DNA from: Spirochaetes bacterium ADurb.Bin218
Lineage (GTDB): Bacteria > Spirochaetota > UBA4802 > UBA5550
DNA length: 59,909 bases
Direction: 5' to 3'
Assembly: GCA_002069965.1 (NCBI GenBank)
Contig: MWCI01000013.1
Span: 1 to 59,909 of the forward strand
Shown here piece after piece: positions 1-59,909 of the stretch. Position 1 is the first letter of the stretch; the number at the start of each line of letters is the position of its first letter. Below the pieces are notes generated by a model that had not been told where the DNA came from, searched no databases, and saw only the letters and a list, made by a program, of their open reading frames with translations. Position numbers and translations under genes: made by a program.

Positions 1-561
1 TAAAAGGTTGTTGCCTTTTATAATCAGGTTGTCGGTTATAGTACCGTTATCGTTTCGGTTGAATTGGTCAAGTGGTTTTTCTCCGTCTTTGTCAATGCGT
101 TTGGCATTGGTCAAAACTTTCGGCTCTAAGAGTTGGGTAATTTCGTCTTGTGCCAAAATTTCGTTGAAGAAAATTTCTTCCCGCTTGTCTTCTTCACGGC
201 TTTGTCCGCCTTCCAAAATGCAGTCTTTAAAAGGCCAAACTAAAGCCACTTCGTTGCGTTGTTTTAGGTATTTGCCGTCAATGGTTAGTCCAACTTTGTT
301 TTTGTATTGAGTATAGCTGTCGTTCAGGTAGTTTTTCTGCTCCAAAAACTGCACAAACAAGTTTTGGTTAAAAACCAACGTGCCTTTAACACGTACAAAA
401 AACTTCTCTTTCAAGTCTGCATTCTCGAGCAACAGTCCAATCAGTTCTTCGTCAAAGTTCTGTGCTTTGCTCAGCACTACCCATTTTTTCAGTTCTCCGT
501 TGTCTGTTACGAAGTTGGGTTCTTTCTTGAGTTGTTGCTCTAATGTTTCGTATAGCTTCAT
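1..561 (-). CDS. Type III restriction-modification methyltransferase (Mod), N-terminal part, cut by window edge
   Basis: The frame is open from an ATG at 561 to the first base of the window, giving 187 residues of the N-terminus. It begins MKLYETLEQQLKKEPNFV and contains the segments QYKNKVGLTIDGKYLKQR, ALVWPFKDCILEGGQ and TDNLIIKGNNLL. I recognise these as the leader that precedes the adenine-methyltransferase catalytic motifs of type III Mod (res-mod family) proteins. The catalytic DPPY and FxGxG motifs would lie beyond the edge. Mod methylates N6-adenine and supplies target recognition for the Res subunit, whose gene is not in the window. An AAGGG sequence sits about 13 bases before the ATG. 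The gene is divergent from purH across a 456-base gap, and R-M genes are often horizontally acquired. Family call is firm; completeness and activity are unknown. Confidence 0.8.
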   Translation of the reverse strand, partial: MKLYETLEQQLKKEPNFVTDNGELKKWVVLSKAQNFDEELIGLLLENADLKEKFFVRVKGTLVFNQNLFVQFLEQKNYLNDSYTQYKNKVGLTIDGKYLKQRNEVALVWPFKDCILEGGQSREEDKREEIFFNEILAQDEITQLLEPKVLTNAKRIDKDGEKPLDQFNRNDNGTITDNLIIKGNNLL

Positions 562-1017
562 TCTATATCAAACCCTTTATAATTTTAAAAAATATATTTT
601 TCAAATCGCAGTTTTACTATTTTTTTTATTCTTGTCAATGAGTTTTCAAAAGTAATAGATTGCCCTAAACTCAGAAAATAAAACAGATGTTGTTAATTGA
701 AAAAAGGAAGACTTCTTTAACAATAGAAAAAAGAGATCCTTCCCTTGGACTAAGCTCAACACAATGCGTCGCCTGCCTCCCAAGTAGAACCGGAGAAAGC
801 GACTCAGAAAGCCAGAGGGAAAAGCTCCTTAGAATAATAAGGAAGAAGAATATGACCATGATGGAATGGAGAAAGACCTCACTTTTGCATAAAAAAAGTA
901 AAAAATATTTAGCCCTAAGGAGAAAACATTTTTAACAAAATTTAAATCTAAATTTTTATTTACACCTTTTGTTGAAAAAATTAATCTTGCAGTAACTAAA
1001 TTTACAAGGATATAACA
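562..1017. other. Intergenic region between mod and purH with a structured segment at 738-821
   Basis: No convincing gene is seen; the small open frames here on both strands lack any recognisable domain. The flanks are AT-rich, but 738-821 is more GC-rich and can fold as nested helices. TCCCT-TGG (741-748) pairs with CCAGAGGGA (812-820) with one bulged G. GTCGC (768-772) pairs with GCGAC (799-803). CTCC (777-780) pairs with GGAG (792-795). This could be a leader RNA of purH, which starts about 200 bases downstream, a structured RNA on the other strand, or a dispersed palindromic repeat. It does not match the ZTP, purine or PRPP riboswitch consensus as I know them. Confidence 0.4.
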
Positions 1018-1611
1018 ATGGCAAAGATTAACAGAGTTCTCATAAGCTTATCTGATAAAACAGGTGCTGCAGAGTTTGCAAAGGAACTTGCATATTTTAA
1101 TGTCCAGTTTTTATCAACAGGAGGGACAGCGAAGATGCTTCGCGATGCAGGGCTTGATGTTACAGATGTCTCTGCATATACAGGTTTTCCTGAAATGTTA
1201 GATGGAAGGGTTAAGACCCTTCACCCAAAAATTCATGGTGGGCTGCTGGGACTGCGCTCTAACCCTGAGCATAGAGAGACAATGAAAAAATTTGGCATTG
1301 AGCCAATTGACATGGTTGTAGTAAATCTCTATCCCTTTAAACAAACAATTTCAAGGCCAGAGTGCACCTTCGAAGATGCAATTGAAAATATAGATATTGG
1401 TGGTCCTGCAATGTTGCGTTCTGCTGCAAAGAATTTTCAAAGCGTTACTGTTATAACAGATCCATCAGACTATAATTTAATCCTTGAAGAAATGAAAGCA
1501 AGTAATGGAGAAGTTTCATACAAAACAAACCTGAGGCTTGCATATAAAGTCTTTAAGGCTACCTCAGAATACGATCAGATGATCTGCCAGTATCTTGAAA
1601 AAAAATTGTAA
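1018..1611 (+). CDS. purH: Stand-alone IMP cyclohydrolase (PurH N-terminal domain only)
   Basis: The 197-residue protein aligns with the N-terminal IMP cyclohydrolase half of bifunctional PurH, which is normally about 510 residues. It closes the ring of FAICAR to give IMP, the last step of purine synthesis, in the cytoplasm. Visible hallmarks are the MGS-like fold with [13 protein letters not shown] (near residues 34-46), [15 protein letters not shown] (near 65-79), VVNLYPF and [15 protein letters not shown]. The AICAR formyltransferase half is absent. The frame ends in a clean TAA followed by a strong terminator, so this looks like a genuine single-domain gene rather than a frameshifted one. 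A separate AICAR transformylase must be encoded elsewhere. The gene stands alone, divergent from mod and convergent with cobO. Confidence 0.9.
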
Positions 1612-1621
1612 AAATAAAACC

Positions 1622-1656
1622 AAAAGGGACATCGTGATACCAGAGATGTCCCTTTT
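1622..1656. terminator. Bidirectional terminator between purH and cobO
   Basis: A perfect 12-bp inverted repeat, AAAAGGGACATC (1622-1633) and GATGTCCCTTTT (1645-1656), with an 11-base loop. An A-run on one side and a T-run on the other allow it to terminate both convergent genes. Confidence 0.9.
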
Positions 1657-1664
1657 AACAAAAT

Positions 1665-2195
1665 TCAAAACTCTATGCCCTTTCTTGCATCTATACCCTT
1701 GTTATAATAATGCTTAATCTCCTCTATCTCAGAAACAAGATCTGCCATGGCTATAATTTTTTCTGAGGCAAATCTTCCAGTAAGTATAAGCTCCATCTCT
1801 TGCGGCTTTGATAATAGGATCTCCTCAATACTACTTTCATCAATAAGACCATAATGGATGGCGTTTAAGATCTCATCAAGAATGAGAATATCATATTTAC
1901 CTTGCCCTATTATTTCCTCAGCCCTTTTCAATCCAGCAAGAGCCTTTTCTCTATGAAGAGCAAATTGTGATCTGTCATCTGGATAAAAAAAATCAGGGCA
2001 TCCATACTGCTCAAGGGTTATCAATGGATTGTTAAGGGATAAAATAAATTTCATCTCCCCACAGGGCTGACCTTTCATAAACTGAATTATAAAAGAACTC
2101 TTTCCCCATCCAAGAGATCTTATGGCAAGGCCAATTGCTGTAGTTGTTTTGCCTTTGCCCTTTCCTGTGTAGATATGAACATACCCTTGAGTCAT
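1665..2195 (-). CDS. cobO: Cob(I)yrinic acid a,c-diamide adenosyltransferase (corrinoid adenosyltransferase)
   Basis: The 176-residue protein is a full-length member of the CobA/CobO/BtuR family, which transfers the adenosyl group of ATP to Co(I) corrinoids to make adenosylcobamides. The N-terminus has the family P-loop in GYVHIYTGKGKGKTTTA. It is followed by FIIQFMKG and the Walker B-like YDILILDEILNAIHYG. An LTGR segment near the C-terminus is also typical. It is the last gene of the leftward sbcD-sbcC-VWA-cobO cluster, one base after the VWA stop codon, with AGGGA close to the ATG. A corrinoid user in the same window is the B12-binding radical SAM protein at 43.1 kb. No other cobalamin biosynthesis gene is visible, so it may serve salvage. 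Confidence 0.92.
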   Translation of the reverse strand: MTQGYVHIYTGKGKGKTTTAIGLAIRSLGWGKSSFIIQFMKGQPCGEMKFILSLNNPLITLEQYGCPDFFYPDDRSQFALHREKALAGLKRAEEIIGQGKYDILILDEILNAIHYGLIDESSIEEILLSKPQEMELILTGRFASEKIIAMADLVSEIEEIKHYYNKGIDARKGIEF

Positions 2196-2196
2196 T

Positions 2197-3837
2197 TTAA
2201 TCCCTTATATCCTTTGCATGAATATAGCTTTCAACATTTTCAATTTTGACATTGATAAACCATACAGGAGGTCTTCCTATCCCTTTTGTCATATAGTAAT
2301 CCTTATTCTTAACAATATCAATAAGACTTGTCCTTACAAAATCTGTAATATAGTCAGAGGTTATATCAGAAGCAACTGGAGTGAGGGTAATTCCATAAGG
2401 CTCTCCTTCAGCTATTGAGACTGTGAATCCACACTTCACCAGAATACCCCTCTGAGAATATGATAAAAACTTCTCAAGCACATCTCTGTCCCTGATTCTT
2501 ACCCATAGAGAAATATTTCCATCAGAGATGAGAGCCTTGCCATAATAAAAAGAGCTATCCTTCTTGAAGCCATAATTTTTAAGTTCATCAAAAATATTTG
2601 CTATATTGCTCTGAAGTGGATTCTTCTCTCCTATTGAAATTCCCTTTGCAGTTGAAAAAAACTGAGCAAGATTCTCTGGCCAGGGCTTTACCTTAGCAGT
2701 ATATAACTCCTCAAAATATTCAGGGGTTTTTACATATTGCGTATTTTTACCCTTTCTTGACAGAATTCCATCTCTCCAGAACTTATATTCTCCAAGGGAA
2801 TAAAAAACTCTCCCCCTTTGAAGATAGATCTCATAGCTGTTGCCCTGGGGATCAAAAAGCCTCTGGTGATAAGATATGGCACTATCAAATCCATCTGTAA
2901 GCTCACTAAGACGATCCAGATCTGAAAGGTCACCTCCAACTCGTCCTCCGGAGATGATGCTTATTCTGATATTTCTATCCTTTGCCTTCTTTGCATATTG
3001 CTCAGCCAAAAAAATCTTATTCACTTCAGAATTGTTTATAACAACTATATCCTTTGAGGCATCACCTCTCCATCTGATATTTTCAATGGCATAGGTAAGC
3101 GATCGCAAAATAGTATCTGCCTTTGCAGTCCCTGAGGGCTTTATATTATCAAGCCTCTGCCGCAGTTCCTTAATTGAGTTCTGATGCATTGTCATGCTTT
3201 CAAAACTTCTGTTATCAGAAGATGGTATTAAATACACACGGGTATCTATGCCATATTTTCCTATTAGCTCTCCTATGAACTCAGTGATAGAATTCCTTAC
3301 AGTATCAATCTCCGAAGACATGCTATATGAAGAATCAAGAATAATTGCGACATCTGCTTTTGCCTTGGGAGTTATACTTTTAATATCCCTGAGGTTGATC
3401 AAAGTATCCCTTATCTCCTGATGCACTATGGAATAGAGATCCTTTGCCTTCCCGGAATTCCTTGAAAGGATATCATCATTGCGCACAGAATAAAGAACAT
3501 TTTCATAATAGTAAACCCCCTTGCTCTTTTTCAAAATCCCGATGAGAACATACTCTGCCCTGCATCTAAGTCCAAGGGAATGAAGATGCTCTGCTGTTAT
3601 TTCTTTTTCTGGCCTTATTCCAAGCATCTCCATCGCAAGGGATACCTCAGAGGGATTAACCACATCAATATCTTTTGTAAACATTATAGCGAGAGATAGC
3701 ATCTTAGCATAGTCATCGCCTGAGATCTTATCAAGAGGAGGCTCTATCCTGTAAGGCATAACAACTATGGATTCAGAATAAAGCCAGCATGGAAATAAAA
3801 TCATTGATAAAAAAAATATGTAAAAAATTTTCTTCAT
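2197..3837 (-). CDS. Secreted von Willebrand factor A domain protein
   Basis: I place the start at the ATG at 3837 because it directly precedes a classic signal peptide (MKKIFYIFFLSMILF, cleavage probably near the YSES segment). An in-frame ATG eight codons upstream has no visible ribosome site. After export, residues about 22-150 form a domain resembling the small periplasmic lipoprotein-type modules that begin VVMPYRI. A VWA domain follows, with the metal-site motif DSSYS at about residues 168-172 (DxSxS). The C-terminal 200 residues are not recognised. VWA domains usually mediate metal-dependent protein binding; the partner is unknown. The gene lies 37 bases after sbcC and one base before cobO, an unexpected setting for an envelope protein. 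Confidence 0.72.
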   Translation of the reverse strand: MKKIFYIFFLSMILFPCWLYSESIVVMPYRIEPPLDKISGDDYAKMLSLAIMFTKDIDVVNPSEVSLAMEMLGIRPEKEITAEHLHSLGLRCRAEYVLIGILKKSKGVYYYENVLYSVRNDDILSRNSGKAKDLYSIVHQEIRDTLINLRDIKSITPKAKADVAIILDSSYSMSSEIDTVRNSITEFIGELIGKYGIDTRVYLIPSSDNRSFESMTMHQNSIKELRQRLDNIKPSGTAKADTILRSLTYAIENIRWRGDASKDIVVINNSEVNKIFLAEQYAKKAKDRNIRISIISGGRVGGDLSDLDRLSELTDGFDSAISYHQRLFDPQGNSYEIYLQRGRVFYSLGEYKFWRDGILSRKGKNTQYVKTPEYFEELYTAKVKPWPENLAQFFSTAKGISIGEKNPLQSNIANIFDELKNYGFKKDSSFYYGKALISDGNISLWVRIRDRDVLEKFLSYSQRGILVKCGFTVSIAEGEPYGITLTPVASDITSDYITDFVRTSLIDIVKNKDYYMTKGIGRPPVWFINVKIENVESYIHAKDIRD

Positions 3838-3874
3838 AGAGCCAACCCAAATGATTTTCATAAAAAGTCAAAGA

Positions 3875-6800
3875 CTATACAAAAAATTTTGTCTTACTCC
3901 CATCACTTTGAGGAATAACCTCAAGCCTTGCATCAATCCTTTCTTTAAGCTCATCCACATGAGAAATAATTCCCACAAGCCTCCCGCTGCTTTGAACATC
4001 CATCAGTGTATTAATTGCAAGATCAAGGGTTTCACCATCAAGGGAGCCGAATCCTTCATCTACAAAAACAGTATCAAGATAAATTCCACCTGATCGTTGC
4101 TGGACAAGATCAGCAAGACCCACAGCTAAGGATAAAGAAGCCAGAAAAGCCTCTCCGCCTGAAAGTGTAACCACTGACCTACTTCTACCTGTATATTCAT
4201 CAAAAACCTCAAGGTCAAGACCACCACCAATTCGCCTGTTTTCCGCTTTTCCTGTAGTGATAAGTCTATATCTGCCACGACTCATCCTTTCAAGTCTTCC
4301 AGAGGAGATCTCTAACACCTCTTCAAAAATAGACTGAAGAACAAACCTCTGAAATGTAATGTTATATATATTTTTCCCATTGGCAACATCAGACAGATCC
4401 TTTATTACCTCAAATCTCTCCTCAAGATCTGAGATCTCCTTATTTTTCTTTAATAGCTCAGTATGAATTTTTTTAAGTCTTTCTAAATTACTTTTTGCGC
4501 TGCTTATAAAGGAAATAGACATCTCCAGGGATTTATTAAGCTCTTCCATCTCTTTCTGTATTGAAACAAGATCTGGCCTGCTATTTCCATTGACATCAAA
4601 CTGAGATCTTTTTAATCTCTCTGTTGCTGCAGCCATATCCTGTTTATACTGGTCAATCTCTTTATCCATTGACGGAATGGTGTCAATTTTTTGCAACAAA
4701 TCTTCAAATTCCTTTTCAGAAGAAATACCAGCAATTATTAAACGCTGTTGAAATTCTCTAAATTTATCGGAGCTTTTTTGAACCTCCCCATTATAATTCT
4801 CTGTTAAGTTTTCAAATCCAAGTTTTGCTCTGGCCAAAGACTCCTTGGCATTAACATACTCTTCTTCAACATTCGCCTTCCATTTCAGGCCTCTTTCTTT
4901 TTTATCTTTCAATGTTTTTATTTTATTTTCAAGATCCTGAAGCGTCACTGCAAAAGGGGTTCTCTTTTTTAACTCCTCAAGATGTCTCCTCTCAGCGGAG
5001 AGATCTCTATCAAGTATTTTAATATTGTTTTCAACCTCAGATGCCCTTTCCTTTATATTTGCGAGGGATTTCTCTGTGGCAGATTTTTTTATCTCCAGAT
5101 TATTCTTCCCATTTAAAATAGACAAAAGCTCCTCGAGGGTTTTCTTCGTTTCCCTATATGTATCTCTAAGCTCATCAATATTTTTATCTCTATAAATAAG
5201 TGGAATATCATTTAAAATCAACTCCGGCTTTATCTCATTTATAGATCCCTCAAGTGCTGCAATATCTCGTTCAATTGCAGAAAGCTTCTCCATGGAGACT
5301 TTTTCTTCTTCTCTAAGGGACTCAATCATAGCATCAGAGGGAGGCTCCCTTAGTTCATTGGCAGGGGACGGATGATCTATTGATCCACAAACAGGACATG
5401 GTTTCCCTGGCACCAGAGATTTTGCCACAACAGCAGAATAGCCCTCAAGCCATTCCCTTTCTAACTTGCTTCGCCTGATTGCAATCTCCTCATATTGTTT
5501 AACAAGCTTCTCCTTCTGAGATTTAAGCTCTTGCAGACTTTCCTTTTTCGAGATTAGCTCTTTAGTCTTATCCTCGTAATCCTTAAGCTTTTTACCTGCA
5601 AGTTCCACAATAGCAATCTTTTGCCTTGTCTCAGAAAGCCTTGCATCTGCAATTTCGCAATCACGCAACTTATCAGAAAGCTCCTGCTCTTCCTTTTCTA
5701 AATCTTTCTGCTTTTTTGCAATTTCCTCTTCTTCTTTTGTAAAAATACTATATTTTGACTCAAGGTCTTCAATTATAGACTCTGCCTTTTGGATCTCTGT
5801 TATAATCTCCCTGGCTGATTCAAGCTGGATAATCTCCTGAGTTATAGTCTCAAGTTTTTTATCAGCATCCGAGATCTTGTCTTTTTCTTGCTGTGCCTTC
5901 TCAAACCGTGAAGTCTCTTTTGAAACTGCAGCGGTTGTTTCTTCCAGACGCTTTTTTAAAGATTCAACCTTTAGTCTACTCTCTGTAAGAATGTCATAAA
6001 AATCTTTTAACTCAACCACTCTTTTAAGGATGTTGACTCTGGACTCTATATTTTTTATATCAGATTCCTTTGCTTTGAGTTTTTCAAAGGCTATTTTTGC
6101 ATTCTGCAGTTCTTCAAATTTTTTCTCAAGGACAATTGCATCATTATAACTTTTAGAAACTATTTTTTCCCTTTCTTTAAGAAATGAAAACTCCATTTCT
6201 TTTGTTCTAATATCACTTTCAATAGAGCTTATATTCAAAATTAGCTTTTCAATTGTATCACAACCTTCATTTTTTAACATATTGTCAAAGGCAAGCCTGT
6301 TATCCTCAAGGGCTCTTCTCACCTCTGCACTTAGCTCCTTGAGTTTATCCTGAATCAGGCTGTATTTTACTGTGCCAAAAAGTATTTTTAAAATCTCCTC
6401 TCTCTTATCTGATCTTGCAGAAAGTAAATCTCTAAATTTACCCTGTGGCAGAACAATGACCTGTCGAAACTGCTCACTTGTAAAGCCAAGCAAAGACTCA
6501 ATGGCTCTGGTTACATCAGAAAAACCATCAACCATAAATTCCCGATCCCCATTTTCTTTTATACGCCAGAGCTTTGCCTCTGCATTGAATTCTCTTGTGC
6601 CATCGCCTCTTCTTTTTTTTAGAGATTGCTTTGGCTTTCTAAGTATCCTGTAGATATTGCCACCTATGGCAAATTCAAACTCCACAAGGGATTCTATCTC
6701 TTCATCTGCCCAATGACTTCTCATCTGCTCAGTGGTTCTATCTCTGCCGCTGGTATCTCCATAAAGGGCATAGGTCATTGCATCAAGGATTGAGGTCTTA

Positions 6801-6919
6801 CCGGATCCTGTTGGGCCATGAATAAGAAAAAGTCTTTTGTCCCCAAGCACAGAAAAATCTATCTCTTCGCTTTTACTATAAGGACCTATAGCCTGAATTT
6901 TAAGATACAAAGGCCTCAC
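3875..6919 (-). CDS. sbcC: Exonuclease SbcCD, ATPase subunit SbcC
   Basis: The 1014-residue protein is a Rad50-like SMC-family ATPase that works with SbcD to open hairpins and process blocked double-strand ends. The Walker A motif GPTGSGKTS is near residues 35-43. Long coiled-coil arms flank the zinc-hook CPVCGS near residue 507. The ABC signature LSGGEAF is near 918, and the Walker B/D-loop VFVDEGFGSLD is near 955, so all functional parts are present and the length is normal. Its ATG overlaps the sbcD stop by four bases (ATGA), which implies translational coupling and one mRNA. Confidence 0.97.
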   Translation of the reverse strand: MRPLYLKIQAIGPYSKSEEIDFSVLGDKRLFLIHGPTGSGKTSILDAMTYALYGDTSGRDRTTEQMRSHWADEEIESLVEFEFAIGGNIYRILRKPKQSLKKRRGDGTREFNAEAKLWRIKENGDREFMVDGFSDVTRAIESLLGFTSEQFRQVIVLPQGKFRDLLSARSDKREEILKILFGTVKYSLIQDKLKELSAEVRRALEDNRLAFDNMLKNEGCDTIEKLILNISSIESDIRTKEMEFSFLKEREKIVSKSYNDAIVLEKKFEELQNAKIAFEKLKAKESDIKNIESRVNILKRVVELKDFYDILTESRLKVESLKKRLEETTAAVSKETSRFEKAQQEKDKISDADKKLETITQEIIQLESAREIITEIQKAESIIEDLESKYSIFTKEEEEIAKKQKDLEKEEQELSDKLRDCEIADARLSETRQKIAIVELAGKKLKDYEDKTKELISKKESLQELKSQKEKLVKQYEEIAIRRSKLEREWLEGYSAVVAKSLVPGKPCPVCGSIDHPSPANELREPPSDAMIESLREEEKVSMEKLSAIERDIAALEGSINEIKPELILNDIPLIYRDKNIDELRDTYRETKKTLEELLSILNGKNNLEIKKSATEKSLANIKERASEVENNIKILDRDLSAERRHLEELKKRTPFAVTLQDLENKIKTLKDKKERGLKWKANVEEEYVNAKESLARAKLGFENLTENYNGEVQKSSDKFREFQQRLIIAGISSEKEFEDLLQKIDTIPSMDKEIDQYKQDMAAATERLKRSQFDVNGNSRPDLVSIQKEMEELNKSLEMSISFISSAKSNLERLKKIHTELLKKNKEISDLEERFEVIKDLSDVANGKNIYNITFQRFVLQSIFEEVLEISSGRLERMSRGRYRLITTGKAENRRIGGGLDLEVFDEYTGRSRSVVTLSGGEAFLASLSLAVGLADLVQQRSGGIYLDTVFVDEGFGSLDGETLDLAINTLMDVQSSGRLVGIISHVDELKERIDARLEVIPQSDGSKTKFFV

Positions 6920-8049
6920 GCTTCAGCCTCAACAACAGATTTTATTGCATCAGAAATTACATCCATGGCAGCAGGAGCCACATCCCTTTCTGTCACAACT
7001 TTGTAAAATTGCAAAAATAATTCAAGGTCATCCTTCTTTTCTCTTCCAGCAGAAAAAACAGAGTTTTGTGCAACAGATGAATTTACTCTCTCAAGATGAA
7101 TTATATTGGGGTACCTCTCCCGCAATCTATTCATTGGTTCATATAATCCAAGCACATCCGTGAGCCTGACAACTACATAGTCCTCTCTGCTACCAGAATC
7201 AGATCTTTCCATAATCTCTTTGAAGCTTCCGGTTATTATTCTAAGATCCTTCTTTGGTCTGAGAGGAATCTCTGTTATTTTGACATCACCAGTGTCATTT
7301 ATTTCAACAACTGAAACAGACTTACTGTGATTTGCCTCAGCTATGGAATACTTCATAATTGAACCTGAATATCTTAGAGTTGAATTAATGCTTTGAGGGG
7401 AATGAAGATGGCCAAGTGCTGTGTAATTAAATCTGTTAAAGAGATCTGCGCTTACATTTCCAGCAGAACCAATTACCAATGGTCTCTCAGAGTCACTGCT
7501 TTGACCTCCACTTATGAAGGCATGAGTGATGGCAACCTCTCTGCATTTTTTTGGGAAGAGGGGGTTTAAGCTTTCCATCATAAGCCTATAGGCAGATTCA
7601 TGGGTAATAGACTCAGAAACCTCATATAACTCCCTGAACCTTTCAGGATCCCCATAGGGAAAGGGAAAAAATCTTACAGGACCATGTTTATCCTCAAGAA
7701 TAACTTCCTGAATTTTAGCCACAGGGTTACCATAGATGAATAAATTTGAATTTCTCATAATTCCAGAACAAAAATTAAGCCTCTCAGCACTGTCATGATT
7801 CCCTGCTATCATTATCACAGGGATTTTCAAATCCCCAGCAACAATCTCAAGATGTTGCCCAAGAAGTTCCACAGCCTCTGGAGGAGGAACAGCTCTGTCA
7901 TATATATCACCTGCAATAATATAGGCCTCTATAGCTTCATCTTTAATTATCTCTTCTATTGTCTCAAGAATATAGCTTTGATCACCGGTAAGATGCATAC
8001 CATGAAATATTCTCCCAAGGTGCCAATCAGCTGTATGCAGAAATCTCAT
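6916..8049 (-). CDS. sbcD: Exonuclease SbcCD, nuclease subunit SbcD
   Basis: This 377-residue Mre11-type metallophosphoesterase is the nuclease of the SbcCD complex. The N-terminal MRFLHTADWHLGR carries the DxH metal motif. AGDIYD, AGNHD(S) and the later ITHAF and LGHLH motifs complete the dinuclear metal site. The C-terminal part is the capping and SbcC-binding region. It is the first gene of the leftward cluster sbcD-sbcC-VWA-cobO and overlaps sbcC by four bases. The 261-base gap upstream, shared with a divergent gene, should contain its promoter, though I cannot point to a clear one. Confidence 0.96.
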   Translation of the reverse strand: MRFLHTADWHLGRIFHGMHLTGDQSYILETIEEIIKDEAIEAYIIAGDIYDRAVPPPEAVELLGQHLEIVAGDLKIPVIMIAGNHDSAERLNFCSGIMRNSNLFIYGNPVAKIQEVILEDKHGPVRFFPFPYGDPERFRELYEVSESITHESAYRLMMESLNPLFPKKCREVAITHAFISGGQSSDSERPLVIGSAGNVSADLFNRFNYTALGHLHSPQSINSTLRYSGSIMKYSIAEANHSKSVSVVEINDTGDVKITEIPLRPKKDLRIITGSFKEIMERSDSGSREDYVVVRLTDVLGLYEPMNRLRERYPNIIHLERVNSSVAQNSVFSAGREKKDDLELFLQFYKVVTERDVAPAAMDVISDAIKSVVEAEA

Positions 8050-8310
8050 TGCAAACCTCGCCTAAAATTACTTTCATTTTCAATCTGTTGTAAAAAAATA
8101 TCTACTAATTTTTATAAAATAATTCTTAGAGATTACAAAAAACTTAAGCAATAATCACTGAATATATCTTTGAGTGTAATAAAACTGATTATTAATATCT
8201 TATACTCCCTATAACGATTAAGGAATTAAAATTGAAAAAACTTATCTATTAATAAATTTGAGTTGAAACCTGCAGAGATGATGCTATAGCCTTAGCAGAG
8301 GAGGCTTTCA

Positions 8311-9174
8311 ATGGAAAATATACAGACAATTCAGGATATTTTACTCAAGCATATAAAAAAGGGTTTTACCATTGATGATGACACACTTCACTTTATTGAA
8401 AGCACCCATGGGAAAAGCCTTGATGAAATACATGACTTTCTACTAAAAACAGAGGATGAGCTAATCTATAACATCATTATATATCCAGATGAAAATTTAA
8501 GAACAGAGATCGAAGGAATTATACCAGACTCTGGGATAGGAGAGGAAGATGTCAATTTAATCAAAAAAAATATTCTCGCAAGCACAGTTGAAATAAAGAT
8601 AATCTGCTATGACAAAATAATTATTGTGCCAGCAGCAAAGGTGCAACAAAGCCTCAGCAATTATATAGAGAAATTAAGGCTAAGAAAAAATCTTGAATTC
8701 ATAACAAAAGAGCTTGAGGTCATAGATAAAAATATACTCTATAAATTCAGATCAATATTTAGACATAAATTTACTGCCATAGATACAGACAAAACAATTT
8801 TTCTTTGTAACATTATAACTAAATCCATAAAAAGAGAAGAACAAATCAAAGATATAATAGACACCATAGAAAAAATATATGATATAATCAAAGATGAGAA
8901 AGGGGATATACTGGATATTTTAAGTTATCAAAAGGATTACTATGAGTCTATTATTCTCCAGCACGAAAACTTCTCTAAATTGAGCAAAAGCTATGGGATG
9001 GATTTTATGATGAGCCAGAAGATACAACCCCCTGTAGAATCTGCAGAGATGGCTGCTTATTACATAGGTATTATTAACAAAGTAACCTTTCTTGTTTATG
9101 GTATAATAATTCCAGGACAGAGCGCAAGGGATGTAATTCTTTCTGAAGAAGATTTTATCAAGGAATTATATTGA
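8311..9174 (+). CDS. Hypothetical protein, predicted cytoplasmic and mostly helical
   Basis: I do not recognise this 287-residue protein. It is rich in Ile, Lys, Glu and Asp, and has neither a signal peptide nor an obvious membrane span. The middle (about residues 110-215) is strongly helical and could include a short coiled coil. The start is well supported by AGAGGAGG seven bases before the ATG. It stands alone, divergent from sbcD and ending two bases before the convergent M23 gene. Its base and codon use look like its neighbours, so it is probably a native lineage-specific gene. No function can be assigned. Confidence 0.65.
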   Translation: MENIQTIQDILLKHIKKGFTIDDDTLHFIESTHGKSLDEIHDFLLKTEDELIYNIIIYPDENLRTEIEGIIPDSGIGEEDVNLIKKNILASTVEIKIICYDKIIIVPAAKVQQSLSNYIEKLRLRKNLEFITKELEVIDKNILYKFRSIFRHKFTAIDTDKTIFLCNIITKSIKREEQIKDIIDTIEKIYDIIKDEKGDILDILSYQKDYYESIILQHENFSKLSKSYGMDFMMSQKIQPPVESAEMAAYYIGIINKVTFLVYGIIIPGQSARDVILSEEDFIKELY

Positions 9175-9176
9175 GA

Positions 9177-10286
9177 TTATTTGAGATACTTTCGGGGATT
9201 TGTGTGATTCCCGCCACTTATAAGCTCAAAGTGCAGATGAGGTCCGGTAGATCTTCCAGTATTTCCACTTTTTGCAATTATCTGTCCCTGCTTAACATAT
9301 TGCCCTTCACTAACCATAATTCGCGAAAGATGCCCATAGAGAGATTTCCATCCACCAGGATGAGCAATGATAATTGCATTCCCATAACCACTCATCCATC
9401 CTGCATAAGTAACCTGACCGTATTTAGTTGCCTTAACAGCTTCATACCTGGCAGCTATATCAATTCCCCTATGAAATTCCATGTATTCACTATTAAAGGG
9501 GTTTCGCCTCCAGCCAAAACCGCAATTGATCTTTCGACTTGATACAGGCCACAAAAAACCATCAAAGAGATTAAAGGGTTTGGCATCAGGTATAAAGATA
9601 AGTTCACCAACAGAAACAAAATCAGGATTTTTTATATTATTAACAGCCAGTATCTTCTCCACAGGTATTTTATACTTGCTGGCAAGGTTAACAATGTTTG
9701 TGCCTTCCTTCATATTATAAAGAATTCCATCTTTATTTGGAATTCTCAAAGTTGCCCCTGGTTCAACATAGTCATAGGACCTAAGATTGTTACTGCCACA
9801 TATAGTATCAATTGAGACTCCATATTTCCTTGCAATGGAACCAAGGCTTTCATTTGGTTTCACCTTATGAGTTATAATCTTCAATGGGGTTTCATTTACA
9901 GGAGCAGAATAATCTGTCTTTGAGGATAAGAGAAGATCATTCTTCAGCTTTTCATCTTCTAAGATATTATTTACATCGTTGGAACTATATATCTTTATGT
10001 TTTCATCTGCCTCATTTTCTGCCGCAGCAATAGCCTGAGAGAGATTATCTCCAGCAAGCTTATCAGTGGAAGCCTCGCCAGAAGGGACTGCTGTAAAAAT
10101 GAGAAAAAAAGTAATCCCTATAAAAATACACATAGCAAAAATACGTGTATAAAGACCAATTCGTCTTTTTTGAATATTCTTTATATAGGTCCCTTTCTTT
10201 CCTACATAGATAAAAACAACCTCATGGGTAAAAATATTTACCGTCAGATTTTTTATCTTATAGGTAGCAAATCCCCTCTTAAACAT
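9177..10286 (-). CDS. LysM and M23 peptidase domain protein (cell-wall endopeptidase)
   Basis: The 369-residue protein has a basic N-terminal region and one membrane segment at about residues 46-66, and should act outside the inner membrane. Two LysM peptidoglycan-binding repeats follow: the first has HKVKPNESLGSIARKYGV, the second YNMKEGTNIVNLASKYKIP. The C-terminal M23 (lysostaphin-like) metalloendopeptidase shows HRGIDIAA, SLYGHLS and GPHLHFEL, so the H...D, H and HxH zinc ligands are all present and it should be active in cutting peptide cross-links. It follows the bactofilin gene by 65 bases, and bactofilin-M23 pairing is common in cell-shape control. The N-terminal 45 residues are longer than usual, so the true start may be further in. 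Confidence 0.9.
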   Translation of the reverse strand: MFKRGFATYKIKNLTVNIFTHEVVFIYVGKKGTYIKNIQKRRIGLYTRIFAMCIFIGITFFLIFTAVPSGEASTDKLAGDNLSQAIAAAENEADENIKIYSSNDVNNILEDEKLKNDLLLSSKTDYSAPVNETPLKIITHKVKPNESLGSIARKYGVSIDTICGSNNLRSYDYVEPGATLRIPNKDGILYNMKEGTNIVNLASKYKIPVEKILAVNNIKNPDFVSVGELIFIPDAKPFNLFDGFLWPVSSRKINCGFGWRRNPFNSEYMEFHRGIDIAARYEAVKATKYGQVTYAGWMSGYGNAIIIAHPGGWKSLYGHLSRIMVSEGQYVKQGQIIAKSGNTGRSTGPHLHFELISGGNHTNPRKYLK

Positions 10287-10351
10287 GATAAAATTTCATC
10301 CAAAAATAAAGTCTCACTTCAGGTATCGGATAAATAATTATATAAAAAAAC

Positions 10352-10768
10352 TTATTTTTTATCTGGAGCTTTTACAGGACTTGCCTGACCATTATAAAAC
10401 TCCTCTATAAACTTCTTTGGATCCCTCTTTGGCCCAGCACCTGTTATTATAATCTGGCCCTGAGCAACCACTCCTCTCTGAATGGATATTGCAGGAGCCG
10501 TAATATCACCCAAAACCTTTGCAGTTTCAAGGAGTCTAACCTCCTGCTCAGCATTGATATTACCTATAACAGTCCCTGCCACAACAACGGATCTGGCATA
10601 AATGTCAGTTTTAACACGCCCCTTCTCACCAATAACCAATTCATCATCAGTCTTAATTTCACCCTCAAATTTTCCGTCTATCCTCAGTGAGCCACTTATA
10701 TAAAATTTTCCTTCAAAGAAAGAGCCTTCTCCTATTGTGCTATTCATGCCCTCAACTTTAGGTGCCAT
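10352..10768 (-). CDS. Bactofilin (polymer-forming cytoskeletal protein)
   Basis: The 138-residue protein has the bactofilin signature: SFFEGKFYISGSLRIDGKFEG followed by repeating beta-helix rungs such as VIGEKGRV, VVVAGTVIGNI and LLETAKVLGDI. Disordered tails flank the core at both ends. Bactofilins polymerise without nucleotide and position envelope enzymes. The downstream LysM/M23 endopeptidase is the obvious candidate partner. GGGAG lies seven bases before the ATG. It follows the M16 peptidase by 90 bases on the same strand and could be read from the long translation operon or from its own promoter. Confidence 0.92.
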   Translation of the reverse strand: MAPKVEGMNSTIGEGSFFEGKFYISGSLRIDGKFEGEIKTDDELVIGEKGRVKTDIYARSVVVAGTVIGNINAEQEVRLLETAKVLGDITAPAISIQRGVVAQGQIIITGAGPKRDPKKFIEEFYNGQASPVKAPDKK

Positions 10769-10858
10769 ATATATCTCCCTTTTTGGTATTCAGTTTTTAA
10801 ATCTTTTAAATAATTATTATAACAGTAAAAAATTGTCCACAAAAATTTTACTCTATAT

Positions 10859-12118
10859 CTACAGAGAAAGGTCTGGAAGCTCACCTTTTAATTTCTTTAA
10901 TTTTCCAGCAGATACTATAGAAAAGACCTTATCCTTAAAAATTCTATGGCAAACTCTCATATAATCATCCATAGTTATGCTGTCTATAATAGCTACTATT
11001 TCATTATAGTCAAAATATCTTCCATAGGTCATTTCATTTCTGGCAAGCTGAGTCATCCTTACCTCATTACTCTCCAGGCTTAAAGCGAGATTACCCTTCA
11101 TAAAGGTCTTTGTATCAGCCAACTCCTCATCCGTAATACCATCACGGTAGAGTTTTCTACACTCCTCAACAATAAGCTCAACAGTTTTGTAAAACTTATC
11201 AGGCAAAGTGGCACAATATATCCCAAAAACTCCACAGTCCACATAAGAGGAGTGAAAAGAATAAATAGAATAGCTTATGCCCTCCTTTTCTCTTATGTTT
11301 TGAAAAAGCCTTGAGGACATACTTCCACCTAAGATTGTGCTTAATATATATAAACCCCATCTATCTGTATCAGCTCTTTTAAAGCCAGGCAGTCCAAGGC
11401 AAAAGTGAACCTGCTCTAACTTCTTTTCCACATGATTGTTTATAAGCTTAACTGGATTATCAGCAGCCTCACAGATTTGGCGTCTAAGGGGACTTCTTTC
11501 AACAGAAAAATATTTATCAATTAAAGCTTTAGCCACATCAACATCAAAACTGCCAGCAATGGAAATAATCAGATTTTCATTACCATATATAGCATCATAA
11601 AAAGATAGTATAGATTCCCTTGTAATCTTTTCTATGCCTTCAATTGTTCCAAGAATAGGATGACTTAAGGGGTGCCCATCCAGAATTTTTTCCATAAAGA
11701 GATCGTGGACAAACTCATCAGGAGTGTCCTCATACATTCTTATCTCTTCAATTATAACGTTTTTTTCCTTAGAAATTTCTTCAACATCAAAAAGTGGGTT
11801 ATAATACATCTCAGAGAGTATATCAAGGGAAAGCTCAAGATAATCGCGAACAACGCTTATATAATAACAGGTATATTCCCTGTTGGTGGCAGCATTATGC
11901 TGTCCTCCAACGCGGTCAACCATTCTTGCAATATCCTTTGATGAATACTTCTTTGTTCCTTTAAAAAGCATATGCTCAACAAAGTGAGCATATCCATATT
12001 CCTCTGGCATTTCATCCCTTGAACCCTTGTTGATCCATAAACCAACAGAAACAGAAACTACACCCTCAACAGGCTCAAGAAGAACAGTTATGCCATTGCT
12101 TTGATATTTTACTACCAT
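10859..12118 (-). CDS. M16 family zinc peptidase (processing-peptidase-like)
   Basis: The 419-residue protein is a single-chain M16 peptidase of the kind found after pnp in many bacteria. The inverted zinc motif HFVEH (HxxEH) is near residue 47, within the YAHFVEHMLFKGTKK segment. The second-sphere glutamate region VIIEEIRMYEDTPDE is near residue 120. The C-terminal half is the second M16 fold. Its ATG overlaps the pnp stop by one base (TAATG), so it is translationally coupled. Related proteins process small peptides, but the substrate here is unknown. Confidence 0.93.
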   Translation of the reverse strand: MVVKYQSNGITVLLEPVEGVVSVSVGLWINKGSRDEMPEEYGYAHFVEHMLFKGTKKYSSKDIARMVDRVGGQHNAATNREYTCYYISVVRDYLELSLDILSEMYYNPLFDVEEISKEKNVIIEEIRMYEDTPDEFVHDLFMEKILDGHPLSHPILGTIEGIEKITRESILSFYDAIYGNENLIISIAGSFDVDVAKALIDKYFSVERSPLRRQICEAADNPVKLINNHVEKKLEQVHFCLGLPGFKRADTDRWGLYILSTILGGSMSSRLFQNIREKEGISYSIYSFHSSYVDCGVFGIYCATLPDKFYKTVELIVEECRKLYRDGITDEELADTKTFMKGNLALSLESNEVRMTQLARNEMTYGRYFDYNEIVAIIDSITMDDYMRVCHRIFKDKVFSIVSAGKLKKLKGELPDLSL

Positions 12119-14196
12119 TAATTTTCTTCCAGAGCATCCTTTCTGCTTAAATCAATTCTTCCCTGACGATCTATCTTAATTACCTTGACCTTCATCTTGT
12201 CACCAACAGCACAAATATCAGAAACATCCTTTACGCGTGAAGTGTCAAGATTTGAAATATGCACAAGCCCTTCTTTCCCTGGAACTATTTCAACAAAAGC
12301 GCCAAATTCCATAATCTTCTTTACAGTTCCAAGATAAACCTTGCCGACCTGAATATCCTCTGCAATTCCAAGGATTATTCTCTCAGCATCCTCAATAGCC
12401 TTTGCACTTACAGAGGAGATAACTACCTTTCCTGTGTCATCAATATTTACATCCGCCCCTGTATCCTCAACAATCTTTTTAATCACTCTTCCACCAGGGC
12501 CAATAATCTCTCCAATCTTATCGCTTTTCACCATTAGAGTCTTAATCTTTGGAGCATGAACTGAAACCTCTTTTTCAGGTCCTGAGATATAGGAATTCAT
12601 AATCCTTAAAATCTCAAGTCTGCCTTCCTTTGCCTGCATAAGAGCAACTCTCATTATCTCTGGAGTTATACCCTCTATTTTAATATCAAGCTGAAAGGCT
12701 GTTATCCCAGTTTCTGTTCCAGCAACCTTGAAATCCATGTCTCCTAAATGGTCCTCAAGACCCTGAATATCGCTTAAAATAGCGTATCTATCACCTTCCA
12801 TAATAAGACCCATGGCAATACCTGCAACAGGAGCCTTAATAGGCACACCAGCATTACACATGGACAGAGATCCTGAGCAAACACTTGCCATTGATGATGA
12901 ACCATTGGATTCAAGGATTTCAGAGACCTGTCTTATTGTGTAAGGGAAAGTCTCCTCATCTGGGATAGTCCACTCAAGAGCCCTCTCGGCTAACATCCCA
13001 TGGCCAATTTCTCTTCTGCCTGGATTACCTGTTCTGCCAACCTCACCAACAGAAAATGGAGGGAAATTATAATGGAGCATAAATCTCTTCTCTGCAAAGC
13101 CCTCAAGATTATCCATCTTTTGAACTTCAGCTAAAGTCCCAAGTGTTGTAATTCCAAGGCTTTGAGTCTCACCTCTTGTAAATATTGCAGATCCATGAGC
13201 CCTCGGTAAAACACCTAACATAATGTCTATTGGCCTTATCTGAGTAAGAGTCCTTCCATCGGCACGAAGACCCTCATCAAGGCATCTCATTCTCATGATC
13301 TCGCCATCAAGAGCATCTATTATTGCAGATACCTGCCCAATAGTATCAGGAAATAATTCTTTAAGCTCTTCCTTAGCACGGCTTACAATGACATCCCTTG
13401 CAACCTCTCTCGGCTTTTTCACAGTTATGTGCTTGAGGTCAACTAAATCCTGATAATACCTCTCACGGACAGCCTTTTTCAGTTCAGGATCAAAAGTGAA
13501 GGGCTTATATTCCATAGGAGGTTTATTTACAAGCCTCCTTAGTTCCTCCTGAGCCTCACAGATCCTCTTTATGTGCTCATGGGCAAAAACTACAGCATTG
13601 ACCATATCATCTTCTGTTACATTCTTTGAGCATCCCTCAATCATTGTAACAGCCTTTTTAGTTCCAGCAACAACAAGATCAATATCGCTTTCCTCTGACT
13701 CCTTAAAAGTTGGATTCACAATGAACTGACCATTGATTCTACCAACCCTCACAGCTCCAACAGGTCCATGAAAAGGCATGCCAGATATAAAAAGCGCAGC
13801 AGAAGCAGCATTTATTGCAAAAACATCCTGCTGATTTTCGCTATCTGCAGAAAGCACATATATTATAACCTGAACCTCATTTACAAAGTCCTCTGGGAAA
13901 AGAGGTCTCAAAGGTCTGTCTGTTAACCTTGAAACAAGAATTTCCTTGTCACTGGGCCTATTTTCCCTCTTGATAAAACCACCTGGGATCTTGCCAGCAG
14001 CATAGGCCTTTTCCCTATAATCCACTGTTAAAGGGAAAAAGTCTTGTCCCTCCTTTACTTCCTTTGAAGCAACAGCTGTGGCAAGCACCACAACCTCTCC
14101 ATATGATACAGCCACAGCCCCATCAGCCTGCTTCGCAAGGTAACCAGTATTGAAGTTTAATGTATTCCTACCCACCTCAACTTTTACATCTATCAT
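12118..14196 (-). CDS. pnp: Polyribonucleotide nucleotidyltransferase (PNPase)
   Basis: The 692-residue protein is a full-length PNPase, a phosphorolytic 3'-5' exoribonuclease and degradosome core enzyme. Domain order is two RNase PH domains separated by a helical domain, then a KH domain (IGEIIGPGGRVIKKI, near 560) and an S1 domain (GKVYLGTVKKIMEFGAFVE, near 620). Core-site segments include AHGSAIFTRGETQSL and SDIQGLEDHLGDMDFKVAGT. It lies 77 bases downstream of rpsO, the usual order, and is coupled to the M16 gene. PNPase is commonly autoregulated through its leader, but no clear leader hairpin is visible here. Confidence 0.97.
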   Translation of the reverse strand: MIDVKVEVGRNTLNFNTGYLAKQADGAVAVSYGEVVVLATAVASKEVKEGQDFFPLTVDYREKAYAAGKIPGGFIKRENRPSDKEILVSRLTDRPLRPLFPEDFVNEVQVIIYVLSADSENQQDVFAINAASAALFISGMPFHGPVGAVRVGRINGQFIVNPTFKESEESDIDLVVAGTKKAVTMIEGCSKNVTEDDMVNAVVFAHEHIKRICEAQEELRRLVNKPPMEYKPFTFDPELKKAVRERYYQDLVDLKHITVKKPREVARDVIVSRAKEELKELFPDTIGQVSAIIDALDGEIMRMRCLDEGLRADGRTLTQIRPIDIMLGVLPRAHGSAIFTRGETQSLGITTLGTLAEVQKMDNLEGFAEKRFMLHYNFPPFSVGEVGRTGNPGRREIGHGMLAERALEWTIPDEETFPYTIRQVSEILESNGSSSMASVCSGSLSMCNAGVPIKAPVAGIAMGLIMEGDRYAILSDIQGLEDHLGDMDFKVAGTETGITAFQLDIKIEGITPEIMRVALMQAKEGRLEILRIMNSYISGPEKEVSVHAPKIKTLMVKSDKIGEIIGPGGRVIKKIVEDTGADVNIDDTGKVVISSVSAKAIEDAERIILGIAEDIQVGKVYLGTVKKIMEFGAFVEIVPGKEGLVHISNLDTSRVKDVSDICAVGDKMKVKVIKIDRQGRIDLSRKDALEEN

Positions 14197-14273
14197 TTAT
14201 AACCTCACATAAAATCTAAATTAATACCGGTTATACCTGTTCATTGCGTATTACCAATATTAAAAAAATCAAA

Positions 14274-14531
14274 TTACCTTCTTAAGCCAAGCTCTTTAAT
14301 AATCTCTCTGTATTTAGCCAGATCCTTTCTCTTAAGGTAATCAAGAAGTCTTCTTCTTTGACCAACAAGTTTGAGAAGACCTCTTCTTGAATGATGATCC
14401 TTTGCATGCACCTTAAAATGCTCTGTGAGGTGATTGATCCTCTCAGTAAGCAAAGCAATCTGAACCTCAGGTGAACCTGTATCACCATCGTGTCTCTTAA
14501 ACTTTCCTATAATCTCTGATTTAGGTGTCAT
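14274..14531 (-). CDS. rpsO: 30S ribosomal protein S15
   Basis: S15 binds the central domain of 16S rRNA early in 30S assembly. The hallmarks [40 protein letters not shown] and the terminal LGLRR are all present. I place the start at the ATG at 14531 (85 residues) because AGGAGG lies 11 bases upstream and the length matches the family's 85-90. In-frame upstream starts at 14573 or 14654 would add unusual leaders and lack ribosome sites. The 161 bases before it, after truB, could hold the leader through which S15 often represses its own translation. Confidence 0.95.
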
Positions 14532-14692
14532 TCCTGTTATATCCTCCTGTTTATTCTTTTCAGTTAAAATCATATCATTAAATATTCGTAAAAGTGGTTC
14601 ATTAAAATGGCGAAGGCGTTTAGTAAAAACCACAAAATACGAATACAATAACAATCATAAAAATCAAGAAAAATCAATAGCTGCCAAAGTCT

Positions 14693-15631
14693 CTAAAAGG
14701 GCTGTGTCATGCTATTAAAAACCATATGATAATCTATAAGCCATTTATCAAGATCGATATCAGCTATGGCAATTAAATTGCCTTTCCCATCTAAAAGGAC
14801 AAAGGGTTTGCTATCAAAGGGCAATTCTAAGGACAAAACATCCCCTCTGGTAAAAAAAGCACCATGGGAAATTTTAGACGCAGCCTCATCACTAACAAAC
14901 ACTCTTCCAAAATCAATAAGAGCCTCCGTAGGGTTAATAATAAAAGTTCCCATCTCCCCTGAATCAACAACGGTCTTGATACTATCCACAGTCTCCGCAT
15001 CTTCAATCCTGAAATTGCCTGACCTTTCCCTTCTAAGAGATTGCAAATGAGCAACGGTCCCAAGCTTAATTCCAAAATCCCGTGCAATGGATCTTATATA
15101 GGTTCCTTTTGAGCACTCTATCTCAAAGAATATTTCTCCAGTAGAAAGAGAAAATTCCTTTATATCAAACCTATAAATGGTTACATCCCTGCTCTTTAAA
15201 GAAATATCCTCCCCTCTGCGGACCCTATCTGAAGCTCTCTTGCCGTCAATCTTCAATGAAGAATAAGAAGGAGGTTGCTGCTTTATTATGCCTAAAAAAT
15301 CCTTAGCAGCCTCTCTAAGCATGTCTTCTGTTACATGAAGAAAGGGCTTTTGAGCTACAACTTCACCTGTGAGATCATAGGTATCGGTCTCTACCCCCAA
15401 CTTTATGATCCCAGAATAACACTTGTCACTTTCAAGAAAATACCTTGCAAGCCTTGAGGCCTTGCCGGTGCAAGCAACAAGGAGTCCAGAGGCAAATTTA
15501 TCAAGGGTTCCACAATGACCTATCTTCTTTACGCCAATAATCCTTCTCAACTGAGAAATTACCTCAAAGGAGGTTCTGCCTACAGGCTTATCAATAAGGA
15601 TCACAGCATTATCAAAATCTACAATTTTCAC
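14693..15631 (-). CDS. truB: tRNA pseudouridine-55 synthase TruB
   Basis: The 312-residue enzyme makes pseudouridine 55 in the T-arm of tRNAs. The N-terminus reads VILIDKPVGRTSFEV. The catalytic loop is GHCGTLDKFASGLL, with the nucleophilic Asp near residue 43. Family members usually have Pro after that Asp (GTLDPxA), and here it is Lys. The motif KxxGTYIRSIARDFG is intact near residue 180. The start is a GTG ten bases after the rbfA stop. It is co-transcribed with infB and rbfA, the conserved order. Function is secure; the substitution is noted as a variant. Confidence 0.95.
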   Translation of the reverse strand: MKIVDFDNAVILIDKPVGRTSFEVISQLRRIIGVKKIGHCGTLDKFASGLLVACTGKASRLARYFLESDKCYSGIIKLGVETDTYDLTGEVVAQKPFLHVTEDMLREAAKDFLGIIKQQPPSYSSLKIDGKRASDRVRRGEDISLKSRDVTIYRFDIKEFSLSTGEIFFEIECSKGTYIRSIARDFGIKLGTVAHLQSLRRERSGNFRIEDAETVDSIKTVVDSGEMGTFIINPTEALIDFGRVFVSDEAASKISHGAFFTRGDVLSLELPFDSKPFVLLDGKGNLIAIADIDLDKWLIDYHMVFNSMTQPF

Positions 15632-15641
15632 GCAACAGGAC

Positions 15642-16028
15642 TTAATTGTTATCTTCCTCTCCCTCTGGAGATTCCTCTGAATCCTTAATTGACTCAGTCA
15701 GCTTTTCAATTTTATCAACCATAAGCACACCCTGCTCAATGGATTTATCTAAATAAAAATAAACCCTTGGCACAGTGCGAATTTTTAACTCCTTACCAAG
15801 CAACTTCTGAATATAGCCGCTTGAAGACCTTATGCCTTCCATGCTCTTTCGCACCTCTACGGAGGAACCAAGTATGGAAACACCTATACGGGCTTCAGAA
15901 AAATCCTTTGTTAGCTCCACATCTGTTACAGTGACAAAGCCTATTCTTGGATCTTTCACTTCCTTAAAAATTATATCAGAAACAATCCTTCTTATCAACT
16001 CTTCTAATCTGTCTTTTCTATACTTCAT
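15642..16028 (-). CDS. rbfA: Ribosome-binding factor A
   Basis: The 128-residue protein is a KH-type 30S maturation factor that helps process the 16S 5' end and is important in cold adaptation. Typical features are RLEELIRRIVSDIIFKEVKDP, the segment IGFVTVTDVELTKDFSEARI, and LRTVPRVYF-like KIRTVPRVYFYLDKSIEQG. The C-terminal dozen residues are acidic (SPEGEEDN). It lies 39 bases after infB and 10 bases before truB in the standard order. Confidence 0.95.
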   Translation of the reverse strand: MKYRKDRLEELIRRIVSDIIFKEVKDPRIGFVTVTDVELTKDFSEARIGVSILGSSVEVRKSMEGIRSSSGYIQKLLGKELKIRTVPRVYFYLDKSIEQGVLMVDKIEKLTESIKDSEESPEGEEDNN

Positions 16029-16067
16029 ATTCCCTGAGAAAAAATTTTTTTAAATACCCAAATGCCT

Positions 16068-18749
16068 TTACAGCTTTTTAGCAATCTCAATAATTTCATA
16101 AGCCTCAAAGGCATCGCCTTCTTTTATATCGTTAAAACCTTCTGCGGAGAAACCAAACTCCTGCCCTGCCTCTACCACAGAAACATCATCCTTGAATCTT
16201 TTCAAAGAGGCCAATGCACCGTCGTATACAACAACACCATTTCTTATAATTCTGATCTTTGACTTTCGTGTAACCTTTCCTGTAAGGCAAACAGAACCAG
16301 CAATTGTTCCCACTTTAGAAATCTTAAATATCTGCCTGATCTCTCCTGTGCCTATAACCTTTTGCTCAATAACAGGTGACAGCAGACCTTCAATTGCAGC
16401 CTTAATGTCATCTGTGGCCTCAAATATAATATTGTAGAATTTAATTGAAACTCTTTCTCTTTCTGCAAGCTCTGCAACTTTACCTGTAGGACGCACATGG
16501 TATCCTATAATTATGGCATTGGAAGCAGAGGCAAGCATAACATCTGAGTCATTGATCCCACCAGTTCCAGAGTGAATAACCCTCACTCTAACCTCATCTG
16601 TGGAAAGCTTCTCCAGAGCCTCAGTAAGAGCTTGAGTTGAACCATCAACATCCGCCTTAACAATAACATTGAGTTCCTGAACCTCACCTTCTTTAATCAT
16701 CTCATTGAGAGATTCAAGAGTAACCTTTCTAACTTTTTTAGCAGACTCAATTCTCTTATATTCAAGCCTCTTTTGAGAAATCTGTTTTGCAGTCTTATCA
16801 GACTCAACACATTCAAAGGGATCCCCTGCGGCACAGACTCCAGAAACACCAAGAATTTCTACAGGAGTAGAGGGAGTAGCCTCTTCAATAGCTTTCCCCT
16901 TATCGTCAAACATAGCTCTAACCTTGCCATGATAAACTCCTACAACAAAGAAATCCCCAATGTGAAGTGTTCCATTTTGAACTAAAACAGTACTCACCGC
17001 TCCTCTTCCTGGATCGAGTTTAGATTCAATAACAGTCCCTTTTGCCAGAAGCTTTGGATTAGCCTTAAGCTCAAGCATTTCTGCCTGTATTAAAACTAAT
17101 TCAAGAAGTAGATCAATATTTATCCCCTGCTTTGCACTGATCTCTGCAAACAAGGTTGAACCTCCCCATTCCTCAGGGATGAGATCGTATGCTGTAAGCT
17201 CCTGCTTAACTCTATCAATATTTGCCTCAGGTAAATCGATCTTGTTTATTGCAACAATTATTGGAACATTGGCAGCTTTTGCATGGCTGATCGCCTCTAC
17301 TGTCTGAGGCATAACCCCATCATTGGCTGCAACAACAAGTATTACAATATCAGTAATTTTTGCACCCCTTGCACGCATTGTGGTAAAAGCAGCATGGCCT
17401 GGTGTGTCAAGGAAGGTAATCTTTTTGCCATTAACCTCAACAGTGTAAGCACCTATATGCTGAGTTATTCCTCCGAACTCACTATCTATTACATTGGTCT
17501 TTCTAATTGAGTCAAGGAGCTTAGTTTTCCCATGGTCAACATGACCCATAACAGCCACAACTGGCGGCCTTGTCACGTAGTCTTCTGGCCTATCCTCTTC
17601 CTCTGTTTTTATAACTGTTTCGTCATAGAGAGAAACAACATCAACCTCTGTATTATATTCAGCTGCAAGTATAGCTGCTGTATCTGCATCTATAGACTGG
17701 TTAATAGTAGCCATAACTCCAAGATTCATAAGCTTAGCTATGACCTCACTGGCCTTTATATTCAACTTCTTTGCAAGCTCACCAACTGTTATGTTTTCTG
17801 TTATGCTAATTTTCTCCGGAATAGAAACGCGTTTTTGTTCATTATTGCTTTTCTTTTTAATGACTATATTTTTTTCTATTTCTTCTTTTTCTTTTTTATT
17901 TAATCTTAAAAAAGCTTTTTCTTTTTCTTTTTCCTTATCCTTCTCCTTTTCTATTCCCTTGCTTTTTTTAACAACTTGATCATCAAGCTCAAGGGATATT
18001 GGTTTTTCATCTTTTATAGATGGAGAAGGTCTGCCTTTTGTATCATTCCTTGGTTGAAATTTTCCCTGAGGTCTATCCTTATCTTTGCCATCTCTCTGCT
18101 GATGCTGACCCTGGGGCTTATTACCATGGAACTTCCCTCTCTCCTTATCCTGCGAGCCCTTACCGGATTGAAATTTTCCCTGAGGTCTATCCTTATCTTT
18201 ACCATCTCTCTGCTGATGCTGACCCTGGGGCCTGCCACCCTGTTGCTTGCCACGATCCTGAGAGCCTTTTTTGTCACCCTGCTGCTTATTATAATTTGGC
18301 CTCTGATTTTGCTGCCTATCCTTTCTCTGCTGCTGTTGACTGTCCCTTTGAGGGCTTTCATGAGTTTTTATTTCTGGTGCAACATCAGAGGAAGGCTTCT
18401 CCGCCTTAGTTTCATCAGACCTTTTGGCAGAGTCAGGAACTTCTGTCTCAGCCTTAACCTCTGAATGCTGATCTGCAGAATCCCTTCCAGAAGAGCCCTT
18501 GCCCATTCTTTTGGCCAGATCATCTGAAACCTTACCGCCTTTTATCTTAATTTTTTTCTTTTTCTTTGCCTTCTCAGCTTCTTCCAAGCGCTTCTTTTTT
18601 AAAGTCTCAAGCTTTTTCTCTATAAGAAAAACATCCTTTTCTGGAACATCATCATTTTCACTCTGGCAAGATATGCCTAATTCTCTGCATATCTCTAAAA
18701 TATCGTTAAAAGAAACATGATTTTTTGTGGCAACTTCATTAGCTTTCAT
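16068..18749 (-). CDS. infB: Translation initiation factor IF-2
   Basis: The 893-residue GTPase delivers initiator fMet-tRNA to the 30S subunit. The first 45 residues form the IF2N-type helical module. About 50-280 is a long, low-complexity Lys/Gln/Arg/Gly region containing an imperfect tandem duplication, followed by KEKEKEK runs. A second IF2N module ([25 protein letters not shown]) precedes the G domain. The GTP motifs are [12 protein letters not shown] (G1), [15 protein letters not shown] (G3) and NKID (G4). Domains II-IV follow with [13 protein letters not shown]. The length is on the long side because of the variable N-terminus. It lies 22 bases after nusA. Confidence 0.97.
18054..18231. 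repeat. Near-perfect 64-bp direct repeat inside infB
   Basis: Copies at 18054-18117 and 18168-18231 differ at one base and are offset by 114 bases. They encode the repeated [18 protein letters not shown] peptide of the IF-2 linker. The DNA-level identity suggests a recent tandem duplication. Confidence 0.9.
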
Positions 18750-18771
18750 GCAAAGTCCTGATTATTAAATT

Positions 18772-20091
18772 TTATTCATCATCCTTTTCGGGATTATCAT
18801 CCTCACTGTCATCAAAATCAACGACTTCAGCGAGTATCTCAAGAATTTTTTGAGCAGTTTTTTCTCCTATACCATCAATTTTCATAAGATCATCGAAAGA
18901 TTTTGTAACAAGCTCTTCAACTGAGAATATACCAGCCTTTTCAAGAATTTTTATGATCCTTGGATCAAGATCTGGCAATTCCTCAAGAGGTGTCTCATCA
19001 GTCTCTTTGCTAAATAGCTGATCAACAATAGCTCTCGATTCACTTGTAGATAAAAATGCCTGATAATCCTCCTCTGTTTTAATATCAATATCAAATCCAC
19101 AAAGCCTTGAAGCAAGCCTGACATTGTGCCCAGCTTTACCCACAGCCAGAGAATATTGATCATTGTCTACCACTGCAATAACCCCTCCTCCTGAAGTCTC
19201 TACTATTTCCCTTACCCTTGCAGGAGTCAAAGCATTCTCAGCCATTATCTTTTTATCATCTGAATATTCAACTATATCTATCTTTTCACCCTCTATTTCA
19301 CGAACAATAGACTGAATCCGCACCCCCTTCATTCCAACGCAAGCACCGACAGAGTCTATATCATCCCTATCGCTTGTAACAGCAACCTTGGTTCTAAGAC
19401 CAGCCTCTCTTACAACCCTAACTATCTTTACAATGCCATCATAAATCTCAGGAATCTCCATCTCAAAGAGCTTCTCTATGAACTTTGGATGAGCTCTGGA
19501 CAGTATAACCTCTGGCCCTTTGTTTGTTTTTTTGACAGAAAGGATAACGGCCTTAAGCCTATCACCAGGCTTGTATCTTTCCAATGGGGACTGTTCTGAT
19601 GCTGGTAAGCGCCCCTCAGTCCTGCCAAGGTCAACAAAAATATCGTTTCTCATCTTCCTCTGCACATAACCGTTGATGAGATCCCCCTCTTTACCTATGA
19701 ATTCATTATAAACAATATCCTTTTCTGCCTCTTTAATCTTTTGCAACATAACCTGTTTTGCTGTTTGAGTTGCTATGCGGCCGAAGGTCTCAAAGGGATT
19801 CTCTTCCACAAGTATCTCATCACCAAAGCGAACATCCTTTTTTATCTTAACAGCCCTGTCATAGGCAATCTCCTCTGCAAGATTTTTAGGAGTCTTTACA
19901 ACCATCTTTTTGGTGACTATACTGACTGTGTTTTTCTCTCTATCAAATTTTACAGTAACGTTTTCAGCAGTCCCATACTGCTTTTTAAAAGCCGATAGCA
20001 TTGCAGATTCAACAATATTTTCAAGTTCCTCTCGCGAGATTCCTTTATCAGTTGCTATTTGGTGCAGTGCTTCAAAAAAATTATTACTCAT
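18772..20091 (-). CDS. nusA: Transcription termination/antitermination factor NusA
   Basis: The 439-residue protein binds RNA polymerase and modulates pausing, termination and antitermination. Domain order is the NusA N-terminal domain (1-125, with ALHQIATDKGISREELE), an S1 domain (near 135-200, GYVQRKMRNDIFVDLGRTEG), and two KH domains (PGVGACVGMKG-like GACVGMKGVRIQ and AVGKAGHNVRLASRL). A C-terminal helix-hairpin-helix (KSFDDLMKIDGIGEKTAQK) ends in an acidic tail. It sits between rimP and infB as in most bacteria. The upstream leader carries a terminator-like hairpin that could give autoregulation. Confidence 0.97.
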   Translation of the reverse strand: MSNNFFEALHQIATDKGISREELENIVESAMLSAFKKQYGTAENVTVKFDREKNTVSIVTKKMVVKTPKNLAEEIAYDRAVKIKKDVRFGDEILVEENPFETFGRIATQTAKQVMLQKIKEAEKDIVYNEFIGKEGDLINGYVQRKMRNDIFVDLGRTEGRLPASEQSPLERYKPGDRLKAVILSVKKTNKGPEVILSRAHPKFIEKLFEMEIPEIYDGIVKIVRVVREAGLRTKVAVTSDRDDIDSVGACVGMKGVRIQSIVREIEGEKIDIVEYSDDKKIMAENALTPARVREIVETSGGGVIAVVDNDQYSLAVGKAGHNVRLASRLCGFDIDIKTEEDYQAFLSTSESRAIVDQLFSKETDETPLEELPDLDPRIIKILEKAGIFSVEELVTKSFDDLMKIDGIGEKTAQKILEILAEVVDFDDSEDDNPEKDDE

Positions 20092-20103
20092 CTCTCCAAA
20101 CCC

Positions 20104-20553
20104 TTAATAATCTAAATTGGCATTTATAATTGAGTTGTAGTTTATTTTCACCTTGTCGCTACCAAGTTCAATTTCTACACAATCATCCTCTACAAGGCCT
20201 ATTAAGCCTTTACAGGTCAACTGCCTCCCATCATATTCATAAACTATCTTAACAGGACACCCTCTAAACCTTAAAAACTCGCCCTTATCCCTCACCTTTC
20301 TGTTTATGCCAGGAGATGAAATCTCAAGAAAATAACCAGGCAAGAGATCCTTCTCATCCAGAAGACGGGATAAGCTCTGACTATAAATCTCACAATCTCT
20401 ATGAGATATGGGAGTATTGTCTTTTATCCTGTCAATGCGGACAATAATCCTTGTCTTGTCTCCCTTCAAAAACAGAGAAGCCTCATAAATATCATATCCA
20501 GAGTCCTCTGCTGCAAGATTTATAAGCTTAAAAATTTCTTCTTTTAATGACAT
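20104..20553 (-). CDS. rimP: Ribosome maturation factor RimP
   Basis: The 149-residue protein assists 30S subunit maturation. Recognisable parts are LINLAAEDSGYDIYEASLF, DKTRIIVRID, the HRDCEIYSQSLSRLLDEKD segment and the family signature YFLEISSPGINRKVRDKGEF. The C-terminal SH3-like domain ends with KINYNSIINANLDY. I chose the ATG at 20553 with AGGC six bases upstream. A TTG at 20574 would add seven atypical residues overlapping the leader hairpin. It is the first gene of the long leftward operon rimP-nusA-infB-rbfA-truB-rpsO-pnp. Confidence 0.93.
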   Translation of the reverse strand: MSLKEEIFKLINLAAEDSGYDIYEASLFLKGDKTRIIVRIDRIKDNTPISHRDCEIYSQSLSRLLDEKDLLPGYFLEISSPGINRKVRDKGEFLRFRGCPVKIVYEYDGRQLTCKGLIGLVEDDCVEIELGSDKVKINYNSIINANLDY

Positions 20554-20572
20554 ACTTTTGCCTATAAAATAC

Positions 20573-20596
20573 AAAAAAAGAGTGGCTCCGCCACTC
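20573..20596 (-). terminator. Intrinsic terminator-like hairpin in the rimP leader
   Basis: On the leftward strand GAGTGGC-GGA-GCCACTC is followed at once by seven Ts: a textbook Rho-independent terminator. No leftward gene lies upstream for it to end; it sits between a TATAAT box and the rimP start. It could attenuate the operon, or cap the mRNA 5' end. Confidence 0.75.
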
Positions 20597-20616
20597 CCCT
20601 CTCACCCCTTGACATT

Positions 20617-20622
20617 ATTATA
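20617..20622 (-). promoter_or_regulatory. Probable -10 box of the rimP-nusA-infB operon promoter
   Basis: On the leftward strand the sequence is GGTAGTTATAATAATG, a perfect TATAAT. A start site near 20610 would place the terminator-like hairpin in the first 30 bases of the mRNA. The -35 region is weak (TTAGTT at 17-bp spacing, or TTGAAA too close), so the call rests on the -10 and its position. Confidence 0.5.
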
Positions 20623-20886
20623 ACTACCACTTTTTTTTCAACTAATTTTTTATATTGTTCAATATTTAAACCTTAAAATCAACCATAATAAGGTATATTT
20701 TTGCATTTTTTCAGTAATAATTCCTGAAAATATCTTTTACTGTAATAAATACTATTTTCAATATTGTATTCCATATAAAATAAAGATTAAGAAATTAACA
20801 TTGATTTTTTTAATAATTAAATTTACAAAAAGAAAAAATTCTTTTACTTTTCGATTAAAATTAATATGAGAGTTAAAATTCAATAA

Positions 20887-20921
20887 AAAACAAGGGTAGG
20901 AACTTCTTGTTTTATCTTTTT
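20887..20921 (+). terminator. Terminator-like hairpin in the selA leader
   Basis: AAAACAAG (20887-20894) pairs perfectly with CTTGTTTT (20906-20913) around an 11-base loop, followed by ATCTTTTTA. It is AT-rich and weak. No rightward gene ends here, so if real it acts within the selA leader or ends transcription entering from the AT-rich gap. Confidence 0.4.
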
Positions 20922-20957
20922 ATATAAATATTTTTATTTTTTCTAAAAGGCAAAGCT

Positions 20958-22349
20958 ATGACCGATACAAATTCACTATTGAGAGAAATCCCACAGATAG
21001 AAAAGCTTCTAAATGAAGACTATATTGCTCCTTATTTATCAATCATAGGGAAAAGCGCCTGCACCGAATGCATAAGAACCTCTGTTGCAAAATATAGGGA
21101 ACATCTAAAAAAAACAGGTAAAGGGGAAATTAATCTTCTTCATAATATCATAAAGCAACAACTGAGTATAAAATCTGCCACAAGACTTCAAAGGGTTATA
21201 AATGGCACAGGTGTAATAATTCATACCAACTTAGGCAGAGCCCCCCTTGGAGAAAAAATTTTTGAAAGTCTCAAAGAAAATCTTTCTGGATACTGCAATC
21301 TGGAATTTTACATACCAGAAAAAAAAAGAGGGAAAAGGGGGGGGTTTGCAGAGGAGCTAATATCCTCAATGACAGGGGCTGAAGATGCTTTAATAGTAAA
21401 CAATAATGCTGCAAGCGTTTTCCTCATACTTAACGAATTTGCAAAAGGAGGGGAAACCATTGTATCAAGAGGAGAACTAATTCAAATAGGTGGAGGATTC
21501 CGGATCCCTGATATAATGGCTCAAAGCGGCACAACTCTTGTAGAGGTGGGAACAACCAATATCACCACAGTTGATGATTACAAAAAGGGAATAACAGATA
21601 AAACAAAAATGATCTTTTCTGCCCATAGATCTAACTTTAAACTTGAGGGTTTTACAGAAAACCCATCACTTGTAGAACTCTCAGGATTAAAAAATGAAAA
21701 TATAATATTTGTCAGAGACATGGGCAGTGGCAATCTCGTATATGACTGGATGCAAGGCAGCTTTGAACAGACTGTTTTTAACGAAATATCTCAAGGTGTG
21801 GATATAATCTGTTTTAGCGGAGATAAACTGCTTGGTTCTTGCCAGGCTGGTATAATTACAGGTAAAAAGAATTTAATATCACGACTCAGAAAAAATCCAT
21901 TGATGAGAATGCTTAGAGTGGACAAAATCACATATTACATACTACAGCAAACTCTTATTCATTATGTCAATTCTCAATACAAAAATACCAGATTGTGGGA
22001 TGTTATAACTCAAAGCAAAGAAGCTGTTTCAAAAAAGGCAAGCAGAATAATAAAACTTTGTGGCAAAGAATCTGCAAAGTTCATAAAAAAAATTCCCACA
22101 CAGGCAACTTATGGAGGTGGTTCAATGCCCGGCACATCCATAGAAAGTATTGGAATAAAAATAAATATTCCTGGATATAATCCAGAAGAGTTATACAATT
22201 ACTTTATAAGCTGCACTCCGCCAATTATAGGAACAGTAAGAGAAGATAGCTACATTCTTGATCTTTTTGCAATATTTGATAAAGATATAAAAGATATTGC
22301 AAATTCTATATCCAATCTTCTAAATAACCAAAACACTACAGAAAATTAA
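20958..22349 (+). CDS. selA: L-seryl-tRNA(Sec) selenium transferase
   Basis: The 463-residue PLP enzyme converts seryl-tRNA(Sec) to selenocysteinyl-tRNA(Sec) using selenophosphate. Family hallmarks are the N-terminal LLREIPQIEKLL, NGTGVIIHTNLGRAPLG, GYCNLEF, the NNNAASVFLILN segment and the PLP-lysine motif CFSGDKLLGSCQAGII near residue 295. The C-terminus has GGGSMPGTSIES. It is 14 bases before selB, so the two are co-transcribed. No selC (tRNA-Sec) or selD was found in the window. Confidence 0.97.
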   Translation: MTDTNSLLREIPQIEKLLNEDYIAPYLSIIGKSACTECIRTSVAKYREHLKKTGKGEINLLHNIIKQQLSIKSATRLQRVINGTGVIIHTNLGRAPLGEKIFESLKENLSGYCNLEFYIPEKKRGKRGGFAEELISSMTGAEDALIVNNNAASVFLILNEFAKGGETIVSRGELIQIGGGFRIPDIMAQSGTTLVEVGTTNITTVDDYKKGITDKTKMIFSAHRSNFKLEGFTENPSLVELSGLKNENIIFVRDMGSGNLVYDWMQGSFEQTVFNEISQGVDIICFSGDKLLGSCQAGIITGKKNLISRLRKNPLMRMLRVDKITYYILQQTLIHYVNSQYKNTRLWDVITQSKEAVSKKASRIIKLCGKESAKFIKKIPTQATYGGGSMPGTSIESIGIKINIPGYNPEELYNYFISCTPPIIGTVREDSYILDLFAIFDKDIKDIANSISNLLNNQNTTEN

Positions 22350-22363
22350 ACAGGATTACCAAA

Positions 22364-24184
22364 ATGTATATAGTAGGGACATCTGGGCATATAGACCATG
22401 GCAAAACATCTCTAATAAGAGCATTAACAGGTATAGATTGCGATAGATTGCCAGAAGAAAAAGAAAGGGAAATGACCATTGATATAGGCTTTGCGAATAT
22501 AGAATATCCCAAATTTGGGACAGTAAGCATTATAGACGTGCCAGGCCACGAGAGATTTATCCGTAATATGGTAGCTGGAGCATGGGGGATTGATATTGCA
22601 CTACTTGTAATTGCACTGGATGATGGGTGGATGCTTCAGACAGAGGATCACTTTCGTGTTCTTCAACTACTTGGAGTTGAAAGAATAATAGTTGTCATAA
22701 ATAAATGCGATCTCGGCGATGACGAGATGATCGAGATTATAAAAGAAGAAGTTAAGGAAAGGCTCTCCAATACAAATTACTCTGACTCTGATATAATTGC
22801 TGTTTCTGCAAAGACAGGATTGGGGATCAAAGAATTAAAGGAACTCATACTTGCAAACCTCCGCAGGCTTTCAAAAACAGTTGATGCAGATAAACCTTAT
22901 CTTTACATAGACAGAGTCTTTTCGCCAAAGGGGGTAGGAACTGTAATTACAGGAACTTTAAAAAATGGTATTTTTAAAGAAAACGATATAGTAACCATTC
23001 TTCCTCTAAGAAGAGAGGTAAAGATAAAAAAAATTGAAAGCCATTACAGAGAATTAACAGAAGGAGTTCCTTCACAGAGAACAGCTCTTAATCTGGCAAA
23101 TGTGAACTCAGATGAACTAAAAAGAGGAGATATTATTTGTAAATACAACTTCTTTACAGAAACTCACGATATAATTGCATGGTTTAAACCTCTTGATAAA
23201 AAGAAAAAAATAAGAAACAACACCTACGTTGAAATTCTCTCAGGAACAAATTCAGCCACAGGGAAAATCATACTGATAGAAGACAGTATCAGCGAGGGAT
23301 ACTCCCCTGTGCGCATTCACTTTGACGAAAAGACCTTTGTTTATCCAGGGCAGCCCTTTGTCCTTACGAATCCTGGAGGATTTCGAATTATAGGCGGAGG
23401 GAAGATCATTCTTCCATTTTATGATCCCTCAAGACATAAGCATAAATTAAAAAGCTATATATCCATAATAAAAGATTTCTCTATTGCAGAATTGATTCTC
23501 TTTGAATTGGCAACCTCAGGCTACAAAAAAAAGGAGGATATCTTTAAATCACTACCAAACAGCAAGAAATTTCTGGAGAAAACAATCTCTGAGAAATCAG
23601 AAACTGGAGATATACTCATAAGAGGAGAATATCTTTTTCACAAAGATTTTTACCAGGAAGCCCTTGAAAAGGTAAACAAAACATTAAAAAGCAAGATAGG
23701 TTCAAACCTCAAGGAGATATCTGATTCAGCAGGTTTATCTCATGAGATTACATCAATAATTATAAGCGATATCTCTGCCAGAGAGGTCATTATTGAAAAA
23801 GATGGCAGATTATTTGCAGGTGGATTTGTAACAGAAGAATCTCTTCCAGATTCAAAAAAGAAAATTTTGCAAGAGGCTTTCAAATCCGCAGGAGATGGCC
23901 TTGAATTAGACAAAATTAAAGATGACTTTCTTAAAAAGGATATAAAGGATCTAATCAAGCTTGGCTTTTTAATAAGCCTTGACGGCAATATCATATACCA
24001 TAAAGATATCTACAACTCCATGAGGGATAAGATCATAGCTTTATTTGACGCAAAGGATAAAATAACAGTGCCTGAGGCAAAGGATGCGGTAGGGCTTTCA
24101 AGAAAATACATACTGCCTCTTTTAAATAGAATTGAAAGCGATGGTCTCATAAAACGACTTGGAGATTTCAGAATAAAGGTATAA
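22364..24184 (+). CDS. selB: Selenocysteine-specific elongation factor SelB
   Basis: The 606-residue protein is the EF-Tu-like GTPase that brings Sec-tRNA to UGA codons marked by a SECIS element. G motifs are GTSGHIDHGKTSLIRALTG (G1), the REMTIDIGF effector loop, DVPGHERFIRNM (G3) and NKCD (G4). Domains II and III follow, and the C-terminal winged helices (about 370-606, ending LNRIESDGLIKRLGDFRIKV) bind the SECIS hairpin. Length is normal for the bacterial factor. Coupled to selA and followed five bases later by coaX. Confidence 0.97.
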   Translation: MYIVGTSGHIDHGKTSLIRALTGIDCDRLPEEKEREMTIDIGFANIEYPKFGTVSIIDVPGHERFIRNMVAGAWGIDIALLVIALDDGWMLQTEDHFRVLQLLGVERIIVVINKCDLGDDEMIEIIKEEVKERLSNTNYSDSDIIAVSAKTGLGIKELKELILANLRRLSKTVDADKPYLYIDRVFSPKGVGTVITGTLKNGIFKENDIVTILPLRREVKIKKIESHYRELTEGVPSQRTALNLANVNSDELKRGDIICKYNFFTETHDIIAWFKPLDKKKKIRNNTYVEILSGTNSATGKIILIEDSISEGYSPVRIHFDEKTFVYPGQPFVLTNPGGFRIIGGGKIILPFYDPSRHKHKLKSYISIIKDFSIAELILFELATSGYKKKEDIFKSLPNSKKFLEKTISEKSETGDILIRGEYLFHKDFYQEALEKVNKTLKSKIGSNLKEISDSAGLSHEITSIIISDISAREVIIEKDGRLFAGGFVTEESLPDSKKKILQEAFKSAGDGLELDKIKDDFLKKDIKDLIKLGFLISLDGNIIYHKDIYNSMRDKIIALFDAKDKITVPEAKDAVGLSRKYILPLLNRIESDGLIKRLGDFRIKV

Positions 24185-24188
24185 ACTT

Positions 24189-24983
24189 ATGTTTCTTGGC
24201 ATAGATGTAGGCAATACGTCAACCATGATCGCCTTATACGAAGATGACTCAGTAGTTCCAATTAATGAGGGGATCTTTAGATACAAAACAGATAAAAGGG
24301 GCAGTGATGATATTTTATACCATAGCCTTGCAATGGCTCTAAAAAACTATGCCTCTATGGATGTAATCGAAGCGGAGATAACTGGCATAGCATTTTCAAG
24401 CGTGGTGCCAGAGATTAACAAATCATATCACAGGGTATGTAAAAGAATATTCTCAATAGAGCCTCTTGAGATCAGCCATAAGAACAACTTCTCAATAAAA
24501 CTTCACTATGGGGATCTCTCCAAACTGGGTGTGGATAGAATAGTAAACACAGAGGCAGCCTTCCATGAATATGGAAATGGTTCTATCATAGTGGACATAG
24601 GAACAGCAGCTACATTTGATGTTCTGGACTTTGAAGGAAACTTTGTAGGAGGACTCATTGCACCTGGAATAGGAACAACCATAAAAGCCCTTGCAGATGC
24701 AGCCTCCAATCTTCCAGAGATAGTATTTGAAAAACCAGAAAAAATGATTGCCACTGATACAGTAAATGCAATAAAGTCAGGCTTCTACTATGGCTGGATT
24801 TCAATGATAGAAGGGATATGTGCAAGGATTGAAGAGGAATACAGGGCAAAATTTCGCTTAATTATAACAGGGGGATTTGCCTCTAAGATGAAAGATTCCT
24901 TTTCCCGAGATGTAATTGTAGATCCATTGCTTACAATGAAGGGGATAAAATATATTTTTGATAATAACAGAGGCAAATCATGA
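24189..24983 (+). CDS. coaX: Type III pantothenate kinase
   Basis: The 264-residue protein has the ASKHA fold of CoaX, which phosphorylates pantothenate in the first step of coenzyme A synthesis. Visible motifs are FLGIDVGNTSTMIALY (phosphate 1), KLGVDRIVNTEAAF (GxDR-type), VDIGTAATFDVLD (phosphate 2), GLIAPGIGTTIKAL and a late ITGGFA (adenosine site). It is five bases downstream of selB, and its stop overlaps the next ORF by four bases, so it is part of the same transcript. Confidence 0.95.
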   Translation: MFLGIDVGNTSTMIALYEDDSVVPINEGIFRYKTDKRGSDDILYHSLAMALKNYASMDVIEAEITGIAFSSVVPEINKSYHRVCKRIFSIEPLEISHKNNFSIKLHYGDLSKLGVDRIVNTEAAFHEYGNGSIIVDIGTAATFDVLDFEGNFVGGLIAPGIGTTIKALADAASNLPEIVFEKPEKMIATDTVNAIKSGFYYGWISMIEGICARIEEEYRAKFRLIITGGFASKMKDSFSRDVIVDPLLTMKGIKYIFDNNRGKS

Positions 24984-25369
24984 CTGTTCCATATATATTC
25001 TTTAAATTTCTTGGAATAAATTCTTTTATAGGAACCTTAAAAGATTCCAATACTAACTTTACCCTTTTTAAAGACGATTTCTCCCCTGTATTTGAAAAAT
25101 ACAGTGAAATCCTGAACAAAGAAGATACCATTGCAACAGGCATATTAAGTAAAGATGATCAGAATTTATTCTTTGCTGAATTGGGGATTAAAATAACAAA
25201 AAGCTATACTGCCTATTTTGTATATATATTCGATCATCACCCAACAATAGAGGATATGAATCTCCTTGTGGAAGGTCTGGAGGATCTTGTGAATGAAAAC
25301 TTAGAAAATATTGACCCTTCAGAGCTTGCAAGAAACATGAACAAAGGTGGCAGTAACTCTATCAATTAA
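24980..25369 (+). CDS. Small hypothetical protein coupled to coaX
   Basis: I do not recognise this 129-residue protein. It has no signal peptide or membrane span and has mixed alpha/beta character (VPYIFFKFLGINSFIGTL, KITKSYTAYFVYIF). A C-terminal acidic helix (about 85-115) ends in an Asn/Ser-rich tail. The ATGA overlap with coaX shows translational coupling and supports it as a real gene. Its 3' end overlaps the convergent DUF554 gene by eight bases. Function unknown. Confidence 0.65.
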   Translation: MTVPYIFFKFLGINSFIGTLKDSNTNFTLFKDDFSPVFEKYSEILNKEDTIATGILSKDDQNLFFAELGIKITKSYTAYFVYIFDHHPTIEDMNLLVEGLEDLVNENLENIDPSELARNMNKGGSNSIN

Positions 25370-26108
25370 AAAGTTTTAACAGGTCATTGATATAAAAAAG
25401 CGCCAGATAATAAAAAAAAGGCACAAAAATAGCAGGAAGAAGATTTGCTACATTGATCTTTTTTATCTCCAGCAGGTTTATTCCTATGGCAAGAATGAGA
25501 ATGCTTCCCACAAGAGAGGTCTGGCTTATTACATCAGGAGTAAGCCACTGCCTTATGCTCCCAGCAAGAAGAGTTATTGCTCCCTGATACAAAAGTATTG
25601 GAATAGCGGCAAAGGCAACACCTATGCCCAAGGTTGATGATATTATAACAGAACTTATTCCATCAAGAATAGATTTTGCATATAATGTTCCCCTCTCACC
25701 AGTGAGCCCATCCTCAAGAGAGCCAACTATGGCCATAGCACCTACACAAAAAAGTAAGCTTGCAGTAACAAATCCCTCAGAAAAAGAACTGCCCTCTTTT
25801 GCAAATCTGTCCTGAAACCAATTGCCTAAATCATCAAGCCTCTTATCTATTTTTAGAAACTCACCACAGATTGCACCAATTATGAGCGAAAATATCATTA
25901 TCAATATAAAATCCCTCGAAAGTCTGTTCTCTGTCACCTTATACATACCCTGAAGAGAACCAGATAGACCTATAATAATAACAGAAAGACCCACTGCCTG
26001 CATTATTGTCCCCCTGTATCTCTCAGGAATAAAACTCTTCAATAAAGAACCAATCAAGCCTCCAGCAAGGATAGAAACTGCATTTACAATAGTTCCAAGG
26101 CCTATCAT
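25362..26108 (-). CDS. DUF554 family membrane protein
   Basis: The 248-residue protein matches the DUF554 (YdfK/YqgA-like) family from its opening MIGLGTIVNAVSILAGGLIG and internal FCVGAMAIVGSLEDGL and SSTLGIGVAFAA segments. About seven hydrophobic segments span the length, so it is an inner-membrane protein. The family is suspected to be a transporter, but no substrate is established. It is leftward, convergent with the small ORF after coaX, and its upstream side borders the putative replication origin. Confidence 0.9.
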   Translation of the reverse strand: MIGLGTIVNAVSILAGGLIGSLLKSFIPERYRGTIMQAVGLSVIIIGLSGSLQGMYKVTENRLSRDFILIMIFSLIIGAICGEFLKIDKRLDDLGNWFQDRFAKEGSSFSEGFVTASLLFCVGAMAIVGSLEDGLTGERGTLYAKSILDGISSVIISSTLGIGVAFAAIPILLYQGAITLLAGSIRQWLTPDVISQTSLVGSILILAIGINLLEIKKINVANLLPAIFVPFFYYLALFYINDLLKLFN

Positions 26109-26693
26109 ATCCTCCCCCTAATTTATAGAAAAGAATAATAAAACTTAAACAATCAAGATATGGCCATAAAGTCTAAGGAAATAAAGATGTCAAATGGAAT
26201 AACAGATTATGTCTCCTATATATTCAAAAATAGTAAAAAAGATAATAAAAAATTTATGAGAAAACAAAGAAGAAATACTACTAAAATTTGAGTTTTCCAC
26301 AGAATTATCCACATTATCCACAAAATAATTAACAAAGTAAATTAATTTCATAAATTAATTTACCTCCCGAGCGCTTAATCATTTCAAAATTTAATAAAGT
26401 CTGATTTTTATATGTGACATAAGCCTTTTAATTCTGATTTTTTCAGACAATTTTTTAAAAAATTAAAAGCACATGTATGCTTTTAAGAATTTTTGCAAAA
26501 AATTTGACCACCCTATGACAACATAATACAAAAAAATATTTTTGTTAACCTTATATTTTTTGTGGATAACTTTTAGATAAAATGTTATCAGCAAAATATC
26601 TAAAAAAAAAGAATGTAAAAATTTTTATTTTGACTAAAAAATAGCTTAGTTTTTATTATTCATATAGATGAAACTATAAAAGGGGTATCTTTA
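26109..26693. other. Candidate replication origin (oriC): AT-rich gap with clustered DnaA boxes
   Basis: This 585-base gap carries no gene. Three DnaA-box sequences lie head to tail: TTTTCCACA (26293-26301), TTATCCACA (26305-26313) and TTATCCACA (26314-26322), the last two perfect and adjacent. A fourth, perfect and inverted (TGTGGATAA), is at 26561-26569. Between them are a 12-bp perfect AT-only inverted repeat and long A/T runs suited to unwinding. On the leftward strand TTTTAGTAGTATTTC sits beside the boxes and resembles DnaA-trio triplets. The genes to the left from rimP on read away from it. dnaA and dnaN are not adjacent, and DnaA boxes can also be regulatory, so this is a candidate only. 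Confidence 0.6.
26337..26363. repeat. Perfect 12-bp inverted repeat within the candidate origin
   Basis: GTAAATTAATTT (26337-26348) and AAATTAATTTAC (26352-26363) flank a CAT spacer. It lies 14 bases from the DnaA boxes. It could be a protein-binding palindrome or part of the unwinding element; a hairpin this AT-rich would be weak. Confidence 0.7.
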
Positions 26694-27425
26694 ATGGAAA
26701 AAGCTGTTCTTTTTGAAGTGAGAGATGAAATTGCTATTATAACCCTCAACAGACCAGAAAAGCGAAATTCAATAAATAGAGAACTCCTTGCAGGTCTATA
26801 TGATGCAATAGAAGAAGTATCAAGAAATGAAAATATAAAAGTAGGAATAATAACAGGGAATGGAAAATCCTTTTGTGCAGGTATTGATCTCTCTGTCATT
26901 GGGAAGGAGAATCTCTTTGACATAAGAGGAAACGGCATTGACCTCCCAGATATATTTGGCTCCTGTAGAAAACCTCTCATTGGTGCGATCAATGGACATG
27001 CCATAACAGGTGGCTTTGAGATTGCCCTTAACTGTGACTTTCTTATAGCTTCAGACAATGCCATGTTTGCAGATACTCATGCAAAAGTGGGAATTCATCC
27101 TGGATGGGGAATGACTCAGCTATTGCAGCAGGCTGTTGGCAAAAGAAGAGCCAAACAGATGTCCCTTACATGCCAATTTATAACAGCAGAGGAAGCACTT
27201 AAGTTTGGCCTTGTAAATGAGGTTGTCCCACAGGAAAATTTAATGAATCGCACCATTGAGATAGCAAAGCAGATTTGTGAAAACAAATACGACATGGTAA
27301 TAACAGTGCGAGATCTCATAAACTATAGAGATACAGCCTCCATGGGACAGGCCCTTGCCCACGAGAGAGAGAGATTTAGGCGTTTTGTTAAAAAAAATAT
27401 GCCTTCGCTAAAAGGGTCAGAGTAA
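26694..27425 (+). CDS. Crotonase-fold protein (enoyl-CoA hydratase/isomerase family), atypical active site
   Basis: The 243-residue protein has the crotonase layout: VRDEIAIITLNRPEKRNSI at the N-terminus, the oxyanion-hole segments KSFCAGIDL and GHAITGGFEIAL, and GLVNEV later. AAAGGGG lies eight bases before the ATG. By alignment from memory with rat enoyl-CoA hydratase, the first catalytic Glu (in PExxLG) corresponds to His in DTHAKVGIHPG, and the second to Gln in RRAKQMSL. It is therefore unlikely to be a standard hydratase; it could be an isomerase, hydrolase, decarboxylase or ring-cleaving relative. It stands alone beside the candidate origin and overlaps the next convergent gene by nine bases. 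Confidence 0.85.
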   Translation: MEKAVLFEVRDEIAIITLNRPEKRNSINRELLAGLYDAIEEVSRNENIKVGIITGNGKSFCAGIDLSVIGKENLFDIRGNGIDLPDIFGSCRKPLIGAINGHAITGGFEIALNCDFLIASDNAMFADTHAKVGIHPGWGMTQLLQQAVGKRRAKQMSLTCQFITAEEALKFGLVNEVVPQENLMNRTIEIAKQICENKYDMVITVRDLINYRDTASMGQALAHERERFRRFVKKNMPSLKGSE

Positions 27426-28517
27426 ATCTCTTTCTTTATATGTAATAAACGAGAGAATATTTGAATTGTAATTATCAAAAAAATTGCTTTTTACCTGTGC
27501 AACTCTCTCTATTGTAAATAAAAAATTATCTCCTAAGCTTTCAAGCAAGCCTGTTAGTCTGTCAAAGAGATTCCTTGGAAGATAGTCTAAAAATTTCGCT
27601 GCCTTTAAAACTATATCCTCATTCTTAAAAATCTTCTTTAAAAGAGACTCATCAAGCCGTAAAAAAATATTGCACATTGATATATTAATTTCATTTAGCC
27701 AGGAATTTTCAAAATTAAGGGAAGAGACTCTCTCTGCAAGGCCAAGAATCCACATAATATCTTCTTCTTTTTTATATAAGGCTGCCTGTTTTTCAACATG
27801 CAAAACTACAAAGGTAGCATCCTCCTTTTGAGAGGGAAGTCTATTTGAAGAGAGAAATACTGTGTCAAATCTCTCTGCATATTTAACCAGCTGTGGAGAA
27901 TCCAAGCCTGAGGATGAATATTTTAAGGTCTTCCAGTTAAGGCCTCTATCCTGGCAATATTTTAATCCAAGCAAGGAAGCTGCTTTCAAAAAAGGTGATT
28001 TTGTATTCAGAAATATATTATAAAAATAATCCATATGGACAAAATCTGTGAAATAGAGCAAGGTCTTGATTATATTCTTTTCCAGATTTATCCATTCCTC
28101 TTGCTCAGATATGAGGAGTTGAACGAACTCAGACAGGTCAAGATTTTTTATAATTACTGTATCTTCATAGCGCAGGGGTCTGTTTTTAAGATTCTTTTTA
28201 TACCTCTCTGGCCAGACAAGGGCCTCAAGTATAATGGATAGCCTTATATATATATCTTCTATTATATAATCCCTGATGTTGCTCTTTTCTTCTCTATCGT
28301 TAGAAAGCTCAAATACAATCTGGTCAAGCAATTCAAAGAGGTTTATGTATATCTCATCTTTTAGACAAAAACTACCTGGGGTAATATAATCGCCAAAGGT
28401 ATCTATAGATAAGTCCGATATTTTTTTCAAGGCCTCATAATGGCAATCAGAGGTGTTTATTATATTATAAAAATTCTCTACTAAGGAATCTATATCGCCA
28501 GGGGTTTTAATTTTCAT
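27417..28517 (-). CDS. Hypothetical all-helical protein
   Basis: I do not recognise this 366-residue protein. It is cytoplasmic by appearance, with no signal or membrane span. It is built of amphipathic helices rich in Leu, Asp and Glu, somewhat like a HEAT/ARM-type solenoid, for example KAASLLGLKYCQDRGL and LLKKIFKNEDIVLKAAKFL. It ends inside the 3' end of the crotonase gene (nine-base convergent overlap). Hairpins at 28550-28565 and 28643-28677 separate it from the upstream WG-repeat gene, so it is probably transcribed on its own. Confidence 0.6.
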   Translation of the reverse strand: MKIKTPGDIDSLVENFYNIINTSDCHYEALKKISDLSIDTFGDYITPGSFCLKDEIYINLFELLDQIVFELSNDREEKSNIRDYIIEDIYIRLSIILEALVWPERYKKNLKNRPLRYEDTVIIKNLDLSEFVQLLISEQEEWINLEKNIIKTLLYFTDFVHMDYFYNIFLNTKSPFLKAASLLGLKYCQDRGLNWKTLKYSSSGLDSPQLVKYAERFDTVFLSSNRLPSQKEDATFVVLHVEKQAALYKKEEDIMWILGLAERVSSLNFENSWLNEINISMCNIFLRLDESLLKKIFKNEDIVLKAAKFLDYLPRNLFDRLTGLLESLGDNFLFTIERVAQVKSNFFDNYNSNILSFITYKERDLL

Positions 28518-28549
28518 CTATTAAATAAACCTGAAAGCCTATTTTGATA

Positions 28550-28565
28550 AAAGCCTCAAGGCTTT
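28550..28565 (-). terminator. Short terminator-like hairpin upstream of the helical ORF
   Basis: AAAGCC-TCAA-GGCTTT, a perfect 6-bp stem with a tetraloop. On the leftward strand it is followed by TATC and an AT-rich stretch. Likely a second stop for transcripts from the WG-repeat gene. Confidence 0.5.
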
Positions 28566-28642
28566 AATATGAAAATTTTTTATTTACATAAAAAAATGTC
28601 TATTACTTTTCAGTAATAATTTTTAAAAAAGCTTTTTAAAAT

Positions 28643-28677
28643 TTTATGCCCCAAAAACCTAATCTTTGGGGCATAAA
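28643..28677. terminator. Terminator downstream of the WG-repeat gene
   Basis: A perfect 13-bp inverted repeat, TTTATGCCCCAAA and TTTGGGGCATAAA, with a nine-base loop, lies 51 bases after the stop codon. It is the main candidate transcript end, although the trailing T-run is broken. Confidence 0.75.
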
Positions 28678-28727
28678 GCATTTCTTCCATGAAAAATTTC
28701 AAGAATAGATAGTATCAAAAAATATTA

Positions 28728-30356
28728 TTAATCATCTTTTTTTCTTTTATAGAAATAAACCTTCATTCCTCCTTGCAAATCATTAATTGAGCCATGTATA
28801 ACCTTACATTTTGCAATTGTCATCATTGGAAAGTGTGCCTGCAAAATAACAATCTTTTCACCATTGAAAGCGCATAACTTATCAAATATTTTGACCTTAT
28901 CTGCAATTTTTCCAGAAACTATAACCTCATTGCCACCGATAGAGCTTATTGTCCCAACAAAATCCCCTGCCTTTTCATAATTTGTAATCTTATCTGATGC
29001 CTTAAGGGGATTTTTAATGAGACCCCATTTGCCACCATCTACTCCCATTTCTGCCTCTGGAAACCATCGACCTCCTTCATTAACTCTTGCTACTGACGCT
29101 TCAAAAGGCAGGACTCCACTGAAATGAGGTTTAATGACAAATTTTCCCTCTGTATCTATAAAGCCACACTTACCATCTTTTTCAATTGCAGCAAGCCCCT
29201 CGCTAAAATCAGAAACTCTGTTAAATCGAATTTCTATAACTACTTTACCTTCTTTATTTACAAAGCCATATTTGCCATCTTTTTTAACTACAGCCAATCC
29301 CTCAGTGAAATTACTTATATAATCAAATTGAGGTTTAATAACCATTCTACCTTCCCTGTCTATCAAGCCCCAGTTATTTCCTACATTAAATTTAGCAAAA
29401 CCTCCCTCAAAAGCATATACTTCATCAAATTGAGGTTCTATGACTATTTTGCCCTCTTTGTTTATAAAGCCCCATTTGTCATCTTTTTTAACTGCAGCAA
29501 GCCCCTCGCTAAAAGACCATAGATCATCAAATTGTGGTTTGGTTATAAATTTACCCTCTTTATTTATATAACACCACTTGCCCTCTTTCTTAGCCTTAGC
29601 CAGCCCTTCATCAAATCCCCATGCCTCTTCAAATTGAGGTTCTATAACCATTTTCCCCTCTTTGTTTATAAAGCCCCATTTACCATCTTTTTCAACTACA
29701 GCCAGACCTTCACTAAAACCATTTGCATTATTAAATTCTGGCTTTATTACAACTTTGCCCTCTGTATTTATATAACCATATTTATATCCTATCTCAAAAA
29801 CAGCCATACCTTCCTTAAAGTCATCTAAGAAATTGAACTGCGGCTCAATGATAAATTTTCCTTCTTTATTTATAAGTCCTCTCAAGTAGCCCTTCTGGAC
29901 AACTGCTATAGCATTTTCAAAAAAACTCGCATCATCAAACTGAGGCTCTATGACCTGGCCTTCTTTGCTTACAAAACCATATTTCTTGTTTAAGTACACC
30001 TTTGCCATACCATCGCTAAAACCCCATACAAGGTTAAATTGCGGCTTTATTATAAATCTTCCAGTTCTATCTATAAAACCCCACTTGCCATCTTTTTTAA
30101 CTGCAGCAAAACCATCTTTAAAAGCAGTAACTTCATCAAAAACTGGATTAACTACAATTTTACCCTCTGTATTTATGTAGCCCCACTTAGAGCCCTGTTT
30201 GACAGCAGCAAAACCATTGCTAAAATCATCTATATAATCAAATTGTGGTTTAACTAACCATTGAATGCTGCTTTGAGCCTTAACCCCTTGTGAAAAAAGA
30301 ATTGCTATTGCCATGACAATAAAAAGGAAAAGTGATTTAAAAATAGTTTTCCTCAT
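28728..30356 (-). CDS. Secreted WG-repeat (KWG) protein with twelve tandem repeats
   Basis: I choose the ATG at 30356 because AAAGGAGG lies six bases upstream; the frame is open further back but that start overlaps the ribosome site. A signal peptide (SLFLFIVMAIAILFSQGVKA) is followed by about twelve 34-residue WG repeats of the form KPQFD..--F.-GLA.VKKDGKWGFINKEGK. The last is degenerate with an insertion. These form an extended beta structure used for binding. After the repeats, the last 85 residues (from about VGTISSIGGNEVIVSG) look like a small beta-barrel of the kind seen at the C-terminus of some flagellar/envelope proteins such as FlgT; that match is tentative. Ligand unknown; probably periplasmic or surface located. 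Monocistronic. Confidence 0.88.
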   Translation of the reverse strand: MRKTIFKSLFLFIVMAIAILFSQGVKAQSSIQWLVKPQFDYIDDFSNGFAAVKQGSKWGYINTEGKIVVNPVFDEVTAFKDGFAAVKKDGKWGFIDRTGRFIIKPQFNLVWGFSDGMAKVYLNKKYGFVSKEGQVIEPQFDDASFFENAIAVVQKGYLRGLINKEGKFIIEPQFNFLDDFKEGMAVFEIGYKYGYINTEGKVVIKPEFNNANGFSEGLAVVEKDGKWGFINKEGKMVIEPQFEEAWGFDEGLAKAKKEGKWCYINKEGKFITKPQFDDLWSFSEGLAAVKKDDKWGFINKEGKIVIEPQFDEVYAFEGGFAKFNVGNNWGLIDREGRMVIKPQFDYISNFTEGLAVVKKDGKYGFVNKEGKVVIEIRFNRVSDFSEGLAAIEKDGKCGFIDTEGKFVIKPHFSGVLPFEASVARVNEGGRWFPEAEMGVDGGKWGLIKNPLKASDKITNYEKAGDFVGTISSIGGNEVIVSGKIADKVKIFDKLCAFNGEKIVILQAHFPMMTIAKCKVIHGSINDLQGGMKVYFYKRKKDD

Positions 30357-30517
30357 AATTACCTCCTTTGACAATATTATAAAAACAAATTTCTAAAAAT
30401 GTTAATTTCTTTGTTGATTTTTACAGCTTCAATTAATCAGGTATTTCAAGCAAAAGGCAATTTAATTCACTACTTCTGGTCGCTCTTTTCTGTTTGTCCT
30501 GCTCCAGATTTTTCCTC

Positions 30518-30660
30518 TCATTCAATTAAGCCTGAGCTTGCCATGGAAAACACCAGAAGGTTTACATAAGCAATACATGTATAATAGCTCTTGTTACTAT
30601 ATTCATCAACAAATTTTTCAATGGCTAATTCATCCCCATTAACTGCTATGGGAACTGTTC
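30518..30660 (-). pseudogene. Possible remnant of a protein-coding gene, no start codon
   Basis: On the leftward strand, between two in-frame TGA codons, the frame reads PIAVNGDELAIEKF, then a YSNKSYYTCIAYVNLL-type segment, and ends MASSGLIE. It looks protein-like but has no start codon or ribosome site. Reading past the final TGA gives another 15 hydrophilic residues to a TAG. The simplest view is a gene remnant between the two intact genes. I do not recognise the parent family. Confidence 0.3.
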
Positions 30661-30725
30661 AAAAAATTCTTAAAATTGATTGAAAAAACGCTGGAATAAT
30701 GGAAAACTTAATTGTTAATATATTG

Positions 30726-30893
30726 CAGCATAGCTTCGCCAGCGAGTTACTTGAAAGTAAAGCAGAGTTACAATTTAAAAACTGCGCACAACAGAGCTTA
30801 TGTGCTTTACTCCCTGGCAGTCCTTTGGGCTAGGCCAAATCGCGTGGAAAGGCTGCAGCGATTTGGCATAAGCAAAAGGGTTATGCTATGTTT
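30726..30893. other. Structured intergenic element (possible RNA or dispersed repeat)
   Basis: This segment contains nested inverted repeats. The outermost is CATAGC (30729-30734) with GCTATG (30888-30893). Inside are TTACTT-GA-AAGTAA (30747-30760), GCACA (30786-30790) with TGTGC (30800-30804), and the perfect 10-bp stem GCCAAATCGC (30834-30843) with GCGATTTGGC (30858-30867). It stands out from AT-rich flanks. It could be a small structured RNA, a 3' UTR element of the acetyltransferase mRNA, or a copy of a palindromic repeat or miniature element. No known family was recognised. Confidence 0.4.
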
Positions 30894-30904
30894 TAAAAAA
30901 ACCT

Positions 30905-32032
30905 TCAATAAAAAGTAAACTTCCATAAAAATGCAAAGACAACAAGCCAGAAGAGAACCTTCCCCATCTTTGGACTTTTGCTTTTAATTTTATTCCATAT
31001 AAAAGCAACTACAAACATCGAAAAAATAAGCAAAAGAGAAGAGCCAATAGCCTGAACAAAAGTGAGTCTAAGGCCATAAATATTCTCCAGAGATCTCCCG
31101 GACCATAAATGCCTGTAAATTATCTGAAGATGAAGCCAATAAACAAGAAGGGATTCTCTGCCAATGGCAAGAAACCATGAATCACTGCTATTTTTATTTT
31201 TTTGATAAACCCACAACAGGCTTACAAGAAAAATAACAATGGCTAAACGCTCTGCAAAGAAAAGAGGACTTGGTTTTATGTTATACCATGGCATAAAGCA
31301 GAGATAAGAAACTATTGCAAAGAGTATTAAAGCTAAAACTAAAGATATAGAGCCTATTTTCTTCATAAAAACTTCAATGGAAGAATCCCTCTCTGCAGCA
31401 AGAACAAACATGGCAAAAGAGGCACCTCCAAACAAAAAAGCACTCCATGGGAATAATGGAAAAAATGAGCCGTGGAGATCATTAAAATAGCAGGCAATGG
31501 GCAGAGGTAAGAACTCTGCAAAATCATATTTCCATACAACAGGAGACAGTGATGCAACTAAAATCGTCATAGCAGACACTGCTATATGAAAAGCTCTGTT
31601 GTCTTTAAGAACTATTCTAAAAAATAATAAAATGAGCAACCCTGCAGCAGTACATTGCAAAACATCAACATTGTAAAAATGCTTCATTTCCTCCGGGCTT
31701 GCATACTTTATAATATTGCCAAAAGAATAATAAGGAACATGAATGAGATAGCCTACAATAAAAATTAAAAAGATTCTCCTTAACCTCTTGCGGAAAATAT
31801 CTCCAAAACCCCTGAGTTCTTCTCCCTTTCCATGAACAGAAACAACAAAGGCAAATCCAGAAATAAAGATGAATGAAGGAGCCACAAGACCATTTATAAA
31901 ATTAAGAGCCGGAAACCATAGAGTCTCTCTTAAAATAGGCAGCATAAAGGCATTGACCACATGAACCTCAATCATTATAGTCATTGCCCATGAGCGCAAT
32001 AAATCTATATATAAATATCTACTTTTTGCCAT
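30905..32032 (-). CDS. Membrane acyltransferase, HGSNAT/DUF1624-like
   Basis: The 375-residue integral membrane protein begins RYLYIDLLRSWAMTIMIEVH, the N-terminal signature of the heparan-alpha-glucosaminide N-acetyltransferase-like (DUF1624/DUF5009) family. About ten hydrophobic helices follow, including LVAPSFIFISGFAF and a later LVYWLHLQIIYRH. Such proteins move acyl groups across the membrane onto sugars or other acceptors; the acceptor here is unknown. It is divergent from a glycosyltransferase 388 bases away, which makes a role in envelope glycan modification plausible but unproven. Confidence 0.8.
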   Translation of the reverse strand: MAKSRYLYIDLLRSWAMTIMIEVHVVNAFMLPILRETLWFPALNFINGLVAPSFIFISGFAFVVSVHGKGEELRGFGDIFRKRLRRIFLIFIVGYLIHVPYYSFGNIIKYASPEEMKHFYNVDVLQCTAAGLLILLFFRIVLKDNRAFHIAVSAMTILVASLSPVVWKYDFAEFLPLPIACYFNDLHGSFFPLFPWSAFLFGGASFAMFVLAAERDSSIEVFMKKIGSISLVLALILFAIVSYLCFMPWYNIKPSPLFFAERLAIVIFLVSLLWVYQKNKNSSDSWFLAIGRESLLVYWLHLQIIYRHLWSGRSLENIYGLRLTFVQAIGSSLLLIFSMFVVAFIWNKIKSKSPKMGKVLFWLVVFAFLWKFTFY

Positions 32033-32420
32033 AAATATGCCCGACCATATATTTTTAAAATAAGTCTAACTAAGACATCTCTGTTTTTTTGGCTACAAAA
32101 ATACAAAATTTTCTTAAATTTAGACAATTATTCCTTGAAAATTTTTAAGAGTAAATCATAAATACTTTTTTAGTAATAGAAAATGCACTATTATCAGCGA
32201 CTCTTTAGGTGGAGAGATATAATTTTTTTACACTAAAACATACGGCGAGGAATTAACATTAATATTTTTTTTAGAAAATTTTGTAACTTTTTTATTGTAT
32301 TTCTTGATTTTTATAAAGCCTTTTACATTAGTGTTTTAATACTATGCAAAGTAGCTCTTTACATAAATATGGAACTACTATATTTAAAACTTTGTTTATC
32401 TTTCGAGGAATGATGCAACT
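32033..32420. other. Divergent intergenic region, no gene seen
   Basis: These 388 bases are very AT-rich and contain no protein or RNA gene that I can recognise. Promoters for the leftward acyltransferase and the rightward glycosyltransferase must lie here. I see no strong sigma-70 match, riboswitch or extended inverted repeat. Confidence 0.5.
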
Positions 32421-33938
32421 ATGGAAACTGCCATAATAGTGTTTTACATGATAATTCTCTTTTTACTTTCAATTTATGGAGCTAACAGATATTATACAAT
32501 ATATCTCTTCAAAAAGCACAGACACGATAAAATATTGCCTCTTTGTGAATTTAACACCTTACCAAAGGTTGCTATTCAATTGCCAATCTTCAATGAAAAA
32601 TACGTAGTTGAAAGGCTTATCGATTATGTAACAAAAATAAGGTATCCAAAGGAACTTATGGAGATCCAGGTTCTTGATGATTCCACAGATGATACATGTG
32701 AAATAGCAAAAAGAAAATGCCAAGAAAAACAGGCAGATGGTTTCAACATCCATTACATTCACAGGACTGATAGAAGTGGATTCAAGGCTGGAGCTCTTGA
32801 AAATGGACTAAATCTCACTGATGCTGAGTTTATTGCTGTCTTTGATGCTGATTTTCTGCCTCCAGAGGATTTTCTTGAAAGGACAATTCATTACTTTACA
32901 GATGACAATATAGGGATGATACAGGCAAGATGGGATCATGTAAACCGCAGATATTCTTTACTTACAGAATGCCAGAGCATACTCCTTGATGGTCACTTTA
33001 TGATTGAACATACTGCACGTAACAGATCTGGAAGATTTTTTAACTTTAATGGAACTGCAGGTATATGGAGAAGAAAAACCATTGTAGATGCAGGTGGATG
33101 GCAGCACGACACTTTAACTGAAGATCTTGACCTCAGTTACAGAGCGCAGCTTAAGGGCTGGCAATTCATATATCTCCCAGATCTAACTGTCCCTGCAGAA
33201 CTCCCCATTGAAATGACTGCATTTAAATCTCAACAATTCCGATGGGCAAAGGGATCAATTCAAACATTCCTTAAACTCAAGGGAGTTATTCTAAAAGCAA
33301 ATATTCCTTTTAAGGTTAAGCTTGAGGCCTTTTTCCATATTGGTGCAAACTTTGCCTATGCACTTATGACATTGCTCACTGTATTTATGCCAGTAGTGCT
33401 TGCCATAAGATACTATGGTGGATACAAAAAGCTTTTTATACTTGATTTGCCAATCTTTATATGCGCAACTCTCTCTGTTTTTCTCTTTTACTTTTATACA
33501 GAATATGTTGTTATCAAAGAGACTATTAGCGTGAGAAATCGTTCCACAGCAAAACCATTGATATACCTGCCTTTTGTTGTTGCCATTGGCATAGGGCTTT
33601 GCATAAACAATACAAAAGCTGTCATTGAGGCTATCATTAAAAAACAAACTCCCTTTAACAGAACACCTAAATACAACGTCTCTGATGATGAGGAAATAAA
33701 TATTTCTACAAGAGTGAAAAAACTCTTTGGGAATGTTTATAGAAGCAAAAAATTAGATCTTGTGACAGTAATTGAGCTCATACTTGCCATATATATGACC
33801 TACGCCGTTTATTTTACTTATAAAAATGACCTCTATTTTTCACTACCACTTGTAGCGCTTTTCCAGATTGGATTTATGTACACATCTGTGCTTAGCATAA
33901 TTCAAATGCCTATTTCTGTTTTTATAAAGAAACGATAA
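32421..33938 (+). CDS. Membrane family 2 glycosyltransferase (cellulose-synthase-like)
   Basis: The 505-residue protein has an N-terminal membrane helix (2-24) and a GT-A catalytic domain with the processive-type D,D,D,QxxRW set. These are VLDDSTDDT, the DxD in AVFDADFLPPEDF, the TEDLDLSYR acceptor Asp, and QQFRWAKGS near residue 272. Four or five C-terminal membrane helices follow. This is the arrangement of CgsA/BcsA-like enzymes and of bacterial glucosyltransferases that extrude beta-glycans or glycolipids. No BcsB, PilZ domain or other export partner adjoins it. It ends 34 bases before a strong terminator. Confidence 0.9.
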   Translation: METAIIVFYMIILFLLSIYGANRYYTIYLFKKHRHDKILPLCEFNTLPKVAIQLPIFNEKYVVERLIDYVTKIRYPKELMEIQVLDDSTDDTCEIAKRKCQEKQADGFNIHYIHRTDRSGFKAGALENGLNLTDAEFIAVFDADFLPPEDFLERTIHYFTDDNIGMIQARWDHVNRRYSLLTECQSILLDGHFMIEHTARNRSGRFFNFNGTAGIWRRKTIVDAGGWQHDTLTEDLDLSYRAQLKGWQFIYLPDLTVPAELPIEMTAFKSQQFRWAKGSIQTFLKLKGVILKANIPFKVKLEAFFHIGANFAYALMTLLTVFMPVVLAIRYYGGYKKLFILDLPIFICATLSVFLFYFYTEYVVIKETISVRNRSTAKPLIYLPFVVAIGIGLCINNTKAVIEAIIKKQTPFNRTPKYNVSDDEEINISTRVKKLFGNVYRSKKLDLVTVIELILAIYMTYAVYFTYKNDLYFSLPLVALFQIGFMYTSVLSIIQMPISVFIKKR

Positions 33939-33972
33939 AAGAAGTTATTAAAAATCAAATTGTAAATATCTT

Positions 33973-33999
33973 GATCTTGCCATCAAAAGTGGCAAGATC
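33973..33999. terminator. Bidirectional terminator between the glycosyltransferase and hemolysin III genes
   Basis: Perfect 10-bp stem GATCTTGCCA / TGGCAAGATC with a seven-base loop, 34 bases after one stop codon and 24 before the convergent one. Confidence 0.85.
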
Positions 34000-34022
34000 C
34001 TTTGATTACACAAAGACAGAAT

Positions 34023-34664
34023 TTATGCTGTCAGACTTGCAAAGAGCATCATCAAATGAAATAAAGCCCCAGTCACGACAAAGATATGAAAAATCTCATG
34101 GAAGCCAAAATAATCAGGCAAAGGATCTGGCTTTTTTATTGCATATATAACAGCACCCACTGTATAGAAAATCCCTCCCCAGAGAAGAAACATAAAAACA
34201 CCATGTGGCATGGCATTTATAATTGACCTAAAGGGAATAACAACCATCCATCCCATCAAAAGATAGATTGATGTCCCTATAACCCTTGGTGCATTAACAA
34301 AAAATATTTTGAAGATAATTCCCAGCAATACCAGAGTCCACTGTGCAATGAGAATACCCCATTTCATTGCACCATCAAGGTAGAGATAGCACATTGGAGT
34401 ATAAGTCCCTGCTATAAGAAAAAATATTGCCGAGTGATCTAACTTCCTCCATATACTTGTATCGTTTTCTGGACTCTTGCGAGCGTGATATAAAAAGCTT
34501 GCTGTAAAAAGTAATATAGCTGAGATCCCATATATGGCAGAGACAAGCTGCAATTTAAAATTTCCCTTAGCAAGATAAAGAAGAACTGCTGTCCCAATGG
34601 CCATAATAGGTATTGCTGCCCCATGGGAATAGGCAGAAAACTTTTCATTTTGTGGTATGTTCAT
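34023..34664 (-). CDS. Hemolysin III / PAQR family membrane protein
   Basis: The 213-residue protein has seven membrane helices and the family motifs. These are FSAYSHGAAIPI near the N-terminus, SFLYHAR, RKLDHSAIFFLIAGTYTP, and the late FHEIFHIFVVTGALFH, which together give the conserved metal-binding His and Asp residues of the PAQR-like fold. Despite the name, most bacterial members have no shown haemolytic role, and hydrolase (ceramidase-like) activity is suspected. GGAAAGGG precedes the ATG. Monocistronic, convergent with the glycosyltransferase. Confidence 0.92.
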   Translation of the reverse strand: MNIPQNEKFSAYSHGAAIPIMAIGTAVLLYLAKGNFKLQLVSAIYGISAILLFTASFLYHARKSPENDTSIWRKLDHSAIFFLIAGTYTPMCYLYLDGAMKWGILIAQWTLVLLGIIFKIFFVNAPRVIGTSIYLLMGWMVVIPFRSIINAMPHGVFMFLLWGGIFYTVGAVIYAIKKPDPLPDYFGFHEIFHIFVVTGALFHLMMLFASLTA

Positions 34665-34818
34665 AAAACACCCTTTCCTTGTGAATTTATTTATTATAAA
34701 AACAACCTGGATGGCTTTTTAGTTGCATTTTTTTGCACCTCTTTTAATTAAATTGTTGTTTAATAAATTATATCTGCTCTAAGTAAGTTTAATTTTTTGA
34801 GGTGATAAAGAGGCTTTT

Positions 34819-35151
34819 ATGAATTCAACTGCTGCTCAAATTATTGTAAGTATTATCCCCATTGTTGGAATTGTAATGGGTAGTCTTATTATATTCTTCT
34901 ATTTATTATGGAATTATAAGCTCAAAGTTGAAATGATAAAGAAAGGGATCTACAACAAAACAAATTTTGATATTGATACTTTTTCTCTCCTTTCTGGATT
35001 ACTAATATTTTTTGTTGGATTGATGCTTGTATTATTTTTTCTGATAAAAGATGGTTTTAGCTATGGCGTTCTCAGTGGACTCATACCCTCTGCTGTGGGC
35101 TTAAGCCTTCTTTTATTCTTTATAATACGGCATAAAACAAAGAAATCATGA
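34819..35151 (+). CDS. Small two-to-three-helix membrane protein (DUF6249-like)
   Basis: The 110-residue protein has hydrophobic segments at about 7-29, 54-74 and 80-102. Between the first two is a KVEMIKKGIY segment of the type seen in DUF6249 proteins, which are often found beside ECF sigma genes. It overlaps the following sigma-factor gene by four bases (ATGA), so the two are translated together. It may sense or transmit an envelope signal, but nothing in the sequence proves that. Confidence 0.7.
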   Translation: MNSTAAQIIVSIIPIVGIVMGSLIIFFYLLWNYKLKVEMIKKGIYNKTNFDIDTFSLLSGLLIFFVGLMLVLFFLIKDGFSYGVLSGLIPSAVGLSLLLFFIIRHKTKKS

Positions 35152-35714
35152 AAATTAAAAATCTGACTGATGAACAGATTATTAAAAGGGTGCAAAAAGG
35201 AAAAACTGAAGATTTTGGCGAAATAGTAAAAAGATACAGCAACAAAGTCTTTAGTATTGGCATGAGATTTTTTTATAACACAGATGACTCTGCTGATTTT
35301 TCGCAGGAGGTATTCTTCAAGGCCTTTAGCAATATAAATAGCTACAGGGAAATTGCACCCTTTAGATTCTGGCTTGTCAAACTGGCCTACAACCTTGCTC
35401 TCAATATAAAAAAGAGCAAAAAAGAGGAATTTTCATCAATTGAAGAAAAGGATTTTTTGGATAGAAATCTCTCTCCCCATGAATCCCACATAGCAAATGA
35501 GTTGAGAGAGACTCTTCTTGAGGAAATAAATAAACTGCCAGAGAGATACAAAGTTTCCCTTGATATGTATTTTTTCTGGGGCCTTAAATACTCTGAGATA
35601 AGTGAAATAACAGGTTTGCCAGTCAATACCATTAAATCAGATGTTTTTAGAGCCAAGAATATTTTACGAAGCAGACTTAAAAATACTCTGTCGGAGGAAT
35701 GTTATGAATTGTGA
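35148..35714 (+). CDS. ECF-type RNA polymerase sigma factor
   Basis: The 188-residue protein has the two ECF regions. Region 2 (about 10-80) contains FGEIVKRYSNKVFSIGMRFF and SADFSQEVFFKAF. Region 4 (about 125-180) has LPERYKVSLDMYFFWGLKYS and the helix-turn-helix EISEITGLPVNTIKSDVFRAK. It directs transcription of an envelope or stress regulon, often including its own operon. The anti-sigma gene overlaps its 3' end by 11 bases. Confidence 0.95.
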   Translation: MKIKNLTDEQIIKRVQKGKTEDFGEIVKRYSNKVFSIGMRFFYNTDDSADFSQEVFFKAFSNINSYREIAPFRFWLVKLAYNLALNIKKSKKEEFSSIEEKDFLDRNLSPHESHIANELRETLLEEINKLPERYKVSLDMYFFWGLKYSEISEITGLPVNTIKSDVFRAKNILRSRLKNTLSEECYEL

Positions 35715-36168
35715 AAAAATAATGTCCAAGTTGCTTGAGATAGATGATTACTCCCATATCCCCTTAAAAATAAAACTGCATCTTCTCCTGTGTCCAAAAT
35801 GCAGAAGAGAAAGTGCAATATTACTCCACAGCCTTAATTCAATGAAAGCTGATGCACCTTATTGTGCTCCTTCGTGGATTGAAAAATCTATAATAGCAAA
35901 AATAGAGGAACAGAATGCCTCAGGATACAGCAACATCTCCCCTTTCAAATGGATTGCCTCCTCAAGCATCATCTTTGCAAGCATAATACTTGTAAACTAT
36001 AGCAATACCTTTATTGACATAAACAAAGAATTTGGTAAGTCCTTCTCTATTCCTATGGCAATAGTTATGGGATCTGCAATTACATCCTATCTTGCAATTC
36101 TTGTGGGATGCAATTATGAAGCTATGATAAAAGCTATAAATAAATATCGCCATATAATATTAAAATAA
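35704..36168 (+). CDS. Zinc-binding anti-sigma factor (ZAS type)
   Basis: I place the start at the ATG at 35704 (154 residues), preceded by GGAGG at six bases and inside the sigma stop region; upstream in-frame starts lack a ribosome site. The N-terminus carries the anti-sigma zinc motif HLLLCPKC (HxxxCxxC) near residues 25-32. Two membrane helices follow, at about 75-93 and 110-131. This is the layout of RseA/RsrA-like membrane anti-sigma factors that hold ECF factors until signalled. The pairing with the adjacent sigma gene is inferred from overlap. Confidence 0.85.
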   Translation: MNCEKIMSKLLEIDDYSHIPLKIKLHLLLCPKCRRESAILLHSLNSMKADAPYCAPSWIEKSIIAKIEEQNASGYSNISPFKWIASSSIIFASIILVNYSNTFIDINKEFGKSFSIPMAIVMGSAITSYLAILVGCNYEAMIKAINKYRHIILK

Positions 36169-36171
36169 AAC

Positions 36172-38028
36172 ATGGAAAGGCAAAACTATGACCTAACTAA
36201 GTGGCTGCCCACCTCTGTAAAAGAAGCAAAAATTAAAGGATGGGATGACCTTGATGTAATTCTATTCAGTGGCGATGCCTATGTTGATCATCCATCTTTT
36301 GGCAGTGCCCTTATTGGCAGACTCCTTGAAAGCCATGGATTAAAAGTTGCTATAGTTCCTCAACCTAACTGGCGAGATGACCTGCGGGATTTTAAAAAAT
36401 TCGGCAAGCCTTCACTTTTCTTTGCAGTGACCTCAGGCTGCATGGATTCAATGGTAAATCATTATACTGCAGCAAAAAGGCTTCGCTCTGACGATGCTTA
36501 TTCCCCAGATGGTCAAAGTGGAAAAAGACCAGATTATGCAGTAACTGTTTACTCCTCCATATTGAAAAAACTCTTTCCAGATACACCTGTTATAATAGGA
36601 GGGATTGAGGCCTCTTTGCGAAGATTAACTCACTATGATTACTGGAGCGACTCTCTAAAACCATCAATTCTTATTGAAAGCGGAGCGGATCTCCTTATAT
36701 ATGGAATGGGTGAAAAGCCACTCTCTGAGATTGTTACCCTCTTGAAAAAAGGTGTTCCCTTTCAATCACTCAAAACAACTGAGCAGTGCTCTTATTTAAT
36801 TGATGATCTCTCTCAGCTGAAAAAAAGAAAAAACTGGGAAGATATATTCCTCTATTCCCATGAGGAGTGCCTTAAGGATAAAAATCTCTTTGCCAAAAAT
36901 TTTCTTATTCTGGAAGAGTCTCTTTCCTGCGGAAAAAACATAAGGCTAATTCAACAACACAAAGAAACTTATGTTGTAATAAATCCCATGTTTACACAAA
37001 CGTCAACAAAAGATATAGACTCTGCATTTGATCTCCCTTTCACAAGGCTTCCACACCCACGTTATAAAGGAAAGAGAATACCTGCATACGAGATGATACG
37101 TCACTCTGTTACATCTCACAGGGGTTGTTTTGGAGGATGTAGTTTCTGCGCAATAACCGCTCATCAAGGGAAAAATGTAATAAGCAGAAGCCCTAACTCC
37201 ATAGTAAAAGAAGTCAAAAGGATTACAGAGATGGAGGATTTCAGTGGATATATATCTGATATCGGCGGTCCTTCTGCAAATATGTATATGATGGGGGGTA
37301 TAGAAAAAGATATCTGCAAAAAATGCAAAAGACCCTCATGCCTATTCCCTTCTATTTGCAACAATCTTAACTTTGATCATCAGCCACTTATTGATCTTTA
37401 CAATCACTGTTCTAAGATAAATGGCGTAAAAAAAATATTCATCTCCAGCGGTATAAGATATGATATGCTTCTGTGTGATGACAAGGAAAAAAGAAAAAAA
37501 TTCCACTGTGATGAATATACAGAAAAGTTAATAACAGAGCATGTTTCTGGCAGACTAAAAGTTGCACCAGAGCATACCTCTCAGAAAGTTCTAAATATTA
37601 TGAGAAAACCATCTTACTCTCTTTTTGTAAAATTCAAAAAAATATTTAACAGGATTTCTGCCGACAGAGGGCTACGCCAGCAGATTATTCCATACTTCAT
37701 ATCATCTCATCCTGGATCAGAAATTGAGGATATGATTGACCTTGCAATTAAAACATCTCAAGATAACCTTATACTTGAACAGGTGCAGGATTTTACTCCT
37801 ACTCCAATGACTCTATCTTCCGTGATTTACTATACTGGGTTTTCGCCTTATAGTGAAGAAAGAATATACTGTGCAAGATCTAAATCAGAGAGAGAAGAAC
37901 AAAAAGTTTTTCTATTCTGGTATAAAGATGAAAACCGCCAGAGGATCTATCAGATATTAAAAAACAAAAATAAAACAGAACTGCTAAAAAAGCTCTATCC
38001 TGGAAAAATCTCCAAACCACAAAAATAG
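36172..38028 (+). CDS. YgiQ family radical SAM protein
   Basis: The 618-residue protein matches YgiQ (UPF0313) from its start, TKWLPTSVKEAKIKGWDDLD, through VDHPSFGSALIGRLLESHG and GGIEASLRRLTHYDYWS. The radical SAM cluster motif SHRGCFGGCSFCAI (CxxxCxxC) is near residue 320. SDIGGPSANMYMM and a Cys-rich CKKCKRPSCLFP segment follow, as in the family. Its reaction is unknown. It starts three bases after the anti-sigma gene, so it is probably read with the sigma operon, and its last 45 bases overlap the convergent sfsA gene. Confidence 0.92.
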   Translation: MERQNYDLTKWLPTSVKEAKIKGWDDLDVILFSGDAYVDHPSFGSALIGRLLESHGLKVAIVPQPNWRDDLRDFKKFGKPSLFFAVTSGCMDSMVNHYTAAKRLRSDDAYSPDGQSGKRPDYAVTVYSSILKKLFPDTPVIIGGIEASLRRLTHYDYWSDSLKPSILIESGADLLIYGMGEKPLSEIVTLLKKGVPFQSLKTTEQCSYLIDDLSQLKKRKNWEDIFLYSHEECLKDKNLFAKNFLILEESLSCGKNIRLIQQHKETYVVINPMFTQTSTKDIDSAFDLPFTRLPHPRYKGKRIPAYEMIRHSVTSHRGCFGGCSFCAITAHQGKNVISRSPNSIVKEVKRITEMEDFSGYISDIGGPSANMYMMGGIEKDICKKCKRPSCLFPSICNNLNFDHQPLIDLYNHCSKINGVKKIFISSGIRYDMLLCDDKEKRKKFHCDEYTEKLITEHVSGRLKVAPEHTSQKVLNIMRKPSYSLFVKFKKIFNRISADRGLRQQIIPYFISSHPGSEIEDMIDLAIKTSQDNLILEQVQDFTPTPMTLSSVIYYTGFSPYSEERIYCARSKSEREEQKVFLFWYKDENRQRIYQILKNKNKTELLKKLYPGKISKPQK

Positions 38029-39018
38029 CACCACTTCCCAAAATTTTTTGCTTGCTGCTGGATTTTCTTTAAAAGATAATAATAAAACATCACCAAAATC
38101 TAATTTGTTAAAATTAAAATTAGCCTCCATGAGCTTAAGAAAAAAGCTCAAATCTTTATACTCTGTAATTACAGGAATATCAAGTATAAAGTCAAACTCC
38201 GATAAATTAATGGAGGAACTCTTACCACTTCTAAAAGTTTTTATCCCTTTAAAAACATCATTGCCTTTCCCTGCAACTATATGAAAGCTTTCTTTATTTT
38301 TATGTCTAAAAAGCAAAATGAAGATTCCGCTCCTTCCAACCTCTGGCAAAAAAACCGGAACATCTGTAACAGTATCAATATCAAGGGTATTTGAATAGCT
38401 CACCCTGAGAGCCTTTATGGTTATCTCATTTTTATAATGTAGAAGTGTTTTGTAAAAATTGTAATCCCTGTGGTAATTGGGAATAAAAATCTTTGCACTA
38501 TCACTTAAGATAAAAAATACCAGAGTTCCTTTACTGCTCTTTGCAAGAGCAGCCACATGTTCTGCTGCTCGTAAACTTACTGCATCAGGGAAAGAGGCTA
38601 CTCCATCATAAAAAAGTGTGCAGGACTTCACTTCGACAAAATGTTCTCCTTGATTGTCTTTAATCAAAAAGTCAAATCTATGATTCTCGTAGGTCACTTC
38701 TCTTTTGGCAGAGTAAATATTTTCAAAATATGGGACTTTTTCTGAAATGATGAGATCATGAAAAAGCCTGTTACTATAGGTTGAGTCTATCATAACAGGA
38801 AATTCATCTTTGATTATGTAGAGAATTTTATATCTGAAACGACTATTATTTAGACTTGAAAGCAAAACCTCTGCTCCTGGCAAAGCAAGCTCAGAGAGTC
38901 TTCCTGTATTTGGCACATAGACCTCCTCAACCCTGCCAGAGATCTTCACCTTTGCCACAAAACGATTTATGCGATTTAAAAAAATACCATGAGAAAAAAA
39001 GGGATTATAATATTCCAA
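37984..39018 (-). CDS. sfsA: SfsA-family protein with a C-terminal extension
   Basis: The first 225 residues are a full SfsA (sugar fermentation stimulation protein). They show RINRFVAKVKISGRVEEVYVP, PNTGRLSELALPGAEVLL, the nuclease-like VEVKSCTLFYDGVASFPDA core and RAAEHVAALAKSSKG. SfsA is a predicted nucleic-acid-binding protein, possibly a nuclease, of unclear role. The remaining 115 residues (from about TDVPVFLPEVGRSGIFIL) are not part of the usual family length of about 235 and were not recognised. The last 45 bases overlap the end of the convergent ygiQ gene, which could reflect stop-codon drift. Confidence 0.85.
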   Translation of the reverse strand: MEYYNPFFSHGIFLNRINRFVAKVKISGRVEEVYVPNTGRLSELALPGAEVLLSSLNNSRFRYKILYIIKDEFPVMIDSTYSNRLFHDLIISEKVPYFENIYSAKREVTYENHRFDFLIKDNQGEHFVEVKSCTLFYDGVASFPDAVSLRAAEHVAALAKSSKGTLVFFILSDSAKIFIPNYHRDYNFYKTLLHYKNEITIKALRVSYSNTLDIDTVTDVPVFLPEVGRSGIFILLFRHKNKESFHIVAGKGNDVFKGIKTFRSGKSSSINLSEFDFILDIPVITEYKDLSFFLKLMEANFNFNKLDFGDVLLLSFKENPAASKKFWEVVLFLWFGDFSRIELF

Positions 39019-39037
39019 GATTTAACTCTTCTTAATA

Positions 39038-39064
39038 AAAATGCCCCGCAGTAGCGAGGCATTT
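39038..39064 (-). terminator. Terminator of the downstream-strand crotonase gene
   Basis: On the leftward strand AATGCCTCGC-TACT-GCGGGGCATTT is followed by a T-rich run; the stem has one G-U pair. It lies 19 bases after the crotonase stop and just before sfsA. Confidence 0.85.
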
Positions 39065-39082
39065 ATTATTTCATTATAAAAA

Positions 39083-39859
39083 TTACTTATCGTTAAAAAC
39101 ACCTTTGCGCTTTTCTATAAAGGCCTTCACAGCCTCTTCTTTATCCTCTGTTCCAAAGCAGTAAATTGATTGAGCCTGTTCAAACATAAGAGCAGCATAG
39201 GTATTGCCCTCTGCAGCAACATTGACTCCCCATTTTCCAAAACGGACTCCTGAAGGTGGTAATCCTGCAATTCTCTTAGCAAGCCTTGTAGCCTGACCCT
39301 GCAATTCCTCAGGTTTGACTAAATATTCCACAAGACCTATTCTATATGCCTCTGCAGCATCAACCTCTTCACAGCATAAAATAAGCTTTTTAGCCTGCCC
39401 AATACCTACAAGCTTAGTGAGCCTTGTTGTTCCTGTTTGATCTGCAGTAAGACCAAATCTAACCTCTGGAAGAGCAAGACGTGCTCCCTCTGCAGCGATT
39501 CTAATATCACAGCTTAAAGCAAGCTCAAGACCTGCTCCATAGCAAATTCCGTTTATTGCACAAATAACAGGGAAGGGAAACTCCTGAAATCTGCTAAAAG
39601 TCCTCTGTAAAAAGTTAAGATTATCCTTAACAAATCTTGTATCCACGGTCTGAAGAAAAGAAAGCTCAACACCTGCGGAAAAATGAGGGGCTGAGGACTG
39701 CAACACAGCTGCTCTGATTTGATTGTCCTTTGACAATTCCTCCTGAACATCTGCCAGGGTTAAAACAACGTCTTTATTTACAAGGTTAAGGCCACTTGGA
39801 TCATTAAGAGTAATATATGCTATATTACCTTCTTTTGTAAGCTGAACACGTTCACTCAT
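39083..39859 (-). CDS. Enoyl-CoA hydratase/isomerase family protein
   Basis: This 258-residue crotonase-fold protein shows EGNIAYITLNDPSGLNLVNK, the oxyanion segments HFSAGVELS and GICYGAGLELALSCDIRI, and LPEVRFGLTADQTGTTRL. The first catalytic Glu position (PE) is kept. The usual PGxGGTQ turn is replaced by TADQTGTT, and the second Glu position appears to be Lys (GQAKKLIL). It is thus an enzyme of the family with uncertain chemistry. It differs clearly from the crotonase at 26.7 kb. Monocistronic between a terminator and a 128-base AT-rich upstream gap. Confidence 0.88.
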   Translation of the reverse strand: MSERVQLTKEGNIAYITLNDPSGLNLVNKDVVLTLADVQEELSKDNQIRAAVLQSSAPHFSAGVELSFLQTVDTRFVKDNLNFLQRTFSRFQEFPFPVICAINGICYGAGLELALSCDIRIAAEGARLALPEVRFGLTADQTGTTRLTKLVGIGQAKKLILCCEEVDAAEAYRIGLVEYLVKPEELQGQATRLAKRIAGLPPSGVRFGKWGVNVAAEGNTYAALMFEQAQSIYCFGTEDKEEAVKAFIEKRKGVFNDK

Positions 39860-39987
39860 AAATATACCTCTTTTGATTAAAATATCAGAAATGCCCCTGT
39901 AAATATTTTTATATTTATGACAAGTTTACACAGTGCGAAATTTTATTCAAGGAATAAATTTGATTCCCACTTAACAAAATCTTGATT

Positions 39988-40512
39988 TTATCGTTGATTT
40001 CTTTTTTTCTGAGAAAAAAGCTTTTGCCAATAGCTTATTTCATCTTCAGTGATTTTTGGATTTACTTTTATTTGCTCCTCAAGCATTTTTTCTTCCTGTA
40101 GCCTCTGCTGCTCAAAGGCATGATTAACAATCTCGGCAAACCTTTCACTGGTAATACTCTTTGCTCCAAACCTTTTTATAAAGGCAATTATATCCTTATC
40201 TGAAGATACAACTGTTACCATCTTTGGGTTTTGATCCTTTTTTACGAATTGCTTTATTATATAATCTGCAGAATAATCAAGTGAGTAATAAACATCTATC
40301 GAGCCAAAGCTCTCACTTCTAATTTCTCTTGAGGGCTCCTTTTTCCCATCAAATACAACTGTTATGTTCCCCTTTTTGATCCGTTGATATGATCTCAGTA
40401 TATTGAGTAATCCAGATCTTGCCTCATCCAGCTTATCAATATACATGAATGACTCAAGCTCCGGAAATTTATAGATAAGGTTAAAGCCATCAATAAGAAG
40501 AGACATTAGCAA
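39988..40512 (-). CDS. YacP-like NYN domain protein (predicted RNase)
   Basis: The 174-residue protein has the NYN/PIN-like fold of YacP/Rae1 proteins. LLIDGFNLIYKFPELE carries the first acidic residue, TVVFDGKKEPSREIRS the second region, and VTVVSSDKDIIAFIKRFGAKSI the third. YacP relatives cut mRNA on the ribosome. The start is either a TTG at 40512, seven bases after AAAGG, or the ATG at 40506. It directly follows the aminotransferase stop codon, so it is the last gene of the tatD-GNAT-aminotransferase-NYN operon. Confidence 0.85.
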   Translation of the reverse strand: MLMSLLIDGFNLIYKFPELESFMYIDKLDEARSGLLNILRSYQRIKKGNITVVFDGKKEPSREIRSESFGSIDVYYSLDYSADYIIKQFVKKDQNPKMVTVVSSDKDIIAFIKRFGAKSITSERFAEIVNHAFEQQRLQEEKMLEEQIKVNPKITEDEISYWQKLFSQKKRNQR

Positions 40513-41697
40513 TCACAAACCTTTTACAAAATCTTCAATTCTCTCCATTGCTGTCTTTATATTCTCCATTGAAGTTGCAAAGGAACACCTTATGTGATTT
40601 TTCCCTGACTCTCCAAAGGCTGTTCCAGGAACTACTGCAACTTTATATTTCTCCAGTAACTTTAGAGCAAAATCCCTTGAAGAAAGACCCGTTGGAGAAA
40701 CATCAGGAAAAGCATAAAAAGCACCCTCTGGATATAGACATGGAAGCCCTATGTCATTAAATGATTTTGCTATAAAATTTCTTCTCCTTGTATATTCATT
40801 GACCATTCTCTCTACATCAGGAGCTCCATTTTGCAATGCCTCTATTGCAGCATACTGAGATATTGAAGGAGCACAAAGTCCTGTATATTGATGAATCTTA
40901 AGCATTATATCAAGAATATATTTTGGAGCAGCAGCAAAACCCAATCTCCATCCTGTCATAGCATGGGACTTAGAGAATCCATTGAGCACTATGGTTCTCT
41001 CCTTCATGCCTTCCACAGCAGCTATAGAAAAATGGGACTTCCCATAAGAAATGGCTGAATATATCTCATCAGATATTACTATAATATTATGCTTAATGGC
41101 AATATCAGCTATCTCCCTCAGCAATTCCTCAGGAAAGGTGAGCCCTGTAGGATTAGATGGATAATTAAGCAACACTGCCTTTGTCTTTGGAGTAATAGCT
41201 TTTTTTAATCTATCAGGGTCAACCTTAAAGCCCTCTTTAAAAAAAGTAGGAATTACAACTGGCACACCATGGACCATTTCTATGTTGGCCTGATAAGAGA
41301 CATAACAGGGCTCAATTACAATGACCTCATCACCTGGATCAACTATACTTCTCAATGCAAGATCAAGGGCCTGACTTACCCCCATTGTAACTATGATCTC
41401 TGAGTCAGGGCTATAGCTAATACGATATCTATCAACAAGATATTCAGAAATCAATCGAAGAAGCTCTGGCACCCCTCTATTGGGAGTATAATGAGTAAAG
41501 CCATCTTTAATTGAATTGATCCCTGTGTCAGAAATTCGCCATGGGGTATCAAAATCTGGCTCCCCTACACCTAAGGAGACGCAATCTTTCATGTTATAGA
41601 CTATATCAAAAAATTCCCTTATTCCAGAAGGCTTAATGCTTAAGCCAGTTTTTGATACGAGAGTTGATGGATCGCTATTTTTTACTGTAGTCTTCAA
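40513..41697 (-). CDS. PLP-dependent class I/II aminotransferase
   Basis: The 394-residue enzyme is a fold-type I aminotransferase of the MalY/PatA/AspC-like group. Motifs are SLGVGEPDFDTPWRI, HYTPNRGVPELL, NYPSNPTG near residue 170, the VISDEIYS Asp/Tyr pair, and the PLP-lysine NGFSKSHAMTGWRLGF near 235, ending with HIRCSFATS. The amino donor and acceptor cannot be told from the sequence. Its ATG overlaps the GNAT gene stop by four bases and its stop abuts the NYN gene. Confidence 0.93.
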   Translation of the reverse strand: MKTTVKNSDPSTLVSKTGLSIKPSGIREFFDIVYNMKDCVSLGVGEPDFDTPWRISDTGINSIKDGFTHYTPNRGVPELLRLISEYLVDRYRISYSPDSEIIVTMGVSQALDLALRSIVDPGDEVIVIEPCYVSYQANIEMVHGVPVVIPTFFKEGFKVDPDRLKKAITPKTKAVLLNYPSNPTGLTFPEELLREIADIAIKHNIIVISDEIYSAISYGKSHFSIAAVEGMKERTIVLNGFSKSHAMTGWRLGFAAAPKYILDIMLKIHQYTGLCAPSISQYAAIEALQNGAPDVERMVNEYTRRRNFIAKSFNDIGLPCLYPEGAFYAFPDVSPTGLSSRDFALKLLEKYKVAVVPGTAFGESGKNHIRCSFATSMENIKTAMERIEDFVKGL

Positions 41698-42128
41698 TAT
41701 ATTTCTCCGTTAAAAAATTTTTTTAAGACCACTCTTTGATCTTCTAAAACAAAGCCTCTTTTATTAAAAAATTTAATTAAATCACCATACCTTGTGTGAA
41801 TATCAATAAAAAAATTTCCATCTCCAAAATTTTTTACATTTTTCTCCAATGCCCCAAAAAGTTCTGAAGCAATACCTAATCCTCTGTATTTAGGTAAAAC
41901 ATATAAACTTTTAATATGGATATCACAATCCAATCTAAGAGCAATGATAAAACCAAGCAGCCTTTTCTTTCTGTGAGCAACAAAAGATATTACATCAGAT
42001 GCAAAAATCTCCGCCAGATCTCTGGCTAAATCTCTGCTGCCAGAATTTTCCTGCTTCAAAATATCGTAAATCTGAATTAAAAAATTCTCATCGCAGGTTG
42101 ATATTTCCACTCCTTTAAGATTTATCAT
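41694..42128 (-). CDS. GNAT family N-acetyltransferase
   Basis: The 144-residue protein has the GNAT fold, with the acetyl-CoA-binding motif A region KSLYVLPKYRGLGIASELF (R/QxxGxG/A) near residues 75-93 and the typical following FFNKRGFVLED. RimI-like enzymes have this size, but no N-terminal-alanine signature is evident, so the substrate is open. Overlaps the tatD stop and the aminotransferase start by four bases each, so the operon is translationally coupled. Confidence 0.88.
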   Translation of the reverse strand: MINLKGVEISTCDENFLIQIYDILKQENSGSRDLARDLAEIFASDVISFVAHRKKRLLGFIIALRLDCDIHIKSLYVLPKYRGLGIASELFGALEKNVKNFGDGNFFIDIHTRYGDLIKFFNKRGFVLEDQRVVLKKFFNGEIY

Positions 42129-42910
42129 AGAGAAACAAGCCTTGAAAAATTCTCTGCAACTTTATCTTCAAGGGAACGCAAAGGAATCTTTCTCATATCA
42201 GCAGCAAATTTATAAGTATAAGATATATACTCTGGCAAATTGGGTTTTCCACGTAAAGGCACTGGAGTTAAAAAAGGTGCATCTGTTTCAAAAAAAATCC
42301 TGTCGAGAGGAACATAAGCCAATGCATCATGTAGCTCCACTGCCTTTTTATATGTAAGATTCCCTGCAAAGGATATATAAAATCCAAGGTCCAAAAATTT
42401 TTTTGCCCAGGATGAGTCTCCAGGGAAACAGTGCATCACCCCCTTCGAAATAGACTTCCTTTTTATAATCTCATATCCCTCATCAAGGGCATCGCGTAAA
42501 TGGACAATAAGAGGCAGATCGTATTTTAAGGCCAGATCTATTTGATACTCAAAGGAACTCCTCTGCATATCTTCACTCTGCCTCATTCTATAAAAATCAA
42601 GACCACACTCACCAATACCAAAGATCAAATTTCTATGAGAAGATGAAGCATCCTCCTCAACAATAGATGAAAGTTTTTTTAAAGCAACCTCATCAGCCTT
42701 TGAAGAGGGATGAATCCCCAGCGTATAAAAAACACCCCTGTCTTTATACTTAAGAGCAAACTCCCTTGACCATAGGAGATTTGACTCATCAATGGCTATC
42801 TGCACTATATATTCAATCTGATTCTGTGAAAATGAATTTATCAGAGAATCCTCTGTTGCTACCTTATCCTCAATCATCAAATCAAAATGCGTGTGTGAAT
42901 CAATAAGCAT
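42125..42910 (-). CDS. tatD: TatD family metal-dependent deoxyribonuclease
   Basis: The 261-residue protein has the TIM-barrel amidohydrolase motifs of TatD: MLIDSHTHFDL (HxH), IGECGLDFYRM, LIVHLRDA, VMHCFPGD and FETDAPFLTPVPLRGKPN. The metal ligands are all visible. TatD proteins are 3'-5' DNases acting in repair and DNA clearance. It is the first gene of the leftward operon with GNAT, aminotransferase and NYN genes, and is divergent from the B12 radical SAM gene across 226 bases. Confidence 0.95.
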   Translation of the reverse strand: MLIDSHTHFDLMIEDKVATEDSLINSFSQNQIEYIVQIAIDESNLLWSREFALKYKDRGVFYTLGIHPSSKADEVALKKLSSIVEEDASSSHRNLIFGIGECGLDFYRMRQSEDMQRSSFEYQIDLALKYDLPLIVHLRDALDEGYEIIKRKSISKGVMHCFPGDSSWAKKFLDLGFYISFAGNLTYKKAVELHDALAYVPLDRIFFETDAPFLTPVPLRGKPNLPEYISYTYKFAADMRKIPLRSLEDKVAENFSRLVSL

Positions 42911-43136
42911 AAACTTCTCCCTTGTTTAAATTAAACTATGAGCTGAAAAAACACAGCCATAATCCCTAAGAATAATTTTCAGTACAAAGTCTATTGTCTG
43001 AACAAAATATTGATAATATGCCTAAAAACTCAAATATTATTTCAAAATTTAAATTGCAAGGTGACAAATTTTACAAAGCAAAAGCGAATTGACACAAAAT
43101 CAAAGATTAACATGATGTTACTAAAAGTGAGTCACA

Positions 43137-44486
43137 ATGAAAGTAGTTCTTGTTCATCCACCAATAGAAGATTTCTATATAACAAACATCAGAAGACAGC
43201 CTCTTGGTCTTTTATATATTGCATCTGCCCTTAAAGAGAAAGGTCATGAGGTAATGCTATTAAACTGCCACCTGGCAAAGAAAAAGGAAATGCCTATACC
43301 TGATGAATTTGATTATTTGAAAAAATTCATGTTGCAAAGTGATCCTTATTTAAAATTTCCTTTTAAGTCATACTCTCACTGGGGATTAAGCTGGGAAGAA
43401 ATATCCCTTAGGATAAAAAACATAGAGGCAGATCTATGGTTTATATCCTCTCTCTTTACAACATATTATGAAGAAGTGGACAGAATTATTGAACTAATAA
43501 AAAAGCATCACAAAAATTCAATAATAGCAGTTGGTGGCAATCATGCTACTTTACATGCTCAATATTATCTAAACGCTCAACGTGTTGACTTTATCATCAG
43601 AGGTGAGGGTGAAATATCATCTATTGAGCTTTTAGAAAAAATCCAAAAAGGAGGAACCTTAGATGATATTCCTGGTGTGATATATACAAAGAATCCTCAA
43701 AATATTAACTCTCTGTCGCAAAGTCCTGACATAAATCAAATTGCCTATCCTGCAAGAGAGTTGCTTGCTCCAAGGGATTTTATAGCATATAAGAAAAAAT
43801 TAATCTCTCTGATAACATCCCGTGGGTGTCCTAACAGATGCAACTTCTGCACAGGTAAAATAATCTGGGGAAATAAATATCGAACAACCAATATAGATTA
43901 TGCCATGAAAGAAATAGATCAATGCCTTAAATATTACAAAGCAGATATAATCAATTTTGAAGATGATAATCTCTTTGCAAATCAAGAAAGAGCTAAATCT
44001 CTTTTAAATGAAATTATCAAGCTTAAAAAAACTATTCAAAAAAATTTTGAGCTTACAGCCATGAATGGAATTTCCATTGAAAATATAAATGAAGAGATAT
44101 TACCTCTTATGCAAGAAGCTGGATTTAAGGAATTGAATATATCACTGGTTACAAAATCCAGCTCAATACAATCAGAAAATAACAGACCCTTTGATTCACA
44201 AAAATTCAAAAATATAGCCTCAGCAGCTCAAAATCTTGGTTTTAATGTGAGAGGCTATTTTATAATGGGATTGCCAGAACAAACAAAGGAAGAGATTCGT
44301 GAAACAATTGACTTTTTGAAATCCTTAAAAATTTCTTTTTTCCCATCTGTTTATTATAACGTCTTTTCTCCTGAATCACAATGGAAAGTTCAGAGATCAT
44401 CTGCCTTTTATAATGAGGGGAAAGATTTCACGAGGGAGGATCTCATAAAATTCTTTAATATCTGCTATAAAAATAAAAATGAGTAA
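43137..44486 (+). CDS. B12-binding domain radical SAM protein
   Basis: The 449-residue protein begins with a B12-binding-like domain (KVVLVHPPIEDFYI, then AVGGNHATLHAQ near 125). A radical SAM domain follows with the cluster motif SRGCPNRCNFC (CxxxCxxC) near residue 232. The later INFEDDNLFA and FNVRGYFIMGLPEQTKEEI segments are typical of the BchE/P-methylase group. Such proteins often methylate or rearrange unactivated carbons; substrate unknown. A corrinoid requirement is plausible, since cobO is encoded at 1.7 kb, but many family members have lost B12 binding. Monocistronic, 134 bases before the HAMP operon. Confidence 0.9.
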   Translation: MKVVLVHPPIEDFYITNIRRQPLGLLYIASALKEKGHEVMLLNCHLAKKKEMPIPDEFDYLKKFMLQSDPYLKFPFKSYSHWGLSWEEISLRIKNIEADLWFISSLFTTYYEEVDRIIELIKKHHKNSIIAVGGNHATLHAQYYLNAQRVDFIIRGEGEISSIELLEKIQKGGTLDDIPGVIYTKNPQNINSLSQSPDINQIAYPARELLAPRDFIAYKKKLISLITSRGCPNRCNFCTGKIIWGNKYRTTNIDYAMKEIDQCLKYYKADIINFEDDNLFANQERAKSLLNEIIKLKKTIQKNFELTAMNGISIENINEEILPLMQEAGFKELNISLVTKSSSIQSENNRPFDSQKFKNIASAAQNLGFNVRGYFIMGLPEQTKEEIRETIDFLKSLKISFFPSVYYNVFSPESQWKVQRSSAFYNEGKDFTREDLIKFFNICYKNKNE

Positions 44487-44620
44487 TAAAACTTTTATTT
44501 ATGATATAGTTGAAAAATTTTATATAACCTTTAAATTATTACTTGAGGAAAATCTTTTGCCATAAAATAATATCTCCAGCAAAGGATACCTTAATTCATA
44601 AAAATTTCTGTAGGACAAAG

Positions 44621-45409
44621 ATGAACCATTCTAAAAAAGCAACCTCAAGACTAAAAAGAAAGCTTACCCTATACTTTCTTTTAATCTCAATTGTATCCAT
44701 ATCAGTAAGTGCGGAGATTATATTTGAGTTTAGCTCTGGCAGGCTAAGAGACGAGATTAAAAAGAACTTTATTGCTCATATAGACTCAACTCTTCCCAGA
44801 GATACAAAATCAAGAATCAATGAAAGGGAATTGATAGGCTCAATAGAAAAGCCAATTTATGACTTAAGAAACAGAATGATATTACTACTCCTTGTTGTTT
44901 TTGGAAGCATAATAGGAGCCTTTCTAATGTTTACCAAGGATATAGTTGCTCCTATGGATGGCATTGTGGAAGCGACCAAAAAGATTGCAGATGGCGACCT
45001 CACAGTCACTGTTCCTATAATGACAAATGATGAAATTGGTCAGATTGCAAAACTCATAAACACAATGAATGTAAATCTTCAGGATCTTATTATGCAAATA
45101 AGGCAGGAGATATCTCGGCATAGACATAAAATAGAAGAAGCCTCCCAAAAAATCTCTCTTATAGCAGGAGACAAGGCTGAAGAGGTTCTTGAAACAAAAA
45201 AGATGAGGCTTTCTGATTTTAAAAATATTATCAATCTCTCTGATGATCTTATAAAAGAAATGGACAATATGCTTATGGACCTTTCCGCACTTGAAACCTT
45301 TGTAAGAATGTATAAAACCTATTCAATAAACACCGGTATTGAACAAAAAGAAATTGACGATGCTCTGGAGCAATATCAAGATATAGCTCTATACAAGGAA
45401 GGTGAATAA
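44621..45409 (+). CDS. HAMP-domain membrane protein lacking an output domain
   Basis: The start at 44621 is chosen because TAGGAC precedes the ATG; an earlier TTG at 44543 would add an unlikely 26 residues. The 262-residue protein has a basic N-terminus, membrane helix 1 at about 15-33, a short extracytoplasmic loop of about 50 residues, helix 2 at 86-106, and a HAMP domain at about 106-158 (IVEATKKIADGDLTV, DEIGQIAKLINTM). A helical coiled coil to the C-terminus follows. There is no kinase, cyclase or methyl-accepting signalling domain. TAATG overlap couples it to the transporter. It resembles the sensor half of a chemoreceptor. Confidence 0.85.
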   Translation: MNHSKKATSRLKRKLTLYFLLISIVSISVSAEIIFEFSSGRLRDEIKKNFIAHIDSTLPRDTKSRINERELIGSIEKPIYDLRNRMILLLLVVFGSIIGAFLMFTKDIVAPMDGIVEATKKIADGDLTVTVPIMTNDEIGQIAKLINTMNVNLQDLIMQIRQEISRHRHKIEEASQKISLIAGDKAEEVLETKKMRLSDFKNIINLSDDLIKEMDNMLMDLSALETFVRMYKTYSINTGIEQKEIDDALEQYQDIALYKEGE

Positions 45410-46185
45410 TGACTTTTGAATACTGGTATATGTTTCCTGTTGCTATTGTTGTTGCAATTTTAGCAAATTCATCTGGTTTTTCTGGTGGAGTTTTGTTCCA
45501 ACCAATATACAATCTCTTACTTAATATACCAATCCAAAATGCAGTCGCCACAGGTATAGCAACTGAAACTGTAGGGATGACAAGCGGTGCTTTAAGATAC
45601 ATTTACTATAAAATGGTGGATCTTCCAATAGGTTTCACAATGGTTATGTTAACAATACCAGGTGTTGTTCTCGGCAATCATGCCTTAATTGTAATAAATG
45701 GAGATTTATTAAAACTCATACTGGGCTTTATTATATTATTCGTTGCTACTACTCAATTTATAAATGCTGTGCAAAATACTTTTGGAACAAAAGAAAATAT
45801 ACCAGTTGAAGACATTTATCCCTTTATGTGGATTCCTCCTCTGGGAGGTTTTTTTTCAGCATCAACTGGAACAGGTGTATGTGAACTCTCGCAACCACTT
45901 CTGGAAAAGGGACTTAAGCTAAATACAAGAAGAGCCAATGCTACAGCAATATTAATTGAGGCAACTGCAGATTGGATTATCACAATACTCAATCTACAAG
46001 CAGGCCTTATACTATGGCAATTATGGATTTTTACAGGCTCGGGAGTTATAATAGGTGGTCAGATTGGCCCTTATATTTCCAAATATCTTCCTGTAAGAAT
46101 TCTAAAAATTGTATTTTCAATAGCTGTCATAATTATAGGAATTTTTTATATTTATAAAGGATACATGTGGATAAAGAGTTTATAG
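45409..46185 (+). CDS. TSUP family (TauE/SafE) membrane transporter
   Basis: The 258-residue protein has about eight membrane helices and the two-repeat TSUP layout: an N-terminal [15 protein letters not shown] motif and the matching [18 protein letters not shown] in the second half. The family moves sulfite, sulfoacetate, taurine-derived or other small anions. Its start overlaps the HAMP gene stop by one base, and its 3' end overlaps the chemoreceptor-like gene by 19 bases. It is therefore bracketed by two signalling proteins, suggesting that transport and sensing are linked. Confidence 0.9.
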
Positions 46186-47849
46186 GAAATCCTGCATCTC
46201 TTATTTATTTTCTGGAAAGCAACGGCGGACTTGCTGTTCTTTATACAATTCAAAGCTTTATGTTTTTTATGATGCTTTACATTCTGGCTGCAGAATTCTG
46301 GAGGACAAAGGACAGAGGCCTTTTGTATAAGCTCTTTGCAGCCTCAGCGATCACTGCCATAAGCATTGGAACAGCTGCCATCTATATACTCAAATCAATT
46401 TACAACATCGATGTAGGGGAAAAATTCTTCCCGCTGATTTTTAATCTTCTATTTTCTCTAAATGTTTTATCTCTTGCAAGGGCCTTTACATACGACTATG
46501 TTGCTGACAAGCAAGCCTTTGATAGACTTATAAATTATACTATGGCAGTAACAGTAGCTATATACTTTGGAGTTCAACTATGGTGGCTAAATATTTATGA
46601 TAGCTCAAAAACATTCAGCAACTCATACCCTCAGGGATTATTTTCTATATTCTTTATAATTGTTCTTTCTTTTTCAATTTACATGCTTACAAAATTCAGA
46701 CAAAGTTACAAGGCAAGACTTGTCACTGCCTTTGCCTCAATACTTATAATTCAGATCATAACATTGTGGGGGGTCTTTATAAATTATACGCCCTCTGCCT
46801 TTAAAATAATAAAAGGAGCTCTTCCTATAGTTGTGCCTGTAATGTTTACAAGCGTTGTATTCAAAGAGCTCATAGGTAGAGTGGTACTCATGGTTGAGCA
46901 TATAAGGCTAACCTTTGAAACACAAAAGGAGTTAATCTTTGAGCTCATCAATATTGGCAGCGAGCTCTCAGATATCTCTGACTCCCTGGTAAAAACAGCT
47001 ATTGAAGGATGGGGAAAACTCTCCTCTGTAGTTGAGGCAATACAAAGTCAAATCAATGAAGGAGTTCAAATCACACAAAAAATAAGTGAAAACTTTGAGC
47101 AATATCAAAACCTTAAGAACTATAAAATTATACCTGAAATAGAAAATTTAAATAACAATCACAGCAATACAGATGAAGAGGAATTAACAGCAATCTGGGA
47201 AACAATTGATCAAACCATAGGCCACCTTGACCATGCTATAAATGTTATTCAAAATATTAAAGATAAAATTCCCTTGCTTCACTCAACAGTGGATCTCATT
47301 GACGATATTTCTGACAAAACCAACATACTTTCACTTAACGCCTCAATTGAGGCTGCACGGGCAGGAATCTATGGCAGAGGCTTTGCTGTGGTTGCAGAAG
47401 AAGTTGGAAATCTGGCAGAAAATTCACTTTCAAGCTCAAGGGAGCTAAAAAAAAGATTTACAGAAATTACAGAAATTCTCAAAAAATATGAAGATGAGGT
47501 TTTCTCTGCGAAAAAAATATTGCAGAATATTCCACGGGAAATAAATTCAAAATCCGAGGTCAAAGAGTATCAATCATTTTTTGAGTTCACAGATCAGGTC
47601 AAGGTTAACGTTGAAAAATATATGGCAGACACTGAAGAGATTATAGAAAACTTTAGCAGATCAGGTGAATTTGCAAAAACCATAGAATCACGTTCATTAT
47701 ATATGAAAGATAAAATTGCAGAGCATGTCCGCGAAATTGAAACAATCGCAGGCATGGGTGATTTGTTAAACAGTCTAATTCAGAAACTTAATACAAAGAT
47801 AAATATCCTCATAAAGAATTCAGGTGAGCTGGAAAAATTGATGAGGTAA
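46167..47849 (+). CDS. Seven-helix membrane protein with a methyl-accepting chemotaxis signalling domain
   Basis: The start is a GTG at 46167 with AAAGG six bases upstream, inside the end of the transporter gene. Residues 20-240 form about seven membrane helices with no recognisable ligand-binding domain and no HAMP. The cytoplasmic part ends in a methyl-accepting-like coiled coil with the conserved hairpin tip [15 protein letters not shown] and [18 protein letters not shown] near 380-415. That tip contacts CheA/CheW in classical receptors. The HAMP protein two genes upstream has what this one lacks. CheA/CheW partners are not in the window. Confidence 0.88.
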
Positions 47850-47905
47850 TATAATTTTTATTCAAAAAGCATTGACATTTTTTAAATATCGGAGCTAATA
47901 AAATT

Positions 47906-48862
47906 ATGAATGCACTTAACAGAAAAGATCTTCTTGATATTCAGTCTCTTTCTAAAGATGAAATTTTACTCATCTGCAAAACTGCAAAATACTTTAAGGA
48001 TGTCTTTACAAGGGATATAAAAACAGTTCCAGTTTTACGAGGTAAAACTGTCTGCACCCTCTTTTATGAGCCATCAACGAGGACAAGGCTAAGCTTTGAA
48101 CTTGCAGCAAAGATGCTTTCTGCAAATACAATAAATGTCCCTGTTACGACATCCAGTGTGGTAAAGGGTGAGTCCCTTATTGATACTGTGCGGACTCTTG
48201 AAGCCATGAAGGCAGATTATATTGTTATGAGGCATGCGGCGTCTTTAGCGCCGCATTTTTTATCTAAAAATATTGATGCCTCAGTTATAAATGGTGGAGA
48301 TGGTTTTCATGCACATCCAACTCAGGCTCTACTTGACACATACTCCATTCTCGAAAAAAGGGAGACACTTGCAGGACTGCACATTGGCATAATAGGAGAC
48401 ATCAAGCATTCAAGGGTTGCCAGATCTGATTTAATAGCATTCCAGAAACTTGGAGCAAAGGTAACCCTTTGTGGGCCACCTACTCTGCTGCCTGATGAAT
48501 TCAAGCAATATGGAGTTGATATGACATATAACTTAGACGAATTATTGCCTGAATTAGATGTCGTCAATATGCTAAGAATTCAAAGAGAAAGGCAAAAGGG
48601 CTCTCTATTCCCATCAATCCGTGAATACAATCTTCTCTATGCCCTCACCGAGGAGAGGTTTTCAAAATGTAAATCAGATGTCATTATAATGCACCCCGGA
48701 CCAATGAACAGAGGAATTGAGATTGACGATGCAGTGGCAGATCATCCAAATTCAATAATCAATGAACAGGTTACAAATGGAGTAGCAGTTCGAATGGCTG
48801 TTTTTTATCTCCTGGCAGGGGGAGCACCATTTCAGGATGAAGAAGGAGATATATCAAAATGA
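47906..48862 (+). CDS. pyrB: Aspartate carbamoyltransferase catalytic subunit
   Basis: The 318-residue enzyme condenses carbamoyl phosphate and aspartate in pyrimidine synthesis. Signature segments are the carbamoyl-phosphate loop FYEPSTRTRLSFE near residue 57, HAHPTQALLDTY near 135, and the C-terminal MHPGPMNRGIEI. There is no adjacent pyrI, so it should be the unregulated trimer type or a PyrC-associated form. Its stop overlaps pyrC by four bases. TTGACA lies 34 bases upstream of the start, but no convincing -10 pairs with it. Confidence 0.97.
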   Translation: MNALNRKDLLDIQSLSKDEILLICKTAKYFKDVFTRDIKTVPVLRGKTVCTLFYEPSTRTRLSFELAAKMLSANTINVPVTTSSVVKGESLIDTVRTLEAMKADYIVMRHAASLAPHFLSKNIDASVINGGDGFHAHPTQALLDTYSILEKRETLAGLHIGIIGDIKHSRVARSDLIAFQKLGAKVTLCGPPTLLPDEFKQYGVDMTYNLDELLPELDVVNMLRIQRERQKGSLFPSIREYNLLYALTEERFSKCKSDVIIMHPGPMNRGIEIDDAVADHPNSIINEQVTNGVAVRMAVFYLLAGGAPFQDEEGDISK

Positions 48863-50136
48863 AAATCGTGATTAAAAACGGAAGAGTTATTAATCCCGCT
48901 ACAGGGCTTGATGATAAATTAGATTTAGTTTTACAAGACGGCTTTATTGCAACAATCGATCATAATATACATCCAAAGGAAGGTGATACTGTAATTGATG
49001 CTACAGGCTGCCTTGTGCTTCCAGGTCTCATAGACATGCATGTCCACTTTAGAGAGCCTGGCAGAGAAGATGTTGAAACAATTATCGGTGGATCACAAAT
49101 AGCTGCAAAGAGTGGATTTACATCTGTTTGCACCATGCCAAATACAAAACCAGTTATTGACAACCAAGCACTGGTGCGATTTATAATAATGGAAGCTGCT
49201 AAGGGTCCAATAAACGTTTTTCCTGCTGCAACAATAACCAAGGGCGCTAAAGGGGAAGAGATCTCAGAAATGGGAAAACTGGTCAAAGGTGGAGCTGTTG
49301 CCTTTACAGATGACGGCAGGCCAGTGATGAGCTCAATTGTAATGAGAAGGGCTCTTGAATATGCAAGAATGTTTAATGTCCCGATTCTTTCCCATGCAGA
49401 GGATACACTCCTTGCAGATGAAGGATTAATGAATGAAGGACTTAACTCCACACGACTTGGCCTTAAGGGCATACCCTGTGAGGCAGAAGAGGTTATGGTT
49501 AGCAGAGATATTCTCCTTACAAGGCTTACAGGTGGCAGATTGCACTTTTGCCATATATCATCAGCTGGTTCTGTGGAGCTAATAAGGCGGGCAAAAAAAG
49601 ACGGAATAAAAATTACATGCGAGACAGCGCCGCACTACTTTTCTATAACAGATGATATTATTGAAGAGAAGATGTCAATGGCAAAGATGAATCCTCCAGT
49701 GAGGACTGAGGAACATCGCAAAGGGATTATAGAGGGTTTAAGAGATGGAACAATTGATTGTATTGCAACAGATCATGCTCCTCATTCCCCAAGTGAAAAA
49801 ATGCAAGAAATGGAATATGCACCTTTTGGAATAATTGGGCTTGAAACAGCTGTTCCTTTAATAATTACAGAGCTTGTTAGAAACAATAATTTCTCTTATA
49901 TCGATGCTTTTTCTAAGGTAACATGTAATCCAGCTGCAATATTAAATCTTGATAGAGGAACTATTGCTGTAGGAGCTCATGGGGATATTACAATAATCAA
50001 TCCCGATAAAAAAATACTCATAGACAAAAACTTCATAAAATCCAGATGCAAAAACACACCCTTTATGGGAATGGAATTATACGGTTCTGTAGAATACACC
50101 CTATGCAATGGTAAGATTGTATATAGCAGAGTTTAA
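48859..50136 (+). CDS. pyrC: Dihydroorotase
   Basis: The 425-residue protein is a class I dihydroorotase, which cyclises carbamoyl aspartate. LVLPGLIDMHVHFREPG holds the HxH metal ligands near residue 60. Further landmarks are SVCTMPNTKPVID, SHAEDTLL, HFCHISSAGSVELI, CETAPHYF and the catalytic Asp in CIATDHAPHS near 303. Translationally coupled to pyrB (ATGA overlap). In many bacteria class I PyrC binds PyrB in a complex. The stop codon sits inside a terminator-like hairpin. Confidence 0.97.
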   Translation: MKIVIKNGRVINPATGLDDKLDLVLQDGFIATIDHNIHPKEGDTVIDATGCLVLPGLIDMHVHFREPGREDVETIIGGSQIAAKSGFTSVCTMPNTKPVIDNQALVRFIIMEAAKGPINVFPAATITKGAKGEEISEMGKLVKGGAVAFTDDGRPVMSSIVMRRALEYARMFNVPILSHAEDTLLADEGLMNEGLNSTRLGLKGIPCEAEEVMVSRDILLTRLTGGRLHFCHISSAGSVELIRRAKKDGIKITCETAPHYFSITDDIIEEKMSMAKMNPPVRTEEHRKGIIEGLRDGTIDCIATDHAPHSPSEKMQEMEYAPFGIIGLETAVPLIITELVRNNNFSYIDAFSKVTCNPAAILNLDRGTIAVGAHGDITIINPDKKILIDKNFIKSRCKNTPFMGMELYGSVEYTLCNGKIVYSRV

Positions 50137-50147
50137 CTCTGTTATAT
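50122..50147. terminator. Terminator-like hairpin at the end of pyrC
   Basis: TATAGCAGAG / CTCTGTTATA pair around TTTAA with one mismatch, spanning the pyrC stop codon. It lies between convergent pyrC and the esterase-like gene. AT-rich and moderate in strength. Confidence 0.55.
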
Positions 50148-50165
50148 ACAATTGCAAAGTATAAA

Positions 50166-51071
50166 CTATTTAAGACTGCTGTCCATAAACTCCATCACAG
50201 GCTCAACCTGAGCTCTCCAGTAAAGCCATCCATAACCATTTGTTTTGCCCTCTCTATATATAACGCTGTATGAAGGATCCTTTTTTTCCAATTGCTTTAA
50301 TCTTATGGCCATAAGCTGAGACTGCATTATATTAAAGGCATCACCCTTTATGCCATGATATATATAAACCTTAACATTTTTAAGATTTTCAGCCATCTTA
50401 AGTGGATTATCCTCATCCTCCCATCTCTGACTGTTCTTCTTGTATGGTCCATAGATGCTTTCAACCATTCTGCTATTTTGCATGGTAGAGTGATCATAAA
50501 ATCCTGAGATCCCTGCTGCAGCGCCAAACTTATTGCTGTAATTTGTAGCAACCAAAATAGCGCCATGGGCTCCTACTGCTACACCCATAATCCCTGTGCC
50601 TTCTCTTTTTGTCGCAAGTCTAAAATTATTCTGAAGAAAAGCGATGAGTGTCTCACCTATAAATTTTCCACCGGGAATAATATTCCACTTATAAGAAGTC
50701 TCTGGATAATATTTTGTCTCATAAAGAGATCTACCCATGGAAGGGCACACAATGACCATATTATATTTATTAGCAATAGAGGCTATAGAGGTGCTTGTCT
50801 CCCAATCGTTTTCTCTCTCTCCATATTGATGAAGAGCTATAACCGTTCTGTAATATTTCCCAAACTCATAATCCTTTGGAAAATAGATCTGAATCTTTGC
50901 AGAAGAGCTCTCTCCTTCATAATCAATGGGCACAGATATATTCTTAAGCCACTTTCCGGGTTGGATCAATTCTTTATAAGAAAGTGACTCCCCCGAAAGG
51001 TTTATCCAGGATAAATCAAAAAAAATAATAGCTACTAAAAGTATTAAAAAAGATCTCACTTTACAGGCCAT
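50166..51071 (-). CDS. Secreted esterase-fold protein with degenerate catalytic residues
   Basis: The ATG at 51071 follows GGAGAGG by six bases; it gives 301 residues beginning with a signal peptide (SFLILLVAIIFFDLSWINLSG). The body matches the esterase D/putative esterase alpha-beta hydrolase family: RTVIALHQYGERENDW, VIVCPSMGRSL, GIMGVAVGAHGAILVA and GWLYWRAQVEPVMEF. In active members the nucleophile lies in GxSxGGxG, but here that position is Ala165 (GVAVGAHG). The catalytic His of the C-terminal GHxWxYW motif is Tyr280 (GYGWLYW). Only the acid region (HGIKGDAF) seems kept. It is thus probably a non-enzymatic binding protein, or uses different chemistry. Confidence 0.82.
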   Translation of the reverse strand: MACKVRSFLILLVAIIFFDLSWINLSGESLSYKELIQPGKWLKNISVPIDYEGESSSAKIQIYFPKDYEFGKYYRTVIALHQYGERENDWETSTSIASIANKYNMVIVCPSMGRSLYETKYYPETSYKWNIIPGGKFIGETLIAFLQNNFRLATKREGTGIMGVAVGAHGAILVATNYSNKFGAAAGISGFYDHSTMQNSRMVESIYGPYKKNSQRWEDEDNPLKMAENLKNVKVYIYHGIKGDAFNIMQSQLMAIRLKQLEKKDPSYSVIYREGKTNGYGWLYWRAQVEPVMEFMDSSLK

Positions 51072-51151
51072 AGAAAACCTCTCCAAAAATCTTAGACTTT
51101 AATATTTAATATAGATTAAAGGCAAAGCCTGTCAAGCAGCTCTTTAATTTT

Positions 51152-51835
51152 TCATGGGATAATACCATTTTCTTTCATGCTAAAAAAAGACGTATCTGTC
51201 ACAATAATATGATCAAGAAGCGGTATTCCGATAATCTTTCCTGCCTCAATAAGTCTCTTTGTAGTGTTAATATCCTGAGGGGATGGATCTGTAACACCAG
51301 AAGGATGATTATGAACAACTATTATACCACAGCCCCCTTCTTTTATAGCATCTCTAAAGACCTCCCTCGGATGAACTATCGCCTCTGTAATAGTCCCCAT
51401 TGAAACAAGAGTCTTTTTTATTAACATATTTTTGCTGTTTAGCACCAAAACCCGAAATTCCTCCCTTTGAAGACCTGCTGTTTCTGGAAGAAGATATTCC
51501 CATACATGCAAAGGGGTTGGCAGATATGCCCAAAATGGAATTTTTGAAATAGCTCTTCTTCCAAGTTCAAATGCAGCAAGGAGTCTCACGCTTTTTGTGA
51601 ATCCAATACCCTTTTCTCCAGCAAGCTCCCGAAGGCCCAGTTTAGAGATTGGATTGAGCCCACCCCACTTTTTCAAAATCCATGCGGAGAGATCCATAAC
51701 ATCCTTCTCCTTTGTCCCTGTGCCTATAATAATTGCAAGCAATTCCACATCAGAAAGCTCCCTTACACTTACCCCTTCAATACACTTTTGGATAGGGAGC
51801 TTATACATAAAATTATCTTCCATGCTTTCTTCCAT
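51152..51835 (-). CDS. radC: RadC family JAB/MPN-domain protein
   Basis: The 227-residue protein has an N-terminal helix-hairpin-helix region (LGLRELAGEKGIGFTKSVRLLAAFELGRRA). A JAB-type metalloprotein domain follows, with the RadC signature VVHNHPSGVTDPSPQD (HxHPSGx5SxxD) near residues 170-185 and LLDHIIVTD. The domain has metallo-isopeptidase ancestry; a role in DNA repair is doubtful and the substrate is unknown. The start at 51835 has AGAGGGG five bases upstream and lies 23 bases inside the end of the phospholipase-like gene, so the pair is coupled. Confidence 0.93.
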   Translation of the reverse strand: MEESMEDNFMYKLPIQKCIEGVSVRELSDVELLAIIIGTGTKEKDVMDLSAWILKKWGGLNPISKLGLRELAGEKGIGFTKSVRLLAAFELGRRAISKIPFWAYLPTPLHVWEYLLPETAGLQREEFRVLVLNSKNMLIKKTLVSMGTITEAIVHPREVFRDAIKEGGCGIIVVHNHPSGVTDPSPQDINTTKRLIEAGKIIGIPLLDHIIVTDTSFFSMKENGIIP

Positions 51836-52847
51836 CTTTACCCCTCTGGTATACTCTCTGAAATTCCTTCAAATATATTTTGGCTACTGCCTCATCATCA
51901 ATTATTAAGATATTTTCATCGTTTTTCTTATCTGCATTCTCAGAAAAATTAAAAGACCCTGTTATAACCCTATAATCATCAATTATTATAACCTTATGGT
52001 GCATAATCTTTTTATTGCCGTCTGCAACAACTGGCACCCCTTCAATTAACATCTTGGTAAACTCTGAGTGTTCACTCTTTGTTCCTCTCTTTTCAAAAAC
52101 CCCCTCAACAATAACACCACTTTTATATTTATCTATCATTGTTTCGCCTATTTTATCAGAGGTAAAAGAGAATGCCATAAACCTTATTGATTTCTTAGCC
52201 TTTTTTAGTCTTTCATCTATTATCCTCTCAACGTTGTTTTCTGGAGAAAAATACACATTGATATTAATATCTCCAAGTCGAACATAATACTTATTGCGGA
52301 CAGAGGCAAAAGCTCCATACTCTTTTTTATTCCCAAAAACTCCATGAATAAACATCTCCTCAAATTCAGCTCTATATATCTCAGCCAGTTCATGGGACTT
52401 AATGAATATTGAATTATTGTTATTACGCTTAAAACAATTTTCTGTAACATTTGTTGAACCTGTCCATATAATCTCTTTATCAATAATTGCAAACTTGTTG
52501 TGCATTAAAGCAGTCCTTTCATCTGTAACAACAGGTATTCCTGCCTCGACAATCATCTCTATTGCCTTTCCAGAAAAATTATCGCTATCTGTAACAAGCA
52601 AAACCTCAACTCCTCTTTTTTTTGCAGATATAAGGGCCTTTGCAAAGGGGATTGATGATATATCGTAAAAGGCTCCGTAAAAACTTTCTTTACATAAATT
52701 AATCTCCTGTATCATTATCTCCTCTGGTAAAGATTCCCTCTTCCTTATACCCTCTGGATCTGTGAAAGCAACTAAGTAGAGCCCATCAAAAGAAAAAGAA
52801 GGTATGGAGAAAAATAAAATTAATATTATTGCAATTATTCTTTTCAA
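51813..52847 (-). CDS. Secreted phospholipase D-like protein with two HKD motifs
   Basis: The 344-residue protein has a signal peptide (RIIAIILILFFSIPSFS) and two PLD half-sites. The first is MHNKFAIIDKEIIWTGSTN near residue 114. The second is MHHKVIIIDDYRVITGSFNFS near 290, each with HxKx4D and the following GSxN. Both active sites look complete, so phosphodiesterase activity on lipid or nucleic acid is likely in the periplasm or outside. Homologues include phospholipase D, cardiolipin synthase-like and Nuc-type nucleases. It is coupled to radC by a 23-base overlap. Confidence 0.9.
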   Translation of the reverse strand: MKRIIAIILILFFSIPSFSFDGLYLVAFTDPEGIRKRESLPEEIMIQEINLCKESFYGAFYDISSIPFAKALISAKKRGVEVLLVTDSDNFSGKAIEMIVEAGIPVVTDERTALMHNKFAIIDKEIIWTGSTNVTENCFKRNNNNSIFIKSHELAEIYRAEFEEMFIHGVFGNKKEYGAFASVRNKYYVRLGDININVYFSPENNVERIIDERLKKAKKSIRFMAFSFTSDKIGETMIDKYKSGVIVEGVFEKRGTKSEHSEFTKMLIEGVPVVADGNKKIMHHKVIIIDDYRVITGSFNFSENADKKNDENILIIDDEAVAKIYLKEFQRVYQRGKDGRKHGR

Positions 52848-52965
52848 AAAAATCCCCCACTAAATAAAAAATTTACTCTGATTAAAAATCAAAGCTAAAT
52901 GGCATCTTAGCAAGTCCCTTCTTTAAGGTAAAACGAAAAGTGTGCGGTGAAATAAAAAATTTTTT

Positions 52966-53922
52966 TTAAATTCTGGCAGAATTTTTTAATTCTTCAATTC
53001 TATCGATGAGCATATTCTCATATTCAGTGTAAAGAAGCTGTCCTTCCTTTCCTGGATTCATTGCTCTTACCTTGGAGATCAGAGTTCTATAGGGGGCGAG
53101 TTTTTTCGCATCAGTCTCTGCGGACAGAATATTTTTAATCTTGTCTTCATCTCTCTCTATCAAAGCAAGATAAAATTCAAAGGAATTCTTTAAATCAATC
53201 AACATTGATCTATTTATAACTAAATCCTCTGCGCTTTTCCCCTCTAAGATATCATTGATTCTGTGAATGATATACTGAGCATCAAAGGCTGGTATTTCAA
53301 AGTCCAGAAGCAACTGATTGAGATTTGACAGAGCCATATTTTTGAGATGAAAAGATGCAAGGAATAGAGCATTATCAGACATTGTGTTTATGTTTACAAG
53401 GTCAAGCTCTTTTGGAATTTCCCTGGTTTCTGGTGCAGCAATTTCCGATTTTTTCTTTGAGGCATTTATCAACTCAAAGGGCTTATATCTGCTTACAAGA
53501 ACAGAAATCTCTATATCTGTAATTGTCTCATCATATATAAGATAATCAATCTCTATATTAGGGGCAATGTTTTTAAGCATTGATGAATATCCCCTGATAT
53601 GAGTAATAATTGCAGGTATTAAATCCACTGTTGAGAAATAATTTATAAAAATGAATTTTCGCTTCTTTTCAACTATATCCCTATAAGGAAGCACTATGTG
53701 GTTATTCCTCACCTTGAGAAGAAAAAATTCCCTGTCATAGTCTCTTTCAATCTCAAAGGTGGACCCAACAAATACAATATTTGGCATTCGATGAAGCAGT
53801 GTTCTCCCTTCTTTATCAGCAAATACCGATTCTCCCTTGTTATTAAAAACAAGGAACTTCATTTTGCTATACATTATCTTCAATGTAAAGCCTGCGGGAG
53901 TTTTTTCCTCTGCAAAATTCAT
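52966..53922 (-). CDS. Hypothetical protein next to tsaD
   Basis: I do not recognise this 318-residue protein. The N-terminal 100 residues look beta-rich (KMKFLVFNNKGESVFADKEG, MPNIVFVGSTFEIERD) and the C-terminal 150 helical (ALFLASFHLKNMALSNLNQLL). There is no signal peptide or membrane helix. It begins 21 bases after the tsaD stop on the same strand, so it is probably co-transcribed with ctpA and tsaD. Such lineage-specific partners of tsaD are not known to me. Confidence 0.6.
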   Translation of the reverse strand: MNFAEEKTPAGFTLKIMYSKMKFLVFNNKGESVFADKEGRTLLHRMPNIVFVGSTFEIERDYDREFFLLKVRNNHIVLPYRDIVEKKRKFIFINYFSTVDLIPAIITHIRGYSSMLKNIAPNIEIDYLIYDETITDIEISVLVSRYKPFELINASKKKSEIAAPETREIPKELDLVNINTMSDNALFLASFHLKNMALSNLNQLLLDFEIPAFDAQYIIHRINDILEGKSAEDLVINRSMLIDLKNSFEFYLALIERDEDKIKNILSAETDAKKLAPYRTLISKVRAMNPGKEGQLLYTEYENMLIDRIEELKNSARI

Positions 53923-53943
53923 ATCGCTCTTATGCTTTCCCCA

Positions 53944-54939
53944 TTAAACTCTCGACATAACATCACAATTGAGGGAATCAAATTTCCCTGACATAAAATA
54001 ATGATAAGCCAGACCAGCAATCATAGCGCCATTATCTGTGCAGAGTTTAGGAGAGGGGAACATAACCCTCTCATCAGGCCTAAGCTCTGATAAAATCATT
54101 TCCCTTAAGCGTCCATTTGCAGCAACTCCACCAGCTACCACCAATGTCTTTATACCAAGTTCTCTTGCTGCATCAAAAAGCCTTCTGACAAGAATTTCCA
54201 GAGCTCTTTCCTGAAAGGCATAGGCAACCTCACTGATATCGCATTGCGGATTGCTCTTGAGATAATTTATAACAGCAGTTTTTATACCTGAATAAGAAAA
54301 GCGTCTATCTCCGGGATCTGGCAAAATCTTTGGAAATATTAGTTTTCTCTCAGTGGCAGAGGCTGCAATTTTCTCAATGACAGGACCTCCTGGATAACCC
54401 AATCCAAGATATTTTGATACCTTATCAAAGGCCTCCCCCACTGCATCGTCAACGGTCTTCCCAAGCAACTGCATCTGCCCTGGAGCTATAACCTTATACA
54501 AGGCAGTGTTGCCACCAGAGACAAGCAGGCCAATAAAAGGAAAGCTCAATTCATTTCCTTCAAGAAATGGTGCATATAAATGAGCCTCCAGATGATTTAT
54601 TGCAACAAGAGGTATATTCAAAGTAAAGGATATAGCCTTTGCACTTTGCAAAGCAATCAATAAGGACCCAATAAGCCCTGGCCTGTTTGTGGCAGCAACA
54701 TAGTCCAGATCATAAAAAGAGATCCCAGCTGTTTTTAAGGCCTCTTCTATTATTATGTTTATATTTTCAAGATGAGCTCTTGATGCAATCTCCGGCACCA
54801 CTCCTGAGTAGTCACTGTGAAGGTCAATCTGACTGTTTATTATATTTGCCAGTATAACCTTCCCATCTGCAACAATTGCTGCAGATGTTTCATCACAGGA
54901 GCTTTCAAGTCCAAGTCCTATTATAGATTTTTCTTTCAC
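53944..54939 (-). CDS. tsaD: tRNA N6-adenosine threonylcarbamoyltransferase
   Basis: The 331-residue protein is TsaD (Kae1/Gcp), which transfers the threonylcarbamoyl group to A37 of ANN-reading tRNAs with TsaB and TsaE. The ASKHA motifs are GLGLESSCDETSAAIV, the metal-binding HLEAHLYAP (HxxxH), LVSGGNTALY, GKTVDDAVGEAFDK and LVVAGGVAANGRLR. Length is normal. It lies three bases after the ctpA stop. TsaB, TsaE and TsaC are not in the window. Confidence 0.96.
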   Translation of the reverse strand: MKEKSIIGLGLESSCDETSAAIVADGKVILANIINSQIDLHSDYSGVVPEIASRAHLENINIIIEEALKTAGISFYDLDYVAATNRPGLIGSLLIALQSAKAISFTLNIPLVAINHLEAHLYAPFLEGNELSFPFIGLLVSGGNTALYKVIAPGQMQLLGKTVDDAVGEAFDKVSKYLGLGYPGGPVIEKIAASATERKLIFPKILPDPGDRRFSYSGIKTAVINYLKSNPQCDISEVAYAFQERALEILVRRLFDAARELGIKTLVVAGGVAANGRLREMILSELRPDERVMFPSPKLCTDNGAMIAGLAYHYFMSGKFDSLNCDVMSRV

Positions 54940-54942
54940 GGC

Positions 54943-56304
54943 TTATTTTAATATCTCCAACGCAGTGAGTAATTGATTGTCAAATTCCAGATCGTATGGC
55001 AGAGATTTATGATATTTGTTAATCTCTCTCTTTAAAATCAAATCAGCAGTCCTGTCAGAAAGCTTTATGTTACGGCTTGAAAGCAATTTATGGAATTCAA
55101 CTTTAGTTGCCTCATTATACTGAGTTTTTACAGTAACAAAGTCAGTCAATATCTTCTCTTTACTGAGCTTTTTAAGATCCTCGTTCTCTGATTCTGGAAT
55201 ATCTATAAAAGGCACCTCTTTATCTGGACCTATACCCTTGCCATGAATCATAGCACCTGACGGGGTATAGTATTTTGCAACAGTTATGGCAACACTTAAA
55301 TCCTTATCAAGAGAATAAGTCTTTTGCACAGAGCCTTTGCCAAAAGTTTTTTCTCCCACAAGAATAGCTCTGTTATTATCCCTTAAGGCGCCACTTAAAA
55401 TTTCGGAAGCAGAGGCACTTCCTTTGTTTACAAGAATAACAATCTTCCCTGAATAGACCTGAGGATTTACAGCCTTGAAAAAATTCTCCTGGGCATTGCT
55501 ACCTCTCCCCTTTGTAGAAACTATTACCTTGCCCTTATCAAGGAAAAAATCAGCAATATCCACTGCAGCATTAAGCAATCCTCCAGGATTAAAACGCAAA
55601 TCTATAATGAGCTTATCAATCTTTTTTGATTTAAAGAAATCAATGGCCTTGCGCACATCATTTGCTGTATCATTGCCAAAGGTTTTAATCTGCAGGTATC
55701 CAGTTTTATAATCATCTATTATTGCAAATTCTGTGCTTTCTATTTTTATAGGAGCTCTTTCGATATCATAGGTGATCTCCTCATCAAAGCCATCACGCCT
55801 TATTGTGATAGAAACCTTTGTGCCAGGAAGGCCTTTGATATTTTTTAAAACATCCTCAAGATTTTTATCTTTTATAATTTCATTATTAACCCTTGTTATA
55901 ACATCTCCAGGCTCAATCCCTGCCTTCATTGCAGGAGAGTTATCAATTGGAGCTACAACTACTATCTCACCATCGCGAACAGCTATTTCAATACCAATCC
56001 CCACAAATTTTCCTGTGGTCATCTCCTGAAGCTGAGAGCTTGCCTCTTCATCAAGAACTCTGGTAAAAGGATCCCCGAGAGAAGAGATCATCCCTTTTAT
56101 TGCACCAAAGAAAATAGTTTTGTTGTCTGGCTCTTCAACATACTCGCTTACTATAAGCTGATATACCTGATGAAAATATTCAAGATACTTCTGAGCTGAT
56201 GAATTCGCTCTGGCTATATGAGAAAAATTCAAACCCAAAAATAAACCAGTAAAAAAAGTAATCAAAAAGAGATGAAACTTCCTCTGAGAAAAAATTTTAT
56301 ACAT
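54943..56304 (-). CDS. ctpA: Carboxy-terminal processing protease (S41)
   Basis: The ATG at 56304 is preceded by CGGAGAG and begins a signal-anchor (FHLFLITFFTGLFLGLNFS). The 453-residue protein contains a PDZ domain (about 85-165, FVGIGIEIAVRDGEIVVV, PAMKAGIEPGDVI) and the S41 catalytic domain with the nucleophile in NKGSASASEILSGALRD and the general-base Lys in VGEKTFGKGSVQ. It trims C-termini of periplasmic proteins. Followed after three bases by tsaD. Confidence 0.95.
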   Translation of the reverse strand: MYKIFSQRKFHLFLITFFTGLFLGLNFSHIARANSSAQKYLEYFHQVYQLIVSEYVEEPDNKTIFFGAIKGMISSLGDPFTRVLDEEASSQLQEMTTGKFVGIGIEIAVRDGEIVVVAPIDNSPAMKAGIEPGDVITRVNNEIIKDKNLEDVLKNIKGLPGTKVSITIRRDGFDEEITYDIERAPIKIESTEFAIIDDYKTGYLQIKTFGNDTANDVRKAIDFFKSKKIDKLIIDLRFNPGGLLNAAVDIADFFLDKGKVIVSTKGRGSNAQENFFKAVNPQVYSGKIVILVNKGSASASEILSGALRDNNRAILVGEKTFGKGSVQKTYSLDKDLSVAITVAKYYTPSGAMIHGKGIGPDKEVPFIDIPESENEDLKKLSKEKILTDFVTVKTQYNEATKVEFHKLLSSRNIKLSDRTADLILKREINKYHKSLPYDLEFDNQLLTALEILK

Positions 56305-56397
56305 CTGTCTCTCCGGATATTTTTTTAAATTAAAATTATACAATCAAAAACATAAGAACAGTTAGATGCAAGTGTCAATAAATTATTACAAGAAAGA

Positions 56398-56994
56398 TCA
56401 GCTTTTGCATACATTTCTTGAAAAATCAGTAAGAATGCGTGCAGTCATACCCCATATTGTAATTCCATTATAATCATAGTAATAAACATCGTATTCATTT
56501 CCATCATAGAGAACTCTTTCTGTTTTTGTATATTCCTCATTATAAAACAAAGAGAATGGCACTTCTATAAGCTCGGCTATCTCATCTTCGCAGATATTAT
56601 ACTCTGGTATATCCTTTAGGGCACCAACAAAAACATAAACATGAAATCCCATGATGGAAATATACTCATCATATTCTCCTAAAATCTCAATAAGGGATTG
56701 GTGAAGTCCAATCTCCTCATAGGTCTCCCGCAAAGCTGTTTCCAGAAAATCTTTATCATCTTCATCGTGGCTACCTCCAGGAAAAGCTACCTGACCCTTA
56801 TGAGTAGAAACCTTGTCGCTACGAACAGTAAGAACAACATGGGGGGAATTATTCTTTTCCAAAAAAAGCATCAGCACTGCTGATTTTCTAAAATCAGGAA
56901 AATCAATGCTTCTTTTATTCCTTGAGCTAAGCTTATTGGTTATTTCTTTTTTAAAATCCTCAAAGCTATAAGTGCTGTCAAAATTTAACTTCAT
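56398..56994 (-). CDS. NUDIX hydrolase, CoA-pyrophosphatase-like
   Basis: The 198-residue protein has the NUDIX box GGSHDEDDKDFLETALRE-TYEEIGL (Gx5Ex7REUXEExGU) near residues 70-95. It is preceded by the HKGQVAFPGG segment characteristic of the NudL/CoA-diphosphatase subfamily. It probably hydrolyses CoA-like dinucleotides. The ATG at 56994 is favoured since AAAGGTGA precedes it by about eight bases; GTG and ATG codons slightly upstream are alternatives. It overlaps the end of the fumarase beta gene by 17 bases, so it is translated with it. Confidence 0.92.
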   Translation of the reverse strand: MKLNFDSTYSFEDFKKEITNKLSSRNKRSIDFPDFRKSAVLMLFLEKNNSPHVVLTVRSDKVSTHKGQVAFPGGSHDEDDKDFLETALRETYEEIGLHQSLIEILGEYDEYISIMGFHVYVFVGALKDIPEYNICEDEIAELIEVPFSLFYNEEYTKTERVLYDGNEYDVYYYDYNGITIWGMTARILTDFSRNVCKS

Positions 56995-57514
56995 AAATAT
57001 CATCACCTTTACTATCTATTGCAACAACTGCTGGGAAATCATCAACCAAAAGTTCATAAACAGCCTCAGGTCCAAGATCGTCAAAGGCGATTATTCTGGA
57101 AGATTTAATCCTCTTGCTTAAATAGGCTCCAGCCCCTCCGAAGGTAGCAAAATAGATAGCCTTATATTTTACAAGGAGTTTTTTTGTAGTCTCATCCCGC
57201 CTTCCCTTCCCCATCATAGCCTTAATGCCAAGGGAAAGCATTATCTCAGAAAAAGGATCCATGCGTGAAGATGTGGTGGGCCCTGCAGAACCTATTACCA
57301 TACCTTCCTTTGGAGGAGTAGGTCCAACATAATAAATGAGCTCCCCCTTAAGATCAAAAGGCAGAGCTTTTCCTTCTTTTAAAAAATCCTCTATTCTTTC
57401 GTGGGCTTTATCCCTTGCCGTAATTATTCTTCCAGATATAAGGCAAAGATCTCCTTTTTTAAGAGAGGAGATTGTCTCATCATCAATAGGAGTTTGTATC
57501 TTTATCCATTCCAT
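56978..57514 (-). CDS. Class I fumarate hydratase, beta (C-terminal) subunit
   Basis: The 178-residue protein is the small subunit of a two-subunit iron-sulfur hydro-lyase (fumarase or L-tartrate dehydratase beta). Motifs are GDLCLISGRIITARDKAHERI, YYVGPTPPKEGMVIGSAGPTT, SSRMDPF, MMGKGRRDE and FGGAGAYLSKRIKS. Together with the alpha subunit it interconverts fumarate and malate. Tartrate dehydratase is the main alternative, but fumarase is more likely in a central-metabolism context. Its start coincides with the alpha-subunit stop region. Confidence 0.92.
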   Translation of the reverse strand: MEWIKIQTPIDDETISSLKKGDLCLISGRIITARDKAHERIEDFLKEGKALPFDLKGELIYYVGPTPPKEGMVIGSAGPTTSSRMDPFSEIMLSLGIKAMMGKGRRDETTKKLLVKYKAIYFATFGGAGAYLSKRIKSSRIIAFDDLGPEAVYELLVDDFPAVVAIDSKGDDIYEVKF

Positions 57515-58356
57515 TAAATAACAATTCCCCCCTTTCTAAAGGAATGACAGTTAAGATTAAGAGCCACAGGCAGAGAGGCAATATGAGTTGGTGCCTCTTT
57601 TATAAAAACAGCTGCAACAGTATTTTTACCGCCAAAGCCAAGAGGGCCAACTCCTGTCTTGTTTAAAGTAACCTTTATTCTCTCCTCAAGCTCTGCATAA
57701 AAGGGATCGCAGTGGGGAGCATCAATAGGCCTTAGCAATGCCTTCTTGGAATTTACCATTGCTACATCAGCTGTGCCTCCTATACCAATACCAAGAAAAA
57801 TTGGGGGACATGGATTGGGGCCTGCTTTTACAATAACCTCTTCAATAAAAGAGATTATAGAGTCAATAGAATCAGTAGGCCGAAACATTCTAAGTGCACT
57901 TGCGTTTTCTGAGCCACCTCCTTTTAAGAGGACATGAAGAGATATTTTATCACCATCAACTATGTCAATATGGATAAAAGAAGGAGTATTTGTTCCTGTA
58001 TTAACTCTTCGCAAAGGATCTGACACTATGGATTTGCGTAAATAATGCTTCTGATAGGCACAGGCAACAGCCTCATTCAAAGCATCATAAAGAGAAGAAC
58101 CTTCAATATGAACATCCTGACCTATCTCAAGAAAAAAAATAACAGATCCACAGTCCTGACATAAAGGTATTTCTTCCCTTGAGGCAATTTCTCCATTCTC
58201 CAGAATTATAGAAAGACTCTGCCGCGCAAGAGGCGCATCCTCCTCCGTAAGCATCATGCTATAAATCTCTTTTATCTCAGGAGGGACAAAAAAGCTACAG
58301 TCATAAATAAGCCTCTTGGCTTCTCTCTTAATAATATCTGTATGTATTATTCTCAT
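57514..58356 (-). CDS. Class I fumarate hydratase, alpha (N-terminal) subunit
   Basis: The 280-residue protein is the iron-sulfur catalytic subunit of the heteromeric fumarase. Cluster Cys residues are visible in IPLCQDCGSVIFF near residue 66, GPNPCPPIFLGIGIGG near 185 and LNLNCHSFRKGG near 270. VNTGTNTPSFIHIDI and LKGGGSENASALRM are family signatures. The cluster is labile in air, in keeping with an anaerobic or microaerobic organism, though that is inference. It is the first gene of the alpha-beta-NUDIX unit. Confidence 0.92.
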   Translation of the reverse strand: MRIIHTDIIKREAKRLIYDCSFFVPPEIKEIYSMMLTEEDAPLARQSLSIILENGEIASREEIPLCQDCGSVIFFLEIGQDVHIEGSSLYDALNEAVACAYQKHYLRKSIVSDPLRRVNTGTNTPSFIHIDIVDGDKISLHVLLKGGGSENASALRMFRPTDSIDSIISFIEEVIVKAGPNPCPPIFLGIGIGGTADVAMVNSKKALLRPIDAPHCDPFYAELEERIKVTLNKTGVGPLGFGGKNTVAAVFIKEAPTHIASLPVALNLNCHSFRKGGIVI

Positions 58357-58459
58357 AAAAAATCTATTGCCTTTATCTTATAACTCTGGAAGAGAAGTCT
58401 TATTGCTTATTAAAAAAAAACAAGAAAAAAATATTTATGTGCTGTTGAAAAGTAAATTA

Positions 58460-58834
58460 CTAAAGAGATACCGAGAGATTATGAATATGACGAATAATGT
58501 CATGATTATGTATGGGTTTAAAAATTATAGCAGCAGGATTTATCTCTGTTAGTTTTGATATAGTTAAAAAGTCTCTATAGCCTGTTATGAATATAACTGG
58601 GACATTACTTCTCCTCATAATCACCTTTGCCATTTCTATGCCATCAAGCTCACCACTTAAATAAATATCAGTAATTACCAGATCAAGATTTCCACTACTA
58701 ACAAAAAAATCAAGGGCCCTATTGCCATCTGCAAATACTCCTTCTACGTTGTAGCCCTCTCTCTTTAAAAAGTGTTGAAGATCCATAGCAAGGATAGCCT
58801 CATCTTCAACTATCATTATATTTTGAATCTTCAT
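58460..58834 (-). CDS. Single-domain response regulator
   Basis: The 124-residue protein is a receiver domain only, with the acidic pocket VEDEAILAMDLQHFL, phospho-acceptor Asp in DLVITDIYLSG near residue 55, the FITGY Thr and the Lys of FKPIHNHD. With no output domain, it may relay phosphate or act by protein contact. Its ATG overlaps the kinase gene stop by four bases, so the kinase is the probable partner. Confidence 0.93.
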   Translation of the reverse strand: MKIQNIMIVEDEAILAMDLQHFLKREGYNVEGVFADGNRALDFFVSSGNLDLVITDIYLSGELDGIEMAKVIMRRSNVPVIFITGYRDFLTISKLTEINPAAIIFKPIHNHDIIRHIHNLSVSL

Positions 58835-59909
58835 ATCCTTGACTTATATACATTTTTTGAAAAAATAAAAATAAATTTTGTTCCTTGCTCTGATATAATA
58901 TTCATTTTCCCGGCAAGTTGATTTTCAATAATGGCTTTTATAGTCTGTAGGCCAATATTTTCATACATCCTTGAATTTAAATCCTCTGGCATTCCAATAC
59001 CATTATCACTAATTTCTAATTTTAAATATCCATCTTTAATATCTTTCAAAGAAAAAAATATCTCTCCAGAGTCTCTTCCTGTAAAGGCATGCTTAAAAGC
59101 ATTAGATATAATTTCATTGATAACAAGCCCGCAGGGGGCTGCTATATCAAAAGAAATATTTACCGGATCCAGATCAAATTTTAAAACAATTCCTCTATCA
59201 CTCATATCAAAACATTCAGCCAGAGATGTTGATAGATCCCTTATATACTCATCAAAGGAGATATTTGTCAAATCCTGGGACTGATATAACTTTTCATGCA
59301 CCATTGCTATTGAATAAATCTTAAGGCTCATATCCTGGACAAAACTTTGAATTACATCACTTTCAAATGATTCTGCTTTTAAATTCAGCAAAGATATGAT
59401 TACATTCATATTATTTTTTGTTCTATGATATAATTCTCTTATGAGAACTTTTTTCTCTTCAAGATCATGCTGAATTTTTTTCAAAAACTCTTCTCTTTCA
59501 GTGGCATCTCTTATAATGCCCTCCATAGCAATAAGCCTGCCATCTCTATCATAAACAGGGGAATTGTGATGCTCAGTATAAATAACATCTCCATTTTTCT
59601 TAATCATTCTAAGAATTACAGGCTTTTTTATATCATCACAAGACTTATAGCTAAGTAAATCTCTATCCTCTTCTTTGACTATAGTCATTCGTAAATTATA
59701 ATCTTTATAAAAATCTTCAGGGGAATAGCCAGTAATCCTTTCAACAGAAGGGCTTATGTAAGAAAAAATCTCCTCCGGATAAAGCTCATATCTATAAATT
59801 ATATCTTGAGCATTATCAGCCAAAAGTTTGAACTTCTCTTCAGTAAGCTGAAGTTTTTTTCTGGTATCACTGAGTTGTAAATTTTTTAATCTGAGCACCT
59901 CCATAGAAA
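58831..59909 (-). CDS. PAS-domain histidine kinase (HisKA_2 type), 5' end beyond the window
   Basis: The visible 357 residues begin with a coiled-coil segment (LQLSDTRKKLQLTEEKFKLL). A PAS domain follows (NAQDIIYRYELYPEEIFSYI, about 30-140). A HisKA_2 dimerisation domain has the phospho-His in LIRELYHRTKNNMNVIISLL, and a HATPase_c domain shows NEIISNAFKHAF and DNGIGMPEDL. An ATG occurs at 59904, but the frame stays open to the window edge and no ribosome site is visible, so the protein may be longer. HisKA_2 kinases commonly pair with single receivers, as here. Confidence 0.9.
   Translation of the reverse strand, partial: SMEVLRLKNLQLSDTRKKLQLTEEKFKLLADNAQDIIYRYELYPEEIFSYISPSVERITGYSPEDFYKDYNLRMTIVKEEDRDLLSYKSCDDIKKPVILRMIKKNGDVIYTEHHNSPVYDRDGRLIAMEGIIRDATEREEFLKKIQHDLEEKKVLIRELYHRTKNNMNVIISLLNLKAESFESDVIQSFVQDMSLKIYSIAMVHEKLYQSQDLTNISFDEYIRDLSTSLAECFDMSDRGIVLKFDLDPVNISFDIAAPCGLVINEIISNAFKHAFTGRDSGEIFFSLKDIKDGYLKLEISDNGIGMPEDLNSRMYENIGLQTIKAIIENQLAGKMNIISEQGTKFIFIFSKNVYKSRI

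Follow-up and report, generated by a model that had tools for sequence, protein, structure and literature searches.

A spirochaete gene trio of HAMP protein, TSUP transporter and seven-helix chemoreceptor as a possible multi-subunit sensory unit

HAMP domains usually relay signals between the domains of a single chain. Among the systems closest to the locus considered here, sensory rhodopsin II and HtrII combine a seven-helix protein and a two-helix HAMP protein that act on a chemoreceptor hairpin and CheA (PMC5292967, PMC3274258). Transporters acting as co-sensors are also established, namely DctA with DcuS and BceAB with BceS, and the transporter is thought to report its loading or the flux through it (PMC6978683). 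Transporters of the TSUP family are poorly characterised and mostly tied to sulfur compounds (PMC5840216). Searches of the open-access literature yielded nothing relevant for TSUP or TauE proteins in connection with HAMP domains or chemotaxis, and no description of a module such as the one below was found in the part of the literature covered.

The window, that is, the whole stretch of 59,909 nucleotides analysed here, comes from a draft spirochaete genome of 3.03 Mb in 160 contigs (G000), whose closest named relatives are all Spirochaetes assemblies. Its plus strand carries three overlapping genes in the order H, T, M (Table 1), encoding a HAMP protein, a TSUP transporter and a seven-helix (7TM) protein with a chemoreceptor hairpin. 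A check of open reading frames and domains placed all three where the first-pass annotation had put them; the overlaps are 1 base between H and T and 19 bases between T and M. The trio is preceded by a gene for a B12-binding radical SAM protein (43137-44486) and followed by an aspartate/ornithine carbamoyltransferase gene. The radical SAM gene is also upstream of the trio in G001, G002, G007 and G011 and may be part of its neighbourhood. Candidate promoters in the trio region are at the chance level (18 found, 14.2 expected), and the terminator-like sites (6 versus 2.2 in shuffled sequences) all lie within genes. Elsewhere in the window, selA and selB are adjacent (20958-24184), no tRNA, including tRNA-Sec, was detected, and positions 28728-30374 encode a protein that consists of twelve WG repeats and probably carries a signal peptide.

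Table 1. Features of the trio (window positions) and of related clusters (position within the named locus)
Feature	Position	Strand	Details and basis
H, two-helix membrane protein with HAMP and short cytoplasmic hairpin, without output domain	44621..45409	+	262 aa; AlphaFold2 model; Pfam
HAMP domain of H	44933..45067	+	residues 105-149; Pfam HAMP E 2.1e-11
Post-HAMP helical hairpin of H	45089..45328	+	about residues 157-236; conserved C-terminal F..MYKTY; AlphaFold2 model, alignments
T, TSUP (TauE/SafE) family transporter	45409..46185	+	258 aa; Pfam TauE E 4.1e-31
M, 7TM protein with chemoreceptor hairpin	46167..47849	+	560 aa; GTG start; Pfam, protein search, AlphaFold2 model
Seven-helix membrane domain of M	46221..46877	+	residues 19-237; no Pfam family matches
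Membrane-proximal arm of M, N side	46914..47051	+	residues 250-295; GW.KLS.VV; alignment; kept in tip-less homologues
Chemoreceptor hairpin tip of M	47304..47426	+	residues 380-420 (31 protein letters not shown); Pfam, Tsr alignment
Membrane-proximal arm of M, C side	47703..47804	+	residues 513-546 (10 protein letters not shown); alignment; kept in tip-less homologues
Divergent tip-less trio clusters	L184:257-7887; L185:6716-14311; L186:2376-5825
S in a cheW-cheY-STAS-cheA-cheB cluster	L199:2-7750		degenerate double-MCP protein

Hydropathy places the membrane helices of H near residues 17-35 and 86-104, with an outer loop of about 50 residues between them, and the HAMP domain follows the second helix, as in HAMP receptors. 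In the AlphaFold2 model, built with 23 orthologues, the first membrane helix (10-37) is followed by a short helical outer loop, the second runs into HAMP (68-123), and HAMP helix 2 extends into an antiparallel hairpin (138-192 and 197-236). The chain stops 113 residues past HAMP, with no Pfam match to an output domain and no match to a kinase domain. Thus most of the earlier description of H (two helices, short outer loop, HAMP, no output) holds by Pfam and hydropathy, but there is more than the proposed coiled coil, as the C-terminal part folds back as a hairpin in the model. Foldseek searches with this model retrieved HAMP fragments, and those with the model of M retrieved chemoreceptor tails. 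Both models have low pTM (0.50 for H at mean pLDDT 78, 0.43 for M at mean pLDDT 74.5), and thus only helices and local folds can be trusted, not the overall shape.

M is modelled as seven helices followed by a long cytoplasmic hairpin, with the seventh membrane helix and the first arm forming one helix (210-317) and further segments at 337-398, 400-461 and 466-559. The signalling domain MCPsignal (PF00015) matches residues 354-461 with E 1.4e-24. Together with the model this bears out the earlier claim of about seven helices and a signalling tip without HAMP: no Pfam match to HAMP was found in M, although a HAMP domain in the same chain is usual, if not universal, in methyl-accepting chemotaxis proteins (MCPs). 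The tip can be aligned to E. coli Tsr (1qu7) and is recognisable as being of the kind that contacts CheA and CheW. However, some of its residues differ from Tsr, among them D383 in place of a trimer-contact Phe. The E. coli-type methylation consensus is absent from M, but also from five of six other MCPs of these genomes, and is therefore uninformative. No Pfam family matches the N-terminal 264 residues above the cut-off. Thus the view that M has no sensor domain is correct for known domains, but the 7TM region may be the sensor itself. The GPCR-shaped Foldseek matches of this region (E of about 0.01-0.1) show a loose likeness of topology and do not speak for kinship. A microbial rhodopsin was considered and rejected: there is no rhodopsin Pfam match and no invariant retinal lysine in the seventh helix, where the one lysine away from the cytoplasmic end varies between K and R in the orthologues.

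T matches the TauE family (PF01925) with residues 9-246 against profile positions 2-236 of 237, so that its earlier assignment to this family extends over the whole chain. It is the most conserved of the three proteins, with 59-83% identity among spirochaete orthologues. In two loci (G158 and G112) a gene for an ArsR-type regulator is situated some 60-100 bases behind T. The nearest solved relatives of these regulators include YgaV, SqrR and BigR, which sense sulfide or persulfide, and two cysteine positions are kept in both regulators. Since the regulators resemble these sensors, the predicted substrate of T is likely to be a sulfur anion. The T-like matches outside spirochaetes (L045-L050) have 27-51% identity, their neighbours encode a TonB receptor, hydrolases and transaldolase, and neither H nor M was found beside them. 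A possible TSUP fusion in L047 proved to be an open frame called too long, and no second domain is present in it.

The gene order was studied in depth in Spirochaetota, and other phyla were covered by one pattern-based scan with T; the organisms covered are represented by draft metagenome assemblies. A pattern scan of contigs that used only the M sequence detected no relatives, the peptide patterns being too specific. In a protein search of 59 related genomes, full-length relatives of M (40-53% identity) turned up in eight genomes other than its own, and one further genome had two fragments at contig ends. In all genomes with relatives of M the order is H-T-M, the flanking genes vary, and the spacing between complete T and M genes, with loci found later included, is from -19 to +37 bases. 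Altogether, full-length orthologues retain this order in about a dozen genomes with differing flanks, and thus the order is not due to chance. The trio might have been peculiar to one genome, a possibility that the first-pass annotation had counted against its proposal; in the Spirochaetota sample the order is conserved.

T orthologues at the above identities have H directly upstream in 22 named spirochaete assemblies. Among 393 Spirochaetota genomes, H orthologues (threshold E <= 1e-57) were found in 25, and T is the next gene in all 24 readable loci, mostly overlapping or at a distance of at most 20 bases; the remaining locus ends at a contig end. A profile search detected the 7TM domain in 14 of the 393 genomes, each time directly behind H-T (14/14) and never away from this pair. 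A fifteenth candidate, a weak match in G034 (E 4e-4) with four stops, was rejected. On the other hand, H-T is without M in 12 of the 24 loci. The core is the H-T pair: M depends on H-T, and H-T does not depend on M.

One possibility is that M is an independent 7TM chemoreceptor with its own ligand, and that the three genes share a transcript because all of them serve one nutrient, with no contact between the products. The 7TM domain is well conserved (mean column identity 66%) and could bind a ligand, and transporters and receptors that handle one compound are often co-transcribed. However, such a domain would be expected to occur alone or elsewhere at times, contrary to what is seen in the 393 genomes, and H would be left without an evident role. 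We regard this explanation as quite improbable.

A second, diverged pair, H'-T', is present in seven genomes, in two of which (G008 and G013) it is directly behind H-T. H' is a HAMP protein of 211-321 amino acids, and T' is a TSUP protein about 25% identical to T. No 7TM protein follows H'-T' in any of the seven genomes, and in three of ten loci H' has no adjoining TSUP gene. Some H' proteins have a C-terminal extension of about 60 residues. A diverged PNP/UDP-phosphorylase-like protein of about 200 residues is encoded behind H'-T' (L115, L118, L122) or behind H' alone (L116), and in two genomes the gene behind the transporter-less H' encodes a CIA30-like protein that probably has a signal peptide (L119:5993-6556, L123:4501-5064).

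Separate trees of H and T, obtained by a quick search with SH-aLRT support only and having many open forks, agree on three groups, namely a main group, a prime group and the pair from genomes G185 and G203. Thus H and T appear to have diversified together. The pairwise identities of H and of T correlate (r = 0.84), and the presence of M switches at least six times on either tree. This pattern agrees with H and T having descended together while M was repeatedly lost or replaced.

Another possibility is that H-T is the actual machine: H would be a HAMP subunit dedicated to the TSUP transporter, either gating it or sensing the envelope on its behalf, and M an optional rider by which a chemosensory signal is added or received in some species. 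The loci without M, the duplication of the pair with no 7TM protein behind it and the high conservation of T all agree with this. However, the 7TM protein never occurs without H-T, an MCP-like protein can still follow H-T in genomes without M, and a divergent H-T-7TM trio is situated in a CheA cluster. On balance, this explanation is unlikely.

The divergent trio was found in G185 and G203 with the order unchanged and the outer loop of H enlarged. T of G203 is detected by the T profile with E 4e-7, and Pfam recognises TauE in the two T proteins with 6e-22 and 1e-19. The 7TM proteins have 340-343 amino acids: in the alignment the distal hairpin is gone and the two membrane-proximal segments are retained, forming a hairpin with arms of about 50 residues each. 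The cluster order is CheA - receiver - CheX-like - receiver - H - T - 7TM, with CheA of 994 and 1003 amino acids and receiver proteins in both genomes. The CheX-like protein is a weak Pfam match in G185, and G203 has a protein of similar size and place. The G203 cluster also encodes CheW, a globin and an MCP, the globin gene lying between the other two. As for the window genome, it contains 11 loci with CheW domains, CheA-sized frames among them.

Behind T, the genomes G006 and G030 have in M's position S, a soluble degenerate MCP-like protein with no membrane helices (625 and 560 amino acids, 42% identical, with degenerate MCP repeats). Relatives of S follow M in G009, G020 and G026, so that five genomes have S after T or M, and others are encoded elsewhere in the genome in G010, G013, G024 and G033. 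In G028, which has no H-T, S is located behind genes for CheW, CheY, a STAS protein, CheA and CheB. A STAS protein is also encoded behind S in G009. A 393-residue protein without a Pfam match adjoins S in the G028 cluster. No S was found in the window genome at E <= 1e-8. There are three separate links to the CheA pathway: the tip of M, the che cluster at the divergent trio, and S. Within the module it is the tip that is exchangeable.

The same complex might work in the reverse direction, with a chemosensory array opening or closing T through M and H. An output-less HAMP protein with a constant transporter partner would suit an effector subunit, and the receivers encoded beside CheA could control the tip-less 7TM proteins. 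However, signals normally pass from chemoreceptor tips to CheA and not the other way, and we know of no precedent in which a CheA array gates a secondary carrier through direct contact. Hence we consider reversed signalling very improbable.

The explanation that we favour, and rate about as likely as not, is that the trio is a multi-subunit membrane sensory unit in which H and M sense the transporter, or its substrate, and report to CheA and CheW. T, as a carrier of a small, probably sulfur-containing anion, would provide the primary input, in that substrate binding or transport would shift the two membrane helices of H. Through HAMP and the short hairpin, H would transmit the change laterally to M at its membrane-proximal hairpin. 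M would be anchored by seven helices instead of two, with no HAMP, and its hairpin would carry the change to the tip, which would join CheW/CheA arrays. In other species, the tip might be supplied by separate proteins, MCPs or S, replacing M or acting beside it. Since H stops after its hairpin, its HAMP domain must have a partner in another protein. The obvious candidate is the membrane-proximal hairpin kept in the tip-less 7TM proteins, because it would have a comparable reach from the membrane, as roughly estimated from the H model and the 7TM alignment.

One point against the sensory unit is the occurrence of H-T without M, which means that H-T needs some use without the output of M, or that another MCP serves it. 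The H' genes lacking T', the substitution D383 in the tip and the scant knowledge of TSUP substrates also count against it. The idea that the three proteins form a unit had been proposed in the first-pass annotation and is supported in part: it gains from the conserved association and from two additional connections with the CheA pathway in the genomes. However, M is optional, H-T is duplicated as a pair, and the tip is absent in two lineages. It is conceivable, though somewhat doubtful, that the trio represents a new class of chemoreceptors made of separate subunits: a transporter as the sensor, a stand-alone HAMP relay, and a 7TM anchor on which evolution can exchange the chemoreceptor hairpin, drop it or put a soluble protein in its place.

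If true, this would mean that HAMP domains can signal between chains and not only along one, which bears on the debated mechanism of HAMP, and that a transporter can report directly into CheA arrays. It would also provide a probable role for a group of transporters from the TSUP family, few members of which have been characterised. The natural variants, with the tip fused, lost, carried by a soluble protein or absent, amount to a natural dissection of how the parts communicate.

Several known systems resemble the trio in part. Classical MCPs, such as Tsr and those of Thermotoga maritima, share the hairpin tip with M; however, M contains neither HAMP nor a known ligand domain, and its membrane helices number seven rather than two. 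An Af1503-type HAMP receptor is the best match of the H model to an isolated HAMP structure (Foldseek probability 1.00, E about 0.1, not significant alone). To our knowledge, Af1503 ends without a known output domain, whereas in H a conserved hairpin follows HAMP, and there is a genetic tie to a transporter. As in DctA/DcuS and BceAB/BceS, a transporter is paired with a membrane signalling protein. However, those transporters act on histidine kinases holding their own kinase domain, whereas the trio has a TSUP carrier, an output-less HAMP protein and a 7TM chemoreceptor. Sensory rhodopsin II with HtrII likewise combines a seven-helix protein, a two-helix HAMP protein and a chemoreceptor hairpin. 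There, HAMP and the hairpin belong to one chain and the seven-helix protein is a retinal protein, whereas M lacks the invariant retinal-type lysine. In the trio the hairpin is on the 7TM protein, HAMP is on a separate chain, and a transporter is added.
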